Positions 1 through 64,000 of a stretch of 64,000 bases of DNA are shown here, in pieces. Position 1 is the first letter of the stretch. Each line of letters begins with the position of its first letter. The position numbers and the translations under genes are program-made. The DNA is from Perognathus longimembris pacificus (taxonomy: Eukaryota > Chordata > Mammalia > Rodentia > Heteromyidae), in contig NC_063170.1 in assembly GCF_023159225.1 (NCBI RefSeq), positions 27,120,301 to 27,184,300 on the forward strand, in the 5' to 3' direction. Below the pieces are notes generated by a model. It had not been told where the DNA came from and made no database searches. It was given only the letters and a program-made list of their open reading frames with translations.

Positions 1-1734
1 AGCTGGCTTTGAACCACAGTCCCAGAGGGTTCTGATATAGAGCCCAGTCTAAGACACTGTAGCATGTAAGAAGGTCCAGCGAAATTGTCAGTCTGTGATG
101 TGGAAGTAGGACCTCTGCCTGCCAATATGAGCACTCTGGAGATGGAGCGCTTTGACCTAGGATGACCCCCCAGCTTAGGGCCATTCGTCTTCTGGCTACT
201 CCTCCATCCCCGGGCAGCAGACCAGGGCAGGACCAGCGAAGCAGCATGTGCAACCCAGCAGAGGTGGTTGTTTGGGTTTATTTTGGAGACTATTTTGAGG
301 ATCTGGTTCAAGAGTTTCACACAATTTTCAAGTTCATTACAAGTTCAAACTGGCTCAGTGGGTATTAAGGGTCTTCTGCTGATGTTAGAAAAAAGAAAAT
401 TACCTTGGCTTGGTTCATAAATCTGTAAAGAGGAAAAAAAGTCTGACTTAGTTTCAGTGCAGTTCAGGCTTTTACAAGTGAAGGGATTTTACTTCCCAGC
501 TTCACAGGTTCAAGCCCTGGAGGACAGCGTTAATGGGCGACATCAGTCCTCATGTCTCGACTGAGGTGGGAAATGACCGTAGCCAAATTACTTGGGTTCC
601 CAGACACTCTGTGCAAGATGGGTAAGGTTTCTGGAGAAGAATAAAGCAAGTCCCATCCCATAAATCCTTCTTTTGTGACTGAGTCCACCCCCAGCCCCTC
701 TGGATCTCAGGAGCTCCAGAGGATAAATGAAACGGGCTTACAAATAGATCCTCCTCGAAGGTCAGTGGAGACAGTTATAAAACGGTGCCTGAAAATGCAA
801 AGGTGAAAACCAGGAGAACAAGAAGCCTAAGGCTAACTTGGACAGGTGACAAAGGAGAGGTGCAGATTGGCCTTCAGCTCCATTGACAGTGGTCTTGCCA
901 GTGGGTGACTCTTAGCCACTCCTAGAGAGATCGGCCCTTAAGGAAGGGAAGGGGGAGGTGGTACTCCCTCCGCAGCAGGGACAGGTAAAACCAAATTAAA
1001 TCCTCCCTCTCATCCTAGGTTTATCAAGTCTGGCTCCTGTCTGCTTCCCAAGGACTTGGGGAAGCATCTGTAAGGCAGAGGCATCTGGAACACCTGTCTA
1101 TGCTGGGAGCTTTGAAGGGTGATGGAGATGGCCCATGCTTGGGGCTCATCCAGCCCATAGGAAGATGCTACCCAACTGCACACGTGCGAAGCTGTCCCCT
1201 CTTTTTCCTCCCCTCTCATTATTTTGAGTATAGCCTTCAAGATGCTGCCATATCTCACTTATTTACCTTCTGTATTTATGTGTATTCTTGTCTGTGGTGT
1301 GTGGGTTTAAGTACTTTGAACTGAACAGGGCAAGGATCTTCTTGGCTTATATACTGCCTCCTCCTGGTCCCCAAGACATAGCACAAGGCCGATGCCTAAA
1401 GATGCATTTATTCAACTAGATGATAATTCATCTAGGAAACAAATAAAGAACTCTCACTAGAGGTGTCCTGGAATTGATGAATGGGAGAGCAACCATCAAG
1501 AATTCAGGTGGGATGTGGAAAACAGAGGCTGAGAGGCTGAGCTATCTAAGCCCAGTCTCCTGGTCATAGCATCCGTGACAAAGTAGATATGGAGACAGTG
1601 GAAAGGATTTAGAGGACTCCTGGTAGGATGTATTAAGAATACTTGGGGTCACAAACAAAAGAGAAGGGGAAAGAAACATCACAGAGAAAGAAAATTGGGT
1701 GGCAAGAATGTCTCAGAGTAGACTGAAGGTTAGG
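1..1734. other. Unique noncoding stretch
   Basis: I see no gene, RNA or recognisable repeat here. Open frames are 82 codons or shorter, overlap on both strands and show no known motif. Confidence 0.6.
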
Positions 1735-1900
1735 GACATTTCTTTGGGATCAGACTCAGCACCTCAAGTCCCAGCTCTATCCCTGGTCAATAATCAACCT
1801 CTTTGAGCCTTTGTTTCTTCATCTGTTTAATGGTACAGCAACCTCCCTGTCTTAGACCTGCAATGAGACTGAGAGATGATGTAGGTTGGATCTTTCCATG
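1735..1900 (+). mobile_element. MIR SINE relic
   Basis: The order of blocks follows the ancient mammalian MIR consensus in forward sense: a 'cagactcagcacctcaagtc' tRNA-like part, then a core resembling 'cctcagtttcctcatctgtaaaatgg' (here 'tttgtttcttcatctgttta'), then a 'agacctgcaatgagact' tail part. It is strongly diverged. Confidence 0.65.
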
Positions 1901-1939
1901 GAATCTGTTTTCTTCATGACAAAAGGTATGCGTGTATGT

Positions 1940-2163
1940 GTTGGTACTAGTGCTTGAACTCAGGGCCTCGAACTCACTTGACTTTTTTGTTCAAGGCTTG
2001 TGCTCAACCACTTGAGCCACATCTCCACTTCCAGCTTTTGTGTGGTTAATTGGGAATAAGAATCTCATAAATTTTTCTGCCCAATCTGGCTTCAAATTGC
2101 AATCCTCAGATCTCAGCCTCCTGAGTAGCCAGGATAACAGTCATCATATACCAGTGCCTGGCC
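1940..2163 (-). mobile_element. B1-dID-type composite SINE
   Basis: Read on the minus strand it has a B1/7SL-like left part ('tactcaggaggctgagatct'), a middle 'cccaattaacca' block, and a tRNA-like right part ('gtggctcaagtggttgagca', then 'ccctgagttcaagc'). The same composite recurs many times in the window. Confidence 0.8.
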
Positions 2164-4134
2164 TAGAAGTTGAACTTCTAGTTGAATCTCTACCTTGCAA
2201 CTGGGACTTCATAAGTCTCTTCACCCTATAGCATTTTCCCTTGAAAAAGTCAGCTAGGTAAGAGGCAGTAAAAGAAATTATTTGGGTTTGGTGGGGAAGG
2301 CAGAACCCATTCTGGACTACTCCAGTGATTCATAGAATTGCCTTCACACAAAATCACCTCTTGTCTTCTCTGCTAATTTGCAACTTTAATGCACTGATTT
2401 CCAAATGGCACTCATTGTAAGCAACAGAAGTTCCCAGGCCACTACTATTCCTCTGACCTCTGAGGCCAGCTGGAGTCCTCCAGAGGTACAGATGTAAGAC
2501 AGTATCTTGGAATCTAACCCCCTTCTGGCTCATTAGGAGCCTGTGGCACAGGCTAGAGGATCCAATTATGAGAGAGAACTTGGAAGTGTTTTCTTCCAAG
2601 AGGAAGAAACAGAGGATCCTGGAGGGAAGTTGACCAGTGATACTCTCTGTCTGCCTGGAATTGACAGAAAGTGTGATGGAGCCCCAAGTACCACTGCAGA
2701 AGAGGCTTTTTGGAGAAGCCTGATCCTTAGTGGAAACTCTGGGAGCCTGCTGATTTAGGAGTATTAAGGGCTGACTGGCCATGCTACCAAGGGCATGGGC
2801 TTTAGAAAAGGCTTTGATGTTTCCAAAAAATATTCAGCATCTTATATATTTTCCATAAACCAAGATGTCATTCATAGGCCAGGTATTTTTTCGTATCTGT
2901 TTCAAAGTCAAGGATTCTCTAAACTTTCTATGTTCTCCTCACCCATCTTGTGAAGTTTCCAGTGTTTGGGGACTCCTCCTCCCTGGCTGGGCTTCCTCAG
3001 CCATGTTTGGAGAGAAGATGCTGTTGACCCTCCCTGGGTGGAGAGGTACACTATGAGAGAGTTGTAGGTGGGGAAACTGAGACACGAAATAATGGCTCAT
3101 TCAAACGGGTTTTTTAAATAGAGATCTGTGAAAGGTATGACCAGCCAAGGATAAAAACCAAGGCCACCCAGGGCACAAGGATCTAGGACTGGACAACCAT
3201 TGTCTAAGTCTGAGTTTCTTCCTCTTACAGTGCAACTTACATTTCTATTCCCTCGGGAGTATCTATTCCATCTTCTGACTAGACATGATGCAAATTACTA
3301 TTTCTGATAGCCCATGACCCACCCCACCACCCAGGCTGTGAGCTATGAGGTAGCTGGCCTGCATTTCTACGTAAGGCAAGCACTACATCATCATGATGTC
3401 ATACACTTGGAGCACTGTGGTCTGAGTTTAGGCTCGGGCTCCCACACTTACTCTTATATACCCTTGGTTTCCTCCCCTGTACAACTGGGAAAACAGTTGT
3501 CTCTGTTTTATAAAGGCAGAGTGTGTTTTCCATGAGTTGATTTGTGAAAGACACTCAACAAGAGTGCCTGAAAGATAAGCACTTAAAGACAGTAGTCATT
3601 GCAAACCCAATGGAGGATGCAAACTCATATGCCTTCAGGATCCACTGAATTATAGAAACCTCTGATGTAGACATGAGGGACACAGGAAGGACAGAGGAAA
3701 ACCATGTTGCTTTAGAGAGTACATGCCCAGCCAGTTTATTCAAGTACAATTAAAAGAGAAAATCTACCAAATAAACAAATTTACCTGTAGGCCTATGCAT
3801 CACCTGTTTGAAACCCTGAATATGGTTCTAGTTCACTTGCATAAAATTCAACAGAAAGAGAAGTTGATTAGCTCAGTGAGGATTATGAATATGTACTTGG
3901 GTTAGGTCTACCCAAGCCTAATAAGCTATTATCAGTAATGGAACAAGAAAGAACAGAATGTGATGTGGGACAAACAGGAGCAGAGGGGTCTGTGGCCTGG
4001 AGCTCAGGTGGGAGGGTATGACTAGGCAGAATACTTTTCGAATACCTTCTCCTGTTGTGCTCTCTGCAAAACTATAGGATTTGGAGGCAGGCTTTGAGCC
4101 AAGCATCAGAAGTGCATGCGCATGCATGTACACT

Positions 4135-4137
<3 letters not shown>
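2164..4137. other. Unique noncoding stretch
   Basis: No gene is recognised. A 142-codon minus-strand frame at 2354-2782 has no known motif and overlaps other frames. A weak MIR-like patch may lie at about 3415-3520 ('tttcctcccctgtacaactg'). Confidence 0.5.

Positions 4138-4178
<41 letters not shown>
4138..4178. repeat. (CA)n microsatellite
   Basis: About 20 uninterrupted CA units, preceded by an alternating 'gtgcatgcgcatgcatgtac' stretch. Confidence 0.98.
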
Positions 4179-4182
<4 letters not shown>

Positions 4183-4217
4183 CTAAAAACTCAAGCAAAA
4201 TGGAATAGTCTGACTTG

Positions 4218-4265
4218 GGCCTCTGTTTTTTTTGTTTTGTTTTGTTTTTTGGGTTTTTTTTTTTT
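4218..4265. repeat. T-rich (TTTTG)n tract
   Basis: T runs broken by single G. It could be the A-rich tail of a decayed minus-strand retroelement, but no element body is recognisable next to it. Confidence 0.8.
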
Positions 4266-4310
4266 GGCTTTCATAGATTCCTTCTATTCCAGATATGGGG
4301 AAAACATGCA

Positions 4311-4448
4311 AATTCTTCTCTCTCAGAGCCTCCTCCCCCTCTTTCTCCTCCATCCCTCTCTCCCTCTCCTTCCTCTCTTCTCTTCCCTCCTCCTCCTCTC
4401 CCTCCTCTTTTCCTCTCCTTCCTCCCCTCCCTCCCCCACCTCCTCCTT
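4311..4448. repeat. Polypyrimidine tract, CT-rich
   Basis: About 135 bases are almost purely C and T, built of CTCC/TTCC/CTCT words. Several overlapping proline/serine/leucine-rich frames here are artefacts of the composition. Confidence 0.95.
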
Positions 4449-4794
4449 GCCTTCCACTACATGTAACATGTCTGTTTCATTCACTGGAGTGTTTTCAGGC
4501 AGAAAAAAATTCTGGCATCTTCAAAGCTAAATGAACTAATGGGTCCATTATTGCAAAATAAAAAGTGGGTAACAACTGAGAAACAAAAATAGCAATTGTT
4601 TATTCCAGGGATATCATTATTTCTAAAGAACATTGCTAGAGAGCTCTGATAGATTTAAAAAACAAAAACAAAAACAAACTAGTACTCCCTGACATTCAAA
4701 TAAACCCTGCCTGTTTTCTCTGTGCATTCTACTCATTGCCCTTAACTCTGTCCTCAGGAGTAAGGAAGAAAATTTGCTGTTACTGGGTATTTGA

Positions 4795-4960
4795 CAGTCA
4801 AACAAACATGGTTTGGAATCAGCTTTTCTCTTGCAATGTGACTTTGTGCCAATTACTCTGGTTCTCAATCTTTTCATCAATAAAATAAGGATAATAACTT
4901 GACCTATCTGCATCATCATAAGGCATAAATAATACATGCAAATAACCCCTCCAGAGTTTA
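4795..4960 (+). mobile_element. MIR SINE relic
   Basis: Forward MIR order: 'tggtttggaatcagc', 'tgactttgtgccaattactc', then 'tcaataaaataaggataata', matching the well-known 'catctgtaaaatggggataata' core. Confidence 0.7.
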
Positions 4961-6750
4961 AAGATAGGCCCCAATAATAGATCTTCTCATTTCCAGGCTA
5001 AAGAGCTTCAGCTCCTTTAGGTGGCATCTTGTCCAAGACACTGTCAGTTTCTATGGCTATATGTGAGTCTGTGCCTGCCTGCATAGCCTATGCACCCCCT
5101 TCTTTGGACAACAGCACCAGTTTTTGGTTGGGGAAGGGAAGGGAACTACTTCTCCTATTGGATATGGCCTGGTGGGACTGAAAATCAAAGTGCCAGAGTC
5201 TCTACCCATTAGGCTAAACCAATCAGATAGTCTCCTGTCATGTTTTCATCTTGAACTAAATGACACAGAGACCAACAGGGTTAGTTAGAGCTGATTCAGT
5301 AGACAGATGGCCCGGCTTTCCTGTCACCTTAATCCTTTCTTTCCTCACCAATAGTTTCCTGCTTGTTAGGCAGTGCGTTTTCCATTGCTTAAGGCCACAA
5401 TACATTAAGGGGGCAGCTGTATGTCCCCCAGGGGATCTCACAAGAGAGGAAACATCAGAGTAGAGACTACAGTGAGTAACTGGGAGAAATCCCCCATGAC
5501 AGCAGCTCTGGCTTGAGAGAGCATTTGATGGTGGTGGGATCGGGCAGAGTTCAGTGCAGATGAACCCCATGTGTCACATCCCAGACCATAGCTGACCTTC
5601 CCGCCTCCTGACGTTATATCACCACACTCAGAAGTGAGGGTGCACAGGAAGGTTTCTCTAACTGGCAGAAGTCCCAGGCTTTGAGGAAGAAAGGGAGATG
5701 AAGTGGCAAATGTGTTTCTTCCAAATGTTCTGGAATGTATCCAGTTATACCCATAAAAGAATTTTGGCACCCACCTCAGAACTGGGGCTATATATTTCTT
5801 TAAACTGCAGTCATAACTCCTAATTGAATGTCTCTCTCAAAAATTCATGACATGAAGGACTGAATTATTAAGTAAATAAAATCATAAATGAGGATCATAA
5901 CAGAGCTAATGGCCTCACTAAACAGCTTTCTATTGTGTGGGAGCTTTCAAACAACTCCCAGAAGATCCCATATAGCTGTAGCCATGTGCAAACTTCCAGA
6001 ACTATCCCTTCACCCCAACAGGAAGATGTGGCCCCTGCCCTTCAAATCTGGCTCTTTGCAGACTGGGCTGTTCTACCAACGAAGACAGAAAAATATCACC
6101 AGTTTCTTTTCCCCAAGAAAACCGAACTTGGAGGTTCTCCCAAGCTGCCCATTTCTTACTGAGCTGTCATTCATAGTCTTGGCATCAGCTCTGTGGCCCT
6201 GACAGCCTCTGACAGGGACGAGTCAATGTACCATCTAGACCCTCAAATCTGATTTTGTACTTCTACCTAGAATGATCCGTTTTTTAGAAACTTCAGCAGA
6301 TTTCTATAACCTTTCCATGTAAAACCAAACTTCAAAAACAAGTGATAGAAATGAAGACTTTTAGGTGACCCTAATTCTGTTCATCCTGACTATCTATCAT
6401 TTATTATTCAACAAATATCTAGTAAGCTCACTTCAGTGGTCAACACTGAGGTGGGTTCAGGGCATTTTATAATGAACAAAATAGGCAACATTCTTCCTTC
6501 TAGTGATCTACCATCCAGAAGACAGGAGGAGCTAAGCAAAGCAAATAGGCCCACAGATAAAAAAAGATTAAAAAAATTAAAAAAATTAAAAAACAGAAAA
6601 AATAAATGATGTGTGATCAAAATAACTAAAGACTTCAAATTTAAATCAGGATTTGAGGAAATTTCATCGAGCAAAATATTTTTAAGCTAAAAGCTCAGAA
6701 TGAGAGGAACTTCACAGGCAAAGGGAAGAAAGACATGATAGAACATGGGG
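4961..6750. other. Unique noncoding stretch
   Basis: I see nothing recognisable. Frames of 104 to 110 codons occur on both strands over the same bases and look like chance. An A-rich patch with repeated 'aaaaatt' lies at about 6560-6605. Confidence 0.5.
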
Positions 6751-6849
6751 GCGGGGCTGGGAGGTAACTCAGTGGCAAAGTGTTTGTCTTGCAAGTACAA
6801 CATCCTGGGTTCGATCCCAGTACCAAAAAAAGAGACCAAAAAAAAATAA
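6751..6849 (+). mobile_element. ID-type tRNA-derived SINE monomer
   Basis: An A box ('taactcagtggcaaagtg') and a B box ('gggttcgatccca') are spaced as in a tRNA-Ala-derived ID SINE, followed by an A-rich tail. A short 'catgggg' repeat on both sides may be the target-site duplication. Confidence 0.8.
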
Positions 6850-7716
6850 CAAGCATGGGGGCTGGGAGAGCCATGCAAATGAAGACTCCAAGAAGGAAGG
6901 AAGAACTGGGCCTCCATCAGGCCCTGAAATCCAGCCAGTGTGATGATGTGGGAGTGGCCAGATTGAGACTGAGGAGAATGATGGGCAGCATCCTCTGATG
7001 GACATGAGATGTTGGCTCTGCCAGCCTCCTCTGAGATGGAGGGGAACCCCTGTGCCCTTGAGCAATGGTCATTGGAAGTCATGGTGCATTGTATCAGCAC
7101 TTTGACCAAGAGCTTGTCAACCTCAGAAACCGTCGACTCTAACCCCACCTCCCAGGGTGAATGGGATAAAGGAGATGGGTACAGTGTCTTGTATAGGACA
7201 CACAATAAATGGTGCCCCCCAACTCTGTCAGTAGTGTTAAATGTTCCCTTTTCTTGGATCACAGAGCCTGTAAACTAAACACAAAGAGTAAATGTCTTGC
7301 AAGGTCCCTTCCTATAGAATGTGGGTGGGGAAGATTTGCATATGTGGGAGGTGCCTCTCAATCTGAACTCCTGTGTGAGGTTGTGGCTTGCGTTGGCCCT
7401 CCTGGGCCTGGTCTTTCTGGTCTGACCTGTTTGAGGCTGACATGCTAAAGCATGGCTGGGTCTTGCCCTAATCCTAGCATTTGTTCAGCATCATCTTAGC
7501 ATTCATGAGAGAACATTGGTAGATCAGATCAGTAAACTTTGGTTGGGGCCTTGGTCTCACCACAAAAGCATTCTTGATTTATCCATAATTAACAGGAACT
7601 TGAATTCTACCAATCATTTGAATGTTTCTAAACTGTTGCGTTTGTTGTGATCCTGACCCCTAACAGGTAAATATAATAACCTGGTAGATTTGGGTTTCAA
7701 TCCTTTGTGTAGTTTT
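6850..7716. other. Unique noncoding stretch
   Basis: No gene is supported. The longest open frame in the window (191 codons, minus, 6687-7262) runs through the ID SINE next to this stretch and has no domain. Confidence 0.5.
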
Positions 7717-7933
7717 TTTTGTTTTTGTTTTTGTTTTTGTTTTTGCCAAACCTGGGCCTTGGACTCAGGGCCTGAGCACTGTCCCTGGCTTCTTTTTGCT
7801 CAAGGCTAGCACTCTGCCACTTGAGCCACAGTGCCACTTCTGGCCATTTTCTATATATGTGGTGCTGGGGAATTGAACCCAGGGCTTCATGTATAGGAGG
7901 CAAGCACTCTTGCCACTAGGCCATATCCCCAGC
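7717..7933 (-). mobile_element. IDL-Geo dimeric SINE
   Basis: The minus strand gives the full dimer: an ID-like half with A and B boxes, then the right half ending 'aggcccaggtttggc', then an (AAAAAC)n tail. A 15-bp duplication 'cctttgtgtagtttt' flanks it at 7702-7716 and 7934-7948, showing target-primed insertion. Confidence 0.95.
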
Positions 7934-7948
7934 CCTTTGTGTAGTTTT

Positions 7949-8621
7949 GAACAAGTCCATTCTCTGGAAAATGGGATTACAATAATTATAGATTACAAGA
8001 GACATAACACATAAACTGCTTAGGAAGAACCCAACCTAGAGAGCGTTCTCAGTATGGGATGGGTGCTTTTTATCATTAAATTAGGGCTTAAAAAATTTGA
8101 CTAAAGTCAGTGGTAAGGTGGTTTACTATAAGGAAGTTATACTGAGCGCAAACAGGGGTTGAAAGCCAGGTCCTCAGCTCATGTGTCTCTAAAGGTCAGC
8201 TATTCAGAGACAGAAATAAATCAGCAAGGCCTGGGAGCCCAGTTGGCTTGGATTGAGGCAGCAGCAAGACAAAGATTTCTCAGTAGAGACAGAGAGGCCA
8301 ATGATGCCCCCAAGATGCTTTGCAAGTGTGATAACCCCGCCCATCATCCTCCTGGCCTCAGGCATGGCTCCATAGGACTTCAGGGCATGTCCACCTTCAC
8401 TGTCTCCAGTGTAGTCAATGCTGGCCAAGGGGCTTGGTTCTGTTTGCAATCTCCCTTCTATCCACATCTGCTGTCCTCTTCAAATGAGCAAAACCTCAGG
8501 GGCTCAGGCTGGAGATTTCTACACCACATGAGAACTTTCAGGCTTTCCAAGAAGTAGAAGACAAAGAGAAGTAATAGATTTCCATAGGACTAATAAAACT
8601 GACCAGGATTTAGGCACCAGT
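7949..8621. other. Unique noncoding stretch
   Basis: No gene, RNA or repeat is recognised. A 132-codon plus-strand frame at 8159-8557 has no known motif and is opposed by an 87-codon frame. Confidence 0.5.
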
Positions 8622-8812
8622 TTGCTCTAAATTCTTTACAGGAACTGTGTAATTCTCAACGCAGCCTTATGAGGTAGCTGTTCTAGCATTTTCCTCTATT
8701 TGACAGCAGACACTGTGGCTTGTAGACACTCGCTCTGGGTCACTTGGATGGTCCAGGAAAGCTAGGTTTGTCTGACTTCAGGCTTGCATCCTTATCTCCT
8801 GCACAGAGAAAC
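8622..8812 (-). mobile_element. MIR SINE relic
   Basis: The reverse complement fits MIR: 'aattctcaacgcagccttat' with 'gaggtagctgttctagcatt' is the reverse of the MIR 'ctacctcatagggttgttgtg' core, followed by a decayed 'gatgaggaaactgaggc' part and a 'gtctgacttcaggcttgca' end. Confidence 0.75.
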
Positions 8813-9261
8813 AACTGGTCATCAGTGTGCAGCCTCTGAGCCAGCCTCACCTGGGCTCTGGGCTGCCATCCTCAGAGGCAGAACCCACACTGAGTATACT
8901 CTTCTGAGAAGAGTGCAAGAGGAGGGACATCTTCCTCCAGCTTTCTTCTAATTCAGAGTTGAGGCTTCTCAGCAAAAACTCTGACAATGCATAGAGCTGA
9001 GTTCTGGCTCTTGCTCCTCCTCCAGTAGTGAACGACTTAACTGTTTCTGAGGGTGCGTCCTCCCTCCCCCTCAGTGTGAGCAGAGTGATTGTGCCCACCA
9101 TACTGACACATTGGAAGTGTCCCTGCTCCACCCACTGCTTAGGAAGCCAGATGGCCAACAATAAGTCTCCACCAGGACCACCCAGCAGTGGTGCAAAAGC
9201 CAGGTCTGTCAGGTTTCTTGGGTGACACAGCTACACTGTTCCAACTCATTTGCCATCCATG

Positions 9262-9560
9262 AATTTTGGAGGGGAGGAGCCATACTGGAATTTGAACTCA
9301 AGACCTCAGGCTTAGTAGTGAAGTGCTTTACTTGCCTACTTTACTAGAGTAGCCACAGCCCTTTTGCTTTATTTTTCAGGTGGACTCTGACTTTTTAATT
9401 CTGCTATGACCCTCTACCTATGCCTCCCACATAGCTGAGATTACTGACGCACACCACCATGTCCAACATATTAGTTCGGATGGTGTCTAAAACTGTGATC
9501 CTCTCAATTGTCATCTCCCAAGTAGCAGGGATTCAAGCCAGAGCCCCTATGTCTGGCTGT
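9262..9560 (-). mobile_element. Decayed B1-dID SINE
   Basis: On the minus strand a B1-like left part ('gtgcgtcagtaatctcagct') is followed by a degraded ID-like right part whose reverse reads 'ttgaactcaagacctcaggc' on the plus strand. It is close to the canonical B1-dID layout but strongly diverged. Confidence 0.6.
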
Positions 9561-10287
9561 GCCCATACCTTTTGACTTCCATATGGTCTTACAGCTGGGG
9601 ACTAGGTCTTGAGGTGTGTAGATAAACTAAAAAGTAATTTTTAAGCCATGTCCATCTCCCTCCATGTGGATCAGGATTCTCTTCAGACAGATGAAGAAGC
9701 ATCAAGAGTTCAATGAAGAGCCAACGACCAGCATCTCAGAGCAAGCAGCTGGACCTTCCAACAAGGCACCCAGCCCCGTGCCCCTTCTCTCCTCACCAGG
9801 GGATTAAAGAGATCAGCCTGGGCTAAGGTAAAGCTAGAGCCTGAAGACATTGCCTGGATTATCCCTCCCACATGGGCCATTCTGCAAATGCAGGTCATGT
9901 GGGCCTTGAACTCAGATCTCCACAATAGCTGTTAATAAAGGTAGGACCTGTTCCTTTAAGCTTAATTTACTGTTTGCCTTAGTAAACTAAGATTTAGATT
10001 CTCAAAACTCTTCCAAAGGGCCATGATTGTGACCTCCTGAATCAATGGAGTGTGTGAAAACAGTATAAAATTAGCTCCTTGGAGTGGTCCATATGGAACA
10101 GTGTGAGAGGCAAAAGGGAATAGCAGTGGTGACCATGTGAGTCCCTCAGTCTGGGAACTGTCCTAGGTGAGAGGAAGGGGGGGAGGGAGAACACCTCTGC
10201 TGAGTCACCTACTTTCAAAACAGCTTTATTGTTGATACACCAAGGACTGAACTTATTTATGTGCCCATGGGATGAATTAAAACATAA
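9561..10287. other. Unique noncoding stretch
   Basis: I recognise nothing here. Confidence 0.5.
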
Positions 10288-10538
10288 TACAAGCTAAGTG
10301 TGGTGGCTCATGTCTCTAATCCTAGCTACTCAGGAGACTGAGATCTGAGAATGGCAGTTTGAAACCAGCCCAGGTAGGAAAGTCCATGAGACATTTATTT
10401 CCAATTAATTGCTAAAAATGCCAGAAGTGGAGCTATGACTTAAGTAATAGCATGCTAGCTTGAGGGGAAAAAAATGCTCAGGGACAGCATCTAGACACTG
10501 GGTTCAAGCCCCAGGATTGGCATCAAGAAAAAGTCACA
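10288..10538 (+). mobile_element. B1-dID-type composite SINE
   Basis: B1-like left part ('ggctcatgtctctaatccta'), middle 'tccaattaattgc', right tRNA-like part ('agaagtggagctatgactta', 'gggttcaagccccagg') and a short A-rich tail. Confidence 0.85.
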
Positions 10539-10597
10539 GGATCAGAGATTCAGACATCTTGCTGCTTTGAGTGTCCTTTGATTTTATTTTCTGGCTG

Positions 10598-10600
<3 letters not shown>

Positions 10601-10680
<80 letters not shown>

Positions 10681-10685
10681 TGTGT
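10601..10685. repeat. (TG)n microsatellite
   Basis: About 42 TG units with one TA interruption near the 3' end. It reads as a (CV)n peptide, which is not a gene. Confidence 0.98.
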
Positions 10686-12480
10686 TGAACAGTTAGCATT
10701 ACATCTAGCCTCATATGTGGGCATAGATAAAGTTAATGTAGCCAGAGAAGTATGCAGATCTCTGGAGCACCCTCATTTGGGGCAAATGGAATTTCGGACA
10801 GGTTGAGCAGCAACCCCCCATTTCCCAGCCCATTTGTCGTCTGTGACTGGCTTGTTCTATTGTTACTTTCAAATAATCCTGTTGCAATATAGCAGTAAAA
10901 TCATCTTGCTGTCCTTATAAATGTTTCAGTGCATGTCTCCTACAAGTTGGGCAAGCACTCTACCCTCAGCCCTTTTTTTTAAGTCTTCCACAGACAAATA
11001 TTATTTGCCCTTTCAAGTGACCAGGGTACTTACAATCCTCTGACCCTGACAGATCAATGCTTTCTTTTTGCCTCCCTGGTCCCTCCGTCCCATGGCCCTG
11101 CAATCACGCAATGATGAAGTGGCACTTCAGGTAGACATTCCACCCCTTGAGCCACTTCCCCAGCCAATGGTGGAGTCTCGCTCTAGGGTTGCTATGAAAC
11201 CTCTCCTTCTAGTCCTTGGGAGCAGAGGCTGAGTTCTCTCTCCAGGACCATGTGGCTTTGGGGCATCAGTAGTGTGGCGTTTTACATGAGGAGCTAATGA
11301 TATCACTATTTGCACACTACTTTCTTGCTCATCATCTCCACTGTACAAGAGTGGTGCTTAGAAAAGCTGTTCTCCTGACCCACAGGGTGGCTAATGCAGG
11401 GACATACACCTGAAGAGTGACCAGGACTGGCTTTTAGGTGGGTCTGAGGGCCGGGTTCACACTCTGTCCAGGAGGGAAGCTAACTCACTTCTTCTGGAGA
11501 AATCAGTGCAGCCTGAAGTCACTAGCTCCATTTTGCCAGTGAGTAATGAGAAGCCCAGAGAGATGGCAAATGCACAATTAGGAAGGAAGATGGCCAGAAA
11601 ATGCCACAACAATAGCAACCACTTCCATATCTGGCAGTCCCAGGGTACCCGAGCCTCCCTTTTGCTTCTGAGTTTGAGCCACTGCTCTCTCTTCCTGGAC
11701 CTTGGGAACCAGCGCATGTGTGTTTGCTAGTCCCCAGTATCTGGCCATAGCCCAATTGGCTCAGTAGCCATGGTTAATTACATATGCATATAAAATGCTA
11801 ATTATATACTAAAAGTTGACCTGTGGGCCCTCTGAGTGTTTCCTTCTCTCATCTGCCCTCCATCCAAGAGTCTCCTGGGAAGGAAGTTCCCGCTCCTCCC
11901 CCAGTGCCTGGTCTCCCTTCTCTGATCTTAAACCCCTGCCCCCTGTGGCTGCTTAGGGTTGTGAGCAGGGGCTGGTCACTTCCTCAGGTCTCCCGTCTTC
12001 CTTAGTAGTAGACTCGGCTGCATCATGAAGTCAATATGCCCAACTAAGAGGCCTCAGTTATTCCACTTCCTGTGGCTCAGTGGCAGTGGGTTGGAAGCAG
12101 ACCTGTCAATAGGACATTAAGACATGGCTCTTGAAAAGATGACAGCTGACACGTGTCCTCCGGTTACTCTCACCCTTCTGCTCCGCTAGATTGTGACTGG
12201 CAGGAGCTCTACAGACTTATCAGGATCAGAAGGGAATCTTGGTGGCAGAAGTGAAAGGCATAAACAATCCAGCTTCCCATGACAGTGTCGCCTCCTCTGT
12301 GGGTTGTGTAGCCTGCAGCTGGCCCTGACTACTGCATGCAGACTTCTCATGTGAGAGGAAAGGAAGCATGCACAAGCTCAAGGTCTATTAGTTATGCCCT
12401 AGATTATCAGTATAGTCTCTCCAGGTGTGCATATCTTGTTCTGTCTGGGGAAGGTCTCATAAGATTCTGCTTCACAAGAA
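10686..12480. other. Mostly unique noncoding stretch with faint SINE traces
   Basis: No gene is recognised. Minus-strand ID-like fragments ('gggcaagcactctaccctca' near 10950; 'ttgagccacttccccagcc' near 11147) and a MIR-like patch at about 11515-11600 ('ctccattttgccagtgagta') are weakly supported. Confidence 0.45.
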
Positions 12481-12960
12481 AATGTGGTATATATACACAA
12501 CAGAGTATTATTCAGCCAGGAAAAGAAATGCACTTGACTGGGTGTGGTCGCGCACACCTGTAATTGCAGCACTTAGGAGGCTGAGGCAGGATAATTGCTG
12601 TTTTAAGTCAGAGTGGGATACATGGCAAGTTCCAGGCCAGCCTATGCAGCATAGCAAAACCACATCTCCAAAAGGAAATAGAGGAGGAGGAAGAAGACAA
12701 AGAGGTGATGGAAGAGGAGGAGGAGGAAGTAGGAAATCCTGTCATGTGTTGCAACATGGATGGAACCAAAGGTCATTGTGTTAAGTGAAATAAGCCAAAC
12801 ACAGAAAGACATGGACCACAATATGTGGGAACTAGAATAGTAATAACAAAAACAACAAAATCAGTTAAACTGGAAGTAGAATATACACTGTAAACATGCA
12901 CGGAACTAGTACAATGAACCCCATTAATATGTATAACAGGTGTTAATAAAAACAGATATA
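12481..12960 (+). mobile_element. Old L1 3' end, split by a B1
   Basis: The two flanks of the inserted B1 join as one L1 segment: 'tggtatatatacacaacaga' with 'gtattattcagcc' on the left, and 'aaatcctgtcatgtgttgca', 'acatggatggaacc', 'ttaagtgaaataagcc' on the right. These are hallmark words of the end of L1 ORF2 and its 3' region. Stops and indels show that it is dead. Confidence 0.85.
12535..12735 (+). mobile_element. B1 SINE with GGA-rich tail
   Basis: A 7SL-derived monomer ('cacacctgtaattgcagcac', 'ttaggaggctgaggcaggat') with the B1 second half 'ttccaggccagcctatgcag'. It is followed by an (AGG)n/GAA-rich tail grown from the original A-rich end. It interrupts the L1 above. Confidence 0.8.
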
Positions 12961-12965
12961 TTCCA

Positions 12966-13182
12966 TGGTGACACACATAACCCAGGCTCTTGGGGAACCA
13001 TCCTAGCTACTCAGGAGGTAGCAGTGTGAGAACCATGATTCCAGACCAGTGCAGGTAAGTAAAAATATCTAAAACATCTAAAAATAAGTAAAACACAAAG
13101 GACTTGGGGCATGGCTGCCACAATAGAACACCTCCCTAGCAAGTGCAAGATCCTGAACTCAATCCCCACCATTAACAGTGGA
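12966..13182 (+). mobile_element. B1-dID SINE
   Basis: B1-like left part ('catcctagctactcaggagg') followed by an ID-like right part ('ttggggcatggctgccacaa', 'gaactcaatccccacc'). The right arm is nearer to the canonical B1-dID of other rodents than to the Geo-like arm. Confidence 0.7.
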
Positions 13183-13259
13183 TACAATAAAAGAATGTAA
13201 GTAACACTGTATAAGGCAACCAAGGGAAATTTTATTAAAAGCTACTAAACATTGTTTCT

Positions 13260-13452
13260 TTGGCAGTCCTGGGGCTTGAACTCAAGATCTGAGCACTGTC
13301 CCTGACTTCTTTTTGCTCAAGGCTAGCACTCTACTGCTTGAGCCACAGCACCACTTCTGTCTTTTTCTGTTTATGCAGTGCTGAGAAATCGAACCCAGGG
13401 CTTCATGCATGCTAGGTAAGCACTCCACCACTAAGCCACCTTCCCAACCCCT
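13260..13452 (-). mobile_element. IDL-Geo dimeric SINE, older copy
   Basis: Minus-strand dimer with several substitutions against the other copies (for example 'catgcatgctaggtaagcac' in the ID half). No clear target-site duplication remains. Confidence 0.9.
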
Positions 13453-13500
13453 TAAACATTTTCTTCTATGTGGAAAATAGCTGTAAAAAGTGAACACAGT

Positions 13501-13749
13501 CCAGGTGCCAGTAGTTCATGCCTATAATCATACAACTCAGGAGGCTGAGACCTGAGGATTGTGCTTCAAAGCCTGCTCAGGCAGGAAAATCTGTGAGATT
13601 CTTATCTCCAATTAACTACCAGAAAACAGGAAATGGAGATGTGGCTGAAGTGGTAGAGCACTAGCTTTGAGCAAAAAAGTTCAGGGACAGCACCCAGGCC
13701 CTGGTTTCAAGCCTCAGAACTGGCCAAAAAAAAAAAAAAAAAAAAAAAA
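13501..13749 (+). mobile_element. B1-dID-type composite SINE
   Basis: Complete left, middle and right parts with an A tail of about 25 bases. The right arm reads 'gatgtggctgaagtggtaga' and 'tttcaagcctcagaactggc'. Confidence 0.9.
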
Positions 13750-13919
13750 GCGAATACACTATTTGATCCAATAAAAAATGCAGTCACTTGTAGAGTATAG
13801 TGTTATTTTGTTCTCCAATTTTATAAAAAGAAAGAAAATGTTTTATGCATGCATATGATGCTACATATAACACATTATAAACATCTTACATATGATACAT
13901 GGTATATATAAAACATATG

Positions 13920-14150
13920 GTATTTATATACATACATATATGCATATATATGGTAGAATATTACTCAGCCTTTAAAAGGAAATCTTGTCATTGACAACAC
14001 AGATGAACCTGGACACATGGATAGACAAATATCATATACTTTCACATGTAGAATCAAAAGTCTAATTTGTGGAAGAGTAGAAAGGTGTCCTCGGGAGCTA
14101 GGTGTGTAAAGGGGAAATGAGGAGCGATGACCTATTGGTGAAGGGCACAG
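13920..14150 (+). mobile_element. Old L1 3' fragment
   Basis: The words 'gtagaatattactcagcc', 'tgaacctggacacatgga' and 'catatactttcacatgtaga' follow the order of the L1 ORF2 end and 3' region. The upstream 170 bases are very AT-rich and may belong to it. Confidence 0.75.
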
Positions 14151-14173
14151 AGATTCAGGAGGATTGGGGTTTT

Positions 14174-14398
14174 CTTTCTTTTTCTTTTTTTCTTTTTTTT
14201 TTTTTTTTGCCAGTCCTGGAGCTTGAACTTAGGGCCTGAGCACTGTCCCTGGCTTCTTTTTTGCTCAAGGTTAGCACTCTACCAGTTGAGCCACAGCACC
14301 ACTTCTGGCCTTTTCTATATATGTGGTGCTGAGGAATCAAACCCAGAGCTTCATGTATACGAGGCAAGCACTCTACCACTAGGGCATATTCCCAGCCC
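14174..14398 (-). mobile_element. IDL-Geo dimeric SINE
   Basis: A complete minus-strand dimer with a T/CT-rich tail. The duplication 'gaggattggggtttt' at 14159-14173 and 14399-14413 flanks it. Confidence 0.95.
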
Positions 14399-14567
14399 GA
14401 GGATTGGGGTTTTATGATCTCCTGTGTTGCGTGTGTCTGTAGTTAATAACACTGAACTATACTGAAATATTCTCACTAAAAATGGTAAATATGTAAGGTG
14501 CTGGATGTGTTGATTAGAATTGTTTTGTTGTTCTACAGTTATCATGTATCACAACATCACATTGCAG

Positions 14568-14826
14568 TCAGGCACCCTGCGGCTCATGCCTGTAATCCTA
14601 GATATTCAAGGAGGCTGAGATCTGAGGATTGCAGTTGGAAGCCAGCCTGGGCAGGAAAGTCCATGAGACTCTTTATCTCTAAATAAACAACTAATAAAAA
14701 ACTGGCAGTGGCACTGTGGCACATGTAGTAGAGAGGTAGCCCTGAGCACAAAGAGGCTCAGGAATAGAACCCAGGCCCTGTGTTCAAGCCCCAGGAATGG
14801 CAATAAAAAACAAAACAAAAAAAAAT
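14568..14826 (+). mobile_element. B1-dID-type composite SINE
   Basis: B1-like left part ('tcatgcctgtaatcctagat'), right part ('gtgttcaagccccaggaatg') and an A-rich tail with C interruptions. Confidence 0.88.
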
Positions 14827-14835
14827 CATGTTGCC

Positions 14836-14930
14836 AGGCTGGGAATGTGGCTTAGTGGTAGAGTGCTTGCCTAGCATGCATGTAGCCCTGGGTTCGATTC
14901 CTCAGCACCACATAAACAGAAAAAAAAATA
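14836..14930 (+). mobile_element. ID SINE monomer
   Basis: A single tRNA-Ala-like unit with A box 'tggcttagtggtagagtgc' and B box 'gggttcgattcc', ending in an A tail. The 8-bp repeat 'atgttgcc' at 14828-14835 and 14931-14938 is a likely target-site duplication. It sits at the tail of the preceding SINE. Confidence 0.9.
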
Positions 14931-14939
14931 ATGTTGCCT

Positions 14940-15839
14940 CCCCAAAATATAAATGATTATACATTATCACATGTATTTACATCATAAATATAGTATATTT
15001 ATCTATATAAATATGAATGTATCTGATTATTATTTGTCAATTAAAATTTTAAAGAAATTTGTGCTCCTGGTGTTTAATGAAGTGTTTATAAAATGAGTTT
15101 GGGGCTGGAATCTGAGACCATTTCTGTGCATATGGCTGTCTTTTAGGAAGCTAAAGCGAAGTGAGTCAGGGAATGGAGACACCTGGGGTGTCTATTGGTA
15201 TCTAAATCTCTTCCTGATGGTGTGAAAGAAGTAGTTTAGTGAGAGGGGAGGAGCAGAGGGGGAAGGAAAGGAGTGAGAAAACAGCTTCAACGGGGACTTG
15301 AAAATATATCCCTCCTCATGCTCTCTGTGGTGGTGGTTGCTGTTGTAACAAAATAAAATTTTCAATTGCTAATTTGGTATAAATCCTGCCAGCATATGTA
15401 GAACTAAAATATGCTTGTCCAGCTCACAGCTACCAACCAATTAATCCAGACACATGAGAGGTGGTGCATTTCAAAACGTCAACATGAAGGGGACTTGTCA
15501 GACGCCCAGGAAGCAACACCGCAGCAACAGGATGAGCCCAGGCACCCCCTTGCTCTACTCTAAGGCCAGGCCCAAGGACAGCCCTGAAATTCTCAGCAGA
15601 ATGTGAAGCTCTGCTTTACAAAGCTCTGAGAGCAGGGCTAAGAGTGGGTTTCCTGCAGAAAGGCTGTGGGCAGTGACCAAATGGTAAGTGGGATCTGGTG
15701 GCTTCATTTGAGGTGCCCCACAAGATTATAACCCCCTTCCCCAAGAGCCCTATGCCCCCATCCACCTGACTCTGGGAGAATGGGTAGACAGAATCCTGGA
15801 CCCCCCACAGTTTGGAAAATGACTTTCCCATTTGTTTTA
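14940..15839. other. Unique noncoding stretch
   Basis: AT-rich at first, then unremarkable. No gene or repeat is recognised. Confidence 0.5.
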
Positions 15840-16195
15840 GCTTATTAGGGCTGCTGTAACAAAGACTATGGGCTGGATGACTTAAACTACAGAAATGTAA
15901 CTATCATGATTTTGAAACTGGAACTCCCGAGTCACTGAGTCAGTGGGTCTCATCGCCTGTCCATGACTGCTGTCTCCCCTGGTCTCTTCACAATGTCTTC
16001 CTTCTATGCATGTCCGACTCCAATACCAGCCCCTTTGGTAAGAACACAAGTCCACCCTGATGATCATTTTTTACATGATGTCCTGAAAAACCGAATCTCT
16101 AAATGAAATCACATTCTGAGATGCACAAGATTAAAATTTCTATCTATGAATTTTGGAATCAAGGGACACAATGCAATCCATTAGACTGTTTAGCC
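15840..16195 (+). mobile_element. Ancient eutherian interspersed repeat, family not named
   Basis: The order 'ttagggctgctgtaacaaag', 'ggatgacttaaactacagaa', 'tggtctcttcacaatgtctt', 'atctctaaatgaaatcacat' and 'gaattttggaatcaagggac' matches a very common old mammalian repeat that I know by sight but cannot name with certainty. A second piece lies near 30.6-30.8 kb. Confidence 0.6.
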
Positions 16196-17206
16196 AATTG
16201 AGGGAGAACAATATAAGGCAGACAGGGAGCTGGGGTGGAACCACAATGACATAGCCACACATAACTCTGGCTACCTCTGATTACCCTCCTGCCCCTCCCC
16301 TGCCTCTCTACCCTGTCCCGTGCTGGTTTGGGGCCCTGCCTCAGGGTACTATGCATTCTGGCTTTGACAGCTCTATTTGTGCTACACAATATGACTTAAC
16401 AAATGCAATTTCAATGGCAGGTCTTCAGTCACAGCTGTCACAGTTGAAGTGCTCAGTAGCTACAAGTGGCTACAAGTGGACAGTGCAGCCACCTAGCCTT
16501 CCCCTGACTACAGAAGCACTATGGGTGGTGCTGTATCTCCCAGGAGAGGCACCTGTGGGAGTGACACCTGAAGAGTGGGAAGAAAGGCATCCAAGCAGAT
16601 TCATCCCACTGGAGGGGGAGCTGGCTTTGAGTCTCAGCGGCAGGTCATGGTCCTGTCAGAAAGCCCTGTCCAACAGATCCTCCCTCTAGCTTCTCATGAT
16701 GGTTCCTCCCTTTGCCCCTTCAGAAGTAGGGTTGCTTACACCTTACTGTTCTCTTTTGAGGTATTACATCATGCCTTGTTAGTTTGTCTACTTCTAAACA
16801 CATGCCTTTATGAATTATCCCTCTACACAAGTCTCTTTGTGTAGCCTGAAGTTAGTCCCATAAAAAGACCTTGTAGAAGACAGGACTATATCACTAAATC
16901 ATCATTTTTGCAAAGAATGCTATAAACACTTTTATGTAAAGTCTAGATTCAGGAACCTGTCAACCATCTGAAAAACACTGTTCAAAAATTATTTGAAAAC
17001 AAAGCAAATCTTATCTACAACTGAATGTGGACCATTTATGGGACCCTTACCTATATCTGCTACATCTGTTAGTTGGTGCCTGACAACTTGGGGGCCATTC
17101 ACTGTGTTTGAACACTTTGCTCAGGTCAGTTCTCCCTACCTAGTTACCTGTGGGGCTATTCGTGGTATGTCTACACCACTACTTCTCTTCCCAGAGACAA
17201 GAAGTA
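16196..17206. other. Unique noncoding stretch
   Basis: Nothing is recognised. 'agctacaagtggctacaagt' near 16457 is a short local duplication. Confidence 0.5.
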
Positions 17207-17380
17207 TTAGCCCAGGGCCTGAGGCTCGTGCCAGTAATCTTAGCTGCTCAAGATGTTGTGATCTGAAGATCCTTATTCAAAGCCAGCTCAGGCAGATAAA
17301 TCTGACTCTTTTCTCTAATAATCAACATAAAGATGAAAGTAGGTCTGTGGCTCAATTGATAGAGCATCAGTTTTCGGGGT
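17207..17380 (+). mobile_element. Decayed B1-dID-type composite SINE
   Basis: Left part 'gccagtaatcttagctgctc', middle 'tcaaagccagctcaggcag', and right part 'tctgtggctcaattgataga'. The 3' end is lost. Confidence 0.7.
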
Positions 17381-17496
17381 ATGGGGGGAGATTATACTCT
17401 AATCTCCAACTGTGGGCTGCCATTCTCCCTGCCTTCCTGTGCTATGTAGTTTTACATGCTGAATGAAAACTATGCCACATATAGTGGCATGTTTTC

Positions 17497-17738
17497 AGCC
17501 AGGCATCAGTGGCTCATTCCTGTAACCCCAGTTACTCTGGAGGCTGAGATCTGAGGATCCCAGTCCAAAGCCAGTCCAAGCAGAAAAGTCAGAGAGACTC
17601 ATATCTCCAGTTAACCACCAAAAAGGCCAGAGTGGAGTTATGGATCAAGCGTAGGGTGCTAGCCTTGATCACAAAAACTCAGTAACAGCACCCAGGCTCT
17701 GAATTCAAGCCCATGACTAGCACATACCAAAACACATG
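17497..17738 (+). mobile_element. B1-dID-type composite SINE
   Basis: All three parts are present ('attcctgtaaccccagttac', 'tctccagttaaccaccaaaa', 'ctgaattcaagcccatgact'), with about one in seven bases changed by eye. Confidence 0.85.
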
Positions 17739-20229
17739 CATTATCTCAGTTTCTGTGGCTTAGGCTTTAAGCCTAAAGCAATTCTGAGTGGTACAATTCC
17801 ACTTCAGCTGAAAGCCCTCCTGGTTGAACTTAAGATTGGGAAGTGACTATAAGAGTTGCTCAGGTGTGAATACTTTCCATATACAGAAGACAGTGAGGAG
17901 GAAGGGTTCCCTCAGAGGCAAAAGAGAGGATCACACACTTAGAGGAACATTAGGCTGCAGAGAACAGCAATTCCACTACAGGGTGGGGTGTGGGGAGGGC
18001 CTTCTGTGCATACCAGCCCATGCCCAGCAGAGGCTCTGATGACCCCATCACAGGGATCTCTCAGCTCTCAGACAAGTGCTAGAATGACCAGGGGCCTGCT
18101 GAAGCATCTCCAGTTCTCCATAGCACAGGCTCTCTGTGATAAGACTTCTTCCTCAGCCATGACATTTATTCTTAAGGCTCTGGCAGGGAGAAGATGGCAA
18201 GCAGGGCCCTATCTGCAGCCCAGGCCTGCACCAGTCCCAATAGGCCTAAGGTCCTTGAGGAAGACTCTGGCCTTCAAGAGCTCCCAAGCATGACGGGTGA
18301 GGTCTGAGTGGAAGTGCCTGAGGTCACCCGCCAATTAGAAGAGTGGATCTTTGCTTTCCACTGCTCTATGTGGACATCCAGCCCCTTCTTTATTCTGATT
18401 ATCCAAAGCCTGGTAACTGGAGGACTAACTCAAGCCATGCCTCCTCCAGGAAACTCTCAGACTGCTTCAGCCATAGAGCTTTAGACTTAGAAGTAATTCC
18501 ACTCTACTACTTTCATTTTATCTTGGGGAACCTGTACTCCTCCTCCTCAAATATGGTTAGCCCATGCTAACTAGGTCCTTTGCCAAATAAAAACAGAAGT
18601 TCAAGACTTATCTGGTGTGACACAATGGAGTATTCCTTTGTCGGCCCAGCCCAGACCCCATCTCTGCTGTGAGAACACCCACCTATCCAGCCTCTAGGCC
18701 AACAGCTAGATCCCTTCCTGGGACCTGTCCCCAGCTGCAAAGAACTGCATCAGTCCCTGGCTGTGGACACAAAGGCCCCTGGCTACCTACCACCTTGTCT
18801 TTAGTGGGGACAATTCTGAAAGGCCACCCAAGTCCAGATCTCCCTCTGAGATCATCCAAATTTCTTGTCCCAGGGCAGCTTTCCTCACCTCTTACTTATA
18901 TGCCATATATACCACGCACTCCAGAGTCTGCTGCAGGGCCCAGAGTGCTGGATACAGTTGTTTCTGCTAATAGGAATTGCTCAATACAGTCCTTACTGTG
19001 AATAGTAGTAGGGCAGCTGGAAGACAAGCACTGAACCATGACAGTTTTTCCATGAGTACTGTTCATTGAGAGCCTCCTATTTGCCAGAGCTGTTCTTCTT
19101 CCCCACATCAACTTGAAAGCCTGTGCTGTTTGATAGACAGGGCTCTGCAGCTTCCACAGCTCATGGGTTCATGGTGGCATGCCAAGTCTGATCCAGGGCT
19201 TCCTGGATGCACAGCCAGTCTCTTTACTTTCCAATCATTGTCCACTGTGCCATGTGCATGCTGCCTTCCCTGGTTGGCCACTGGCTCTTTGAAAGTCAAC
19301 ATCATGCCCATGTCAACAAGCAGACAGCAGGTGCTCCATACATGCTGGTTTAACTGGCTGATGGGCTGCTTTCTGAACATGCTGAAATCAGACTAATAGC
19401 ATAGTTTACAAGGCCAGTTCTGAGGGATTGTGTAATTTCAGCTACAAGTCCCCACCCCCACCCAGTGGCTTGCTATTTACCTTCTGACATTTAAAGGTCA
19501 AGGATAGTAATGTTCAGCTATGAAGTTATCACTACTGCCAGGATCACAGATATTAAAGAGAAGTGTTTGTATGGAGGGAGTACAACCCCCCCCCCCTTGG
19601 GATAGCTACTCATCAGTGTGGGCTTATTCTAGTGTTTTCCTTGTCCAGGAAGGTTCTGAGGGACTACAGTTGCTATGAGGACCTTCCACTCAGGTCTCTG
19701 CAGGAACGACAGGCTCCAAGTCTGCTCTTTCACCAGATCTCAGAATGCCTGGGGCCCTTTGACGTGCATAAGGTAGCCAATCTAACAATGATTTTTTTAA
19801 ATTTTGTATTATACACTTACTGATTGTCTGAGCCAAATCTTAACTGCATCACTATACCAGGATCCTTCTAGGAGACTTCAACATCCATTCTTGGATGCCC
19901 ACAGCCTCTAGCCCAGTGCCAGACATGGAGAAGAGACTCAATAGAAAATAGGTAACTGAGGATGAAGTTTAATATCTACAGGACAGCTCAGGAGCCTGAG
20001 CAGAGCCCCCATCTGGGCGTAGAGTGGGGAGGAAAGAAGGGCTCCTTCCATTAGGGACATACTTCCAGTGGTTGTCAAGGCACTAGTTGGTGTGGCACAT
20101 TGTTCTGTGGCAAAATTGCTAGAGGAAGGACAAAAACAATCATGAGAGTGGTGCATTGGAAATGCCAGTGTCCTTCCTGACATCCCTGTGGAGCTCTCTA
20201 ATCTCAGCCCTAGAGAATCGAGTGCTCCC
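17739..20229. other. Unique noncoding stretch
   Basis: The longest repeat-poor stretch in this part of the window. I see frames of up to 110 codons with no known motif on either strand. A C11 run lies near 19587. No exon, promoter or RNA gene can be supported. Confidence 0.5.
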
Positions 20230-21480
20230 CTCTGACCTACGGAATCAGAACATCAAAATACACGAAGCAAAAACTGACCAGAATAAATGGAGAGAAAAAC
20301 CCTATAATGACAGCTGGAAACTTTAGCACTTAGTAATTCACAGAATAAGTATGCAGAAAGTCTCCCAAGATACAACACACTTGAAAAACACTCAAACCAG
20401 CTCCACTGGTTGATGTTTGTGAAACTTTGCAGCAAATACCAGCAAAGTACAATGTTCCATTTTAAAAAACATTTCCAGGGGCTGGGGATATAGCCTAGTG
20501 GCAAGAGTGCCTGCCTCGGATACACGAGGCCCTAGGTTCAATTCCCCAGCACCACATATACAGAAAACGGCCAGAAGCGGCGCTGTGGCTCAAGTGGCAG
20601 AGTGTTAGCCTTGAGCGGGAAGAAGCCAGGGACAGTGCTCAGGCCCTGAGTCCAAGGCCCAGGACTGGCCAAAAAAATAAATAAATAAAATAAAAAACAT
20701 TTCTAAGTTAAATCACAGTTGGGACCATAAAAACAAAAGACTTTAGCAAACTGGAATTGATTTAGGTTACATAGTATTGTTACTAATCATATGGAATCAA
20801 AATAAAAATAATTGACAAGTAAATATATGGGGAAAGTCTCCAGATATTTGGAAACTAAACAATACACTTTCAAGAGAACTATGAGTTGTTTAAAAACTCC
20901 AAGAGAAAAATCAGAACATGTATTTGCATTAGGCTATAGTGAAATATACTATGCTAAAATTTGTGTGATATAGTTAAAAATAGATCTGAAAATAAATTGT
21001 ATATTTTTAGATGTTTATATTGAAAACATGAAGGATTTGAAGTTAATAAAACCATCATCTACTTATTTGTAAAAACAAATGATATTGATCAACATTTCAG
21101 CAGAATAGGGAGAAAGCTTAGGGAATGAATGCTATAATCAAGTACACCAGAAGAAATACTATAGACCCCATAGAAAGCCACTAGACAACAAGAGAGCCTT
21201 ACAGATAACTTTATGCCAATAAATTTGAAAACATAGAGGAAATATACAGGTTCCTTGAAAAGTAAAAAATTCTAAAACTCAGAAAATCTGGGTAATCTTG
21301 CATCTGTCAAAGATATACTTTCTTACAAATTAAAAGACTATGTCTGGATAGCTTCACCAGTGAACTTAATCAAGCTTTTAAGAAAGAAATATACCAATGC
21401 TAAGCAAATATTTTTTAAAAATAAAAGTGTAAATTTAAGTCCTAGTTTCCTCAAAGAAATCTAATTATTCACAACAAGAT
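20230..21480 (+). mobile_element. Old L1 ORF2 fragment, split by a SINE
   Basis: Recognisable L1 ORF2 words occur in order: 'acaatgttccattttaaaaa' before the SINE, then 'tctccagatatttggaaact' and 'aaacaatacac', then 'atgccaataaatttgaaaac', then 'ggatagcttcaccagtgaac'. This is the region leading into the reverse transcriptase domain. Many stops and gaps show an old copy. Confidence 0.8.
20476..20690 (+). mobile_element. IDL-Geo SINE, young subfamily
   Basis: Full dimer carrying the 'tagcctagtgg', 'gcctgcctcgga' and 'gagcgggaagaagcc' variants. The 13-bp repeat 'taaaaaacatttc' flanks it at 20463-20475 and 20691-20703, and the old L1 reads through once the SINE is removed. Confidence 0.96.
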
Positions 21481-21504
21481 GTTTTTTTATAAAAAAGGAA
21501 GGCA

Positions 21505-21697
21505 AGGGCTGGAGATATGGCCTAGTGGCAAGAGTGCTTGCCTCGTATACATGAGGCCCTGGGTTCAATTCCCCAGCACCACATATACAGAAAACGGCCA
21601 GAAGTGGCGCTGTGGCTCAAGTGGCAGAGTGCTAGCCTTGAGCAAAAAGGAAGCCAGGGACAGTGCTCAGGCCCTGAGTCCAAGGCCCAGGACTGGC

Positions 21698-21724
<27 letters not shown>
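21505..21724 (+). mobile_element. IDL-Geo SINE, older subfamily
   Basis: Full dimer with the 'tggcctagtgg', 'gcttgcctcgta' and 'gagcaaaaagg' variants and a long A tail. The duplication 'aaaaaaggaaggca' lies at 21491-21504 and 21725-21738. Confidence 0.96.
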
Positions 21725-21732
<8 letters not shown>

Positions 21733-21738
21733 AAGGCA

Positions 21739-22385
21739 TTCTGAGCTGTCTTCTAGGAGCTGTGTGTCTTGAAATGGCAGAGTGGCAGACAGAGACCTCT
21801 GATTGGCTCATCCCTTCTCTAGCTGCTGTAGTTTTTCCAAAAGGTGATCATGCATTGGTACCTAGGACTTGGTACTGGTGTACTGAGGAAGACTTCTATG
21901 GGACTTTACAGAAACATTTTTGGTAATGGAGATGGAACTTCTTTACAGTGAGTGTATGTTAGTTTATGCTGAGGCTGCCTTCAAGGATGTAGACATAAGG
22001 GATGTGCAAGTTGGTAATAATCACCTTATTTACATTTACAGTTACTGTTCTGCAGTGTGTGCACCTTTTTTTGTAGATCTTCAGTCTTTATCAAAACACT
22101 TATTTTTGCCATGAAGCTGATAGACTCTCCAACATTAATTAGCACGGTAATTCCTAATGCTCCTGCCACACAAACAACATAAACCCTAGAGCCTTTTTAT
22201 GAAAAGGAGTCAACTTTTTCCAAGCCGCTGTGAACTAACACTTTGCTTGCCAAAATTCATATCTACTTTTTTTTTCCACATCATATATGATAGTATCTAG
22301 AAACCTATGTTGAAATCATTTGAAAAAAAAACTACCATCATTTATTACCTTTTAAAGCCTAATACCATTTTCTAATTTAAAAATA
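21739..22385. other. Unique noncoding stretch
   Basis: No gene or repeat is recognised. Confidence 0.5.
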
Positions 22386-22393
22386 TTATTAAG

Positions 22394-22597
22394 AGGGCTG
22401 GGAATATGGCCTAGTGGCAAGAGTACTTGCCTCGTATATATGAAGCCCTAGGTTCAAGTCCCCAGCACCACATATATAGAAAATGGCCAGAAGTGGCACT
22501 GTGGCTCAAAAGGTAGAGTGCTAGCCTTGAGCAAAATGAAGCCCGGGACAGTGCTCAGGCCCTGAGTCCAAGGTCCAGGACTGGCAAAAAAAAAAAT
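22394..22597 (+). mobile_element. IDL-Geo SINE, older subfamily
   Basis: Full dimer with private changes. The repeat 'ttattaag' flanks it at 22386-22393 and 22598-22605. Confidence 0.94.
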
Positions 22598-22618
22598 TTA
22601 TTAAGAATATATGAATGC

Positions 22619-22837
22619 GGGGCTGGGGATATAGCCTAGTGGCAAGAGTGCCTGCCTCGGATACACGAGGCCCTAGGTTCGATTCCCCAGCACCACATAT
22701 ACAGAAAACGGCCAGAAGCGGCGCTGTGGCTCAAGTGGCAGAGTGCTAGCCTTGAGCGGGAAGAAGCCAGGGACAGTGCTCAGGCCCTGAGTCCAAGGCC
22801 CAGGACTGGCCAAAAAAAAAAAAAAAGAAAAAAAAAA
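22619..22837 (+). mobile_element. IDL-Geo SINE, young subfamily
   Basis: Full dimer inserted just after the previous one, with a perfect 16-bp duplication 'aagaatatatgaatgc' at 22603-22618 and 22838-22853. It matches the young subfamily consensus at nearly every base. Confidence 0.97.
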
Positions 22838-23040
22838 AAGAATATATGAATGCACTTGGAACTTCTTCCCTGAATCATTAAAAGTTATTGATGGTTTCAT
22901 TTATAAACACTAAGTTCTGTCACCTGTCTTTTCGCACTTATTCAAGTGTTTTTCCTATGTATATTTATACAAATGTATTTTATGACCTCTTACCTAAATA
23001 AATAATTGTAAATAGTTAAAAAAAAAAAAAGAAAGAGACA

Positions 23041-23222
23041 TCAGGGTCCCAATAGCTCACACTTATAATCCTGCATACTCAGGAAGCTGAGATCTGAAGG
23101 ATCAAGATATAAAACCAGCTTAGGCAGAAAATTTTGTAAGATTTTGTCTCCAATTAACCAGCAAAATGCTAGACTAGAGGCATAGCTCAAGTGGTAGAGT
23201 ACCAGCTGTGAGCAAGCAAGCA
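23041..23222 (+). mobile_element. Decayed B1-dID-type composite SINE
   Basis: Left part 'ctcacacttataatcctgca', middle 'tctccaattaaccagc', and right part 'agctcaagtggtagagtacc'. It lacks the 3' end. Confidence 0.78.
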
Positions 23223-24227
23223 GAGGGAGACTGATGGCTGAATGGCCCAAGTTCCCCTGAGGTTTTTCACAAAGAATAGGAAGCTAAGTTCTCTGTCCCT
23301 CCTTGTCTCTCAAGCTGTAGGAACATAGTTATAAACGACCCGGAACCTGAGAAAAGAGAGGACACAGTGAGACAGAGGGGGCCTCTGAACCCTACAGTTT
23401 TCTTCCTGGTTACCTGGGCCAATTTGTGTTCTCTGCTTGGACATTTTAGGGGTTTCCTCTGCAGCTGGTAAATGAAATAATCTCTGGTTAAACAGGGCCT
23501 CCGACAATCACAGCACCTTTTCTTCAGATCATATTCATCATTCAGCATTGTGTAGCATTTACTGAATGTCTTTTCCCATCAATGTGTAAGCTCCACCAAG
23601 ATGAGTCCCAGGTCTATCTAAAACTCAGCACCTGACACAGTGCTTTCCAGGATAATAAATGAATATATGTGGAGTAAACAAACATGCATATGGGAGCTGG
23701 TGACTGGGATATGTCAGATTCTCCTTTGACTCCCTAGGAACCAAGTCTTAACTTTGACAGAAACCTAAGAGAGCCTTCCTGTTGATCTCCTGGAACCATC
23801 GAGCAAGGTGTATTGGTGCTTCTGGAAAAAAGCTGTACCTCACTGAGCCATGTCTATACTCACAGGCTTGTCCTCTCACACTTCTCCAAGCTCTGTGCTC
23901 AGTGAAGAACATGCTCCTAAATGCCCTCACTAAGACCAGCCCTGGTCTTCAGACACAATATTAATGGAGGTGATGGGCCTTGACCCATATTTGTAGGTAC
24001 AGGGATGGAAAAGGAAAGGCTAGTTCAAGGGCATGTTATGGTACTCCCTTGGCCTTCACTAGCCTTCCCAGTGAAACAAGATGGCTCCAGCCTCCTTTCT
24101 AACACTTTCTAATATAAGGAGGGTTATGTGCTACCTAGAGAGAACCATTGAGACTTGTCGCCCCAGATCTACTGAGTCTCAGGTGTAAAGTTCCAAATGA
24201 TCCACTTATTTTTTTAACTTATAATTT
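23223..24227. other. Unique noncoding stretch
   Basis: Nothing is recognised. Frames reach 93 codons, without motifs. Confidence 0.5.
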
Positions 24228-24455
24228 TTTTGTTCCTGTACTAGGGCTTGAACTCAGGGCCTTGCACCCTTGGCTTGGCTTTTTTGTTTAAGGCTGGTGC
24301 TCTAACACTTGAGCTGCACTTTCACTTCTTTTTGCTGGCAAATTAGAAATAAGAATCTCTTCTATTTGTGTGCCTAGAATGATTTTGAACTGTGATCCTC
24401 AGATCTCAGCCTTTTGAGTAGTTAGGATTGCAGTCATGAGCCACTGGCACCCAGC
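24228..24455 (-). mobile_element. B1-dID-type composite SINE
   Basis: The full composite reads on the minus strand. Plus-strand landmarks are 'actagggcttgaactcaggg', 'gatcctcagatctcagcctt' and 'catgagccactggcaccc'. Confidence 0.85.
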
Positions 24456-25234
24456 CAAATGATCCATTTTAAACCAATGTCCTCAGTGATACTCATAGCT
24501 ACTCAACCTGAGACATCCTTTGGTCTAAGCCTAGGATTCACCACACCAGGCCAGATCCTACCCCCTCAAATTATGAGGACAAGTGGCACTGGGAAGATGA
24601 GAAGGACAACAGTTTACTAGCCGCATATATATACTTGTGGCCTGAAGAAGAGGACACCCAGAGCCACAGATATAATTGGCTCACTTAAAGTGTACAGACT
24701 TGACAAAGCCCTAAATTCTGGGGTCAGCAAGCACTGTTTGTGAGACCTCAATGCCAGGATGTTGCTGGTTTAGGAGACATTGTTAAGAGCAGAATTTTAC
24801 TACATGTTAAGGTGACACTGACTCTGAGTCTTTCTTTTACTTCTTACACCAGACCCTTTTATCACCTTCTCCAGTAAGCTCAACCTTCTCCAATGTGCCT
24901 GTATAGTATACTCTTCACTGTGGGTACCAGGACTGGAAGCTTCCAGGGGATACTACAGTGTACACAGACCACCATATGCCATGAGGTTTAGGGTAGAGAG
25001 AAAGTAGGAGAAGGAGCCCCTATTTTCAGGAAGCTTAAAGGTGACCCTGAGGGTGAGACCAGCTGGCCACATGGCCCTCTGACCACCATCAAAAAACCCA
25101 ACTTCCTGCTGCTTGTGGCCACTCTGAGCTACAGTCCCGGCTACACAGTCTTTCGGGGACAAAAGCTAAAAAGAGCTTTGTATTTCTCACACTCCAAAAA
25201 TGCAGAGAGAAACAAGGCTCTGTTCTCAAAAAGA
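24456..25234. other. Unique noncoding stretch
   Basis: No gene or repeat is recognised before the L1 tail that follows. Confidence 0.5.
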
Positions 25235-25703
25235 ATCTCAATGCAGAATAACATTAGGTCACTTTCAGGAAAAAGGATGGACCTAGAAAAAATTGTGTTA
25301 AGTGAAGTAAGTCAGGCTCTGAGAGACAAATGGCACATGTTATCTCTCATATGTGCAAGTTATATGTAAACTACACACACACATATGAAAACCTATATAG
25401 GGCCATATGTACATCTACACAAACAAAACTGAAGAATTGTATATGCAGGGGAGGATACCGAAAGGTCAACTCCTCTGAACTAACAGCTTAACAAAATGAA
25501 TATATGAAGGTGAAACATGCTTTGTCGGGGAGGGAGGTTCAGGGGAGGGAGGACACAAATAGAGGGGGAAGGGTGAACAAATATAGTCATTATTTGAGAT
25601 ACATTATGTAAAAGTGGAGCTACATACTTGAGCGTATGGATGGTCTAAGGAAAGATTGGAGGGAATAATGAAAGAGGTGATTGTGATCAAGATGCATTGT
25701 ACT

Positions 25704-26521
25704 TAGGGGAAAGACTCGACAAATAGGACTACTACAAGTTAAAAAGTTTCTGCACAGCTAAGGACATAGCCACCAAAATAGAAAGACAGCCAACGATATG
25801 GGAAAGGATATTTACCAGCACAGCAACAGACAAAGGCCTGATATCTATCATCTACAGAGAACTCAAAAAACTAAGCCCCTCCAAGCCCAATAAACCTATT
25901 AGGAAATGGGCAAAGGAGCTAAAGAGAGACTTCACAAGAGAAGAGATAAAAATGGCAAAGAAACACATGAGGAAATGCTCAACATCCCTGCTAGTAAAGG
26001 AAATGCAAATAAAAACAACCCTGAGATACCACCTCACCCCAGTTAGAATGGCCTATACTCTGAACTCAGGCAACAACAAATGCTGGAGGGGCTGTGGGGA
26101 AAGAGGAACCCTTCTCCATTGTTGGTGGGAGTGCGAATTAGTACAACCACTTTGGAGAACAGAATGGAGGTTTCTCAAAAAGCTCAATATAGACCTACCC
26201 TATGACCCAGCCATATCACTCCTAGGCATCTATCCTAAATAGCAAAACCCAAGATATCAAAAAGACATTTTTACTTCCATGTTTATCACTGCACAATTCA
26301 CAATAGCCAAAATATGGAAACAACCCAGATGCCCCTCCACAGATGAATGGATCCAAAAAATATGGTACTTATACACAATGGAATACTACATAGCGATTAG
26401 GAATGATGAAATATTGTTATTCGCAGGGAAATGGTCAGAACTCGAACAAATAATGTTGAGCAAGACAAGCCTAGAACACAGAACACAAAGGGGCATGATC
26501 TCCCTGATATATGACTGTTAA
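25704..26521 (+). pseudogene. L1 ORF2 C-terminal remnant
   Basis: This is the tail of the LINE-1 ORF2 protein, downstream of the reverse transcriptase core. Recognisable family stretches include '[16 protein letters not shown]', '[13 protein letters not shown]' and 'YTMEYYIAI', and the frame ends at a TAA at 26519-26521. The cysteine-rich CX3CX7HX4C motif, needed for retrotransposition in known L1s, is complete. Two in-frame TAG codons and loss of the front of the protein make it a pseudogene. The low decay suggests a recent insertion. Confidence 0.95.
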
Positions 26522-26990
26522 CAAAGGGAGACGGAGAGACAGTAGAGACCAAGTCTGTGAAACCAAAAACTGCTTGTCAAATAGTATTCCCCACAGGATT
26601 GGGGCAGCGACCCAACAGTATGTAACTAAAACCAAACAATTACTCAACATATAAAGGTCAAAAATTTGACATCTCAGGGGAATACAATAGCTCAAAAGCT
26701 ATGTATGTACATTCATATAAGACTACTGTCGACATATGGTCTAATATCGACAGTACATTTAAAGCCCTAGGCGAACTTTCTTAGGTGTGGCCACATGGCT
26801 ACTGTATATGTTCTTGATACATTGTATATTATATATATGTCTACCGGACCTAGAGAAGAGATAGAAAAACAGGACGTAAGATATCACAAGAAATGTACAC
26901 ACTGCCCTACTATGTAACTGTACCCTTTTTGCACAACACCTTGTCAAAAAATGTGTGTTCAATTAATAAACAAATAAAATAAAATTTAAA
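25704..26990 (+). mobile_element. Young 5'-truncated LINE-1
   Basis: A 1.29-kb L1 copy holds the last part of ORF2 (25704-26521), a 3' UTR of about 470 bases and an A-rich end. A perfect 15-bp duplication 'aagatgcattgtact' lies at 25689-25703 and 26991-27005. The ORF2 frame is continuous except for two stops: TAG at 25724-25726, where the family has Trp (TGG to TAG), and TAG at 26240-26242. The C-terminal Cys/His motif [18 protein letters not shown] is intact at 26081-26134. The 5' truncation removes the endonuclease and reverse transcriptase domains, so this copy cannot move by itself. Confidence 0.95.
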
Positions 26991-27067
26991 AAGATGCATT
27001 GTACTCATAACCTGGCTTATTGAACTAAAATCCCTTTGTACAACTACTTTTTTAAAAGTCCTCTTTA

Positions 27068-27277
27068 TGGGGGCTGGGGATATAGCCTAGTGGCAAGAGT
27101 GCCTGCCTCGGATACATGAGGCCCTAGGTTCGATTCCCCAGCACCACATATACAGAAAACGGCCAGAAGCGGCGCTGTGGCTCAAGTGGCAGAGTGCTAG
27201 CCTTGAGCGGGAAGAAGCCAGGGACAGTGCTCAGGCCCCGAGTCCAAGGCCCAGGACTGGCCAAAAAAAAAAAAAAA
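27068..27277 (+). mobile_element. IDL-Geo SINE, young subfamily
   Basis: Near-consensus young dimer with A tail. The 14-bp duplication 'aaaagtcctcttta' lies at 27054-27067 and 27278-27291. Confidence 0.96.
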
Positions 27278-27291
27278 AAAAGTCCTCTTTA

Positions 27292-27510
27292 ATCCTAGCT
27301 ATGCAAGAGGCTGAGATCTGAAGATCAGAGTTCAAAGCCAGCCAGGGCAAGAAAGTTCATGCGACTCTTATCTTCAATTAACCACCAGTAATGGAAAGTG
27401 GCGCTGTGGCTCAATGTGGTAGACAGCTAGCCTTGAGCAAAAGAGCTCAAGGACAGCACCCAGGCCCTGAGTTCAAGCCCCATAACCAACCAAAAATTAA
27501 TAAGAATAAC
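27292..27510 (+). mobile_element. B1-dID-type composite SINE
   Basis: Starts at 'atcctagctatgcaagaggc', with middle 'cttcaattaaccaccag' and right arm 'gtggcgctgtggctcaatg' then 'gagttcaagccccataacc'. Its right arm is almost the same as the right half of the IDL-Geo SINE directly upstream. Confidence 0.88.
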
Positions 27511-28920
27511 AATAATAATCTCAGCCTAAGAGTGGGCAGTATTCACAGAACAACAGTTGAGACCACCTCTGCATCAAATATAGAAATAAAAAGAAAATTC
27601 GTAGTAAGGTTGGCTCTTCTGTCCAGTTCCACCATGCCCTTTTTAGTTTAACCTGTGCACATCATGTCTGCTGGTGTTTCCACAGCTACTCTTAGCCAAA
27701 TATACATATTTCTCACATGGAAGAAATGCTTCCCATTCAGTCTCATTTCTGTACTTCCCATGCTCTCTGGGCATGAAGCATTTTCATTCATTCATTTACA
27801 TGATGAATATTCACTGACCCTGTAGTTCTGTACTGGGAACTATTGAGATCTAGGAGGAATAAGAAGTAGAATGCCTTGATGCAGGGTTTTTGGGTTTTTG
27901 GGTTTTTGTTTTTTTCTGATGAAGCAAATCTATATGGACTGATATGAAAAGATCTTGGAGTTAGATTACTATACTTTAACAATAATGAACAAAATGTGTG
28001 TATTATCTTGTGTCATTTGTGCTTTAGGGAAGGAGAAGAGGGAAGAAATGAGAGAGAGAGAGAGAAGAAGGTGTTTGGAAGGAGACAGAGGGCAGCCTCC
28101 TGTTTGCATCGTCTCTCTAGAAGACACAACAATGGCTGCCCTTGGGTGGGGAGGAAGTAAGGGTCTCCAGATTTGTGATACTTTGAGTATCTGTTTTTTA
28201 AATAGTATTTATGTGTTATCTATCTCTTTCAATAAAATCCTTTTAAGGAAACAAAAACTGATAGTCAGAGAGACATACAGACAAGTAACCCTATCACTGG
28301 AAAGCAGCATAGTAAATGAGAAAATGTCATGTCATGCAGCTCTTTGGGGTCTTGAGAAAAGGTTGGGTGGAAAAGTCATGATATACTTATTAGAAGGAAT
28401 GATATCTTGATTAACCTTTAAAAGATGAGTATAATTGAAGGCTGTTATCCTTCATGTCATTTAGCTGTCAAAAAACAAAAACAAACAAAACCAAGCTTCT
28501 CAGAAAGATTTCAATGGGCTGTCGTGGCCTCTGGAGAAGTCAGGGCTGAGGGTGGATGCGCACAGCAACAAGGGCCCATCTCCTGAGTCCCCACGGATGC
28601 TCAGTTACTGGGGAAAATGTGGCCCAGTACTCCCAAGCAGGGGGCAGGTACAGGAGCACTTGCAAAAATAATTTATTAATTAGCATCATATATCCTTCCT
28701 GCTCATTCCAGATGGCCAATGATGTGCAAGGCTGGTTAAAACTTCCCAGCTTTGATTCCTCAAGGTCATCTTCAACTGTCTCCTTTCTGTCAGGTGAGGT
28801 GAAATTTCTAAATTCTAACTCCAGGCTCCGCCCAGTTTCCTTCCCACCTCCATTCCCAAGTAACCTCTCAGAGCAAGTGTTCTTTAAGAAAAGACCAGGT
28901 CCTCACTGACATCTCTCTTT
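27511..28920. other. Mostly unique noncoding stretch
   Basis: No gene is supported. A 151-codon plus-strand frame at 27955-28410 has no domain and includes a GA run at 28049-28064. The stretch around 28660-28760 has low-decay, TAAT-rich sequence and may be regulatory. Confidence 0.45.
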
Positions 28921-28973
28921 AGAGAGCTCCATCAAACTCCTGCACTTGCCCAGTGTCCTTTCCTTGGCCACTG

Positions 28974-28987
28974 GTAACCAAGGAAAC
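28974..28987 (+). promoter_or_regulatory. Candidate RFX-type X-box
   Basis: GTAACCAAGGAAAC fits the RFX imperfect palindrome GTNRCC-N2-RGYAAC at all but one base. A half site ATGGTAAC follows at 28996-29003. Whether it binds RFX factors cannot be judged from sequence alone. Confidence 0.45.
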
Positions 28988-29003
28988 GAGATACTATGGT
29001 AAC

Positions 29004-30619
29004 ACAGGGAGGAGAGGAAGAGAGACATCTCAGAGCCCTTCCTCACATTCTTTCTCATCTCTACTGAAATCAAGGCAGCTACAGGGAAGAAAGAATACCT
29101 GTTGGGGAGGGGTTCTGCAGCTTCCTAGGCATGGGTAGTTTAGTCAGCTGACATCCAAGAGCTTAACATTCCAGAACCTGAACACTAGTGTCCCAGGGAC
29201 ACCTAACAATGCTCTTTCCTAAGGTGAAAGGCCCAGAGCCTTCTGGGATCTATAATATAATACCCCAAACACCACACTGTAAAGGATGGCTATTTGCTTT
29301 AAATGAGTAAACAAAATACAAATTGAGATCATGTAAAAGCAAAGCCCTAGGTACTGAAATAACAGTGTATGACAAAATTACTGATTGTTTGCACAGACTT
29401 TGGCAATGCTAGATTTATTTTGGTTTTCCCTCTCTTTCTGCCTTCAGCCTTCTGCCTCTCCTTCAGCTCCCTCTAGCAATCTCTCTCTGTCTCTCTCTCC
29501 CTCTCTCTTTCTGTTTCTCTCAAGCTCGCCTTCTGTAGCTTTCTGTTTGCCTGCTTTTCCCAAGACCTTCATTCTTGTTTCTCTCTCTTCCTCTCTATCT
29601 CTCTGTTTCTTCTCCCTGTCTCTGTCTCTTTCTAATTGGCCCTGTCTGCCTCCTCCTGATCTGCCACTCATAAATGAAGTGGCTTAAGGTGAAAGATTGT
29701 ATTTGGGAGCTAGAGCTTGGGCCCTGCCAAGGCAAATACAACTCCCCTCCATGTAGAACACTGTTTAGTTACTGTGACCTTATCATGGACTGGCTGTGTT
29801 GGACACAGAGGACCTCAAGGCAGGACAAATGGGGTAAGTCAGAACATTTCAATTGTCAAGTGTGATGGTGTCATAAATCATACACAATCCAAGAGCTCTG
29901 CTCAAGCAAAGAGGAGGAGAGCTACCTTTTTGTGTTCAATCTTTTGAACACTGAATCTTATTAACTTTCTGGAGATTTCTCATATTAGTTTCAACAAACT
30001 TCTCTCCCATTTCTTCCTCTAAATCTGCCTCCAAAGAAGTCACTCTTCTACTCGTAGACTGATGCCTTCCTTGGAACAGTAGTCTCCAATCACAATCACC
30101 TATCAGTCCAAATACATTGATATGGACTGTCCCTAAGACTACATATACGCATGTATTCATAAGCCATACATGTGTGCTACAATACTATTGTTTTGTACAT
30201 AATAAAAAATGGGAATTTAGGAGGAATTAATAATAAGTTATAGCTGCCTCCACAGATTGTATGCATGCCAAATACAAGTCTACTTGGTCATTCAACTGAC
30301 CAAGTGCCTTCCTTCATTGTCCAGAAACAAGCCAAACCTCCTGGAAGACTCAGACAGAACCACAGGAGGTACATGGGCTGGGCAGGGGAAGTTTCCTTTA
30401 GGGCCGTGTTTAAAAAAAAAAAAAAAAGAAAGAAAAAAGAAATGAAAACCAGACTGGGCAGCTCAAGTGTGATAGCTCACTTTCTAGCCTCTGACATATC
30501 TGAGATCAAAGCACAGCTGGGCTGGTTCTCCCAAGACTATGTGGGACATTGTAGTCATCTTACAGGCTTCCACAAGCTGGAGACTGGGCTGTGTTCCTTC
30601 CACCCCTTCTGCCATCTTA
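29004..30619. other. Noncoding stretch with a CT-rich tract
   Basis: A pyrimidine-rich tract (CTCTCT, TTTCTC words) lies at about 29475-29640 and creates low-complexity frames on both strands. An A-rich run is at 30411-30440. The remainder shows nothing recognisable. Confidence 0.6.
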
Positions 30620-30830
30620 ATTGTGTGGTTTTCTCCTTCTATGTCTCTTTGTTGTCCAATGCCCCCCCCACACACACTTTTTATTAATGCTCTTAGAGCT
30701 TGCATATTCGATTAGGGCTTACTGAAACGATCTCCTCCTACCTGATTATTCTATTTCCAAATAAGGTCACACTTACAGATCCTGGGGTTAGAACTTCAGC
30801 ATCTTTTAGGGGACAAAACTTATACGTGGC
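30620..30830 (+). mobile_element. Fragment of the same ancient repeat as 15.8-16.2 kb
   Basis: 'cgattagggcttactgaaac', 'ctatttccaaataaggtcac', 'acagatcctggggttagaac' and 'ttcagcatcttttaggggac' follow the 3' half of that family. Confidence 0.55.
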
Positions 30831-31035
30831 ACAGGTGCTAAAAGTGAGAGCAAGCAGAACTTTAGACATGAAGCATCTTCTTGGGGGTAGCTAGGGACAG
30901 CCTAGAGAAGCTGGAAGCTTCCACGATGGAATGGAAAAGTCACAGATCCAAGACCACAGATAGAGCTTCAGACCATGGCCAATCACCAGTTCTAGAAAAG
31001 TCTTCAATGATGAGAGCAGTTTGACACTGTCATTT

Positions 31036-31249
31036 TGTTGTTGTTGTTGTTGTTGTTTTGGCTAGTCCTGGGGCTTGAATTCAGGGCCTGAGCACTGTCC
31101 CTGGCTTCTTTTTGCTCAAGGATAGCACTCTAACACTTGAACCACAGCGCCACTTCTTGCCTTTTCTATATATGTGGTGCTGAGAAGTTGAACCCAGGGC
31201 TTCATATATGCGAGTCAAACACTCTACCACTAGGCCATATTCCCACCCC
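31036..31249 (-). mobile_element. IDL-Geo SINE with (TTG)n tail
   Basis: Complete minus-strand dimer whose tail has become an (AAC)n array, seen as (TTG)n on the plus strand. An imperfect duplication flanks it ('tgacactgtcattt' at 31022-31035, 'tgacattgtcttt' from 31250). Confidence 0.93.
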
Positions 31250-31382
31250 CTGACATTGTCTTTTATAATTATATTCCCAAAACACTTTGTAGTTGCTTCT
31301 AGAAGACACAAGGAGTCAGCCAGGCTGTTCCTGTAAGAATACTCCTGATTGTGGCCACACCACCACCTATGCCTCCTAAGCC

Positions 31383-31850
31383 ACACTGAGTGCTCATTAT
31401 CTCTACTATTTAATTATGGCCCAAGAGATTTGCTAACACCGCACGCATGTTCCATCTACAGGGCCTTTTTAATTTAGGTATTAAAGAGACATGCTTGCTA
31501 TATTGTTACCAAGTAGCAACTGTTAAACCTCAATAAAGCATATTTTTAATCATAGGGCTCTGAAATGCATATCTCCCCGTTCATTCTCTAAGAAAAACAT
31601 TTTAATTATCTATTGACATGTATTGCACATGAAGCAACTATCTTTTTAAAAGATAAATGGGTTTATGGGTGAGTCGGGTTAATTAAAAGCCAGTGGAGTA
31701 TTACAAGTGTATTTACTAGGGAGTCTTCACTGTAGGAGAGGAACAGCTCTCACAGTTGTCACAAGTCCGTAAATGTATTGTTTAATAACCACTTGGCACT
31801 TAATTATAGTGAGATGGTGAGTACTTAAGTCTAAACTAAACACACATTCC
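31383..31850. other. Candidate conserved noncoding element
   Basis: About 470 repeat-free bases with at least seven TAAT cores, among them 'atttaattatgg', 'ttttaattatct', 'ggttaattaaaag' and 'cttaattatagt'. Such clustering of homeodomain-type sites without repeats is typical of developmental enhancers. Function is inferred only from composition. Confidence 0.35.
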
Positions 31851-32119
31851 AGTGAATGCATCTAAATGGCTTCTTCTGGGCGCTGTCTTTTCCATGTCAG
31901 ACACACTGTGGGAAGGGGCGACTTTGGGAGTAACTGACAGCCAGAAGCTCTCAGAACAGGGGCCTGGCCTGAGCAAGCACCTGTTCTCATGCTGGATGCC
32001 ATGGGGAAGTTCAGGTTCAATTCCTGAGGGGAGACCAATTCTAGGAAAGCTCTGTCTTAGGATGAAGTCAAACTCCTACTATTGACTTCTTATCATGAAC
32101 CCAAGGGCTTCTGCTCTCA

Positions 32120-32480
32120 ACTCCTGTATCAGCCTCCCATTATTGTGATAAAATACCTGTGACCATTAACTTGAAAATAAAGGTCTTACTTTAGCTCCTG
32201 GTCCTGGAGTCTCCACTCTGGCCTATGATTCAGGTAGCATGTCAGGCTGGAGCATGTGGTAGGGCAAACCATTCATATCATGAACCAGGAAGCAAAACAG
32301 AGAGAATGAGAGATGCCAGGGTTCCACAATTCCCTTTAGGAGAATTTCCTCAATAACCTAAGCACCTAACATTAAAGATCCAGCTCCTAAAGGGGCCACT
32401 ACCTCCTAAGTGCATCACCGTAAGTACAAATCCTTTCACACATAGACCTCTAAGGAGCACTCATCCAAACATTAGCAAGG
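32120..32480 (+). mobile_element. Old rodent interspersed repeat, possibly URR1-like
   Basis: 'ccattattgtgataaaatac' and 'ctgtgaccattaac' open the segment, and 'cctaaaggggccactacctc' and 'ctaaggagcactcatccaaa' close it. This follows a common rodent repeat that begins 'attgctgtgataaaacaccatgacc'. The family name is from memory and uncertain. Confidence 0.45.
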
Positions 32481-33109
32481 TTGTACCTTTTCCATTCTTA
32501 GCCATGCACCTCTGTCTCTGACACTCACTGTGTACCTCAGCAGCTGCCTATGTTGCCACATGGAGTCCCGGAGGGCAACAATTCTAAGATCTCACAGGAT
32601 TATGAACAAAAGCCCCAAACCAGCCTACAATGATCACATAACATGAGGAAATAAATAAATAAAATCCCTGTTGTTTGACATCACAGAGATTCCGATGTTT
32701 GTTTTGACAGCTTAATGTGGCCTACCCTGACTCATGCATTCCCACAGCCAGAGAAAACCTGACATAGGGAAGATGCATATGAATACTTGGTGGTGAATGA
32801 ATGCATAAGTCAGTCAACAAACCGTCTCTTTCTTGTTCTCCAGAATATTATCTGCACCTGTGGAATCACATGCCAGTCTTCTGAGGAGGGACTTCAAGAC
32901 TTTCTCCTGGAGTGGGGTAAAGAAGACCCACCTATGAAATGAAACGCCTGAGATGCACTACAGTGAGCAGACCCACTTAGCTTCTGTGAAAGCTTAGGAG
33001 GAGTCATGCATGCACTGGCCTTCCTGTCATCCATCCCTCTGCCTCTTGTCATGGCACCCCAGTTTTCCTCTGAGTGACTCACACGCATCCCTATTCTCAG
33101 TCCCTGTAG
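32481..33109. other. Unique noncoding stretch
   Basis: Nothing is recognised. A 190-codon minus-strand open frame begins at 33466 and ends at 32894; see the findings. Confidence 0.5.
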
Positions 33110-33215
33110 TGTGGGCAGCATTGACCCCCAGGTCCAGGATGGATGTAAATTGTCAAGATCACGAAGCAAGATAATGTCAGAGCAAATGCTAACTAACACC
33201 CAAACCTCCCCATTT
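33110..33215 (-). mobile_element. MIR SINE relic
   Basis: 'attgtcaagatcacgaagca' and 'atgtcagagcaaatgc' correspond to the 'cttgcccaaggtcacacagc' and 'agtggcagagc' part of MIR in reverse sense. Confidence 0.5.
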
Positions 33216-34164
33216 GGGGCCTCATTCATTTCATAACTATATAGAGGGATTCTGCTCAGACCCATTGATAGTTTCAGGAGCACAGTGAGACAAGTATGGG
33301 GAGTCCCCATCAGCAGGCTCAGGTCCAGTCCCATGCTCTCTCCTCCATGTATCCCTCCCTCACACACTGTCTTCACCACCCATCCAGATGCCCCTATTCC
33401 CAGAAGCCACCCCTGGCTGTCCCAGACCTCTCTGAACCCACTGTTTTGTGCAATTTCATCTTCCACAGTCCCACTTGTGAACAGATGGAACTGGGCAAGT
33501 CACTCAGAGGAATGACCAGCCAGGGTTGAGGGCCCCACAACCAAAGAAGTGGGAATGGGGTGTGGGGGGGTTGCTCCTTCCCAGTGACCCAGGAGTCCCA
33601 CGGACACGGAGATGCCTGGCTCATGGTGGATTCAGAGTACTCAAGGGCTCTCTCCTCGGCCTGCTGAGAAATTCCTGATATGCTCCTCCTGCCATCCTGG
33701 CTTGGAGCAGATGCTAACATCTGGTTCCCACCTCTGGGGAAGGAAAACAGTCCTAGAAGCACCAGGGCCCTAAACTGCTTGGTAGGAAGCAGAGTCCAGC
33801 TCTGAGCTGATTGCATTGCCCCTGGCAACCACACGTCCCAGCAGGCCTAGTCAATACTGCAGGGCTCTGGGATACAGCTTCCTGACGCTCACAAAAGAAA
33901 TCCATATTGTTCTCAAGAGCAGCCAACCTTTCTGGGAGCAGCATCAGTCCCCTCCCACCTGTGGACATCTTAAAGGGACACAGAGGCCAAACTCAGAAGA
34001 TAAATAAGGCTCAGACCCCAGATAAACAGCCTGGAACGGAAATGGCATTTTACCTCTTCATTTACCTTTCCCTCATTCCCAATACCTCTAAGCCTGACAA
34101 TTGACTCCAGATTGTATTGTCTCTCTCCTTTTCAATCTAGCTTAATAATAACAGCTAATTATTT
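33216..34164. other. Unique noncoding stretch
   Basis: No recognised gene or repeat. Overlapping frames of 60 to 146 codons on both strands have no known motif. Confidence 0.45.
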
Positions 34165-34360
34165 GAGGGCTCTCTTGGACTAGAAAATACATGCATTAAT
34201 TCTTTTGACCCTCAAAAGACCCAATTCCCTGGTGTAGCTACTATTAACAACGGCATTTTTTGGTTGAGGAATCTGAAGTACTGAGCAGTTAACAAAGCTG
34301 CCTCACACAGCTCATCAGTTAGTACACACAATCTGGCCCATGCTCTTTAGAATACTGTCC
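34165..34360 (-). mobile_element. MIR SINE relic
   Basis: 'gcattaattcttttgaccct', 'tgtagctactattaacaacg', 'ttggttgaggaatctgaagt' and 'cacacagctcatcagttagt' match MIR read in reverse. Confidence 0.75.
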
Positions 34361-34374
34361 CGCCTCTCTAAGGG

Positions 34375-34535
34375 CAAAGGGTTTGGAATTGGACCAATCA
34401 AGAGGGAACATTTCAATTCAAGCCTTTGCTACCTTTGTGTCTTAGACGAACTACACAACTTCTCTGTTTCTCATTTCTATATCGGTAGTATACATATAAC
34501 TATCATCTTTATCTTATAGGGTAACTTCATGGTTT
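34375..34535 (+). mobile_element. MIR SINE relic
   Basis: 'caattcaagcctttgctacc', 'tttgtgtcttagacgaacta' and 'acaacttctctgtttctcat' follow MIR in forward sense. It lies tail-to-head with the preceding MIR. Confidence 0.65.
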
Positions 34536-34680
34536 TTTGTTTGTTCATTTGTTTTGTGCTTGTCCTGGGGCTTAAACTCTGGGCCTGGGTGCTATCCCTG
34601 AGCTTGTTTTGCTCCAAAGACTAGTGCTCTTACCACTTTGCGCCACAGTGCCACTTCTGGCTTTTTTATATTAATTGGAA
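34536..34680 (-). mobile_element. Partial B1-dID-type SINE, right arm
   Basis: Minus-strand right arm and part of the middle block. Plus-strand landmarks are 'cctggggcttaaactctggg', 'ccacagtgccacttctggc' and 'aattggaaacaagagtc'. The B1-like part is missing. Confidence 0.75.
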
Positions 34681-34689
34681 ACAAGAGTC

Positions 34690-34795
34690 TTTGTTTTTTA
34701 TGGTGCTAGTACTGGGGCTTGAACTCAGGACCTTGTGCTCTCACTTAGATTTTTTGCTCAAGGCTGACACTTTACCATTTGGGCCACACTTTAAA
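34690..34795 (-). mobile_element. Second partial B1-dID-type SINE, right arm
   Basis: Minus-strand right arm ('actggggcttgaactcagga', 'tttgctcaaggctgacactt', 'gggccacac') next to the previous partial copy. The two may come from one insertion into another. Confidence 0.7.
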
Positions 34796-34876
34796 TGCTG
34801 GTGGCATCACTTGCTGGATCCCCTAATGTCATGTGGAGAGTTTACAGGGCCAGAGCTTCCTGTAACCTGGATTTCT

Positions 34877-35075
34877 AAAACTTTTTTTTTTTCCAGTACT
34901 AGGGTTAAAGTCGGGGCCTGAAGCACTTTGTCACTGGAGCCGCGACACTCCCCCCAGTCCTTTTGCTTTTAGGTTGTTTCTCAGATAGGGTCTCAGATTT
35001 GCTTTAGATTTTGATCATCCTACCTCTGCCTCCTCCAGGAGTGGGAATAACAGGCATGTGTCCCCAGTGCCCAGC
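34877..35075 (-). mobile_element. Canonical B1-dID SINE
   Basis: Minus-strand B1 part ('cacatgcctgttattcccac'), the phrase 'tctgagaccctatctgagaa', then an ID-like arm ('actggggggagtgtcgcggc') and an A tail. It resembles the B1-dID known from squirrels and others rather than the Geo-armed type. Confidence 0.75.
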
Positions 35076-35329
35076 ACTGGCTCTTCTGACAGTGACTCTG
35101 AAGCATTTGGGGTCTCAATCCCCCTCTCAAACAGTTGGACAGAAGTCTGTGGGGATCAGGAGGAAAATGGCTTGTTTGTCCGTCATGCTGGCTTCTTCCC
35201 CAGCCCCAGCAAAATGGAAATGAAATAACTAAGGCCTCAAAGGCAGTGCTTTTTGGCTTAAGTAAAAACAGAGATTCAAAGGCTCTGGGCAAACAATAAG
35301 GACAGCATGTCACTGCTCTCTGATGTGTC
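35076..35329. other. Unique noncoding stretch
   Basis: Nothing is recognised. Confidence 0.5.
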
Positions 35330-36120
35330 AACCAGACAGGGCTCCACTGGGTTAGGGAGGAGTGTGCCCGCCGCCTTTGTCAGAATGGATGAGAACAAAG
35401 CAGGATGGATTAGCTAACCCCCTGCTGGAAGCAAGATGCAGCCTGAAATTCAGCTCTTGGACCCCTTGGCTCTGGGGTCAAGGAGATAGCAGTGTCCGGA
35501 CCGGCCCAGCACGGCTCCCATGGCTAGCCAAATGACCCGAATGGGCTGGTGGGAGGTCACAGCAGGGCAGTTTCCATTTTAACCCCATTGTTTAGCCAAA
35601 TGAAGCCAAGATGTTCTTACTCCCTACTGGAGAAGTCTGCCCGGCTTCAATAATTTCTGAGTGCTGACAGATAATTCAGAGATATTGGATACTTCACCAC
35701 CTGGGGACTGCCCCTCGCTACCGCAGCAATCAGTTACTGCCCACGGACCAGGGGCCATGCAGAGGCCCCGGGCCCCCTCACGCCTTTACGATCAGGCTCC
35801 AGCGTCTTGAAAAATATTGCTTGAATTTATTTATATAATCACGTTAGGAAGACTGTGAGTTATTGTGAAGTCAGCATTCTTCCATCTTCCTTCCTACTAA
35901 TCCTTTGTTTGAGATTCTGCTCAAAGGACTACGATTACTAATGTAATTACACGCTACCTGGTAAAGGGTAATCCAAAAAAAATTAAACCCCTTTCCATAT
36001 TGTATTTTTTTGTACTTGGAGTCACCCTTCTCCAAACACTTAGTGCTGACATAAATCAATTAGTGACTGATTTTCTGACCTCCTGCACTGGAGCCACAGA
36101 CCGACTCTAGGTACTGCCTT
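35330..36120. other. Candidate conserved noncoding element
   Basis: About 790 repeat-free bases combine a CpG-retaining part (35365-35815, about 15 CpG by eye, for example 'gtccggaccggcccagcacg' and 'ccctcgctaccgcagc') with an AT-rich part holding 'tttatttatataatcacg', 'atgtaattacac' and 'caattagtgactg'. In a mammal, low decay of CpG and sites of this kind suggest an enhancer or unmethylated element. This is inferred from composition. Confidence 0.4.
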
Positions 36121-36676
36121 TCCAAGTATTTAAGTCATCCTAAAATGAAACACTGTCTTGTCCCTGGTTAGGAGTAGCAGCAGCTTCAGGAATCTGAGCG
36201 AAAGCAGACACCAAACAAGACTCGGTCTAATGACTTGCCTGGACAAAAGATATGCATCTTATCCTGGTGCTGCTAGAAACACAGACTCCTGGCTGTGCCC
36301 TCAGTCCTTACTGATCCATCTGCCTTCTAATTACTAGGAAGTACATATGCAAAGGAATGTATGGTACTGCCAACTAGAAGAATCTTCTCCTTGGCATAGA
36401 CAAAGGAGTGAGACAGTGAATCAGGGAATGAGTCTGTAATCTATGGAAATAGTTTGGCTCTGCCATGAACAATACTATAAAAGTCATAGCCATCTGAGTG
36501 ACTAAAATTTAAATCAACCCAAACCAAACCACACAAGCTTAACTACAGTGACAAAACCAAATATAAATGTTATCCAACTTGACAATGAAAATGAAAGATG
36601 CACCTGCCTAGTAGGAATGGAAGGGATTGGAGGTAGTAGGGAAACAAAAATTATCATGTATGTCAGATAAAAGAGA
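36121..36676. other. Unique noncoding stretch
   Basis: Nothing is recognised. Confidence 0.5.
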
Positions 36677-36691
36677 AGATGTGGAAGTTTT

Positions 36692-36827
36692 TTTTTGTTT
36701 TTTTTTAAATAATTATTTATTGCCAAAGTGATGTACAGAGGGGTTACAGTTTCATACATAAGGCAGTGGGTACATTTCTTGTACAATTTGTTACCTCTTC
36801 CCTCATTTCCCTCCCTCACCCCTCCCC
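36692..36827 (-). mobile_element. Very short L1 3' end insertion
   Basis: Minus-strand L1 tail: 'taacaaattgtacaagaaat', 'gtaacccctctgtacatcac', then an A-rich end. It is truncated to about 136 bases. A 16-bp duplication with one mismatch flanks it ('aagatgtggaagtttt' from 36676 and 'aagatatggaagtttt' from 36828). Confidence 0.88.
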
Positions 36828-36989
36828 AAGATATGGAAGTTTTAGCAAGGGTTGATGTTGCATAGATGACCAAAGGGGAAAGGAAGGGTTGAGGGAAAGT
36901 AGGTGCTTCCATAAGAAGCTGAATCTTTTGCCATAGGAGGAAATCAAAATAATTGTATCTACAATTGATCAATCAAAAACCAACATCAA

Positions 36990-37190
36990 AATGGTGAGAC
37001 AAAAGGTAAAAGGCGAACCAATGCAACAGCAATACTTACAAGACAATATGTTGTAAGCTGTACAGCTCAAGGTGGAAGAGAATTGGGGAGGAGGTAACAA
37101 GTTCAACAAGAAATGTACTCCTACCTTATGTATGTAACTGTAACCCCCCTGTACATCACCTTTGCAACAAAAATAAACAACTGTGTACTT
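36990..37190 (+). mobile_element. L1 3' end fragment
   Basis: Plus-strand copy of the same tail: 'gaaccaatgcaacagcaata', 'caacaagaaatgtactccta' and 'gtaacccccctgtacatcac', ending in an A-rich stretch. More diverged than the neighbouring minus-strand copy. Confidence 0.8.
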
Positions 37191-37329
37191 ACAATATGGA
37201 GATATATGAAAGAGGCCACCAAAGCGACTGAAGATGAAAGGTTGCTTCAAGTGATTCTGCATGTTAGAGGCCAAGGCATTGCTTGCTTCAAGGGGATAAT
37301 TTGTAGTTTCAAGAATTCTAGACACTAAA

Positions 37330-37541
37330 TTTTTTTTCGGTCGTGAGGCCTGGGTATTGCCTCTTTTTGGCTCAAGGCTAGCACTCTACTGCTTTGAGCC
37401 ACCACACCATTACTGGTTTTCTGGTGGTGAATTGGAGATAAGAACCTCATAGACTTCCCTGCCCAGGCTGGCTTCAACCCTCTCAATCCTCAGATCTCAG
37501 CCTCCTCAGTAACTAGGAGTGTGAGCCACTAGAGCCCTACC
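37330..37541 (-). mobile_element. B1-dID-type composite SINE
   Basis: Minus-strand composite. Landmarks are 'ggctcaaggctagcactcta', 'tgaattggagataagaacct', 'cctcagatctcagcctcctc' and 'gtgtgagccact'. Confidence 0.85.
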
Positions 37542-38422
37542 TGGGTACTAAATCTTGATCTAGTTTCTTGATCTTGGCTTCAAGAGAATTCACTTAGTAA
37601 AGATCATCAGACACATTTTTATGATGTATGTGCATTTTTCTGTTTGGAGATTATATTTTTTATTACAAACTTCCCTACACAAGATGAGTATCTAGGAGAA
37701 TTCAGGGAGAAGATAGTACACTATTGATTTTCATGGACAATTCAGCTGATAGCACTTTTATTTTTTTGTCACATATGTATGTTACTTGGGTGAAAATGAA
37801 GTACTTTCATGCTTTTTCATACTAAGCCCCTGGTGACTTGGAACCCAAAGACCAACTCTGAGTGATATGTGTAATAAGCTCTAGGAAGCTGGTGATTGTG
37901 TTAGTCAAGTGACTTTCTACACCTCACAGCCTCTGACAACGTGGGTAGTGAGTTCACTGTGATTGGAAGTACACAGATCAAAGAGATGGAGAAAGAGCTT
38001 TATTAAAGGAAAGCATAGAGTGGCTTCATCACTACTGAGACTGAGACACATTTAAGGAACTGCACATTTCAGTCTTAGGCACTTGCTGTTTGTGTGTTTG
38101 TTCATTTCTTTAGTACAGAAAGAAAACTTAAAAGGTCAAGGATGCCAGTAGTAAAATACATCCTAGAATATGGGGCAAGATCAGAATTGGAAGGCATGTC
38201 AAGGGAAGCCTTTTCTCCACAGGAAAGTTGAAGAGGAACAGAGAATGGCATGGCCTTGGAAGAGAATCACCAGCTTGACCAAGTCCAGTATGACTGTTCC
38301 CTAACCTGGGGCACCCCTTCAATACTAGTCATGGTCCCAGCCAGAGACACACAGACAGCAAATGAAATGAGTCTTCCTGGACTAGGACTTAAAATACCTT
38401 CTGTCCTTGGAATCATCTAGTC
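37542..38422. other. Unique noncoding stretch
   Basis: Nothing is recognised. Confidence 0.5.
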
Positions 38423-38753
38423 CAGGGATCAATGAACTGTGGTCCCTGCATGGGTCCCTGTGACCCCCTGCTTCCCCATATAAAAATATAACCTAGAAGC
38501 TAAGAAGAGTTTTGACCTTCTTACATGGTTGGAAAATATAAAAAAAGGAAGCAAATAAAATTTAACACATGAAAATTATATGAAATTTAAATATGAGTGC
38601 CCATAAATAAAGATTTGTAGGAAGTCATAAGTCATCCAGTCTATGAATGCTCACTGTAACAGAAGAGCTGAGTGGTTTTGACAGACCATATGGTCCACAA
38701 AGCCTAAAATATTTACTGTCTGATCCTTTACAGAAAAAGTTAGCACAACTCTG
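38423..38753 (+). mobile_element. hAT-Charlie-type nonautonomous DNA transposon relic
   Basis: It begins 'cagggatcaatgaactgtgg' and ends 'cagaaaaagttagcacaact' plus 'ctg'. Inside are 'gaaaattatatgaaatttaa', 'gcccataaataaag' and 'aaagcctaaaatatttactg', the hallmark words of a well-known eutherian hAT (MER1-like) family. The terminal inverted repeat is decayed, and no convincing 8-bp target duplication remains. Confidence 0.7.
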
Positions 38754-38918
38754 TTCTGAATCATGGTTTAATATAAATAGGTTTAATTATTCTAGTATAT
38801 TTATTCTCAAGTGTTTGTCTTACTTTGTCATTGGTTTCTTGCTTAACATACCATAGAGGGAATTCAAAATGGAAGAATTAGAAACAAAGAATTTACATGT
38901 AATTAACAACAATGACAT

Positions 38919-38964
38919 ATAACTATAACTATAACTATAACTATATATATATATATATATATAT
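38919..38964. repeat. (AACTAT)n followed by (AT)n
   Basis: About four AACTAT units run straight into eleven AT units. Confidence 0.95.
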
Positions 38965-39299
38965 TTGTTATAAGGGAAGAACTTGAATAGATTCACCAGA
39001 AAGAAAGGATAAAAGCTTAAGGTGAAGATATACTAATTACTCTGAGTTTATTACTATCCAAGGCATAATGAAACATCCATTTTATTTCATAAATATGTAC
39101 AAATACTATATGCCAATCAAAAATAACAAGTTTTAAACACTGGGCCAAAAATCTGAGTAAACAATTCTATGTAAATGGGCAACAGGCATTGAAACGCTGC
39201 TCAATGTCATTAATTACTAGAGAATTGCAAACCAAAACCAGAATGAGATAGCATCCTACTACAGTTAGAATGATTATTGTATAAAAGCCAAGAGAGAGT

Positions 39300-39415
39300 A
39301 TGGTGATATATGAGTGGAATCCCTGCGACTTGGGAGGCTGAGACAGGAGGATTGGTAATTCAAGATCAGTCTGGGCTACCTAGTGAGACTCACATCTCAA
39401 AATTAAAAAGTTAAA
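39300..39415 (+). mobile_element. B1 SINE
   Basis: 'gggaggctgagacaggagga', 'aattcaagatcagtctgggc' and 'tagtgagactcacatctc' give a single 7SL-derived B1 monomer inserted in the L1. Confidence 0.8.
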
Positions 39416-39856
39416 AGATAACAAGTATTGTGTTAGCAAGGATATAGAGAAAGGGGAACTTTTTCCTGCTTTGGTGGGAATGCTAAATCAGTGCAACTAT
39501 TATAGAAAACAGTAAATACGCTTGTCAAAAAATTAAAAATAAAACGACCATGTGACTTACAAATCCCACTATTCCTTTCTATCCAAAGAAATTAAAAATC
39601 AGGATGTCAAATGGGTATCACCACTCTAAAATTCACTGCAGCAATGTTATCAATATCCAAGATATGGAATCAATATGAAATTCAGCCCATAAATTGTTGA
39701 ATGAATAAGGAAAATGTACAGGTACATGATGGAATTCTACTCAGTGATAAGCAAGGATGGAGTACTTCTATTTCTGACAACCAAATTGACCCGGAAGACA
39801 TTGTTTGAAAGATAAATACCACATGATAGTATCCATTTGTAGAATAAAAAAAAAAT

Positions 39857-40068
39857 GGGGCTGGGGATATAGCCTAGTGGCAAGAGTGCCTGCCTCGGAT
39901 ACACGAGGCCCTAGGTTCGATTCCCCAGCACCACATATACAGAAAACGGCCAGAAGCGGCGGCGCTGTGGCTCAAGTGGCAGAGTGCTAGCCTTGAGCGG
40001 GAAGAAGCCAGGGACAGTGCTCAGGCCCTGAGTCCAAGGCCCAGGACTGGCCAAAAAAAAAAAAAAAT
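39857..40068 (+). mobile_element. IDL-Geo SINE, young subfamily
   Basis: Near-consensus young dimer with a private 3-bp GCG duplication in the right arm ('gaagcggcggcgctgtggc'). The target duplication is hidden in A-rich flanks. Confidence 0.93.
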
Positions 40069-40230
40069 TGATGTTATAGTAGTTGAAAGTAGAATACTGG
40101 CTGAGGAAAGGGTGAGAAGTGGTCAGCACTACATCACAGTTAAATGGGAGAAATAATCACTCGTATTCTATTTCACAGTAAGGTTAATAAATTGCATTGT
40201 ATTCTGACATTATTGGAAGAGATGATATTG

Positions 40231-41224
40231 AATTTTCTCATTTAAAGAAATAACACATATTTAAGGTGATAGATGAGCTAATTATCCTCGTCATTTGATT
40301 ATGATACAATGTAAATATTACAGAATCATAAAATGTACAAAGGTCCTCATCACAGATTTCTTATTATACATGTGGAAAGACTGAAGACCAGAGAAAGGAC
40401 CCCTCCACCCCTCTTCCCTAAGGTGAAGTCACCAGTAAGAGCTCCTTCCCAGCATGAGCTCCAGGCCCAAACAAAAGAGCTGGAGCACCCTGTGAATATA
40501 ACAAAATGGTCTTATCTTATTAGGTTCACAACTAATGAGACTCATTAAGGTGCTCTTGGTGGGGAGTATGGTGGTCCCTCATCCATGCAGTTATCTTTAA
40601 AACCAAACAGGTTTTCGTCTTTTCTAGTTCTGCAGACATATAGGGACTTCTCTTGATTTTGAGGTGGGAGGCAGTGACGAAAACTAGCCATGGGCCGGGC
40701 TTGTTTGGCAATTGACTCTTGCCAACTTTCAAAGCTCCAACCTGAGCAGGATTAGGTCTCTACCACTTGGTGGGGGGTGGGGGGGGGCTGTCTATGGGAA
40801 ACTGAAGGCAGGGAACAGAGCAGGGCCCTGGGAATGCCTGGGCCCCTCAGCCAGACTCTGTAGACTGCCCCAGGAGCAGAGCTGGCGGCTTGTGTCTGTC
40901 TGGACTTGACCTCTATGCTGGGCTGAAGTTTCCTCTCTGCTCAGGCTCATGGTTCTCTCGGAGATCAGGAGCCCCAGGGAGAACTGAGATACATCCAGCC
41001 GCCCAGGCTTTCCTGGGGACTGGCATAGGGCTTTTTCCTCAAGCAGTAACTTCCTTCACTGCACAAAGAACAGCAGTGGCCAGACAAATTCTTCTTAGGA
41101 AAGCTTAGGACATTTGAATTCCCAGCTTATTGCCCCCATAAGCCTTACCTCTACCTTACCTTCAGAAGGTGTGAGTAGAAAACTAGAAGGAACTGTCTGC
41201 TGACTCTCCTTAACTATTAATAAA
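40231..41224. other. Unique noncoding stretch
   Basis: No gene is recognised. A G-rich run lies at 40769-40787. Frames reach 72 codons. Confidence 0.5.
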
Positions 41225-41420
41225 GTTAAACCATCTGCATTCAAATCCTGACTCCTTACATGCTCCATGTGTCACCCGAGTACTCTCACCCTTGTAAGCC
41301 AGTTCCCTTACCTAGAAAATAATGGGAGAGGGTTGAAAGACTGCCTAATAATGTAAAGTGTAATGAGGGTTCTTTGAGGTCATGGGCAGAAAGCTCTAGA
41401 ACAGTACCTGCCAGAGAAGT
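41225..41420 (+). mobile_element. MIR SINE relic
   Basis: 'tgcattcaaatcctgactcc', 'gtaagccagttcccttacct', 'agaaaataatgggagagggt' and 'tagaacagtacctgcca' follow MIR in forward order. Confidence 0.75.
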
Positions 41421-41689
41421 AAGAAGCATTATGCTATTCACATTTCCCTTGGAAGGCAAAGTCCTGGCCTGTGCACATGGGAGAGACTGGCTTAAGGAAG
41501 AACTGGAGCCTTCAGCTTGCCTTTCACGCGAGGCCCCTGGCTGGTCAGGACAACGCAAAGGGGCACAGGGCCAGGATGTTTGCTTGGCCAGTCCAAATGA
41601 CTTATTACACCAGCTCCTGGCAAGGGAATAGAAAGGAAGAAGATAAAAAATCATCCCATCGATTTTTCTAGCACGTGAAACCAGTGCTG

Positions 41690-42130
41690 TTATTTTCAGA
41701 TCCATCCTTTTTGAAATTAAATTAAATAAAGTTTAGCTCAGTTTGTCAATTTGCTGAACAGTATCTCCGTCTCTCCTTTGCAAGGGCGGGGTGCGTGGAA
41801 GATGGTGGATTTGAGGTTTTTTTTCACCCTCAGGAAGCATTATTGAATTAGGAGAAGCATGAGCTTGTGATGATGTTCCAGAATTTTAAGAGCTTTTCAA
41901 CCCAATGAGGTGTCAATTTGCAAGTACATTTTCCAGAACCATTAGGTAGGCATTTTAACAAATGGGGGTTGTAGCGAGCAAGGGCCCCAGGAGTGAGTTA
42001 TAGCTGCAGGACTAGATTCTTATTCAGAAATACAGTCTCTGAAGTGGTAGGATAGTCTCCCTGCCTCATAACTACACTTTTGAAAAACCTGAAGCATAGT
42101 CCTCTTTTACTTCAATTATGAGATTTTTTC
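41690..42130. other. Candidate conserved noncoding element
   Basis: Repeat-free AT-rich stretch with 'gaaattaaattaaataaag', 'attgaattaggagaagcatg' and 'gtgtcaatttgcaagtacat', and no sign of SINE or L1 decay. The regulatory role is inferred from composition only. Confidence 0.3.
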
Positions 42131-42694
42131 ATTCTTTTCAAAACAATAAACGTGCTGGTTATTTCAGGTGAGAAAACATAATCTTGAGGCTGCCTTAAGG
42201 AGAGAGTGTTTGCCAAGCCCTGTTTCCCCCAGGTGAGGCTAATGAAAGCCTCCAGAGAGGACAGGCAGAGCAGACAGGAGTAATAAGTCGCCTGTCAGTC
42301 ACCCTAACCAGCCAGAACCAATCATGGAGACTTGGGAGAGACTACCACTGTCAATAGGCTGAGAGGAAGGGTTAATAAAAGCGGACCCTACCTCCTCTGG
42401 TTCATTGGGAAGAACTCAGTAGTCATCTGTATACTACCCAGACTTCCACTTGCCCAGTCACTGAGAAGTCAGTACCACTGTGTCCACAAAGAGGTGAAGA
42501 TGGCCAAGGGACTGGTCTTTAATCAGAAGTCATGGGATAAAGATTAAAGCCATTCCAGGAAATAAGAGATGCTTAACAATGTGGTCCTCACTTCAGTGGG
42601 ATATCCAGAATGGCTTCAATGGAGCCATCAGCTCACTCTCTTCTTTCCAAAGAAACTCATTTACAGGATAATAATGATGCAATATTGGAATATT
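42131..42694. other. Unique noncoding stretch
   Basis: Nothing is recognised. Confidence 0.5.
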
Positions 42695-42912
42695 TACTCA
42701 CCTGGCACTTCACTCCTTACTACTCAGGAGGCTGAGATCTGAGGATCACAGTTCAAAGCCAACCCCACACAAGAAAATTCATGAGACTCTTATCTCCATT
42801 TAACCATCAAAATCTGGAAGTGGGGTTGTGACTCAAGTAGTAAAGCACTATGAGCATAAACGCTAAGGGACAGTGTTCAATTCCTGAGTTCAAGCCCCAG
42901 TAGTAGTATGAA
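42695..42912 (+). mobile_element. B1-dID-type composite SINE
   Basis: 'tactactcaggaggctgaga', 'cacagttcaaagccaacccc', 'ttatctccatttaaccatca' and 'gagttcaagccccagtagta' mark the three parts. Confidence 0.87.
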
Positions 42913-43160
42913 AAAATTCTCACTTGACTTCATTAGAGTGGCTTGCTGTTGGAGAAAGCTTGGAGGACTGATAAGGAGAACCTGGCACATCCATTCAATG
43001 AGCTCTGGTGCAGCTATCAAGAGAGACATAGCCGATGCACCCATGTGGATGTATATGTTCACATATATCTATATATATACATGTAAGATATAGGTTATAT
43101 AGACAGAATAATATAGATACAGGAAATAAATAAAGGTGATATAGTTAGCTTTGAAAAGAT

Positions 43161-43162
<2 letters not shown>

Positions 43163-43191
<29 letters not shown>
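43163..43191. repeat. (TG)n microsatellite
   Basis: About fourteen TG units. A second alternating block rich in CA/TG/CG follows at 43275-43350. Confidence 0.97.
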
Positions 43192-43350
43192 CTAAGTGGA
43201 AAGAAAGCAGGTTAGTTTGAGTTTGTTATTATTGTATATCTGAGTCTTTGACTCTGTCTCTGTCATGTGTGCACAGCATGTCTGCCTGCACACATACACA
43301 TGCACGCACGTGTGCACCCACACATACACGCATGCACGCACATACACACA

Positions 43351-43779
43351 GCTTGTATCAAATTGAAGTACCAGATGACAGAAACTATACTTACATGTCA
43401 GATTTCAGAAGAACAATAAAGATGTTCTTTGCCTGGAAAAGGTTATTAAAAGGAAAGATCCCAAATCCTATTGTTGGAATAAGGACTGAACGAATAGAGC
43501 TCTCCTAACATGGATGAAAACTCCACCTGGTTCTGAGGGACACAGTGATGACACTCAGCAGAGCTGAATGCTCTTAATAGACAGAGGAGGTGTGGCTGGT
43601 ATTACAGGGGAAGGAGGGAGGGCCTCATGAATCTGACTCTACCCTGGGGCCTAAGGTAGGAACCTGAATTGCCCTGCAGCCTCTGGCCCACCAACTCCAT
43701 TATCTCAGCTTTTCTTTGTGCCACCTGCTTGATAATTTTCTTAATACTTCTCTGTTGAAAAAAAAAATGTTCAAAAGCT
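43351..43779. other. Unique noncoding stretch
   Basis: Nothing is recognised. Confidence 0.5.
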
Positions 43780-43860
43780 AGCTTGCCTGTGTGTAGCTCA
43801 GTGACAGAACACTTGCCTAGCAGGTGCAAGACCATGAGTTTTATGACAAAAACTACAGGC
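43780..43860 (+). mobile_element. Decayed ID SINE
   Basis: 'gtagctcagtgacagaacac', 'ttgcctagcaggtgcaagac' and a weak B box 'catgagttttatg' mark a degraded ID monomer followed by a (CAAAA)n tail. Confidence 0.6.
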
Positions 43861-43905
43861 AAGAGAAAAACAAAACAAAACAAAACAATGCAAAGCCACC
43901 TTCTT

Positions 43906-44030
43906 AAGCCAGGCATGGTGACCAACATCTGTAATCCCAGCATTCAGAATGCTGACAGAAAAGAGGATCGTGAGTTCCTCTCCAGCCTGCACTTTGTAGC
44001 AAAACCTTGTCTCAAAGCACAAAGACACAA
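43906..44030 (+). mobile_element. B1 SINE
   Basis: 'aggcatggtgaccaacatct', 'gtaatcccagcattcagaat' and 'gcaaaaccttgtctcaaagc' define a B1 monomer. Confidence 0.75.
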
Positions 44031-44119
44031 TGAGACAAGACAAAACAAAAAAGATAGCTTTGTTTCACTAATTGCATGGGCCAGTTTGGGAAAAATATTC
44101 ACAAGTCTCCATCCCCATG

Positions 44120-44195
44120 AATAGTTGGACATGGTAGCACACATCTGTCATCCCAGCCACACATTAAAAAAAAAAAAGGGAGAATTGTGGTTGTA
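44120..44195 (+). mobile_element. B1 left-end fragment
   Basis: 'ttggacatggtagcacacat' and 'ctgtcatcccagcc' match the first 40 bases of B1, followed directly by an A run. Confidence 0.55.
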
Positions 44196-44223
44196 CAGCC
44201 AGCTGTTAAAAATGCATGTTTAT

Positions 44224-44434
44224 GGGCTGGGGATATGGCCTAGTGGCAAGAGAGCTTGCCTCTCATACATGAAGCCCTAGGTTCAATTCCCCAGCACCAC
44301 ATATACAGAAAATGGCCAGAAGTGGCGCTGTGGCTCAAGTGGCAGAGTGCTAGCCTTGAGCAAAAAGAAACCAGGGACAGTGCTCAGGCCCTGAGTCCAA
44401 GGCCCAGGACCAGCAAAAAAAAAAAAAAAAAAAA
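44224..44434 (+). mobile_element. IDL-Geo SINE, older subfamily
   Basis: Full dimer with a 20-base A tail. The duplication 'gcatgtttat' lies at 44214-44223 and 44435-44444. Confidence 0.95.
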
Positions 44435-44444
44435 GCATGTTTAT

Positions 44445-44929
44445 AAGTAAACATTTTAAATATGTTCAGTCCTAGTTTGGTGTCTATGGCAGGGAGCTTT
44501 TCACTGCATTCAGAGCAGAGCTCTTTGTAGAATAAAGAGATCAACAAGAATCCTAAAGGTGTCAAAGACACCCTAAGACTCCCAACCCAGTCCTGCTGAG
44601 AGAAGCATGGGAAGGGCCCAATTTGCTTTTCTCCAAAAAGAGCCAGCATACTGTCACGTTCCAACCTAGAAGACAGAGAACAGGGACAGGCTTCCAGGAT
44701 GAAGGGAACACGTGATATAGGCAAGATGGCCCTGGCTCGCTGACCCTGTAGGGTGGGGGAGGTTGGCTTCACCAGCATCGATGTATTCCGGAACAAAGCA
44801 CCTATCATTGTAGACAAGGTAGAGGGATAACTTCTCATTGTAACTGTTCTAGTCTCAGTGTATGTCACTATCATTCTCCATTCAAAACAAAAGACCATGC
44901 ACAGATGTACATGTACCAAGAGGCTCAGA
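44445..44929. other. Unique noncoding stretch
   Basis: Nothing is recognised. A 189-codon minus-strand frame at 44350-44919 ends inside the SINE, and no domain is visible in it. Confidence 0.45.
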
Positions 44930-45030
44930 TATGGCCTTAGGGATTGATCTACCTGGGGCCAAATTGCAGCTCTGCTACTTACTTAGGAAGTTGACACCTT
45001 TACTCAACCATAGTCTCAGTAAGTATCCCC
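44930..45030 (+). mobile_element. MIR SINE relic
   Basis: 'ttgcagctctgctacttact' and 'cctttactcaaccatagtct' match the middle of MIR in forward sense. Confidence 0.6.
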
Positions 45031-48000
45031 ATGGGCACAAAAGAAAAAGAGTAGCCTGTCCCATTGGCTAAAAGACAGACTGACAAGGTGATCAATGACA
45101 AACCCTCTGTCCATCCCAGCACCCAATGAATCATGTTACCCTCTCCACTCTGTCTGTAATTCTTTATTTTAAGTACACATCTATGTGTATCTTTTTCTAT
45201 CTATCTCTGTCATTCCTGTTGCCTTCTGTTCTAAAATAACACAGCATACCTCATATCATTTATTACATGCAGCTAATAGACTTCTCTTTTCCAACTCTTG
45301 ATTTTAATAAGCTAACAAGAACTTTCCCATTTCTAGGAACAAATATGCTGGCTACATTAAACTGTATTTTTGCTTATCTTCCAATTTACATGGCTTCCAA
45401 ATGATTTCAGGAGTGAGGGCTAGCTGATTATTAAAGACAAACATTGTTCTCCAGTTCTGAAACAGTGAACCTGCTCACACACATGGGTTCCCATGCACAC
45501 TCCCTGTGCACACACACCCCACAAAAATAGACTGGCAAGCATAGGGCTTTTCCATCAAGCACTATGCCCCCAACAATGGTGCATGAAGATCCCGGAGAGA
45601 TCAAAATGTTTCTACTACATTTCATTTCTTTGAATATTGCCGTGGTCACTCTTTATAGAGGTCAGTAAATCTCAGTTTAACTGTGTCTATTGATCCAGGA
45701 AGGCACAAACAAAGGTGCAAATGAGTTTGGGCCGGTTCCTGAACTGTCCATTACAAACAGCATTAAAGACATGATGAATTTGTTTTCCAGTATGGAAACC
45801 TGGAGTGGCTCCATCACCATCCACCCCCTCCATCATCCAGGCTACTTTCTAAAGATAGGCAGAAGGTTCCCGCAGGACACCCATTCTCCACTCATTGACA
45901 ACGATCAGTAAACCCGGTGGTGTTCATTAAAATGTTTTCTCCACTGCTCTGCAGAAACATTTTTTCTTTGAAAGCCAACTTTAGCTGCTGTGAGGTCACA
46001 GAAATACATAACAATTATGAAGAAGGTAATCTCCATTGTCTTTTTTTTTTTTTTAGTATGTCCTGGGGGTGGGCAGGCAGTTGTGATTGATTGTCACTTG
46101 GTCCCACGATCCTCATTTGAATGATATTTAGTGGGGTTCTGCTCTGTTCTTCTGAGGCTATGCAAATACGAGGTAGGGTAAAGAGCCAAAAAAAAAAAAA
46201 AAGATAACCCACCACACAAAGGAACCTGTGACTGCTGACCCCACCTGAGTTTGGTTTTATGACTTTCATATCCCTGAAGTTATTTAAAAGAAGATGAAAT
46301 ATGACAGATGCTGGAGTTGGCAAAAGCAGCCAGTTGATTGCATTCTGGGCCGCCAGGAGCCCCCTCCTGGAACACTGTCAGCACATTTGAACGCATGCAG
46401 TTCATTGCTGTCCTCTGCATTTCTCCCCTGACCTGCCGGGCCAATCTGGCATGTAGACTCATGGAACTGGACTCTGCTTGCTGCTGGCTGGCTTCTCTTT
46501 TCAGGTGTTTCTCTAGCCCCTTGTCCATGGGGCTCAGGCGAGGCTGATACCTCTCCACTCCTCAGCATCCAGAGATGTGCGTGTGGTACTTGTCTAGCCA
46601 ATCAGAGCACCATGTTTCCTGGTTATTGTGATGGCATCTAAGACAGACATGTGATTGAAAGGGGGCCAATGAGAACCTTCTCTGGGACATTTGAAACAAG
46701 AGTGAAAAGGAGTTTTTCTCATGCTGAGGATAGCATCATAAAAGCCTGGAGCCACCATGTGGGGACAACCTGTATTAGAGCTGAAAACTCTAGTTGAAAA
46801 CACTGGTGGACAACTGGATGTAGCTATGTCTGAAGCAGTCAGACTGGAGCAGTATGTTCTTCAGGATTAAAACATACTGACTTGGTTCTCTGTTTCATTC
46901 AAAGGTGCCTGACTAATAAACATGACTTGTCACAACTTGAGGACCATAAGGAATATTCCCATCTTATAATTCCATCCCCAACAAACCCCATACATGCAAA
47001 TAACAACCCAGTTTTTGACACTTAAAAGTATCACTTAATCTCCTTAAAATATCACTTACACATGAAGATTTATCCTAGGGTCTGCGCCTTGCGAGTCCAA
47101 AACTACATGATTCATGAGGATGAGTCTTTACCACAACACTTGAAGCACAGTCTATGATCAATGAAGGTTAAGTGTGGCAATTGCTGCTGGAAGGCAGGCT
47201 TGGAGCAGGTAACGTCCTAAAATCCAAGCCAGTGCTCTCTCAATGACCAATTTTCCTAAAATGGCAGATATATACCACAGCCGGTATACGAAATGAACTT
47301 ATTGACGAGAATCTGACTGTATTTTTAAATTTTTTTTGTAGTTGTAACAAGTGAATGCTATTTTCTATTTATCATAGTAGTCAGGAAGTTTCCCATTCAA
47401 AATCTTGAGGTTCTAAATAAGAGTTCATATTTTAAAAAAGGAAATAGCAGCTATTCTAAACTTTATGTATGTATGGTAAATTTTTTGAATGAATAGAAAC
47501 ATCTGATCCCACCAGCTCAAACCATCCTTGTGTATGGTGGATTTATGGTCCCAGCTAAGGTCTTAGAGGAGTCCGCAGAAAGGAGTGTGTTCTTTGTATG
47601 CTGTCACTAGGCTCTGAGTTGCTGGAGGGAGAGAGGAAGATAAGCAATGAGCTAGGAGGAGAAACTTGGCATTGTCTGGAGCTAGAAAGAACAGTAGTCT
47701 TCCCCCTGGCCTATAGGAGACACATTTCAAGACCCCCTGTAAATGCATGAAATGGTAGGCAAGGTCCAGCCTACATGCATGGTGTCTTCTCCTATTGTGT
47801 CAATAAATTTCACCTTGTCATTCATAGGAAGCACTTTCAGCTTCTCTTTGACACATCCAAATTGCCAGCATCATTACTCTTACACTTTGGGATCATTATG
47901 AAGTAAAATAAGGGTTCCTTGAACACAGGCACTGTGATTCCATGACAGGCAATCGTATAACTGAGGCAGTTAAGGGAGTAAAGGAGGGAAAAAATACACA

Positions 48001-48604
48001 GCATGGCTATACTAGGCAGAGCGATGGTTCCTGTGCCAGGCAGGCTGGAGCAGGTGGCTGTGGGTTCTCATCATGCTGCTCAGGACAGTTGCAGTACTGG
48101 GGGCAGTTGGGTTAGAGGAATAACTTAACTATTAATTCTCTATTGCATGGTAGGCAACAAGTAATTGAAACTTTCAAAACAGCTAATAGAAAAGACTTTT
48201 GAGCGTTCCCACCACAAAGACATAGTATATGCCTGAGGATATCTCATTTCTGACATGCGGTTGCTGGTCAGAGGAAAGGTAGATGCTATACATCAATCTT
48301 TTTTTCAATTAGCAAACATTGTTGGGGAGGGGTCACACATATATACAATGTATCTCCATCAGTTTCTGTCACACTCTGTCATTCTCCCTTACCCCTCCCC
48401 ATTTTGTAAAACAGTTTCAAGCAACCATTGACCTATTCATCCTTGTTCACCTTCTCCATTAGCCCCCCAGCTCCAATTTATACCACCCAAATAGAGCTTG
48501 CTTTACTTTCTGTTGTTAGTATCTATTACTACTTGCACTAAGGGGTTTCACTGTGATATCCCAGACATGAATATATTATATATTACGTTTTGCTATGATG
48601 AGAG
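45031..48604. other. Unique noncoding stretch
   Basis: Long repeat-poor region. No gene is recognised; frames reach 105 codons with no motif. A T run (46039-46054) and an A run (46188-46202) lie 135 bases apart in opposite sense. The piece 48296-48430 resembles a decayed minus-strand L1 3' UTR ('cccttacccctccccatttt'), weakly. Confidence 0.45.
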
Positions 48605-48680
48605 TCACAGATTTGAACCTTGATACTCAGATCTCAGCCTCCTGAGTAGCTAGGATTAGAAATGTGAGCCACTGGTACAG
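48605..48680 (-). mobile_element. B1-dID-type SINE fragment, left arm
   Basis: 'actcagatctcagcctcctg', 'agtagctaggattagaaatg' and 'tgagccactggtac' are the B1-like arm in reverse. The rest is lost. Confidence 0.75.
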
Positions 48681-48844
48681 AGGAAAAATCTTGTCTGAAT
48701 CCCTATGCATCCTTACAGACTAGCTTCCATCAGTCAAACTTTTCCTCTCAGGAGCCAGGACTAAGCACAGAATGTGATGCGAAGAGTGAACTGGATGATT
48801 GAGGCTGGATCACAGGGAGAGTTCAAGATGGCATAGTAGGAAAG

Positions 48845-49085
48845 ACAGAAGACCTGAATTTTCACCCTAGCTTTAAGACTCGGAAACTTTATTCCTGTTG
48901 TTGTTGTTGGCTTTTTCTTTTTGGGAAGCTCATGCACTCTTGGACAGATCAACTGACTCATCCTTATGCCTCCAGATTCTCATCTGTGAAACAGGAATGC
49001 CCCTGCCAGGGCTGGAGTGCCAATTCACTGGGTTAACACTTGGAAGTGCCTTGTAAATGCCTAACGTGTGGGTAGGCACTGTGTA
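48845..49085 (+). mobile_element. MIR SINE relic
   Basis: 'acctgaattttcaccctagc', 'gcctccagattctcatctgt', 'gaaacaggaatgcccctgcc' and 'cgtgtgggtaggcac' follow MIR in forward order, with a TTG-rich insertion in the middle. Confidence 0.65.
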
Positions 49086-49307
49086 CTCTTCTTACTTTTT
49101 GTTCCTCAGGTTGGGGGTCACCACACCACAAGGGAAACCCCTCTCTATTCTGAAGACCTGCTGGGGCTGGACCACCAACTGTGGTTTCAGAGAGGGGCAA
49201 ATTCTTACCCTGCCAGAGATGGGCTGATGACATTATAAAAAACCCAACTTAGGAGTTTTTATTTTTTAGTCTAAGCATTGAAAGCGCCTAACTACCCTCC
49301 ACAGCCC

Positions 49308-49400
49308 CAAAAACAAACCCTAGCTCCTCCACTTATTAGCAGTATGACTATGATAAACTAACTTCACCTCTCTGATTTCAGTTCCTATATCAGCATAGGG
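49308..49400 (+). mobile_element. MIR SINE relic
   Basis: 'ctagctcctccacttattag', 'cagtatgactatgataaact' and 'ttcacctctctgatttcagt' match the middle of MIR. Confidence 0.7.
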
Positions 49401-49406
49401 GTGCAT

Positions 49407-49429
49407 GGGGGATAGGTGGGTGGGTGGGG
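49407..49429 (+). other. G-quadruplex-type motif
   Basis: Four G runs with loops of 6, 1 and 1 bases (GGGGG, GGG, GGG, GGGG) fit the usual G4 pattern. It lies just after a MIR and is not part of a larger GC-rich element. Confidence 0.7.
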
Positions 49430-50304
49430 AGTCAGGATAGACTGTAATAACAAATATCCCCAGGACAACAATGATTTAAAATTATAAAGTATGTTTCTCC
49501 CTCACACTTCCCATCCATCCTGGATTGTTCTGTTACTTATCACCCTCACTTTGGGGCTCAGATTGACAGATCCCCTTGGTAAGTTCAGTGTTGCCAATAT
49601 CAGACAGAGGAAAAGGAACCAATCACATACTGGCTTCTATCTGGAAGAGACAGATCCATAGCACCTATGCTTTCATTTCATCATTTCATTGGGCAAAGCG
49701 GGGTCACATAGCCATTTCTAAATTTAGGTGGAGCGGGGAACTATAAATTCAGATACTTTGAAGAAAGCAAGAAAAATCTGCTGAACCACTAGTAACTGGT
49801 ACAGTCTTCTCATATATGCTAAAGATTTGTTCAGAGAATTAAATGTCAGTTCACATAAATCCTTTAAATATGCATATGTCACATAGCAAACATTCAACAC
49901 ATGGTTTCTATAGACTTCTCTGTACCCACAGCAGCACACACACTGTGTGGGAAGAGACCTGCAGAAAAAGCACATCAATGCGCACCTGACACCAGACACA
50001 AGCAACAAGCAACATAAAGGTCAGTTCCTAACTTAATTATAAACCACACAACCAGCCACCCTGAGTACTTAAAAGATCAGAGGGCTACTAGCTACCTAAT
50101 AAATGGGAACCCTTTGGTTGATCACATCATTTCTGCCTCTGCAACCCCTATCGGATCAGGACTCAGCACTGTACTGTGGGGACAGCAGACAGGACTCGGC
50201 AAGCTCCGTTATTATTAAAATGTGTGCAAGAGTAATTTTATGGGTCTCCAACAAACCGTTTTCAATTTACCACTAGAAATATGATATTGAGACTCCACTT
50301 ATTT
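49430..50304. other. Unique noncoding stretch
   Basis: No gene or repeat is recognised. 'ccgttattattaaaatgtgt' and 'gcaagagtaattttatgggt' near 50200-50245 look well preserved. Confidence 0.45.
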
Positions 50305-50396
50305 ATTGTTTGAGCATTTCAAGATATGGCCTTGTTATGCAGTCCTCCTACCTCAGCCTCCTAAGTGCTGGAATTGTAGGCATATGCCATGCTTGA
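50305..50396 (-). mobile_element. B1 SINE fragment
   Basis: 'cctacctcagcctcctaagt' and 'gctggaattgtaggcatatg' are B1 in reverse. Confidence 0.75.
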
Positions 50397-51434
50397 TTGA
50401 AAAATTATTCTTTTAAGGCTTCCTATATGAAGCTTTAAAATAAGATGACCTCTAGGAATTGATGCTAAAGACATTCACTTCAGAGATATATGTGCAAAGG
50501 GTCCCAACCCACCTTGGTTTGCACAGAGAAGAGCTGGAATGGTCAGCTAGAGCTATGTGGTTAAATAAGGTGTGATGAACACATTAAAAATAATTAAAAT
50601 TAAATAGATGTTAAAGAGAATTAGAAATTAATAGTAGCAGTTAAAGGCACTAGAATTAATAATACCCTCATCTAAAAAGAGCACATAGCTCTCTACACAT
50701 GCTACTAGTTAGACATCCGTCAAATAGTAAGAGGGTATGATCAGAGCTAGACATATATTATAGCTCCATTTGTATGCATTTTAAGAACATATGCATATGT
50801 AGGCTGGTAGAAACCACAGGATGTTATTAACAGAAAATTCCCTAGGAGATGAAATTCTGAAGGGGTGGAAAAGGAGAAAGTATAGAGTTGTCATGATTTA
50901 CTCTGTTGTGCCATCTGAATTGTTGATCATATGTCTATGCTACAGTTACATTTAGAGCTTACTTAAAATCTTAACAAATAGCAGTAGTTGTTCAATCACA
51001 CTGAAGGAGTAGCTAACACCTCTGGAGAGTCTAGGTGACACTGGGCTCAGGAACTGGACTTCTCAGGAAGGGGAGACTCCCTCCCAAACTTGCTGAGGCT
51101 GGTTTCAGCCTGAGGGTGTAAAAGACCCCAGCCATGTGAAGCTCCCAATGGCCATGGAGGTCTGGGGAGGCAGGGAAGAGGCCACAGGGTCATGTGAGGC
51201 ACTGAGCCATCTCAGTATGACAGATGACAGTGTTAAGCAGTCTTTCACTGCTCAGGGATTACAGAGACATAAGCTTCAGGAACATCTGGATCCAAGGGCC
51301 AGTAGTATCCATGAGGGAGATGAATTTATTAGCACATGTGCCCAGGTAAGAATTTGCTGTTGGCCTGCCCAACTGTCCAGGTGTCCCAAAGACTGAATGA
51401 GACGATGTACACAAATGCACGTGAAAAAGGATAT
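50397..51434. other. Unique noncoding stretch
   Basis: Nothing is recognised. Confidence 0.5.
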
Positions 51435-51450
51435 AGAAGTTGTTACTGAT

Positions 51451-51654
51451 GGGGCTGGGAATATGGCCTAGTGGCAAGAGTGCTTGCCTCGTATACATGA
51501 AGCCCTGGGTTCGATTCCCCAGCACCACATATACAGAAAACGGCCAGAAGTGGCGCTGTGGCTCAAGTGGCAGAGTGCTAGCCTTGAGCAGAAAGAAGCC
51601 AGGGACAGTGCTCAGGCCCTGAGTCCAAGGCCCAGGACTGGCAAAAAAAAAAAA
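51451..51654 (+). mobile_element. IDL-Geo SINE, older subfamily
   Basis: Full dimer with a perfect 16-bp duplication 'agaagttgttactgat' at 51435-51450 and 51655-51670. Confidence 0.97.
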
Positions 51655-51826
51655 AGAAGTTGTTACTGATTAGGGAAATGAGACAGGGCAGGGGCATACA
51701 TACCCCAGTTCTCATAGATTGTAAGGAGTGGAGGCAGGATTCAACCCAGGCTGCCTGGCCCCCAAGTCTAGAATCTGAAACCATAGAATTCACTGATTTG
51801 GCATCTCTATAGAAAGCCTAACAGGA

Positions 51827-51905
51827 TGGGAGAATATAGATCAGTGGTAAAAAGCTTGTGTAGTATCTGCCAGGTCCTCCTTCCCTAGTGCTGAAGAAAA
51901 GAACT
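51827..51905 (+). mobile_element. Decayed ID-like SINE
   Basis: 'gaatatagatcagtggtaaa' followed by 'aagcttgtgtagtatctgcc' and 'ttccctagtgctgaagaaaa' resembles an ID monomer. Weak match. Confidence 0.4.
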
Positions 51906-52086
51906 AGAACGCCCTGCTGAGCTCAGCCCCACGCATCAGGGGCCTTGTCTGGTGCTCAGTCCAGCTGCAGAACCGTAGCAGGATTGGCTGAGAACATTAC
52001 TGGGACTGCATTGCCACACTCCTCGCACCTCTTACCCATCACAGATGTGGGCCCCAAAGGCTCTTCCAGAAAACTGCTATATACAA

Positions 52087-52156
52087 ATCTCTCTCTCTCT
52101 CCTCCTCTCTCCCCAATCTCGGTCCCTCTCTCTCTTCCTCTTTTTCTCTCTCTCCT
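52087..52156. repeat. CT-rich simple repeat
   Basis: CTCTCT blocks broken by short CC and TTTT words. The arginine/glutamate-rich minus frame over it is an artefact. Confidence 0.93.
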
Positions 52157-52194
52157 TACCCTAGAATGGGACCTAAAATAATAAGTCAAACCAC

Positions 52195-52395
52195 TTTTTT
52201 TTATCAGCTAGCACTGGAACTTGAACTCAAGGCCTCATGCTTCGCTTAACTTTTATGTTCAAGCCTGGTGTTCTACCACTTGAGACATACTACCACTTCT
52301 AGATTTTATTGGTTAGTTAAAGATAAGATTATTGTAGACTTTTCTGCCTAGGCTGGCTTTAAACCTTGATTCAGAACACTAGTTCTAGGCTCAAA
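52195..52395 (-). mobile_element. B1-dID-type composite SINE, left arm decayed
   Basis: 'cactggaacttgaactcaag', 'ctaccacttgagacatacta', 'ttagttaaagataagattat' and 'gcctaggctggctttaaacc' mark the right arm and middle block in reverse. Confidence 0.8.
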
Positions 52396-52408
52396 AACTC
52401 TTATTTTC

Positions 52409-52492
52409 TCTTGGTAGTACTGAGTTTTGAACTCAGAGTTTTATACTTACTAAGCAGGTGCTCTTCCAGCAGAACCACCCCATCAGCCCCCA
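52409..52492 (-). mobile_element. ID SINE
   Basis: 'ttggtagtactgagttttga', 'actcagagttttatacttac' and 'taagcaggtgctcttccagc' are the B and A box regions of an ID monomer in reverse, ending 'catcagcccc'. Confidence 0.7.
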
Positions 52493-52505
52493 ATTCACTT
52501 TTTAG

Positions 52506-52600
52506 GAATTAGGAGGTGTAGCTCAGCAGTAGAGTTCCTGCTTGCCTAGCAAAAGTTCAAAAACCAAAAAAGAAAATAAAAACTAAAATTAATTGATGAA
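52506..52600 (+). mobile_element. Decayed ID SINE
   Basis: 'aggaggtgtagctcagcagt' and 'agagttcctgcttgcctagc' give the A box half, followed by an A-rich tail. It faces the preceding minus-strand ID. Confidence 0.65.
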
Positions 52601-52837
52601 AAAACATTTATGCATTACAAAATATTTGCACAGAAATAGACAAAGAAGTAAATACCCCAACCTCACAAACTAATAGAAGCCTGTTCAACCCTTAATTATT
52701 AAATAATACATAGATGGACAAAGTCTTAATGCTCATAGCTCACTTCCTTTAGAGTTTTCCTAAGCACTTATTTTTCATTTTTCTGGGGGTTGCTCTGCAT
52801 AATATGGGTAGTATCAATGCTACTTGAGTCTTTGTTT

Positions 52838-53083
52838 TTTCACTTTTTTGTCACCTGTAGGATTTGGGCTCAGGGCCTGGGTAGTGCCCCTGAGTGTTTT
52901 TGCTCAAGGCTAGCACTCTACCACTTTGAGCCACAGCCTCATTTCCAGATTTCTGGTAGTTAACTGGAGACAAGAGTCTCACAGACTTTCCTACCTGGGT
53001 TGGCTTCAAATCACAATCCTTAGATCTCAGCCTCCAGAGCAGCTAGGAAAACAGACAGACGTGGACCACCCAGTGTCCAGCCT
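52838..53083 (-). mobile_element. B1-dID-type composite SINE
   Basis: Complete in reverse: 'tgctcaaggctagcactcta', 'ttaactggagacaagagtct', 'ttagatctcagcctccagag' and 'cacccagtgtccagcc'. Confidence 0.87.
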
Positions 53084-53364
53084 GAAACATTTTAAATAGT
53101 TACATATTAACTCATTGAGTTATTGTTAGTGAGCTCTTCCTCTAGTAGTACATTTTATTTGCTTCAAGATATTAAATCATGAATTATGCTGCAATAAATA
53201 TGTCAGAGCTATAGATAGCTCTTTCCGTAGTTACAATTATTTCCTTGGGCCATTTTCCCAGGTGTGCAATTGATAAGTGTAAGCCTCCTGTGTTAAAACT
53301 GGTATGTTTACTTTTTTGTTGTTGTTTTACAGCCTATAGACAGACCCCTTAGATGTAAATTCAG

Positions 53365-53470
53365 GGCATGTGTCTTAGTCCTGGTACTGCTTTTTTAGTT
53401 TTGAGATCTGAGACACACAACCTCTCTGGGCCCCAGTGACCCCATCTGGCAAGTACAGAACAGGAGCAGG
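53365..53470 (+). mobile_element. MIR SINE relic
   Basis: 'gtcttagtcctggtactgct', 'gagacacacaacctctctgg' and 'gccccagtgaccccatctgg' follow MIR in forward order. Confidence 0.65.
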
Positions 53471-53579
53471 GAATGAACACAAGCTCCTTTAAGTCAGACT
53501 CCAGAATAACCTTTGGAGAGGCAGAGGAGCCGGCAGGGGCTCAGGGGCAGGGGTCTCAACTGCTGATGTGAGAGAGGAG

Positions 53580-53770
53580 AATCTGCTGCTTACAAACAGG
53601 CTGTAATGAATTATCCTTTGTCCTTTCAAGTCATTCGAAGGTTTATGGTTGGATTAATAGTATTAGGAATTGAGTTAAACAAGGCTTTTCTTCCCCCAGG
53701 ACTTCAAATAAGGAAAATAAGATGAACCCATAATTCTCTTCCACATGCAGCAACTTTATTAAAATGTTTT
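53580..53770. other. Candidate conserved noncoding element
   Basis: Repeat-free stretch with 'gctgtaatgaattatccttt', 'gtttatggttggattaatag' and 'gaacccataattctcttcca'. These are dense homeodomain-like ATTA/TAAT sites. Function is inferred from composition only. Confidence 0.3.
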
Positions 53771-54219
53771 AGAGGGGAGCACACTCTAGGGGCAGTGGGG
53801 TGAGGCAAGGGAGGTATGGCCTAGAGGAGCTTTGGGGCAATGCAGAACACCTGAGGCAGGAGAGAGCCCGAGGGGTTCAAAATTGATTAGTGGATACTTC
53901 AACATTTAGAATACAGCTAAGCCTCCTTGGTCATCCTCCCAAATCCAGCTCCCATTCTTCATTCAGGAGTCAGATTGGGGAACACAAGAACAAAGCACTT
54001 TTAGCTATGATTCCTGATTCTTTTTGCAAGGAGCAGGGGGCCGGTTTTCCTATTGTACAGTGCAGACTGGATCAAACTTTCTGTCCTCCTATCTTAGCTT
54101 CTCAAGTCCTAGCTTTATAGCAATATGCCACCAGCAAGATCTGGCTATTCTGATCCTTTTAAGTTATTAATTTGATGTTACTTCCTCTTTTGTCAGGCTT
54201 CAGACAGAAGAAAGAGAAA
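53771..54219. other. Unique noncoding stretch
   Basis: Nothing is recognised. Confidence 0.5.
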
Positions 54220-54347
54220 GTCTATTCTATAGTATATATACATAGTCAATATATTATATATATATATAGTCAACTATCATACAGAGAGAGAGAGATAGCA
54301 CACATACACACAGAGCGAGCGAGAGAGAGATAGAGAGAGAGAGAGAA
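54220..54347. repeat. Compound (AT)n and (GA)n simple repeat
   Basis: TATATA words at 54228-54268, then GAGAGA at 54283-54295 and GAGCGAGC/GAGATAGAGA up to 54347. Confidence 0.93.
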
Positions 54348-54511
54348 GCCCCAATACATTAGACACATTCTCACATGTTTGTGGGGACACTGGTGTAAAT
54401 AAAACTGTGCTACCAGGTATGTAGAAATATAGCCATATAATTACAGATAATATGTAATAGTTTAGGATCATGATAATTGACTGTTGCTACTTATGTATTT
54501 ACTATACTAAA

Positions 54512-54728
54512 TTTTTAATGCCACTACTGGGACTTGATCTCTGGGCCTCGTGCTCTTGCTTGGCTTTTTCACCTATGCCTGGCACTCCACCACTTGAGCC
54601 ACACTTCCACTCTGCCTCTTTTTTGCTTGTTAATTGGAGGTAAGTCTTGCAAGCTTTTTTGTCCATAATCCTCAGAGCATAGTCTTCTGAGTAGTTAGGA
54701 TTACAGGCATGAGCCACCAGCACTCAGC
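54512..54728 (-). mobile_element. B1-dID-type composite SINE
   Basis: Complete in reverse: 'actgggacttgatctctggg', 'ccaccacttgagccacactt', 'taattggaggtaagtcttgc' and 'taggattacaggcatgagcc'. Confidence 0.88.
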
Positions 54729-55317
54729 CTATACTACACTTCCTATCATTATTTTAGTGTGTACTTCTCTACCTATAAAACCCCCCTTTGTAAAACAGTT
54801 TCTGCATCATCTGAGAAGCAGCCTGTGGCCCTCCCCACTAGTTACTGTGGCTCTTGAGTGCATTGAAGCCACACTCAGTGAAGCTCCTGTGTCTTTCTAG
54901 ATTGGTATAAACACTGTCATGTGTACATCAGTGACACTGCCTGAGGACACATGTCGCAGAACACAGTCTCAGCACTTAGCAGGGTTTGATTGTACATGCA
55001 TATGTACAGACATATTAATATATGTAGGTGTACAGAGTCTTTTCATTATTTTATATTAATTTCTTGCCATAAATGGGACCCTACTGTATCTATTGTTTAG
55101 CCCCTTGCCATCTTCCTCACTGACATATAAGGATCTAAGTCAGTCTTGTGACTGCACATAATTTTCTTACTTTAGCATTTGCCACATTTTATTTAGTGCT
55201 TCCCCATTGCTTGAGCCTTGAGATTGTCTGTTGTCCTTTGCTAATGGCACAAAAAGCATTCTGGTCAAGCTGCATTGTATTCATAAATTGGCATGTTGAA
55301 TTGAAGCTCCTTTATAT
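54729..55317. other. Unique noncoding stretch
   Basis: Nothing is recognised. Confidence 0.5.
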
Positions 55318-55368
55318 GGATACTTAAAGCAAATATATATATATATATATATTTTTTTTTAAGTATCC
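55318..55368. repeat. AT-repeat-centred inverted repeat
   Basis: The 11-bp arms 'ggatacttaaa' (55318-55328) and 'tttaagtatcc' (55358-55368) are perfect reverse complements. Between them lie an (AT)n run and a T run. Confidence 0.85.
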
Positions 55369-55385
55369 TGGATCCTGTATCAATG

Positions 55386-55540
55386 TGCACATTATGAATC
55401 TCTGTGATAAATAGTATACACATCATGGATCTCTGGGATAAATAGTGCACATGACATGAATCTCTGGGATGAACAGTGCACACGACATGAATCTCTGAAT
55501 GAATAGTGCACACATCACGGATCTCTGGGATGAATAGCAC
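55386..55540. repeat. 31-bp minisatellite, five units
   Basis: The word 'atctctg' recurs at 55398, 55429, 55460, 55491 and 55521, giving steps of 31, 31, 31 and 30 bases. Units share 'atctctgggataaatag' then 'tgcacacatcatg', with about 10-20% difference. Since 31 is not a multiple of three, the open minus-strand frame across it (55265-55543) cycles through frames and is not evidence of a protein. Confidence 0.93.
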
Positions 55541-55664
55541 CACCAGATTCCAGGGACCGATGTTTTCCCCACCCTCTGGGGAGTTGGGAGTGAAATAAAT
55601 AGTCAGTAGCTACAAATTCATGATCTACAGTTTCTGTTCATCCAGCAGGTTCCTGAATGTCAAT

Positions 55665-55760
55665 GGAGAAAGAAGTGGTCCCATTTTATAGATGACAACC
55701 ATCCAGAGAGGAAAGATAATCCTCCCAACTCTTAGAACCTGCAGGTGGCAGGACAGACCA
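55665..55760 (-). mobile_element. MIR SINE relic
   Basis: 'ggtcccattttatagatgac' and 'aacctgcaggtggcaggaca' correspond to the MIR core in reverse. Confidence 0.55.
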
Positions 55761-56847
55761 GTAAAGTCATGGTCAGATGAAATCAGGGCAGTTAAGACAT
55801 GAATGGACTTGCTAGCACCTGTGGATAGGGAAATGGAATATCTAACTCCTCTCCCAGGCCCACACCCATGTTGTCTAAACACACCAGAACCAGATACAAA
55901 GAACTCCAATAAGCCCTCACTAATTGTGGCCATCCAAATAAAGTGATTCATGCTCCTTTGCACGTGCATCATTAGCTAATAAATGACAAATGAGTAATCA
56001 TCTCTCAGGAGACAGCAGGAAGGAGAGAGGTCATTGTGACACAGACCCTAATTTTCCTTTGGATCTATGGCTAAATCATTACTTCCTCTGGAAATCTCTG
56101 GCTATTTCCCCCTTCATTAGAAGGCTGTTCTTGGCTTTCACAAATCGGGACTCCTTTGAAATTACCAAACCAAACACTTGTTCCCCCAACAATCTCCTTC
56201 ATCTGAGAAGAACTCCATCTATATGACACACATTGTGTCATATAGTATGACCTTCAGCTGCCCTCCTATAAGGCAACTGACAAGAACATGCAATAGGATT
56301 ATACATCCTTGCTTGACAAAGCAACCATTCACTGGGCCTAGTAGCCCGAGAGGTACCCACGTCTCCAGCTCAAAATCAAATAATTCCTTCAGTCTCCATA
56401 TTTGGAGATTGTTTGTCTGGATGTGGAATTGTTTCCATAAAGGACAATCCCACATCCCAAGATGAAAGGGCAAGGCTGTGACATGTGAGTATTTAAGAGG
56501 TGCCCTAGTGGATGGCAAGCTTGAATTTGTTATGACTAACACAATAAGCCTTTATTTTGTTAGGCAAAAATAACATTTCTCCATGTTCCTAGGGATCAGA
56601 GGTCTATATATTTGGCCTCACATTTCTGAGGTATCTGGGTTGTTACCTTCCCCTGCTACAAAGAATCTTAGAAAGTCTCCTCCCATCTCAGAACTCTTAG
56701 AGCATGGTCCTCACCCACCATCCCAGCATCTGCCCACTGGAACCAATGTGATGATGCACCAGAGAGGACAGAGGAAGCAGGTAGCCTGTTCTTCCTTCAG
56801 GGACCTGGAGTGCCTGCCTTAGGGATGGAAAAATCTATTCAATACCC

Positions 56848-56848
<1 letters not shown>
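55761..56848. other. Unique noncoding stretch
   Basis: No gene or repeat is recognised. Frames of 95 to 115 codons occur on both strands without motifs. Confidence 0.5.

Positions 56849-56882
<34 letters not shown>
56849..56882. repeat. (CA)n microsatellite
   Basis: About 17 CA units. Confidence 0.97.
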
Positions 56883-56885
<3 letters not shown>

Positions 56886-58556
56886 GTATAATTCCACATG
56901 TATGAGTTATCTAAAGGAGTCCAACTCACAGATGCAGAAGGTATAAGAGTGGTAACCAGGGACAGGGACTAGAAGAAAGTGGGAAGCTATTCAGTGGATA
57001 GAGTTTCAGTCATTCAAGATAGAGGTCTTCCCAGTAGTGTGAATGTGGTTTAACAGTACTGCACAGTACACTTGTAAATTGTTAGGGAAATGACTTTTAT
57101 GTTATTTTGTTTTAATGGGGGAAAAAGAATATACCATGCAAATAGTCCCAAATCAAATAAATACTGCAACATCAAAAATATTGTCAATAGAGTAAGTTTT
57201 CTGTTAGGTATATTATACTATGCTTGAAGATTTTAGAAAAGGGTCAAAAGGAAAATTTAAAGGCCATGTAGTTAAAAAGAATAGTTTGAAGTGATGGATT
57301 TGGAGAATTGATCTTGTAAAATACCAGCTGCCAAGAAACAACCTGGTTGTTAGGAGAAACAAGAATTCCAAATCCACAAAAGAAATCCCTAAAACCAGAA
57401 GTTGCCCTTCTCCTGGTAGCCTTGTGCTATGCTTCTAGCCTCCTCTTATCTTTGGGCTGGGACACCAGCCTCAGTTCCTCCATCTGGACCCGGTGGGTCC
57501 CGGAACAGATAGTCAATCTCTGTGACTCCCTTCATTGTTAACCTTGTATGATCCTGACTCTTAAGTTTCTGAAGTATTTTTCCCCTTTCTTCTTTTTCAT
57601 TTTATTTCTTTTGTTTTGGTGAAATCCTGAAGAAAATATAATAAAACCCCCACATCCTTTCCATATGGTGCCCTTCCTGGAAGCTGGCCAACTCCCTCGC
57701 TCCCTGGGGCTGGTGTAATGCATATGCAGGGGCCAAGAAAGCTGTCCAGCCACCCGCAGTGTGATCACAGCCTGTCACCAAATGTGCCCATGTCAGCGAG
57801 CCCCATACCACCTCCTCCCTGTCCATCCCCAGAACTCTCTGCCCTGTCAGACTCTGAATTAGCTGCGCCCATGATTCCACAGGCTCACAAGCATGGGTAA
57901 CATGTCAGGTGCAGGTGGGAGGACAAGAGGGTGGAGGAGGGGAGGCTTGGCCAGCTGGGTGTTCACAGAATGTTTTAAACTAGACATTGTCACAAAATGA
58001 GGTTGTGCATAAAGCCAGAACAATGAACAAGATGACTATCAGAAGACCTCGTTTTCCAACATTAAACATAAGGCTCCTCCCCAGATCCTACTGACTGGCA
58101 TTTAAAGCACAAATCCTGTAATTACCTTGTGAATAACAAACTACAGTGCCCACTGAAAACAGAATTAGTGTTGGAGGGTATAAGTAGTTGGGGTTCACAA
58201 CATAGTTAAAGTAACATTGTCTCTTTTATTAAAAGTTCTGAACCCCATCTTTTCACCATAGATATTCTGATGTTTTGCATTAATCAAGATTATTGAGATG
58301 TAACTTGTGGGCAGGGATGGGAAAGGAAAACTGAGGGAAGCAAAGGAAAGGGTGACATTGTACACAAAAAGAAATCTACTCATGACTTACGACATAGAAA
58401 GCCCTCCACAAAACACCTTAATAATAACAATAAAGTATATTAAAAATGTATTCAGCACCAAATAAACTATTGGGTTGTACTTTCTTTAGTATTAACAAAT
58501 ATGTTCAAATAAAAAATATTATATATTGATTCTGTTGCTGTATTTCAGCATTTCTT
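56883..58556. other. Unique noncoding stretch
   Basis: No gene or repeat is recognised. 57980-58160 ('cctgtaattaccttgtgaat') is repeat-free and may be conserved. Confidence 0.45.
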
Positions 58557-58703
58557 CCTTCGTTCTTTCCTTCTTTTTCTTTCTTCTTTCCTTTCTTCTC
58601 TTCTCTTCTCTTTCCTTCCTTCCTTCCTTCCTTTCTTCCTTCCTTTCTTTCTTTCTTCCTTTCTTCCTTTCTTCCTTCCTTCCTTCCTTTCTTTCTTTCT
58701 TTT

Positions 58704-58784
<81 letters not shown>

Positions 58785-58786
58785 TG
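58557..58786. repeat. (TTTC)n / (TTCC)n microsatellite
   Basis: About 230 bases of pure pyrimidine: mixed TTCC/TTTC words to about 58680, then a regular TTTC array. It abuts the tail end of the minus-strand SINE at 58790 and so probably grew from that A-rich tail. Lys/Glu/Arg and Phe/Ser frames over it are artefacts. Confidence 0.97.
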
Positions 58787-58789
58787 TTC

Positions 58790-59010
58790 TCAGTATTGCA
58801 GTTTGAACTCACGGCCTTGTGCTCTTGTTCAGTTTTTCTGCTCAAGGCTTCATCTCTACCACCTGATCCACACCTCCACTTCTGTCTTTTTGCTGGCTAG
58901 TTGGAGATCACAGTCTCTTGGATTTGTCTGCCTGAACTAGCTTTGAGCCTTGATCCTCAGTTCTTAGCCTCTTGAGTAGATAGGATTACAGGCATGAGCC
59001 ACTAATGCCC
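58790..59010 (-). mobile_element. B1-dID-type composite SINE
   Basis: Complete in reverse: 'gcagtttgaactcacggcct', 'ctagttggagatcacagtct', 'gatcctcagttcttagcctc' and 'aggattacaggcatgagcca'. Confidence 0.87.
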
Positions 59011-59050
59011 ACTAATGCCACTAATGATCGATGGACTTCTCATACAGCAT

Positions 59051-59155
59051 TTCTTCACTATTGTTGTTGTTATTAATGCAACTGGAAGAATTAAGGTATG
59101 AAGATTCTTCACTATTGTTGTTATTAACGCAACGGGAAGAATTGAGGTATGAAGA
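59051..59155. repeat. Two-copy tandem duplication, about 51-54 bp
   Basis: 'ttcttcactattgttgtt' to 'gaggtatgaaga' occurs twice, from 59051 and from 59105. The first copy has one extra GTT, and there are only a few other differences. Confidence 0.93.
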
Positions 59156-60745
59156 CTATTCAAGTATCTCTTAGTCCCATAAGTACTACTGTGTGAGCTG
59201 CTGCTCTTTTGCCTCAAGTTACTCTTGGGGTAGAGAAAGACAAAATGCAGACATAATAAGCCAGTCAAAAGACAAAAAGGAGAGCCACGCAGATAAGGAA
59301 ATATAAAGGATATGGAGTTCCAGGTGAATCTTTCAGGATGAAGCTACATGTAGCATTCCAGATCTTGAAGGAACTATTAAGCCCTTCCACTGAAATCCAT
59401 CCACAGTGTAACCAAGGGAAGAGAAGGAAGGAACTGACATCAATGAATACCTGGACTTAAGGAGGCCGGAAATGAAGGTAAGGTGAGCAATGCAGAGAAG
59501 TAAAAACACCAGGTAGAAGAAAAGGCCCAAGCAAGCCAGGGCAGCTAGAAGTCCAAAGTCTGTACCATACCTTTAACAAGCAACAGCTCTAGTCCCTGCC
59601 TATACCCCATGCTGAATCACTTAGTCACAAGGCATTGACCCACTTCTGAGGTTGGACGCATGACTTGGTTTTGGCCAGTCCATGCTGTATCATCTTGGTT
59701 GATTCAAGGGTAGAATATGATCCAGGTGAATCAAGAGAGACTTAACTTCCAGAATGTCATCAAAGCAACAAAGGTAAAAGTGTGAATCAGAGCACCTGGT
59801 CACCAGCTTGCTTGAGGAGTGAAGCAGTGGAAAAGAAGGCTGCCAAGTTGGGACCAAGATCTGAAGTCTGTGTTTGAGCCCACACATCCACTATGTCTAA
59901 TCTGCAACTGGACTTCTTGGTTGGATAAGGCAATCAGTTTGTCATCTGGTTCAGGTCCCTTGAGCTTGAGTTTACAGATTTCCTTCCCACTCCAGCTGAA
60001 GGGTAGATCAGCTTCTCAGAAGGAGAGGAGAAGAGTGCCTTGACTTTTCTCACTAGTGGAGCAACCTGGTCTAGTTTAACAGACAAGCTAGCTGATCCCC
60101 AGTTATCAGGGGAAGATGGGTGGAACATTGAAAGCTTATGAGACAGGCTTCCTCCAGGTCTGATGATGGATTGTGGGCATCAACAGCCTTGAGATGAAGG
60201 GATGGTCCAGGTGATCTGAATAGGTTGCCAATGCAGGAGATGCTGGGTGATGTTGGGATCCCTCTTTGGGGAAAGAAACCAATACCTTTCTCTATTGGTC
60301 CTACCCAAATTCTTCTTCTCTAGCTAAAACCAGAGATGCTAAAACCCCAGAGGACTGAAAGCTTAAACTCAATTCAATTAAATACAGATGGAAGTACAAA
60401 GCATGACAGATGGTTGAGAGCCAGCCTTCAGAACAAATTTCTATGCAGCCTACAGTCCCATAAATCCAATGTCAGGAGAGCTCAACTCTGTGAATGATAA
60501 AGGCCATCTGAAATAGTGAGCAGGCAAGAAAGAACAATGACAAGATCCAAATGACCCCAGGAAGATGGTAAGGCCGTGGGCCTTGCCCTAGGTTAATGCA
60601 TAATGAGGCCAGGTGAAGGTTGGCAGGGTTCTGGTGTGAAAGGAGAAGCCATACACAGTGACATGGCCCAAGACTAAACCTACTGAGGTTCAAGCACCAG
60701 AGGCCTTGGCTGGCACAGCAACAGACTCTGTCAGGCTCAGCAGGC
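59156..60745. other. Unique noncoding stretch
   Basis: Nothing is recognised. A 152-codon minus-strand frame (60472-60930) runs across the boundary of the retroviral insertion and is therefore chance. Confidence 0.5.
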
Positions 60746-61337
60746 AAGAAAAAGTAGTGAGACTTCCCCTTTACCCCTGAGAGAGAAGCTGCCACCTGGA
60801 TAAGGTGCAGACGCCATGGTGCTCCCTCTTCCATGGGAGATATGGCCCCACTAATAAACCTCCTAAGCAAATGCTTCCCTACATCCAACAGCAGCAAATT
60901 TGCCCTCACACCCAGGAATTTTGCAGGCAACCCAGAAGGAGGTGTGACAATCTATCCAGGGGACTCTGAGATGCCACTACAGCCTCACCCAGATCAAACC
61001 CATCTCTCCTGCCTGCCTCCATCACACATGACTTATGAAGCCTGCTGATTCAGGATGGAAGACACAGCCACTTCGGACCTGCTGAAGCTGAGACTTTTAC
61101 ATTGTCCTGACCCTTTGCCCTCTTGATTGTTAATTCATTTGTGTTCTCTTCCACCTGCCAGTAAGGTTAAAAGATGATTTGATTTGATGGCACATGGATC
61201 TCATTCAGTCTGCTGTTCTCTAAATGTTACATCAAAACTCTGACAAGTACTTGTTGGTCAATTCTCAACAAGTTACAGGTAAGCTCTACTCCTATTGTTC
61301 TCCTTGTTGCTTTAATTAGAAATAAAAAGGGCTTTTA

Positions 61338-61782
61338 TGGCTAAGACTCCTTGGATTGCTGTTCAAAGCCAGCCCGGGCAGAAAAAAATATATCCCTCTA
61401 AAACTCCATCTCCCAACTAGCCAGCAAAGAGCCAGACTAGAAGCTTGGCTCAAGAGAACCAGCCAAATGTTGAAAGCAGCACCATGGCTCTAGTGGTAGA
61501 GCACTAGCCTTGAGCAGAAGTGCTCAGAGACGGGCTGGGGATATGGCCTAGTGGCAAGAGTGCTTACCTTGAATACATGAAGCCCTAGGTTCGATTCTCC
61601 AGCACCATGTATACAGAAAACGGCCAGAAGTGGTGCTGTGGCTCAAGTGGCCGAGTGCTAGCCTTGAGCAAAAAGGAACCAGGGACAGTGCTCAGGCCCT
61701 GAGTCCAAGGCCCAGGACTGGCAAAAAAAAAGTGCTCAGAGACAGTGCCCAGGCCTTGCCTTCAAACCCTGTGAATGCCAAC
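61338..61782 (+). mobile_element. B1-dID-type SINE, split by an IDL-Geo
   Basis: 'tggattgctgttcaaagcca', 'ctcccaactagccagcaaag', 'agcaccatggctctagtggt' and, after the inserted SINE, 'aggccttgccttcaaaccct' form one composite SINE lying inside the retroviral copy. The B1-like 5' end is missing. Confidence 0.8.
61532..61730 (+). mobile_element. IDL-Geo SINE, older subfamily
   Basis: Full dimer inside the SINE above. The 13-bp duplication 'agtgctcagagac' lies at 61519-61531 and 61731-61743. Confidence 0.96.
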
Positions 61783-62026
61783 TGGGACCAGCTATCCGAT
61801 CAATGAGAACCTAGACCTCCAGGACGAGGTCAATCCTGACAACGAGGAACCATGGAGAGGAGTAAGAGGAGATGAAGTCTCATCTTAAATGGAGTAAATT
61901 TAAACTTGCCCTTTCAAAATTAATCAGAGCCAGGAGATCAAGAGGAATAGTTGTTTACCCACCTAATGTCCATACCTGTCCATTTTCCATCTGGACAGAA
62001 ACTTGCATTCTTGCCTTTGTTACTTG

Positions 62027-62031
<5 letters not shown>

Positions 62032-62080
<49 letters not shown>
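62032..62080. repeat. (AT)n microsatellite
   Basis: Twenty-four AT units inside the retroviral insertion. Confidence 0.97.
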
Positions 62081-62082
<2 letters not shown>

Positions 62083-62089
62083 TCACAAC

Positions 62090-62660
62090 CCCAGTCAACT
62101 ATCCCTAAACACTTCCTTCCTGCTCCCAGGCCAGTTATTCCTCCTTCCTTGTAATGAGCCACAATTGGGTTTATGTTCCAAATGGAACTTTTCTGGCTTG
62201 TGCCAAGGGTGTGTTCTCCCATGTTGTTCATGTTAACTGGTCCTGTTAACTTGTCAGCCTTTTACCTGACCTTTTCAAAAGTCTCATTTAACAGGATAAC
62301 ATCCCTCACTGAGGACACCACCTGGGAACTTGCAGCTCAAGGCCATCCTCTTACTACACTGCTGTGCCCAGCACAGATCTGGACCCTGAAGACCCCAGCC
62401 CCAGGGACTCCTTGATGTGCTCAAGCTGCAGGAGGTAGCCAGAGAAGACCATGACATTCATTGGCCCTGATAACCATTCTCATGGAAATGATGAGGACTT
62501 TTACTAACCAAACTAGACGGTACCAGGTCAAATGACCAATCAGGGACCCTTGACTACTTGGCCCCTTTTCAGCAGGAAGTAGTTCCAGAAGAGACAACCT
62601 CCGCCCATACTCCCAGACTGGTACCCCTCCTCTGTTATTAATAAACAACAAATGGGGGAA
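62090..62660 (+). pseudogene. Degraded retroviral 3' coding segment, probably env end
   Basis: The position directly upstream of the polypurine tract and U3, together with short interrupted open stretches, suggests the end of an env gene. Stops and frameshifts break every frame, and no fusion peptide or immunosuppressive-type motif can be read with confidence. The assignment rests mainly on location, so a simple untranslated leader or noncoding spacer is possible. It cannot encode a functional protein. Confidence 0.35.
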
Positions 62661-62864
62661 TGTTAGCATTTCCCTAGCCTCAGGTCCTCAGCTCCTCCCA
62701 CTAGCCCCCAGATCCACCCATACCTAATGAGCCACTCCTACTCACTACCTAACTACTTCCCCTTTACCCCAGAGAAGTTGCCACCTGGATAAGGTGCAGA
62801 TGTCATGGTGCTCCCTCTCCCGTGGGAGATATGGCCCCACTAATAAACCTCATTATGAACCTTC
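62643..62864 (+). mobile_element. Retroviral 3' LTR part (U3 and R) ending at poly(A)
   Basis: Starts 'tgttagcatttccctag' right after a purine tract ending 'aatgggggaa', and runs through the R-like repeat with the polyadenylation signal 'aataaa' at 62842-62847. The A run begins about 17 bases after the signal, as in a processed RNA. No U5 follows. U3 is short, about 110 bases, and I see no clear TATA box. Confidence 0.65.
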
Positions 62865-62888
62865 AAAAAAAAAAAGAAAAAGTAGTGA

Positions 62889-64000
62889 TAAGCCTGGGAA
62901 ACCGGAGAGCCCAAAACAAATGAATGCACTCAAAGAAGGGTAAGGAGAATGGGAAAGAGGCCCCTGGCCTCTCAGTCTCAGGAGCCCTGTGTCACTGCCC
63001 CAGTCCTGCTTTTGCCCCAGGGAACATACTCCACCCTTACTAAGGCAAAGAAGAGTGGAGAAGCATGCTAGAAAAATGTCTCCACCTGAGTTCTAGTCCT
63101 TGGTTGTCAGCCAACAGGGCATTCTGCACCTTCCCTACTGCCCACAGCATTTCTTCCCTGCCCACGCAGTCCTCCACACTCTGGATTAGTCCTCTACCAC
63201 GTGAGGAAGTCTTCTACCTCCTAGGGAAGTCCACTTCCTCCCAGCTCTCATCCATTACCCAGGAAAGCCTTCTATCAGCAAGCAGTGTCCCACCTTCCAG
63301 GGAATTCCCCATCTCCCAGGAAGTCCTCCAACTGGCAGTCAGTCCTCCTCCTCCCAGAGTTCAAACACATGGAGCACCCCATCGCTCAGTCAGCCCTCCA
63401 CAGTTGGGACAAATGCCTTTCAGTAGGCACATCGCATAGGTTTTTCTCAGATGAGCTCTGCAGCTCTTTCCCTAAGAAGAGGTATTCCTGGCAGGTAGTG
63501 CATTCAATCAGTGAGCATCCATCACTGGGACCAAGAGGGAAGAAGCTCTCTGCCTTCACTTTTTAGTGGCAAGGGGTCACCCAAAGCATTCTGTGACAAC
63601 TGCCTGGAGTTTATTGCAAGATGGTGGTGATCACATGCTTTATCATCAGAATCAAGTTCTGCTGGCCCTGGTCCATCCCCTATCACAGTCATTTGCAGGC
63701 TGCACAAGTTTGGTTTGATGACATCCTCTCCAAGCCTCGGTGTCATCCACGTCAAATAGGGAACCTTGGTAACAGCACCAAGGGTCAGCAGTTCAAGCAC
63801 TGTTCATCATTGATAGAGAATTGGCCCTCAACTGCCCCCAAGCTGACCCTGCTGAAACAAATAGCTAAAAATAAACTTCCTCTTTTCCTCTAAAGCAAAC
63901 TATTCTCCTTCCCTCTCTCCAAATATACCCTGTGGTTGTAAAAAATATAACCTGTGTGAATTGAGGGCACTACCATTTGTTGGCAAGTCTGCTAAAAAAC
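62889..64000. other. Unique noncoding stretch with a degenerate CT-rich patch
   Basis: At 63130-63360 words such as 'agtcctcc', 'ctcccag' and 'ggaagtc' recur irregularly, which suggests an eroded minisatellite. It keeps a 124-codon Ser/Pro-rich frame open (63065-63439), with no known domain. The remainder is unremarkable. Confidence 0.45.

Follow-up and report, generated by a model that had tools for sequence, protein, structure and literature searches.

Putative L1-type retrocopy of a spliced, non-autonomous endogenous retrovirus transcript in Perognathus longimembris pacificus, and related insertions from a lineage devoid of the primer binding site

Ordinary processed pseudogenes are retrocopies of mRNAs made by L1 in trans, and are recognized by intron loss, an A tail and a long target-site duplication (TSD). 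L1 also mobilizes retrovirus-derived RNA in the SVA and SINE-R composites, and it generates bipartite chimeras, which are formed by template switching. The closest precedent for the locus described here, already invoked in its initial annotation, is given by the processed pseudogenes of HERV-W in primates. According to two reports, these carry R-U5 but no U3 at the 5′ end, have no U5 at the 3′ end, and show an A tail, a TSD of 5–15 bp and a TT/AAAA motif (PMC5016936, PMC5537654).

The locus lies in a stretch of 64,000 nucleotides of the P. longimembris pacificus genome, herein called the window, and its features are collected in Table 1. The initial annotation had noticed an R-like repeat at both ends, U3 before the 3′ copy only, an A run behind it and a perfect 15-bp flanking duplication, and all four were recovered. 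The two R segments are 94% identical over an ungapped core of 81 nt, with one 4-nt indel further 5′; the A run starts exactly at the R/U5 boundary; and the duplication is exact, with no 15-nt match arising when the 3′ flank was dinucleotide-shuffled 20,000 times. In two cruder controls, in which repeats were not filtered, a 15-nt match at the TSD spacing was found at 468 of 200,000 random window positions, and the window held 157 exact 15-mer pairs at a spacing of 2128 ± 100. Between the two R segments there are five substitutions, the 4-nt indel and a deletion, so that either the parental LTRs had diverged beforehand or the segments of the window mutated later. Their last bases differ because of the deletion, which was inherited. 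As in the HERV-W processed pseudogenes, the element starts at R without a 5′ U3, and its 3′ LTR consists of U3-R only and is followed by a poly(A) tail (also present as A17 in the related copy C6 and as an A-rich tail in the related copy C4), the TSD falling within the HERV-W range. Behind the 5′ R, U5 is absent, having been lost together with the primer binding site (PBS) by a deletion common to three other loci. The two full LTRs and the duplication of 4–6 bp expected of a provirus are likewise absent from the window, as the initial annotation had remarked.

Table 1. Features of the element and its flanks in the window
Feature	Position	Strand	Remarks
5′ TSD, AAGAAAAAGTAGTGA	60746–60760	+	Exact repeat at 62874–62888
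G preceding R, outside both TSD and LTR	60761	+	Possibly copied from the cap
R, 5′ end	60762–60864	+	AATAAA at 60853–60858; 87–95% to R of relatives; aligned to 3′ R
CCTCCT microhomology, R-leader deletion join	60859–60864	+	Same join in C6 (L017), C4 (L032) and C3 (L033)
Leader, end of exon 1 (...CTCACACCCAGG), 52 nt	60865–60916	+	Donor GTAAGT next in C3, C4 and several other relatives
Splice junction; 1167-nt GT-AG intron missing	60916–60917	+	Comparison with the C4 copy
Exon 2, element body	60917–62660	+	Collinear with proviruses; no protein domain recognized (10 of 49 frame pieces, Pfam)
5′-truncated SINE fragment, part of family body	61338–61531, resumes at about 61744–61770	+	Left edge by eye; provirus L009 matches through at 92–95%
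ID-type SINE inserted after (or in) the window copy	61532–61729	+	Own 14-bp TSD AAGTGCTCAGAGAC at 61518–61531 and 61730–61743
Polypurine tract AAATGGGGGAA, U3 edge	62650–62660	+	Same stretch before U3 in the C4 copy
U3 (TGTTAG...)	62661–62754	+	Present only before 3′ R
3′ R, ending at the R/U5 boundary	62755–62864	+	AATAAA at 62842–62847; U5 follows at this base in 31 of 34 R ends from fetched loci
A tail	62865–62873	+	Two more A shared with TSD
3′ TSD, AAGAAAAAGTAGTGA	62874–62888	+	Exact copy of 60746–60760

The initial annotation had proposed a search for full proviruses with the U3/R segment, and the window's own genome (2.21 Gb searched) does hold related proviruses with full LTRs. With a U3-R query, the best 40 of 2005 first-look candidates matched at 93–100%, the window itself at 100% and the other 39 at 93–96%. 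The LTR of the relatives measures about 262 bp (TGTTAG...CTTTCA), as seen in the solo LTRs L003, L004 and L008, whose 5-bp duplications, read by eye, are AATGC, GTATC and TATCC, respectively. A provirus of about 3.27 kb at C10:50873426 (L007 and L009) has two LTRs and the 5-bp duplication CTTTC, and two LTRs are likewise present in L010 and L025, each about 3.2 kb long. In L013, the sequence next after U5 is TTGGTGCCGAAACCCGGGA, which by eye agrees at 18 of 18 positions with what we take to be the tRNA-Phe complement, the PBS presumably being of the tRNA-Phe type. Because of the LTRs, the 5-bp duplications and the PBS-type stretch, these relatives form a family of ordinary short retrovirus-like elements, with the U3-R-U5 and PBS that the window copy does not show.

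The body of the window copy is collinear with the proviruses, the SINE fragment at about 61338–61770 included, and the reading of the body as a host lncRNA was dropped in view of this. The fragment, which we take to be B1-dID-like, is also present in proviral relatives such as L009 and was apparently captured before the family spread. A rearranged relative, L019 (C28:67093400-67101000), has body segments in tandem repeat ahead of its 3′ LTR. The initial annotation had judged the body too short for gag-pol and the RNA probably spliced or internally deleted; splicing and an inherited deletion were indeed found, but a loss of gag-pol need not be assumed, since the parent family is itself only about 3.2 kb long, and it is mainly this length, together with splicing and the one deletion, that accounts for the small size. 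Pfam searches with 10 of the element's 49 listed frame pieces gave one sub-threshold chance match only, and no match was obtained in PDB sequence searches with two body pieces, in a protein search with one 85-aa frame piece, or when viral and prokaryote contigs were scanned for exact patterns. A first impression of an envelope-like motif in the body found no support from any tool, and no such motif is claimed here.

The edges of the element were compared with those of LTRs in the fetched loci, which were picked by similarity to the window, so that the proportions given here are not those of the genome. Among 34 recognized R ends, 31 continue into U5, two into A-rich sequence (C6, L017; C4, L061) and one into a shortened U5 (L022). 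This count leaves out the window, and a 5′ R joined to the deleted leader fails the pattern. Both A-rich ends sit in loci with the deletion, and the window provides a third A-tailed end. At the other edge, the base before R is T in 32 of 32 LTR copies (three chance matches dropped), the 3′ copies of the window and of C6 included, and the base after the 3′ TSD of the window is also T; before the 5′ R of the window, however, there is a G. This G would be a non-templated base copied from the cap, and the RNA would begin at the A of ACTTCCCC. A G also precedes the 5′ R in C6, but it may belong to the TSD of that copy.

The missing intron is visible in the C4 copy, which reads CACACCCAGG/GTAAGT...TGTGTAG/AATTTTGC, with 1167 nt between the two sites. 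In the window CACACCCAGG is followed directly by AATTTTGC, so that both exon edges of C4 are reproduced exactly, and C6 is identical there. The boundary between 60916 and 60917 is a GT-AG splice junction, a spliceosomal intron loss as in processed pseudogenes. The leader of C3, C4 and several other relatives terminates in CTCACACCCAGG with GTAAGT next to it, and their body begins behind TGTGTAG. A motif search of 15 loci recovered both sites, besides C4, only in L015, where they are separated by about 2.0 kb, and in L029, where the distance is about 2.4 kb and the donor is altered; in the remaining scanned loci, one or both were missed, altered or outside the locus. With a query that spanned the junction, two of the 40 matches listed from 2727 first-look candidates ran across it, namely the window and C6; C3 and C4 matched as far as the donor, and the remaining 36 from about the acceptor on, one of them being exon 2 of C4. 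The suggestion that 60862–61320 and 61783–62640 were the spliced pieces did not hold, as L009 reads straight through both, with the SINE fragment between them.

C6 (L017, C6:68183800-68191400) has the same splice and the same deletion as the window, along with its own TSD (AAGAATAACCAG) and an A17 tail. Its TSD is A-rich and 12 nt long, a length reached by 2 of 20,000 shuffles, and an ID-type SINE starts directly at the end of the 3′ TSD. Counted by substitutions, the window and C6 are 97.13%, 96.94% and 96.78% identical over their three main alignments. In a tree of 62100–62655 (nine rows), C6 is sister to the window with support of 100/99; a tree of 61783–62030 (11 rows) did not resolve its position; and in a tree of 60917–61330 (10 rows), which is without C6, SINE-split in that piece, the closest sequence to the window is that of the provirus L025 (95.3%). 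C4 is absent from all three trees. C6 is a second, independent spliced copy.

The C4 copy is unspliced and ends in an A-rich tail. Upstream, a SINE that measures 211 nt with its tail joins R at the position corresponding to 60779 (G000:C4:40605197-40605560; L032, L060). The TSD is imperfect: AAACTTTTGA stands before the SINE, and its counterpart behind the tail, AAACCTTTTGA, is one base longer. This arrangement is best explained by a single insertion, in which reverse transcription would have switched template from the retroviral RNA to a SINE RNA; possibly, the SINE was instead inserted later, without a duplication of its own. The remaining locus with the deletion, C3 (L033), shows U3-R, the deleted leader, the donor and the intron, within which it breaks off at a SINE; the rest of the 10.5 kb examined has SINE-type matches only, with no exon 2 or LTR. 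Of the introns compared with that of C4, the intron of C3 has the highest substitution identity (94.9% over 924 sites, against 84.5–93.1% for nine other loci, summed over matching pieces that may overlap), but with gaps counted the value is 75.8–77.4%, below the main pieces of L007, L010 and L015 (80.8–83.4%). C3 was considered as the direct parent; given the poor gapped match of the intron and the missing exon 2 and 3′ LTR, this was not established, and no complete direct parent with a 3′ end was found among the loci examined.

The window, C6, C4 and C3 have in common a deletion of about 0.2 kb, which removed the end of R, U5 and the PBS and joined R to the leader at a CCTCCT microhomology. 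At the join, AATAAACCTCCT of R (AATAAACTTCCT in C3) meets GAGCGAATGC or a variant, and CCTCCT is present in both partners, while ordinary relatives have U5, the PBS and extra leader between R and the 52-nt leader. It is because of this inherited deletion that the window copy has no PBS, and a scan within it gave no site better than shuffles. A strange U5 behind the 5′ R had been considered, and was replaced by the deletion after comparison with ordinary leaders.

To gauge how special the join is, a 20-base leader pattern was used, which at up to three mismatches gave 439 matches, against 19 for the reversed control. The matches listed include at least 8 without mismatch and at least 13 with one, the four loci named above being among these 21. 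The other 17, with three more at two mismatches, made up a set of 20 loci, of which none, by eye, has the R-leader join and none is spliced; 17 show the end of U5 and a PBS-like stretch, and L071, L072 and L073 are altered upstream. Because most of the 20 have a U5 sequence unlike that of the window family, the PBS-less lineage may have arisen by recombination between two related families. Loci L065–L084 belong to a second LTR family, with a different U5 and with PBS, leader and splice donor common to the window family; L074 combines this leader with a window-type U5, which suggests recombination between the families.

Several other histories could be imagined for these data. The initial annotation had named full-length relatives with U3 at the 5′ end as an argument for a recombined provirus, and such copies do exist in the same genome. 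That the element is a normal or recombined provirus which lost its 5′ U3 and 3′ U5 by deletion, and which a chance repeat happens to flank, is nevertheless extremely improbable, as its edges fall exactly at the start of R and at the R/U5 boundary, the 3′ edge is followed by an A tail and a 15-bp TSD, the element lacks a GT-AG intron, and C6 has independently the same layout with a different TSD. There is virtually no chance, in turn, that the window and C6 represent one insertion duplicated along with its surroundings: the two are closest kin in one tree piece, but their 800-bp flanks have no homology at E 1e-3 and their TSDs differ.

We also regard it as very unlikely that the cDNA was made by a reverse transcriptase of the element itself or of a helper retrovirus and then integrated through nicks and repair with no involvement of L1. 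Nothing direct speaks for such a route, the nearest point being that proviral replication with 5-bp TSDs did occur in the family at one time; against it, the RNA lacks a PBS, the A tail at the 3′ end directly adjoins the TSD, as target-primed reverse transcription would leave it, and the C4 copy has the layout of a SINE/ERV template switch. As for the loss of U5 and the PBS, an origin in RNA or cDNA, by an aberrant splice or a jump of the reverse transcriptase, seems very unlikely. The CCTCCT microhomology would suit such a jump too, but the same join occurs in four loci, and C3 has U3 in front and is thus not an RNA copy starting at R. The deletion was probably already present in parental DNA, as supported by the U3 of C3.

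Very probably, then, the window copy was made from a transcript of a non-autonomous ERV that had been capped, spliced and polyadenylated, and was inserted in trans by L1-type target-primed reverse transcription, its parent lineage being without U5 and the PBS through a microhomology deletion. A proviral lineage would have lost these segments by that deletion; transcription from U3/R, splicing and polyadenylation of its RNA would have remained possible, but tRNA-primed reverse transcription would be unable to start. RNAs with the deleted leader, two of them spliced, would have carried a cap and a poly(A) tail added at R, and would then have been reverse transcribed at a nicked target, starting from the A tail. 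The L1-mediated insertion of a retroviral RNA proposed in the initial annotation thus agrees with the absence of a 5′ U3 and of a 3′ U5, the A end, the TSD, the missing intron and the second spliced copy. Sequence comparison shows the layout of the element, its splice junction, the deletion common to the four loci and the separate insertions, comprising a second spliced copy and an unspliced third; the agent would be L1, rather than another endonuclease and reverse transcriptase.

Insertions of the same kind are common in this host, whose SINEs fit a rodent, since 10 of the 13 ID SINEs compared in the window have TSDs of 9–16 nt lying no more than 3 nt from their start. At 22395–22819, the window has two head-to-tail ID-type SINEs, the second apparently inserted at the duplication of the first. 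A remnant of L1 ORF2 (C-terminal part) at 25727–26242 matched L1 ORF2p with E 2.4e-78 in a PDB search; Pfam searches with 10 other frame pieces of the window, the L1 ORF2 piece included, gave nothing at E 0.01. The nick site counts against the proposed mechanism: the TT/AAAA consensus, which is also the HERV-W motif, is found in none of the copies, the window having GC/AAGA, C4 AT/AAAC and C6, which is closer, TT/AAGA. The differences between the two R segments of the window, the A-rich TSD of C6, the one-base difference in the TSD of C4 and the failure to find a complete parent among the loci examined also speak against it, as does the nearness of L025 in the tree without C6.

Because the window, C6 and C4 copies share the deletion, RNAs of the PBS-less lineage were inserted by L1-type machinery at least three times. 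In the examined loci, all three A-tailed copies have a PBS-less 5′ end, which would suggest that loss of the PBS favours, or at least unmasks, the L1 route. It is conceivable, although we rather doubt it, that a lineage unable to copy itself for want of a PBS kept spreading only via L1, with spliced and unspliced RNAs inserted, one of them as a SINE chimera.

The locus offers a second natural case, in a non-primate and in another group of retroviruses, for asking what makes a retroviral RNA a substrate of L1; a PBS-less lineage is the source of every one of the three or more L1-type insertions, among which spliced as well as unspliced RNA is represented. No rodent report of L1-type retroviral retrocopies was found in the accessible parts of the open literature, a scope that excludes most subscription papers, and there is a faint suggestion that the rodent case is new; the mechanism itself is known from HERV-W.

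Intron loss, the A tail and the long TSD are shared by the window copy with ordinary processed pseudogenes, from which it differs in that its RNA came from the LTR promoter of a non-autonomous retrovirus and has R at both ends. With the bipartite L1 chimeras, C4 shares the fusion of a SINE to the retroviral 5′ end inside one imperfect TSD, the difference being that its 3′ partner is a retroviral RNA. Like SVA and SINE-R (PMC7353768), the RNA of the window copy is retrovirus-derived and would depend on L1, but here only three insertions are known, and nothing so far points to an amplified family. The likeness to HERV-W is the closest: the window copy also has the shape of an RNA, an A tail at the end of R, a TSD in the same range and proviral relatives in the same genome. 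It differs in the host and in the ERV group, with a presumed tRNA-Phe-type PBS, a 262-bp LTR and a length of about 3.2 kb, and in an RNA that was spliced and in which R is joined to a leader without U5 and the PBS.
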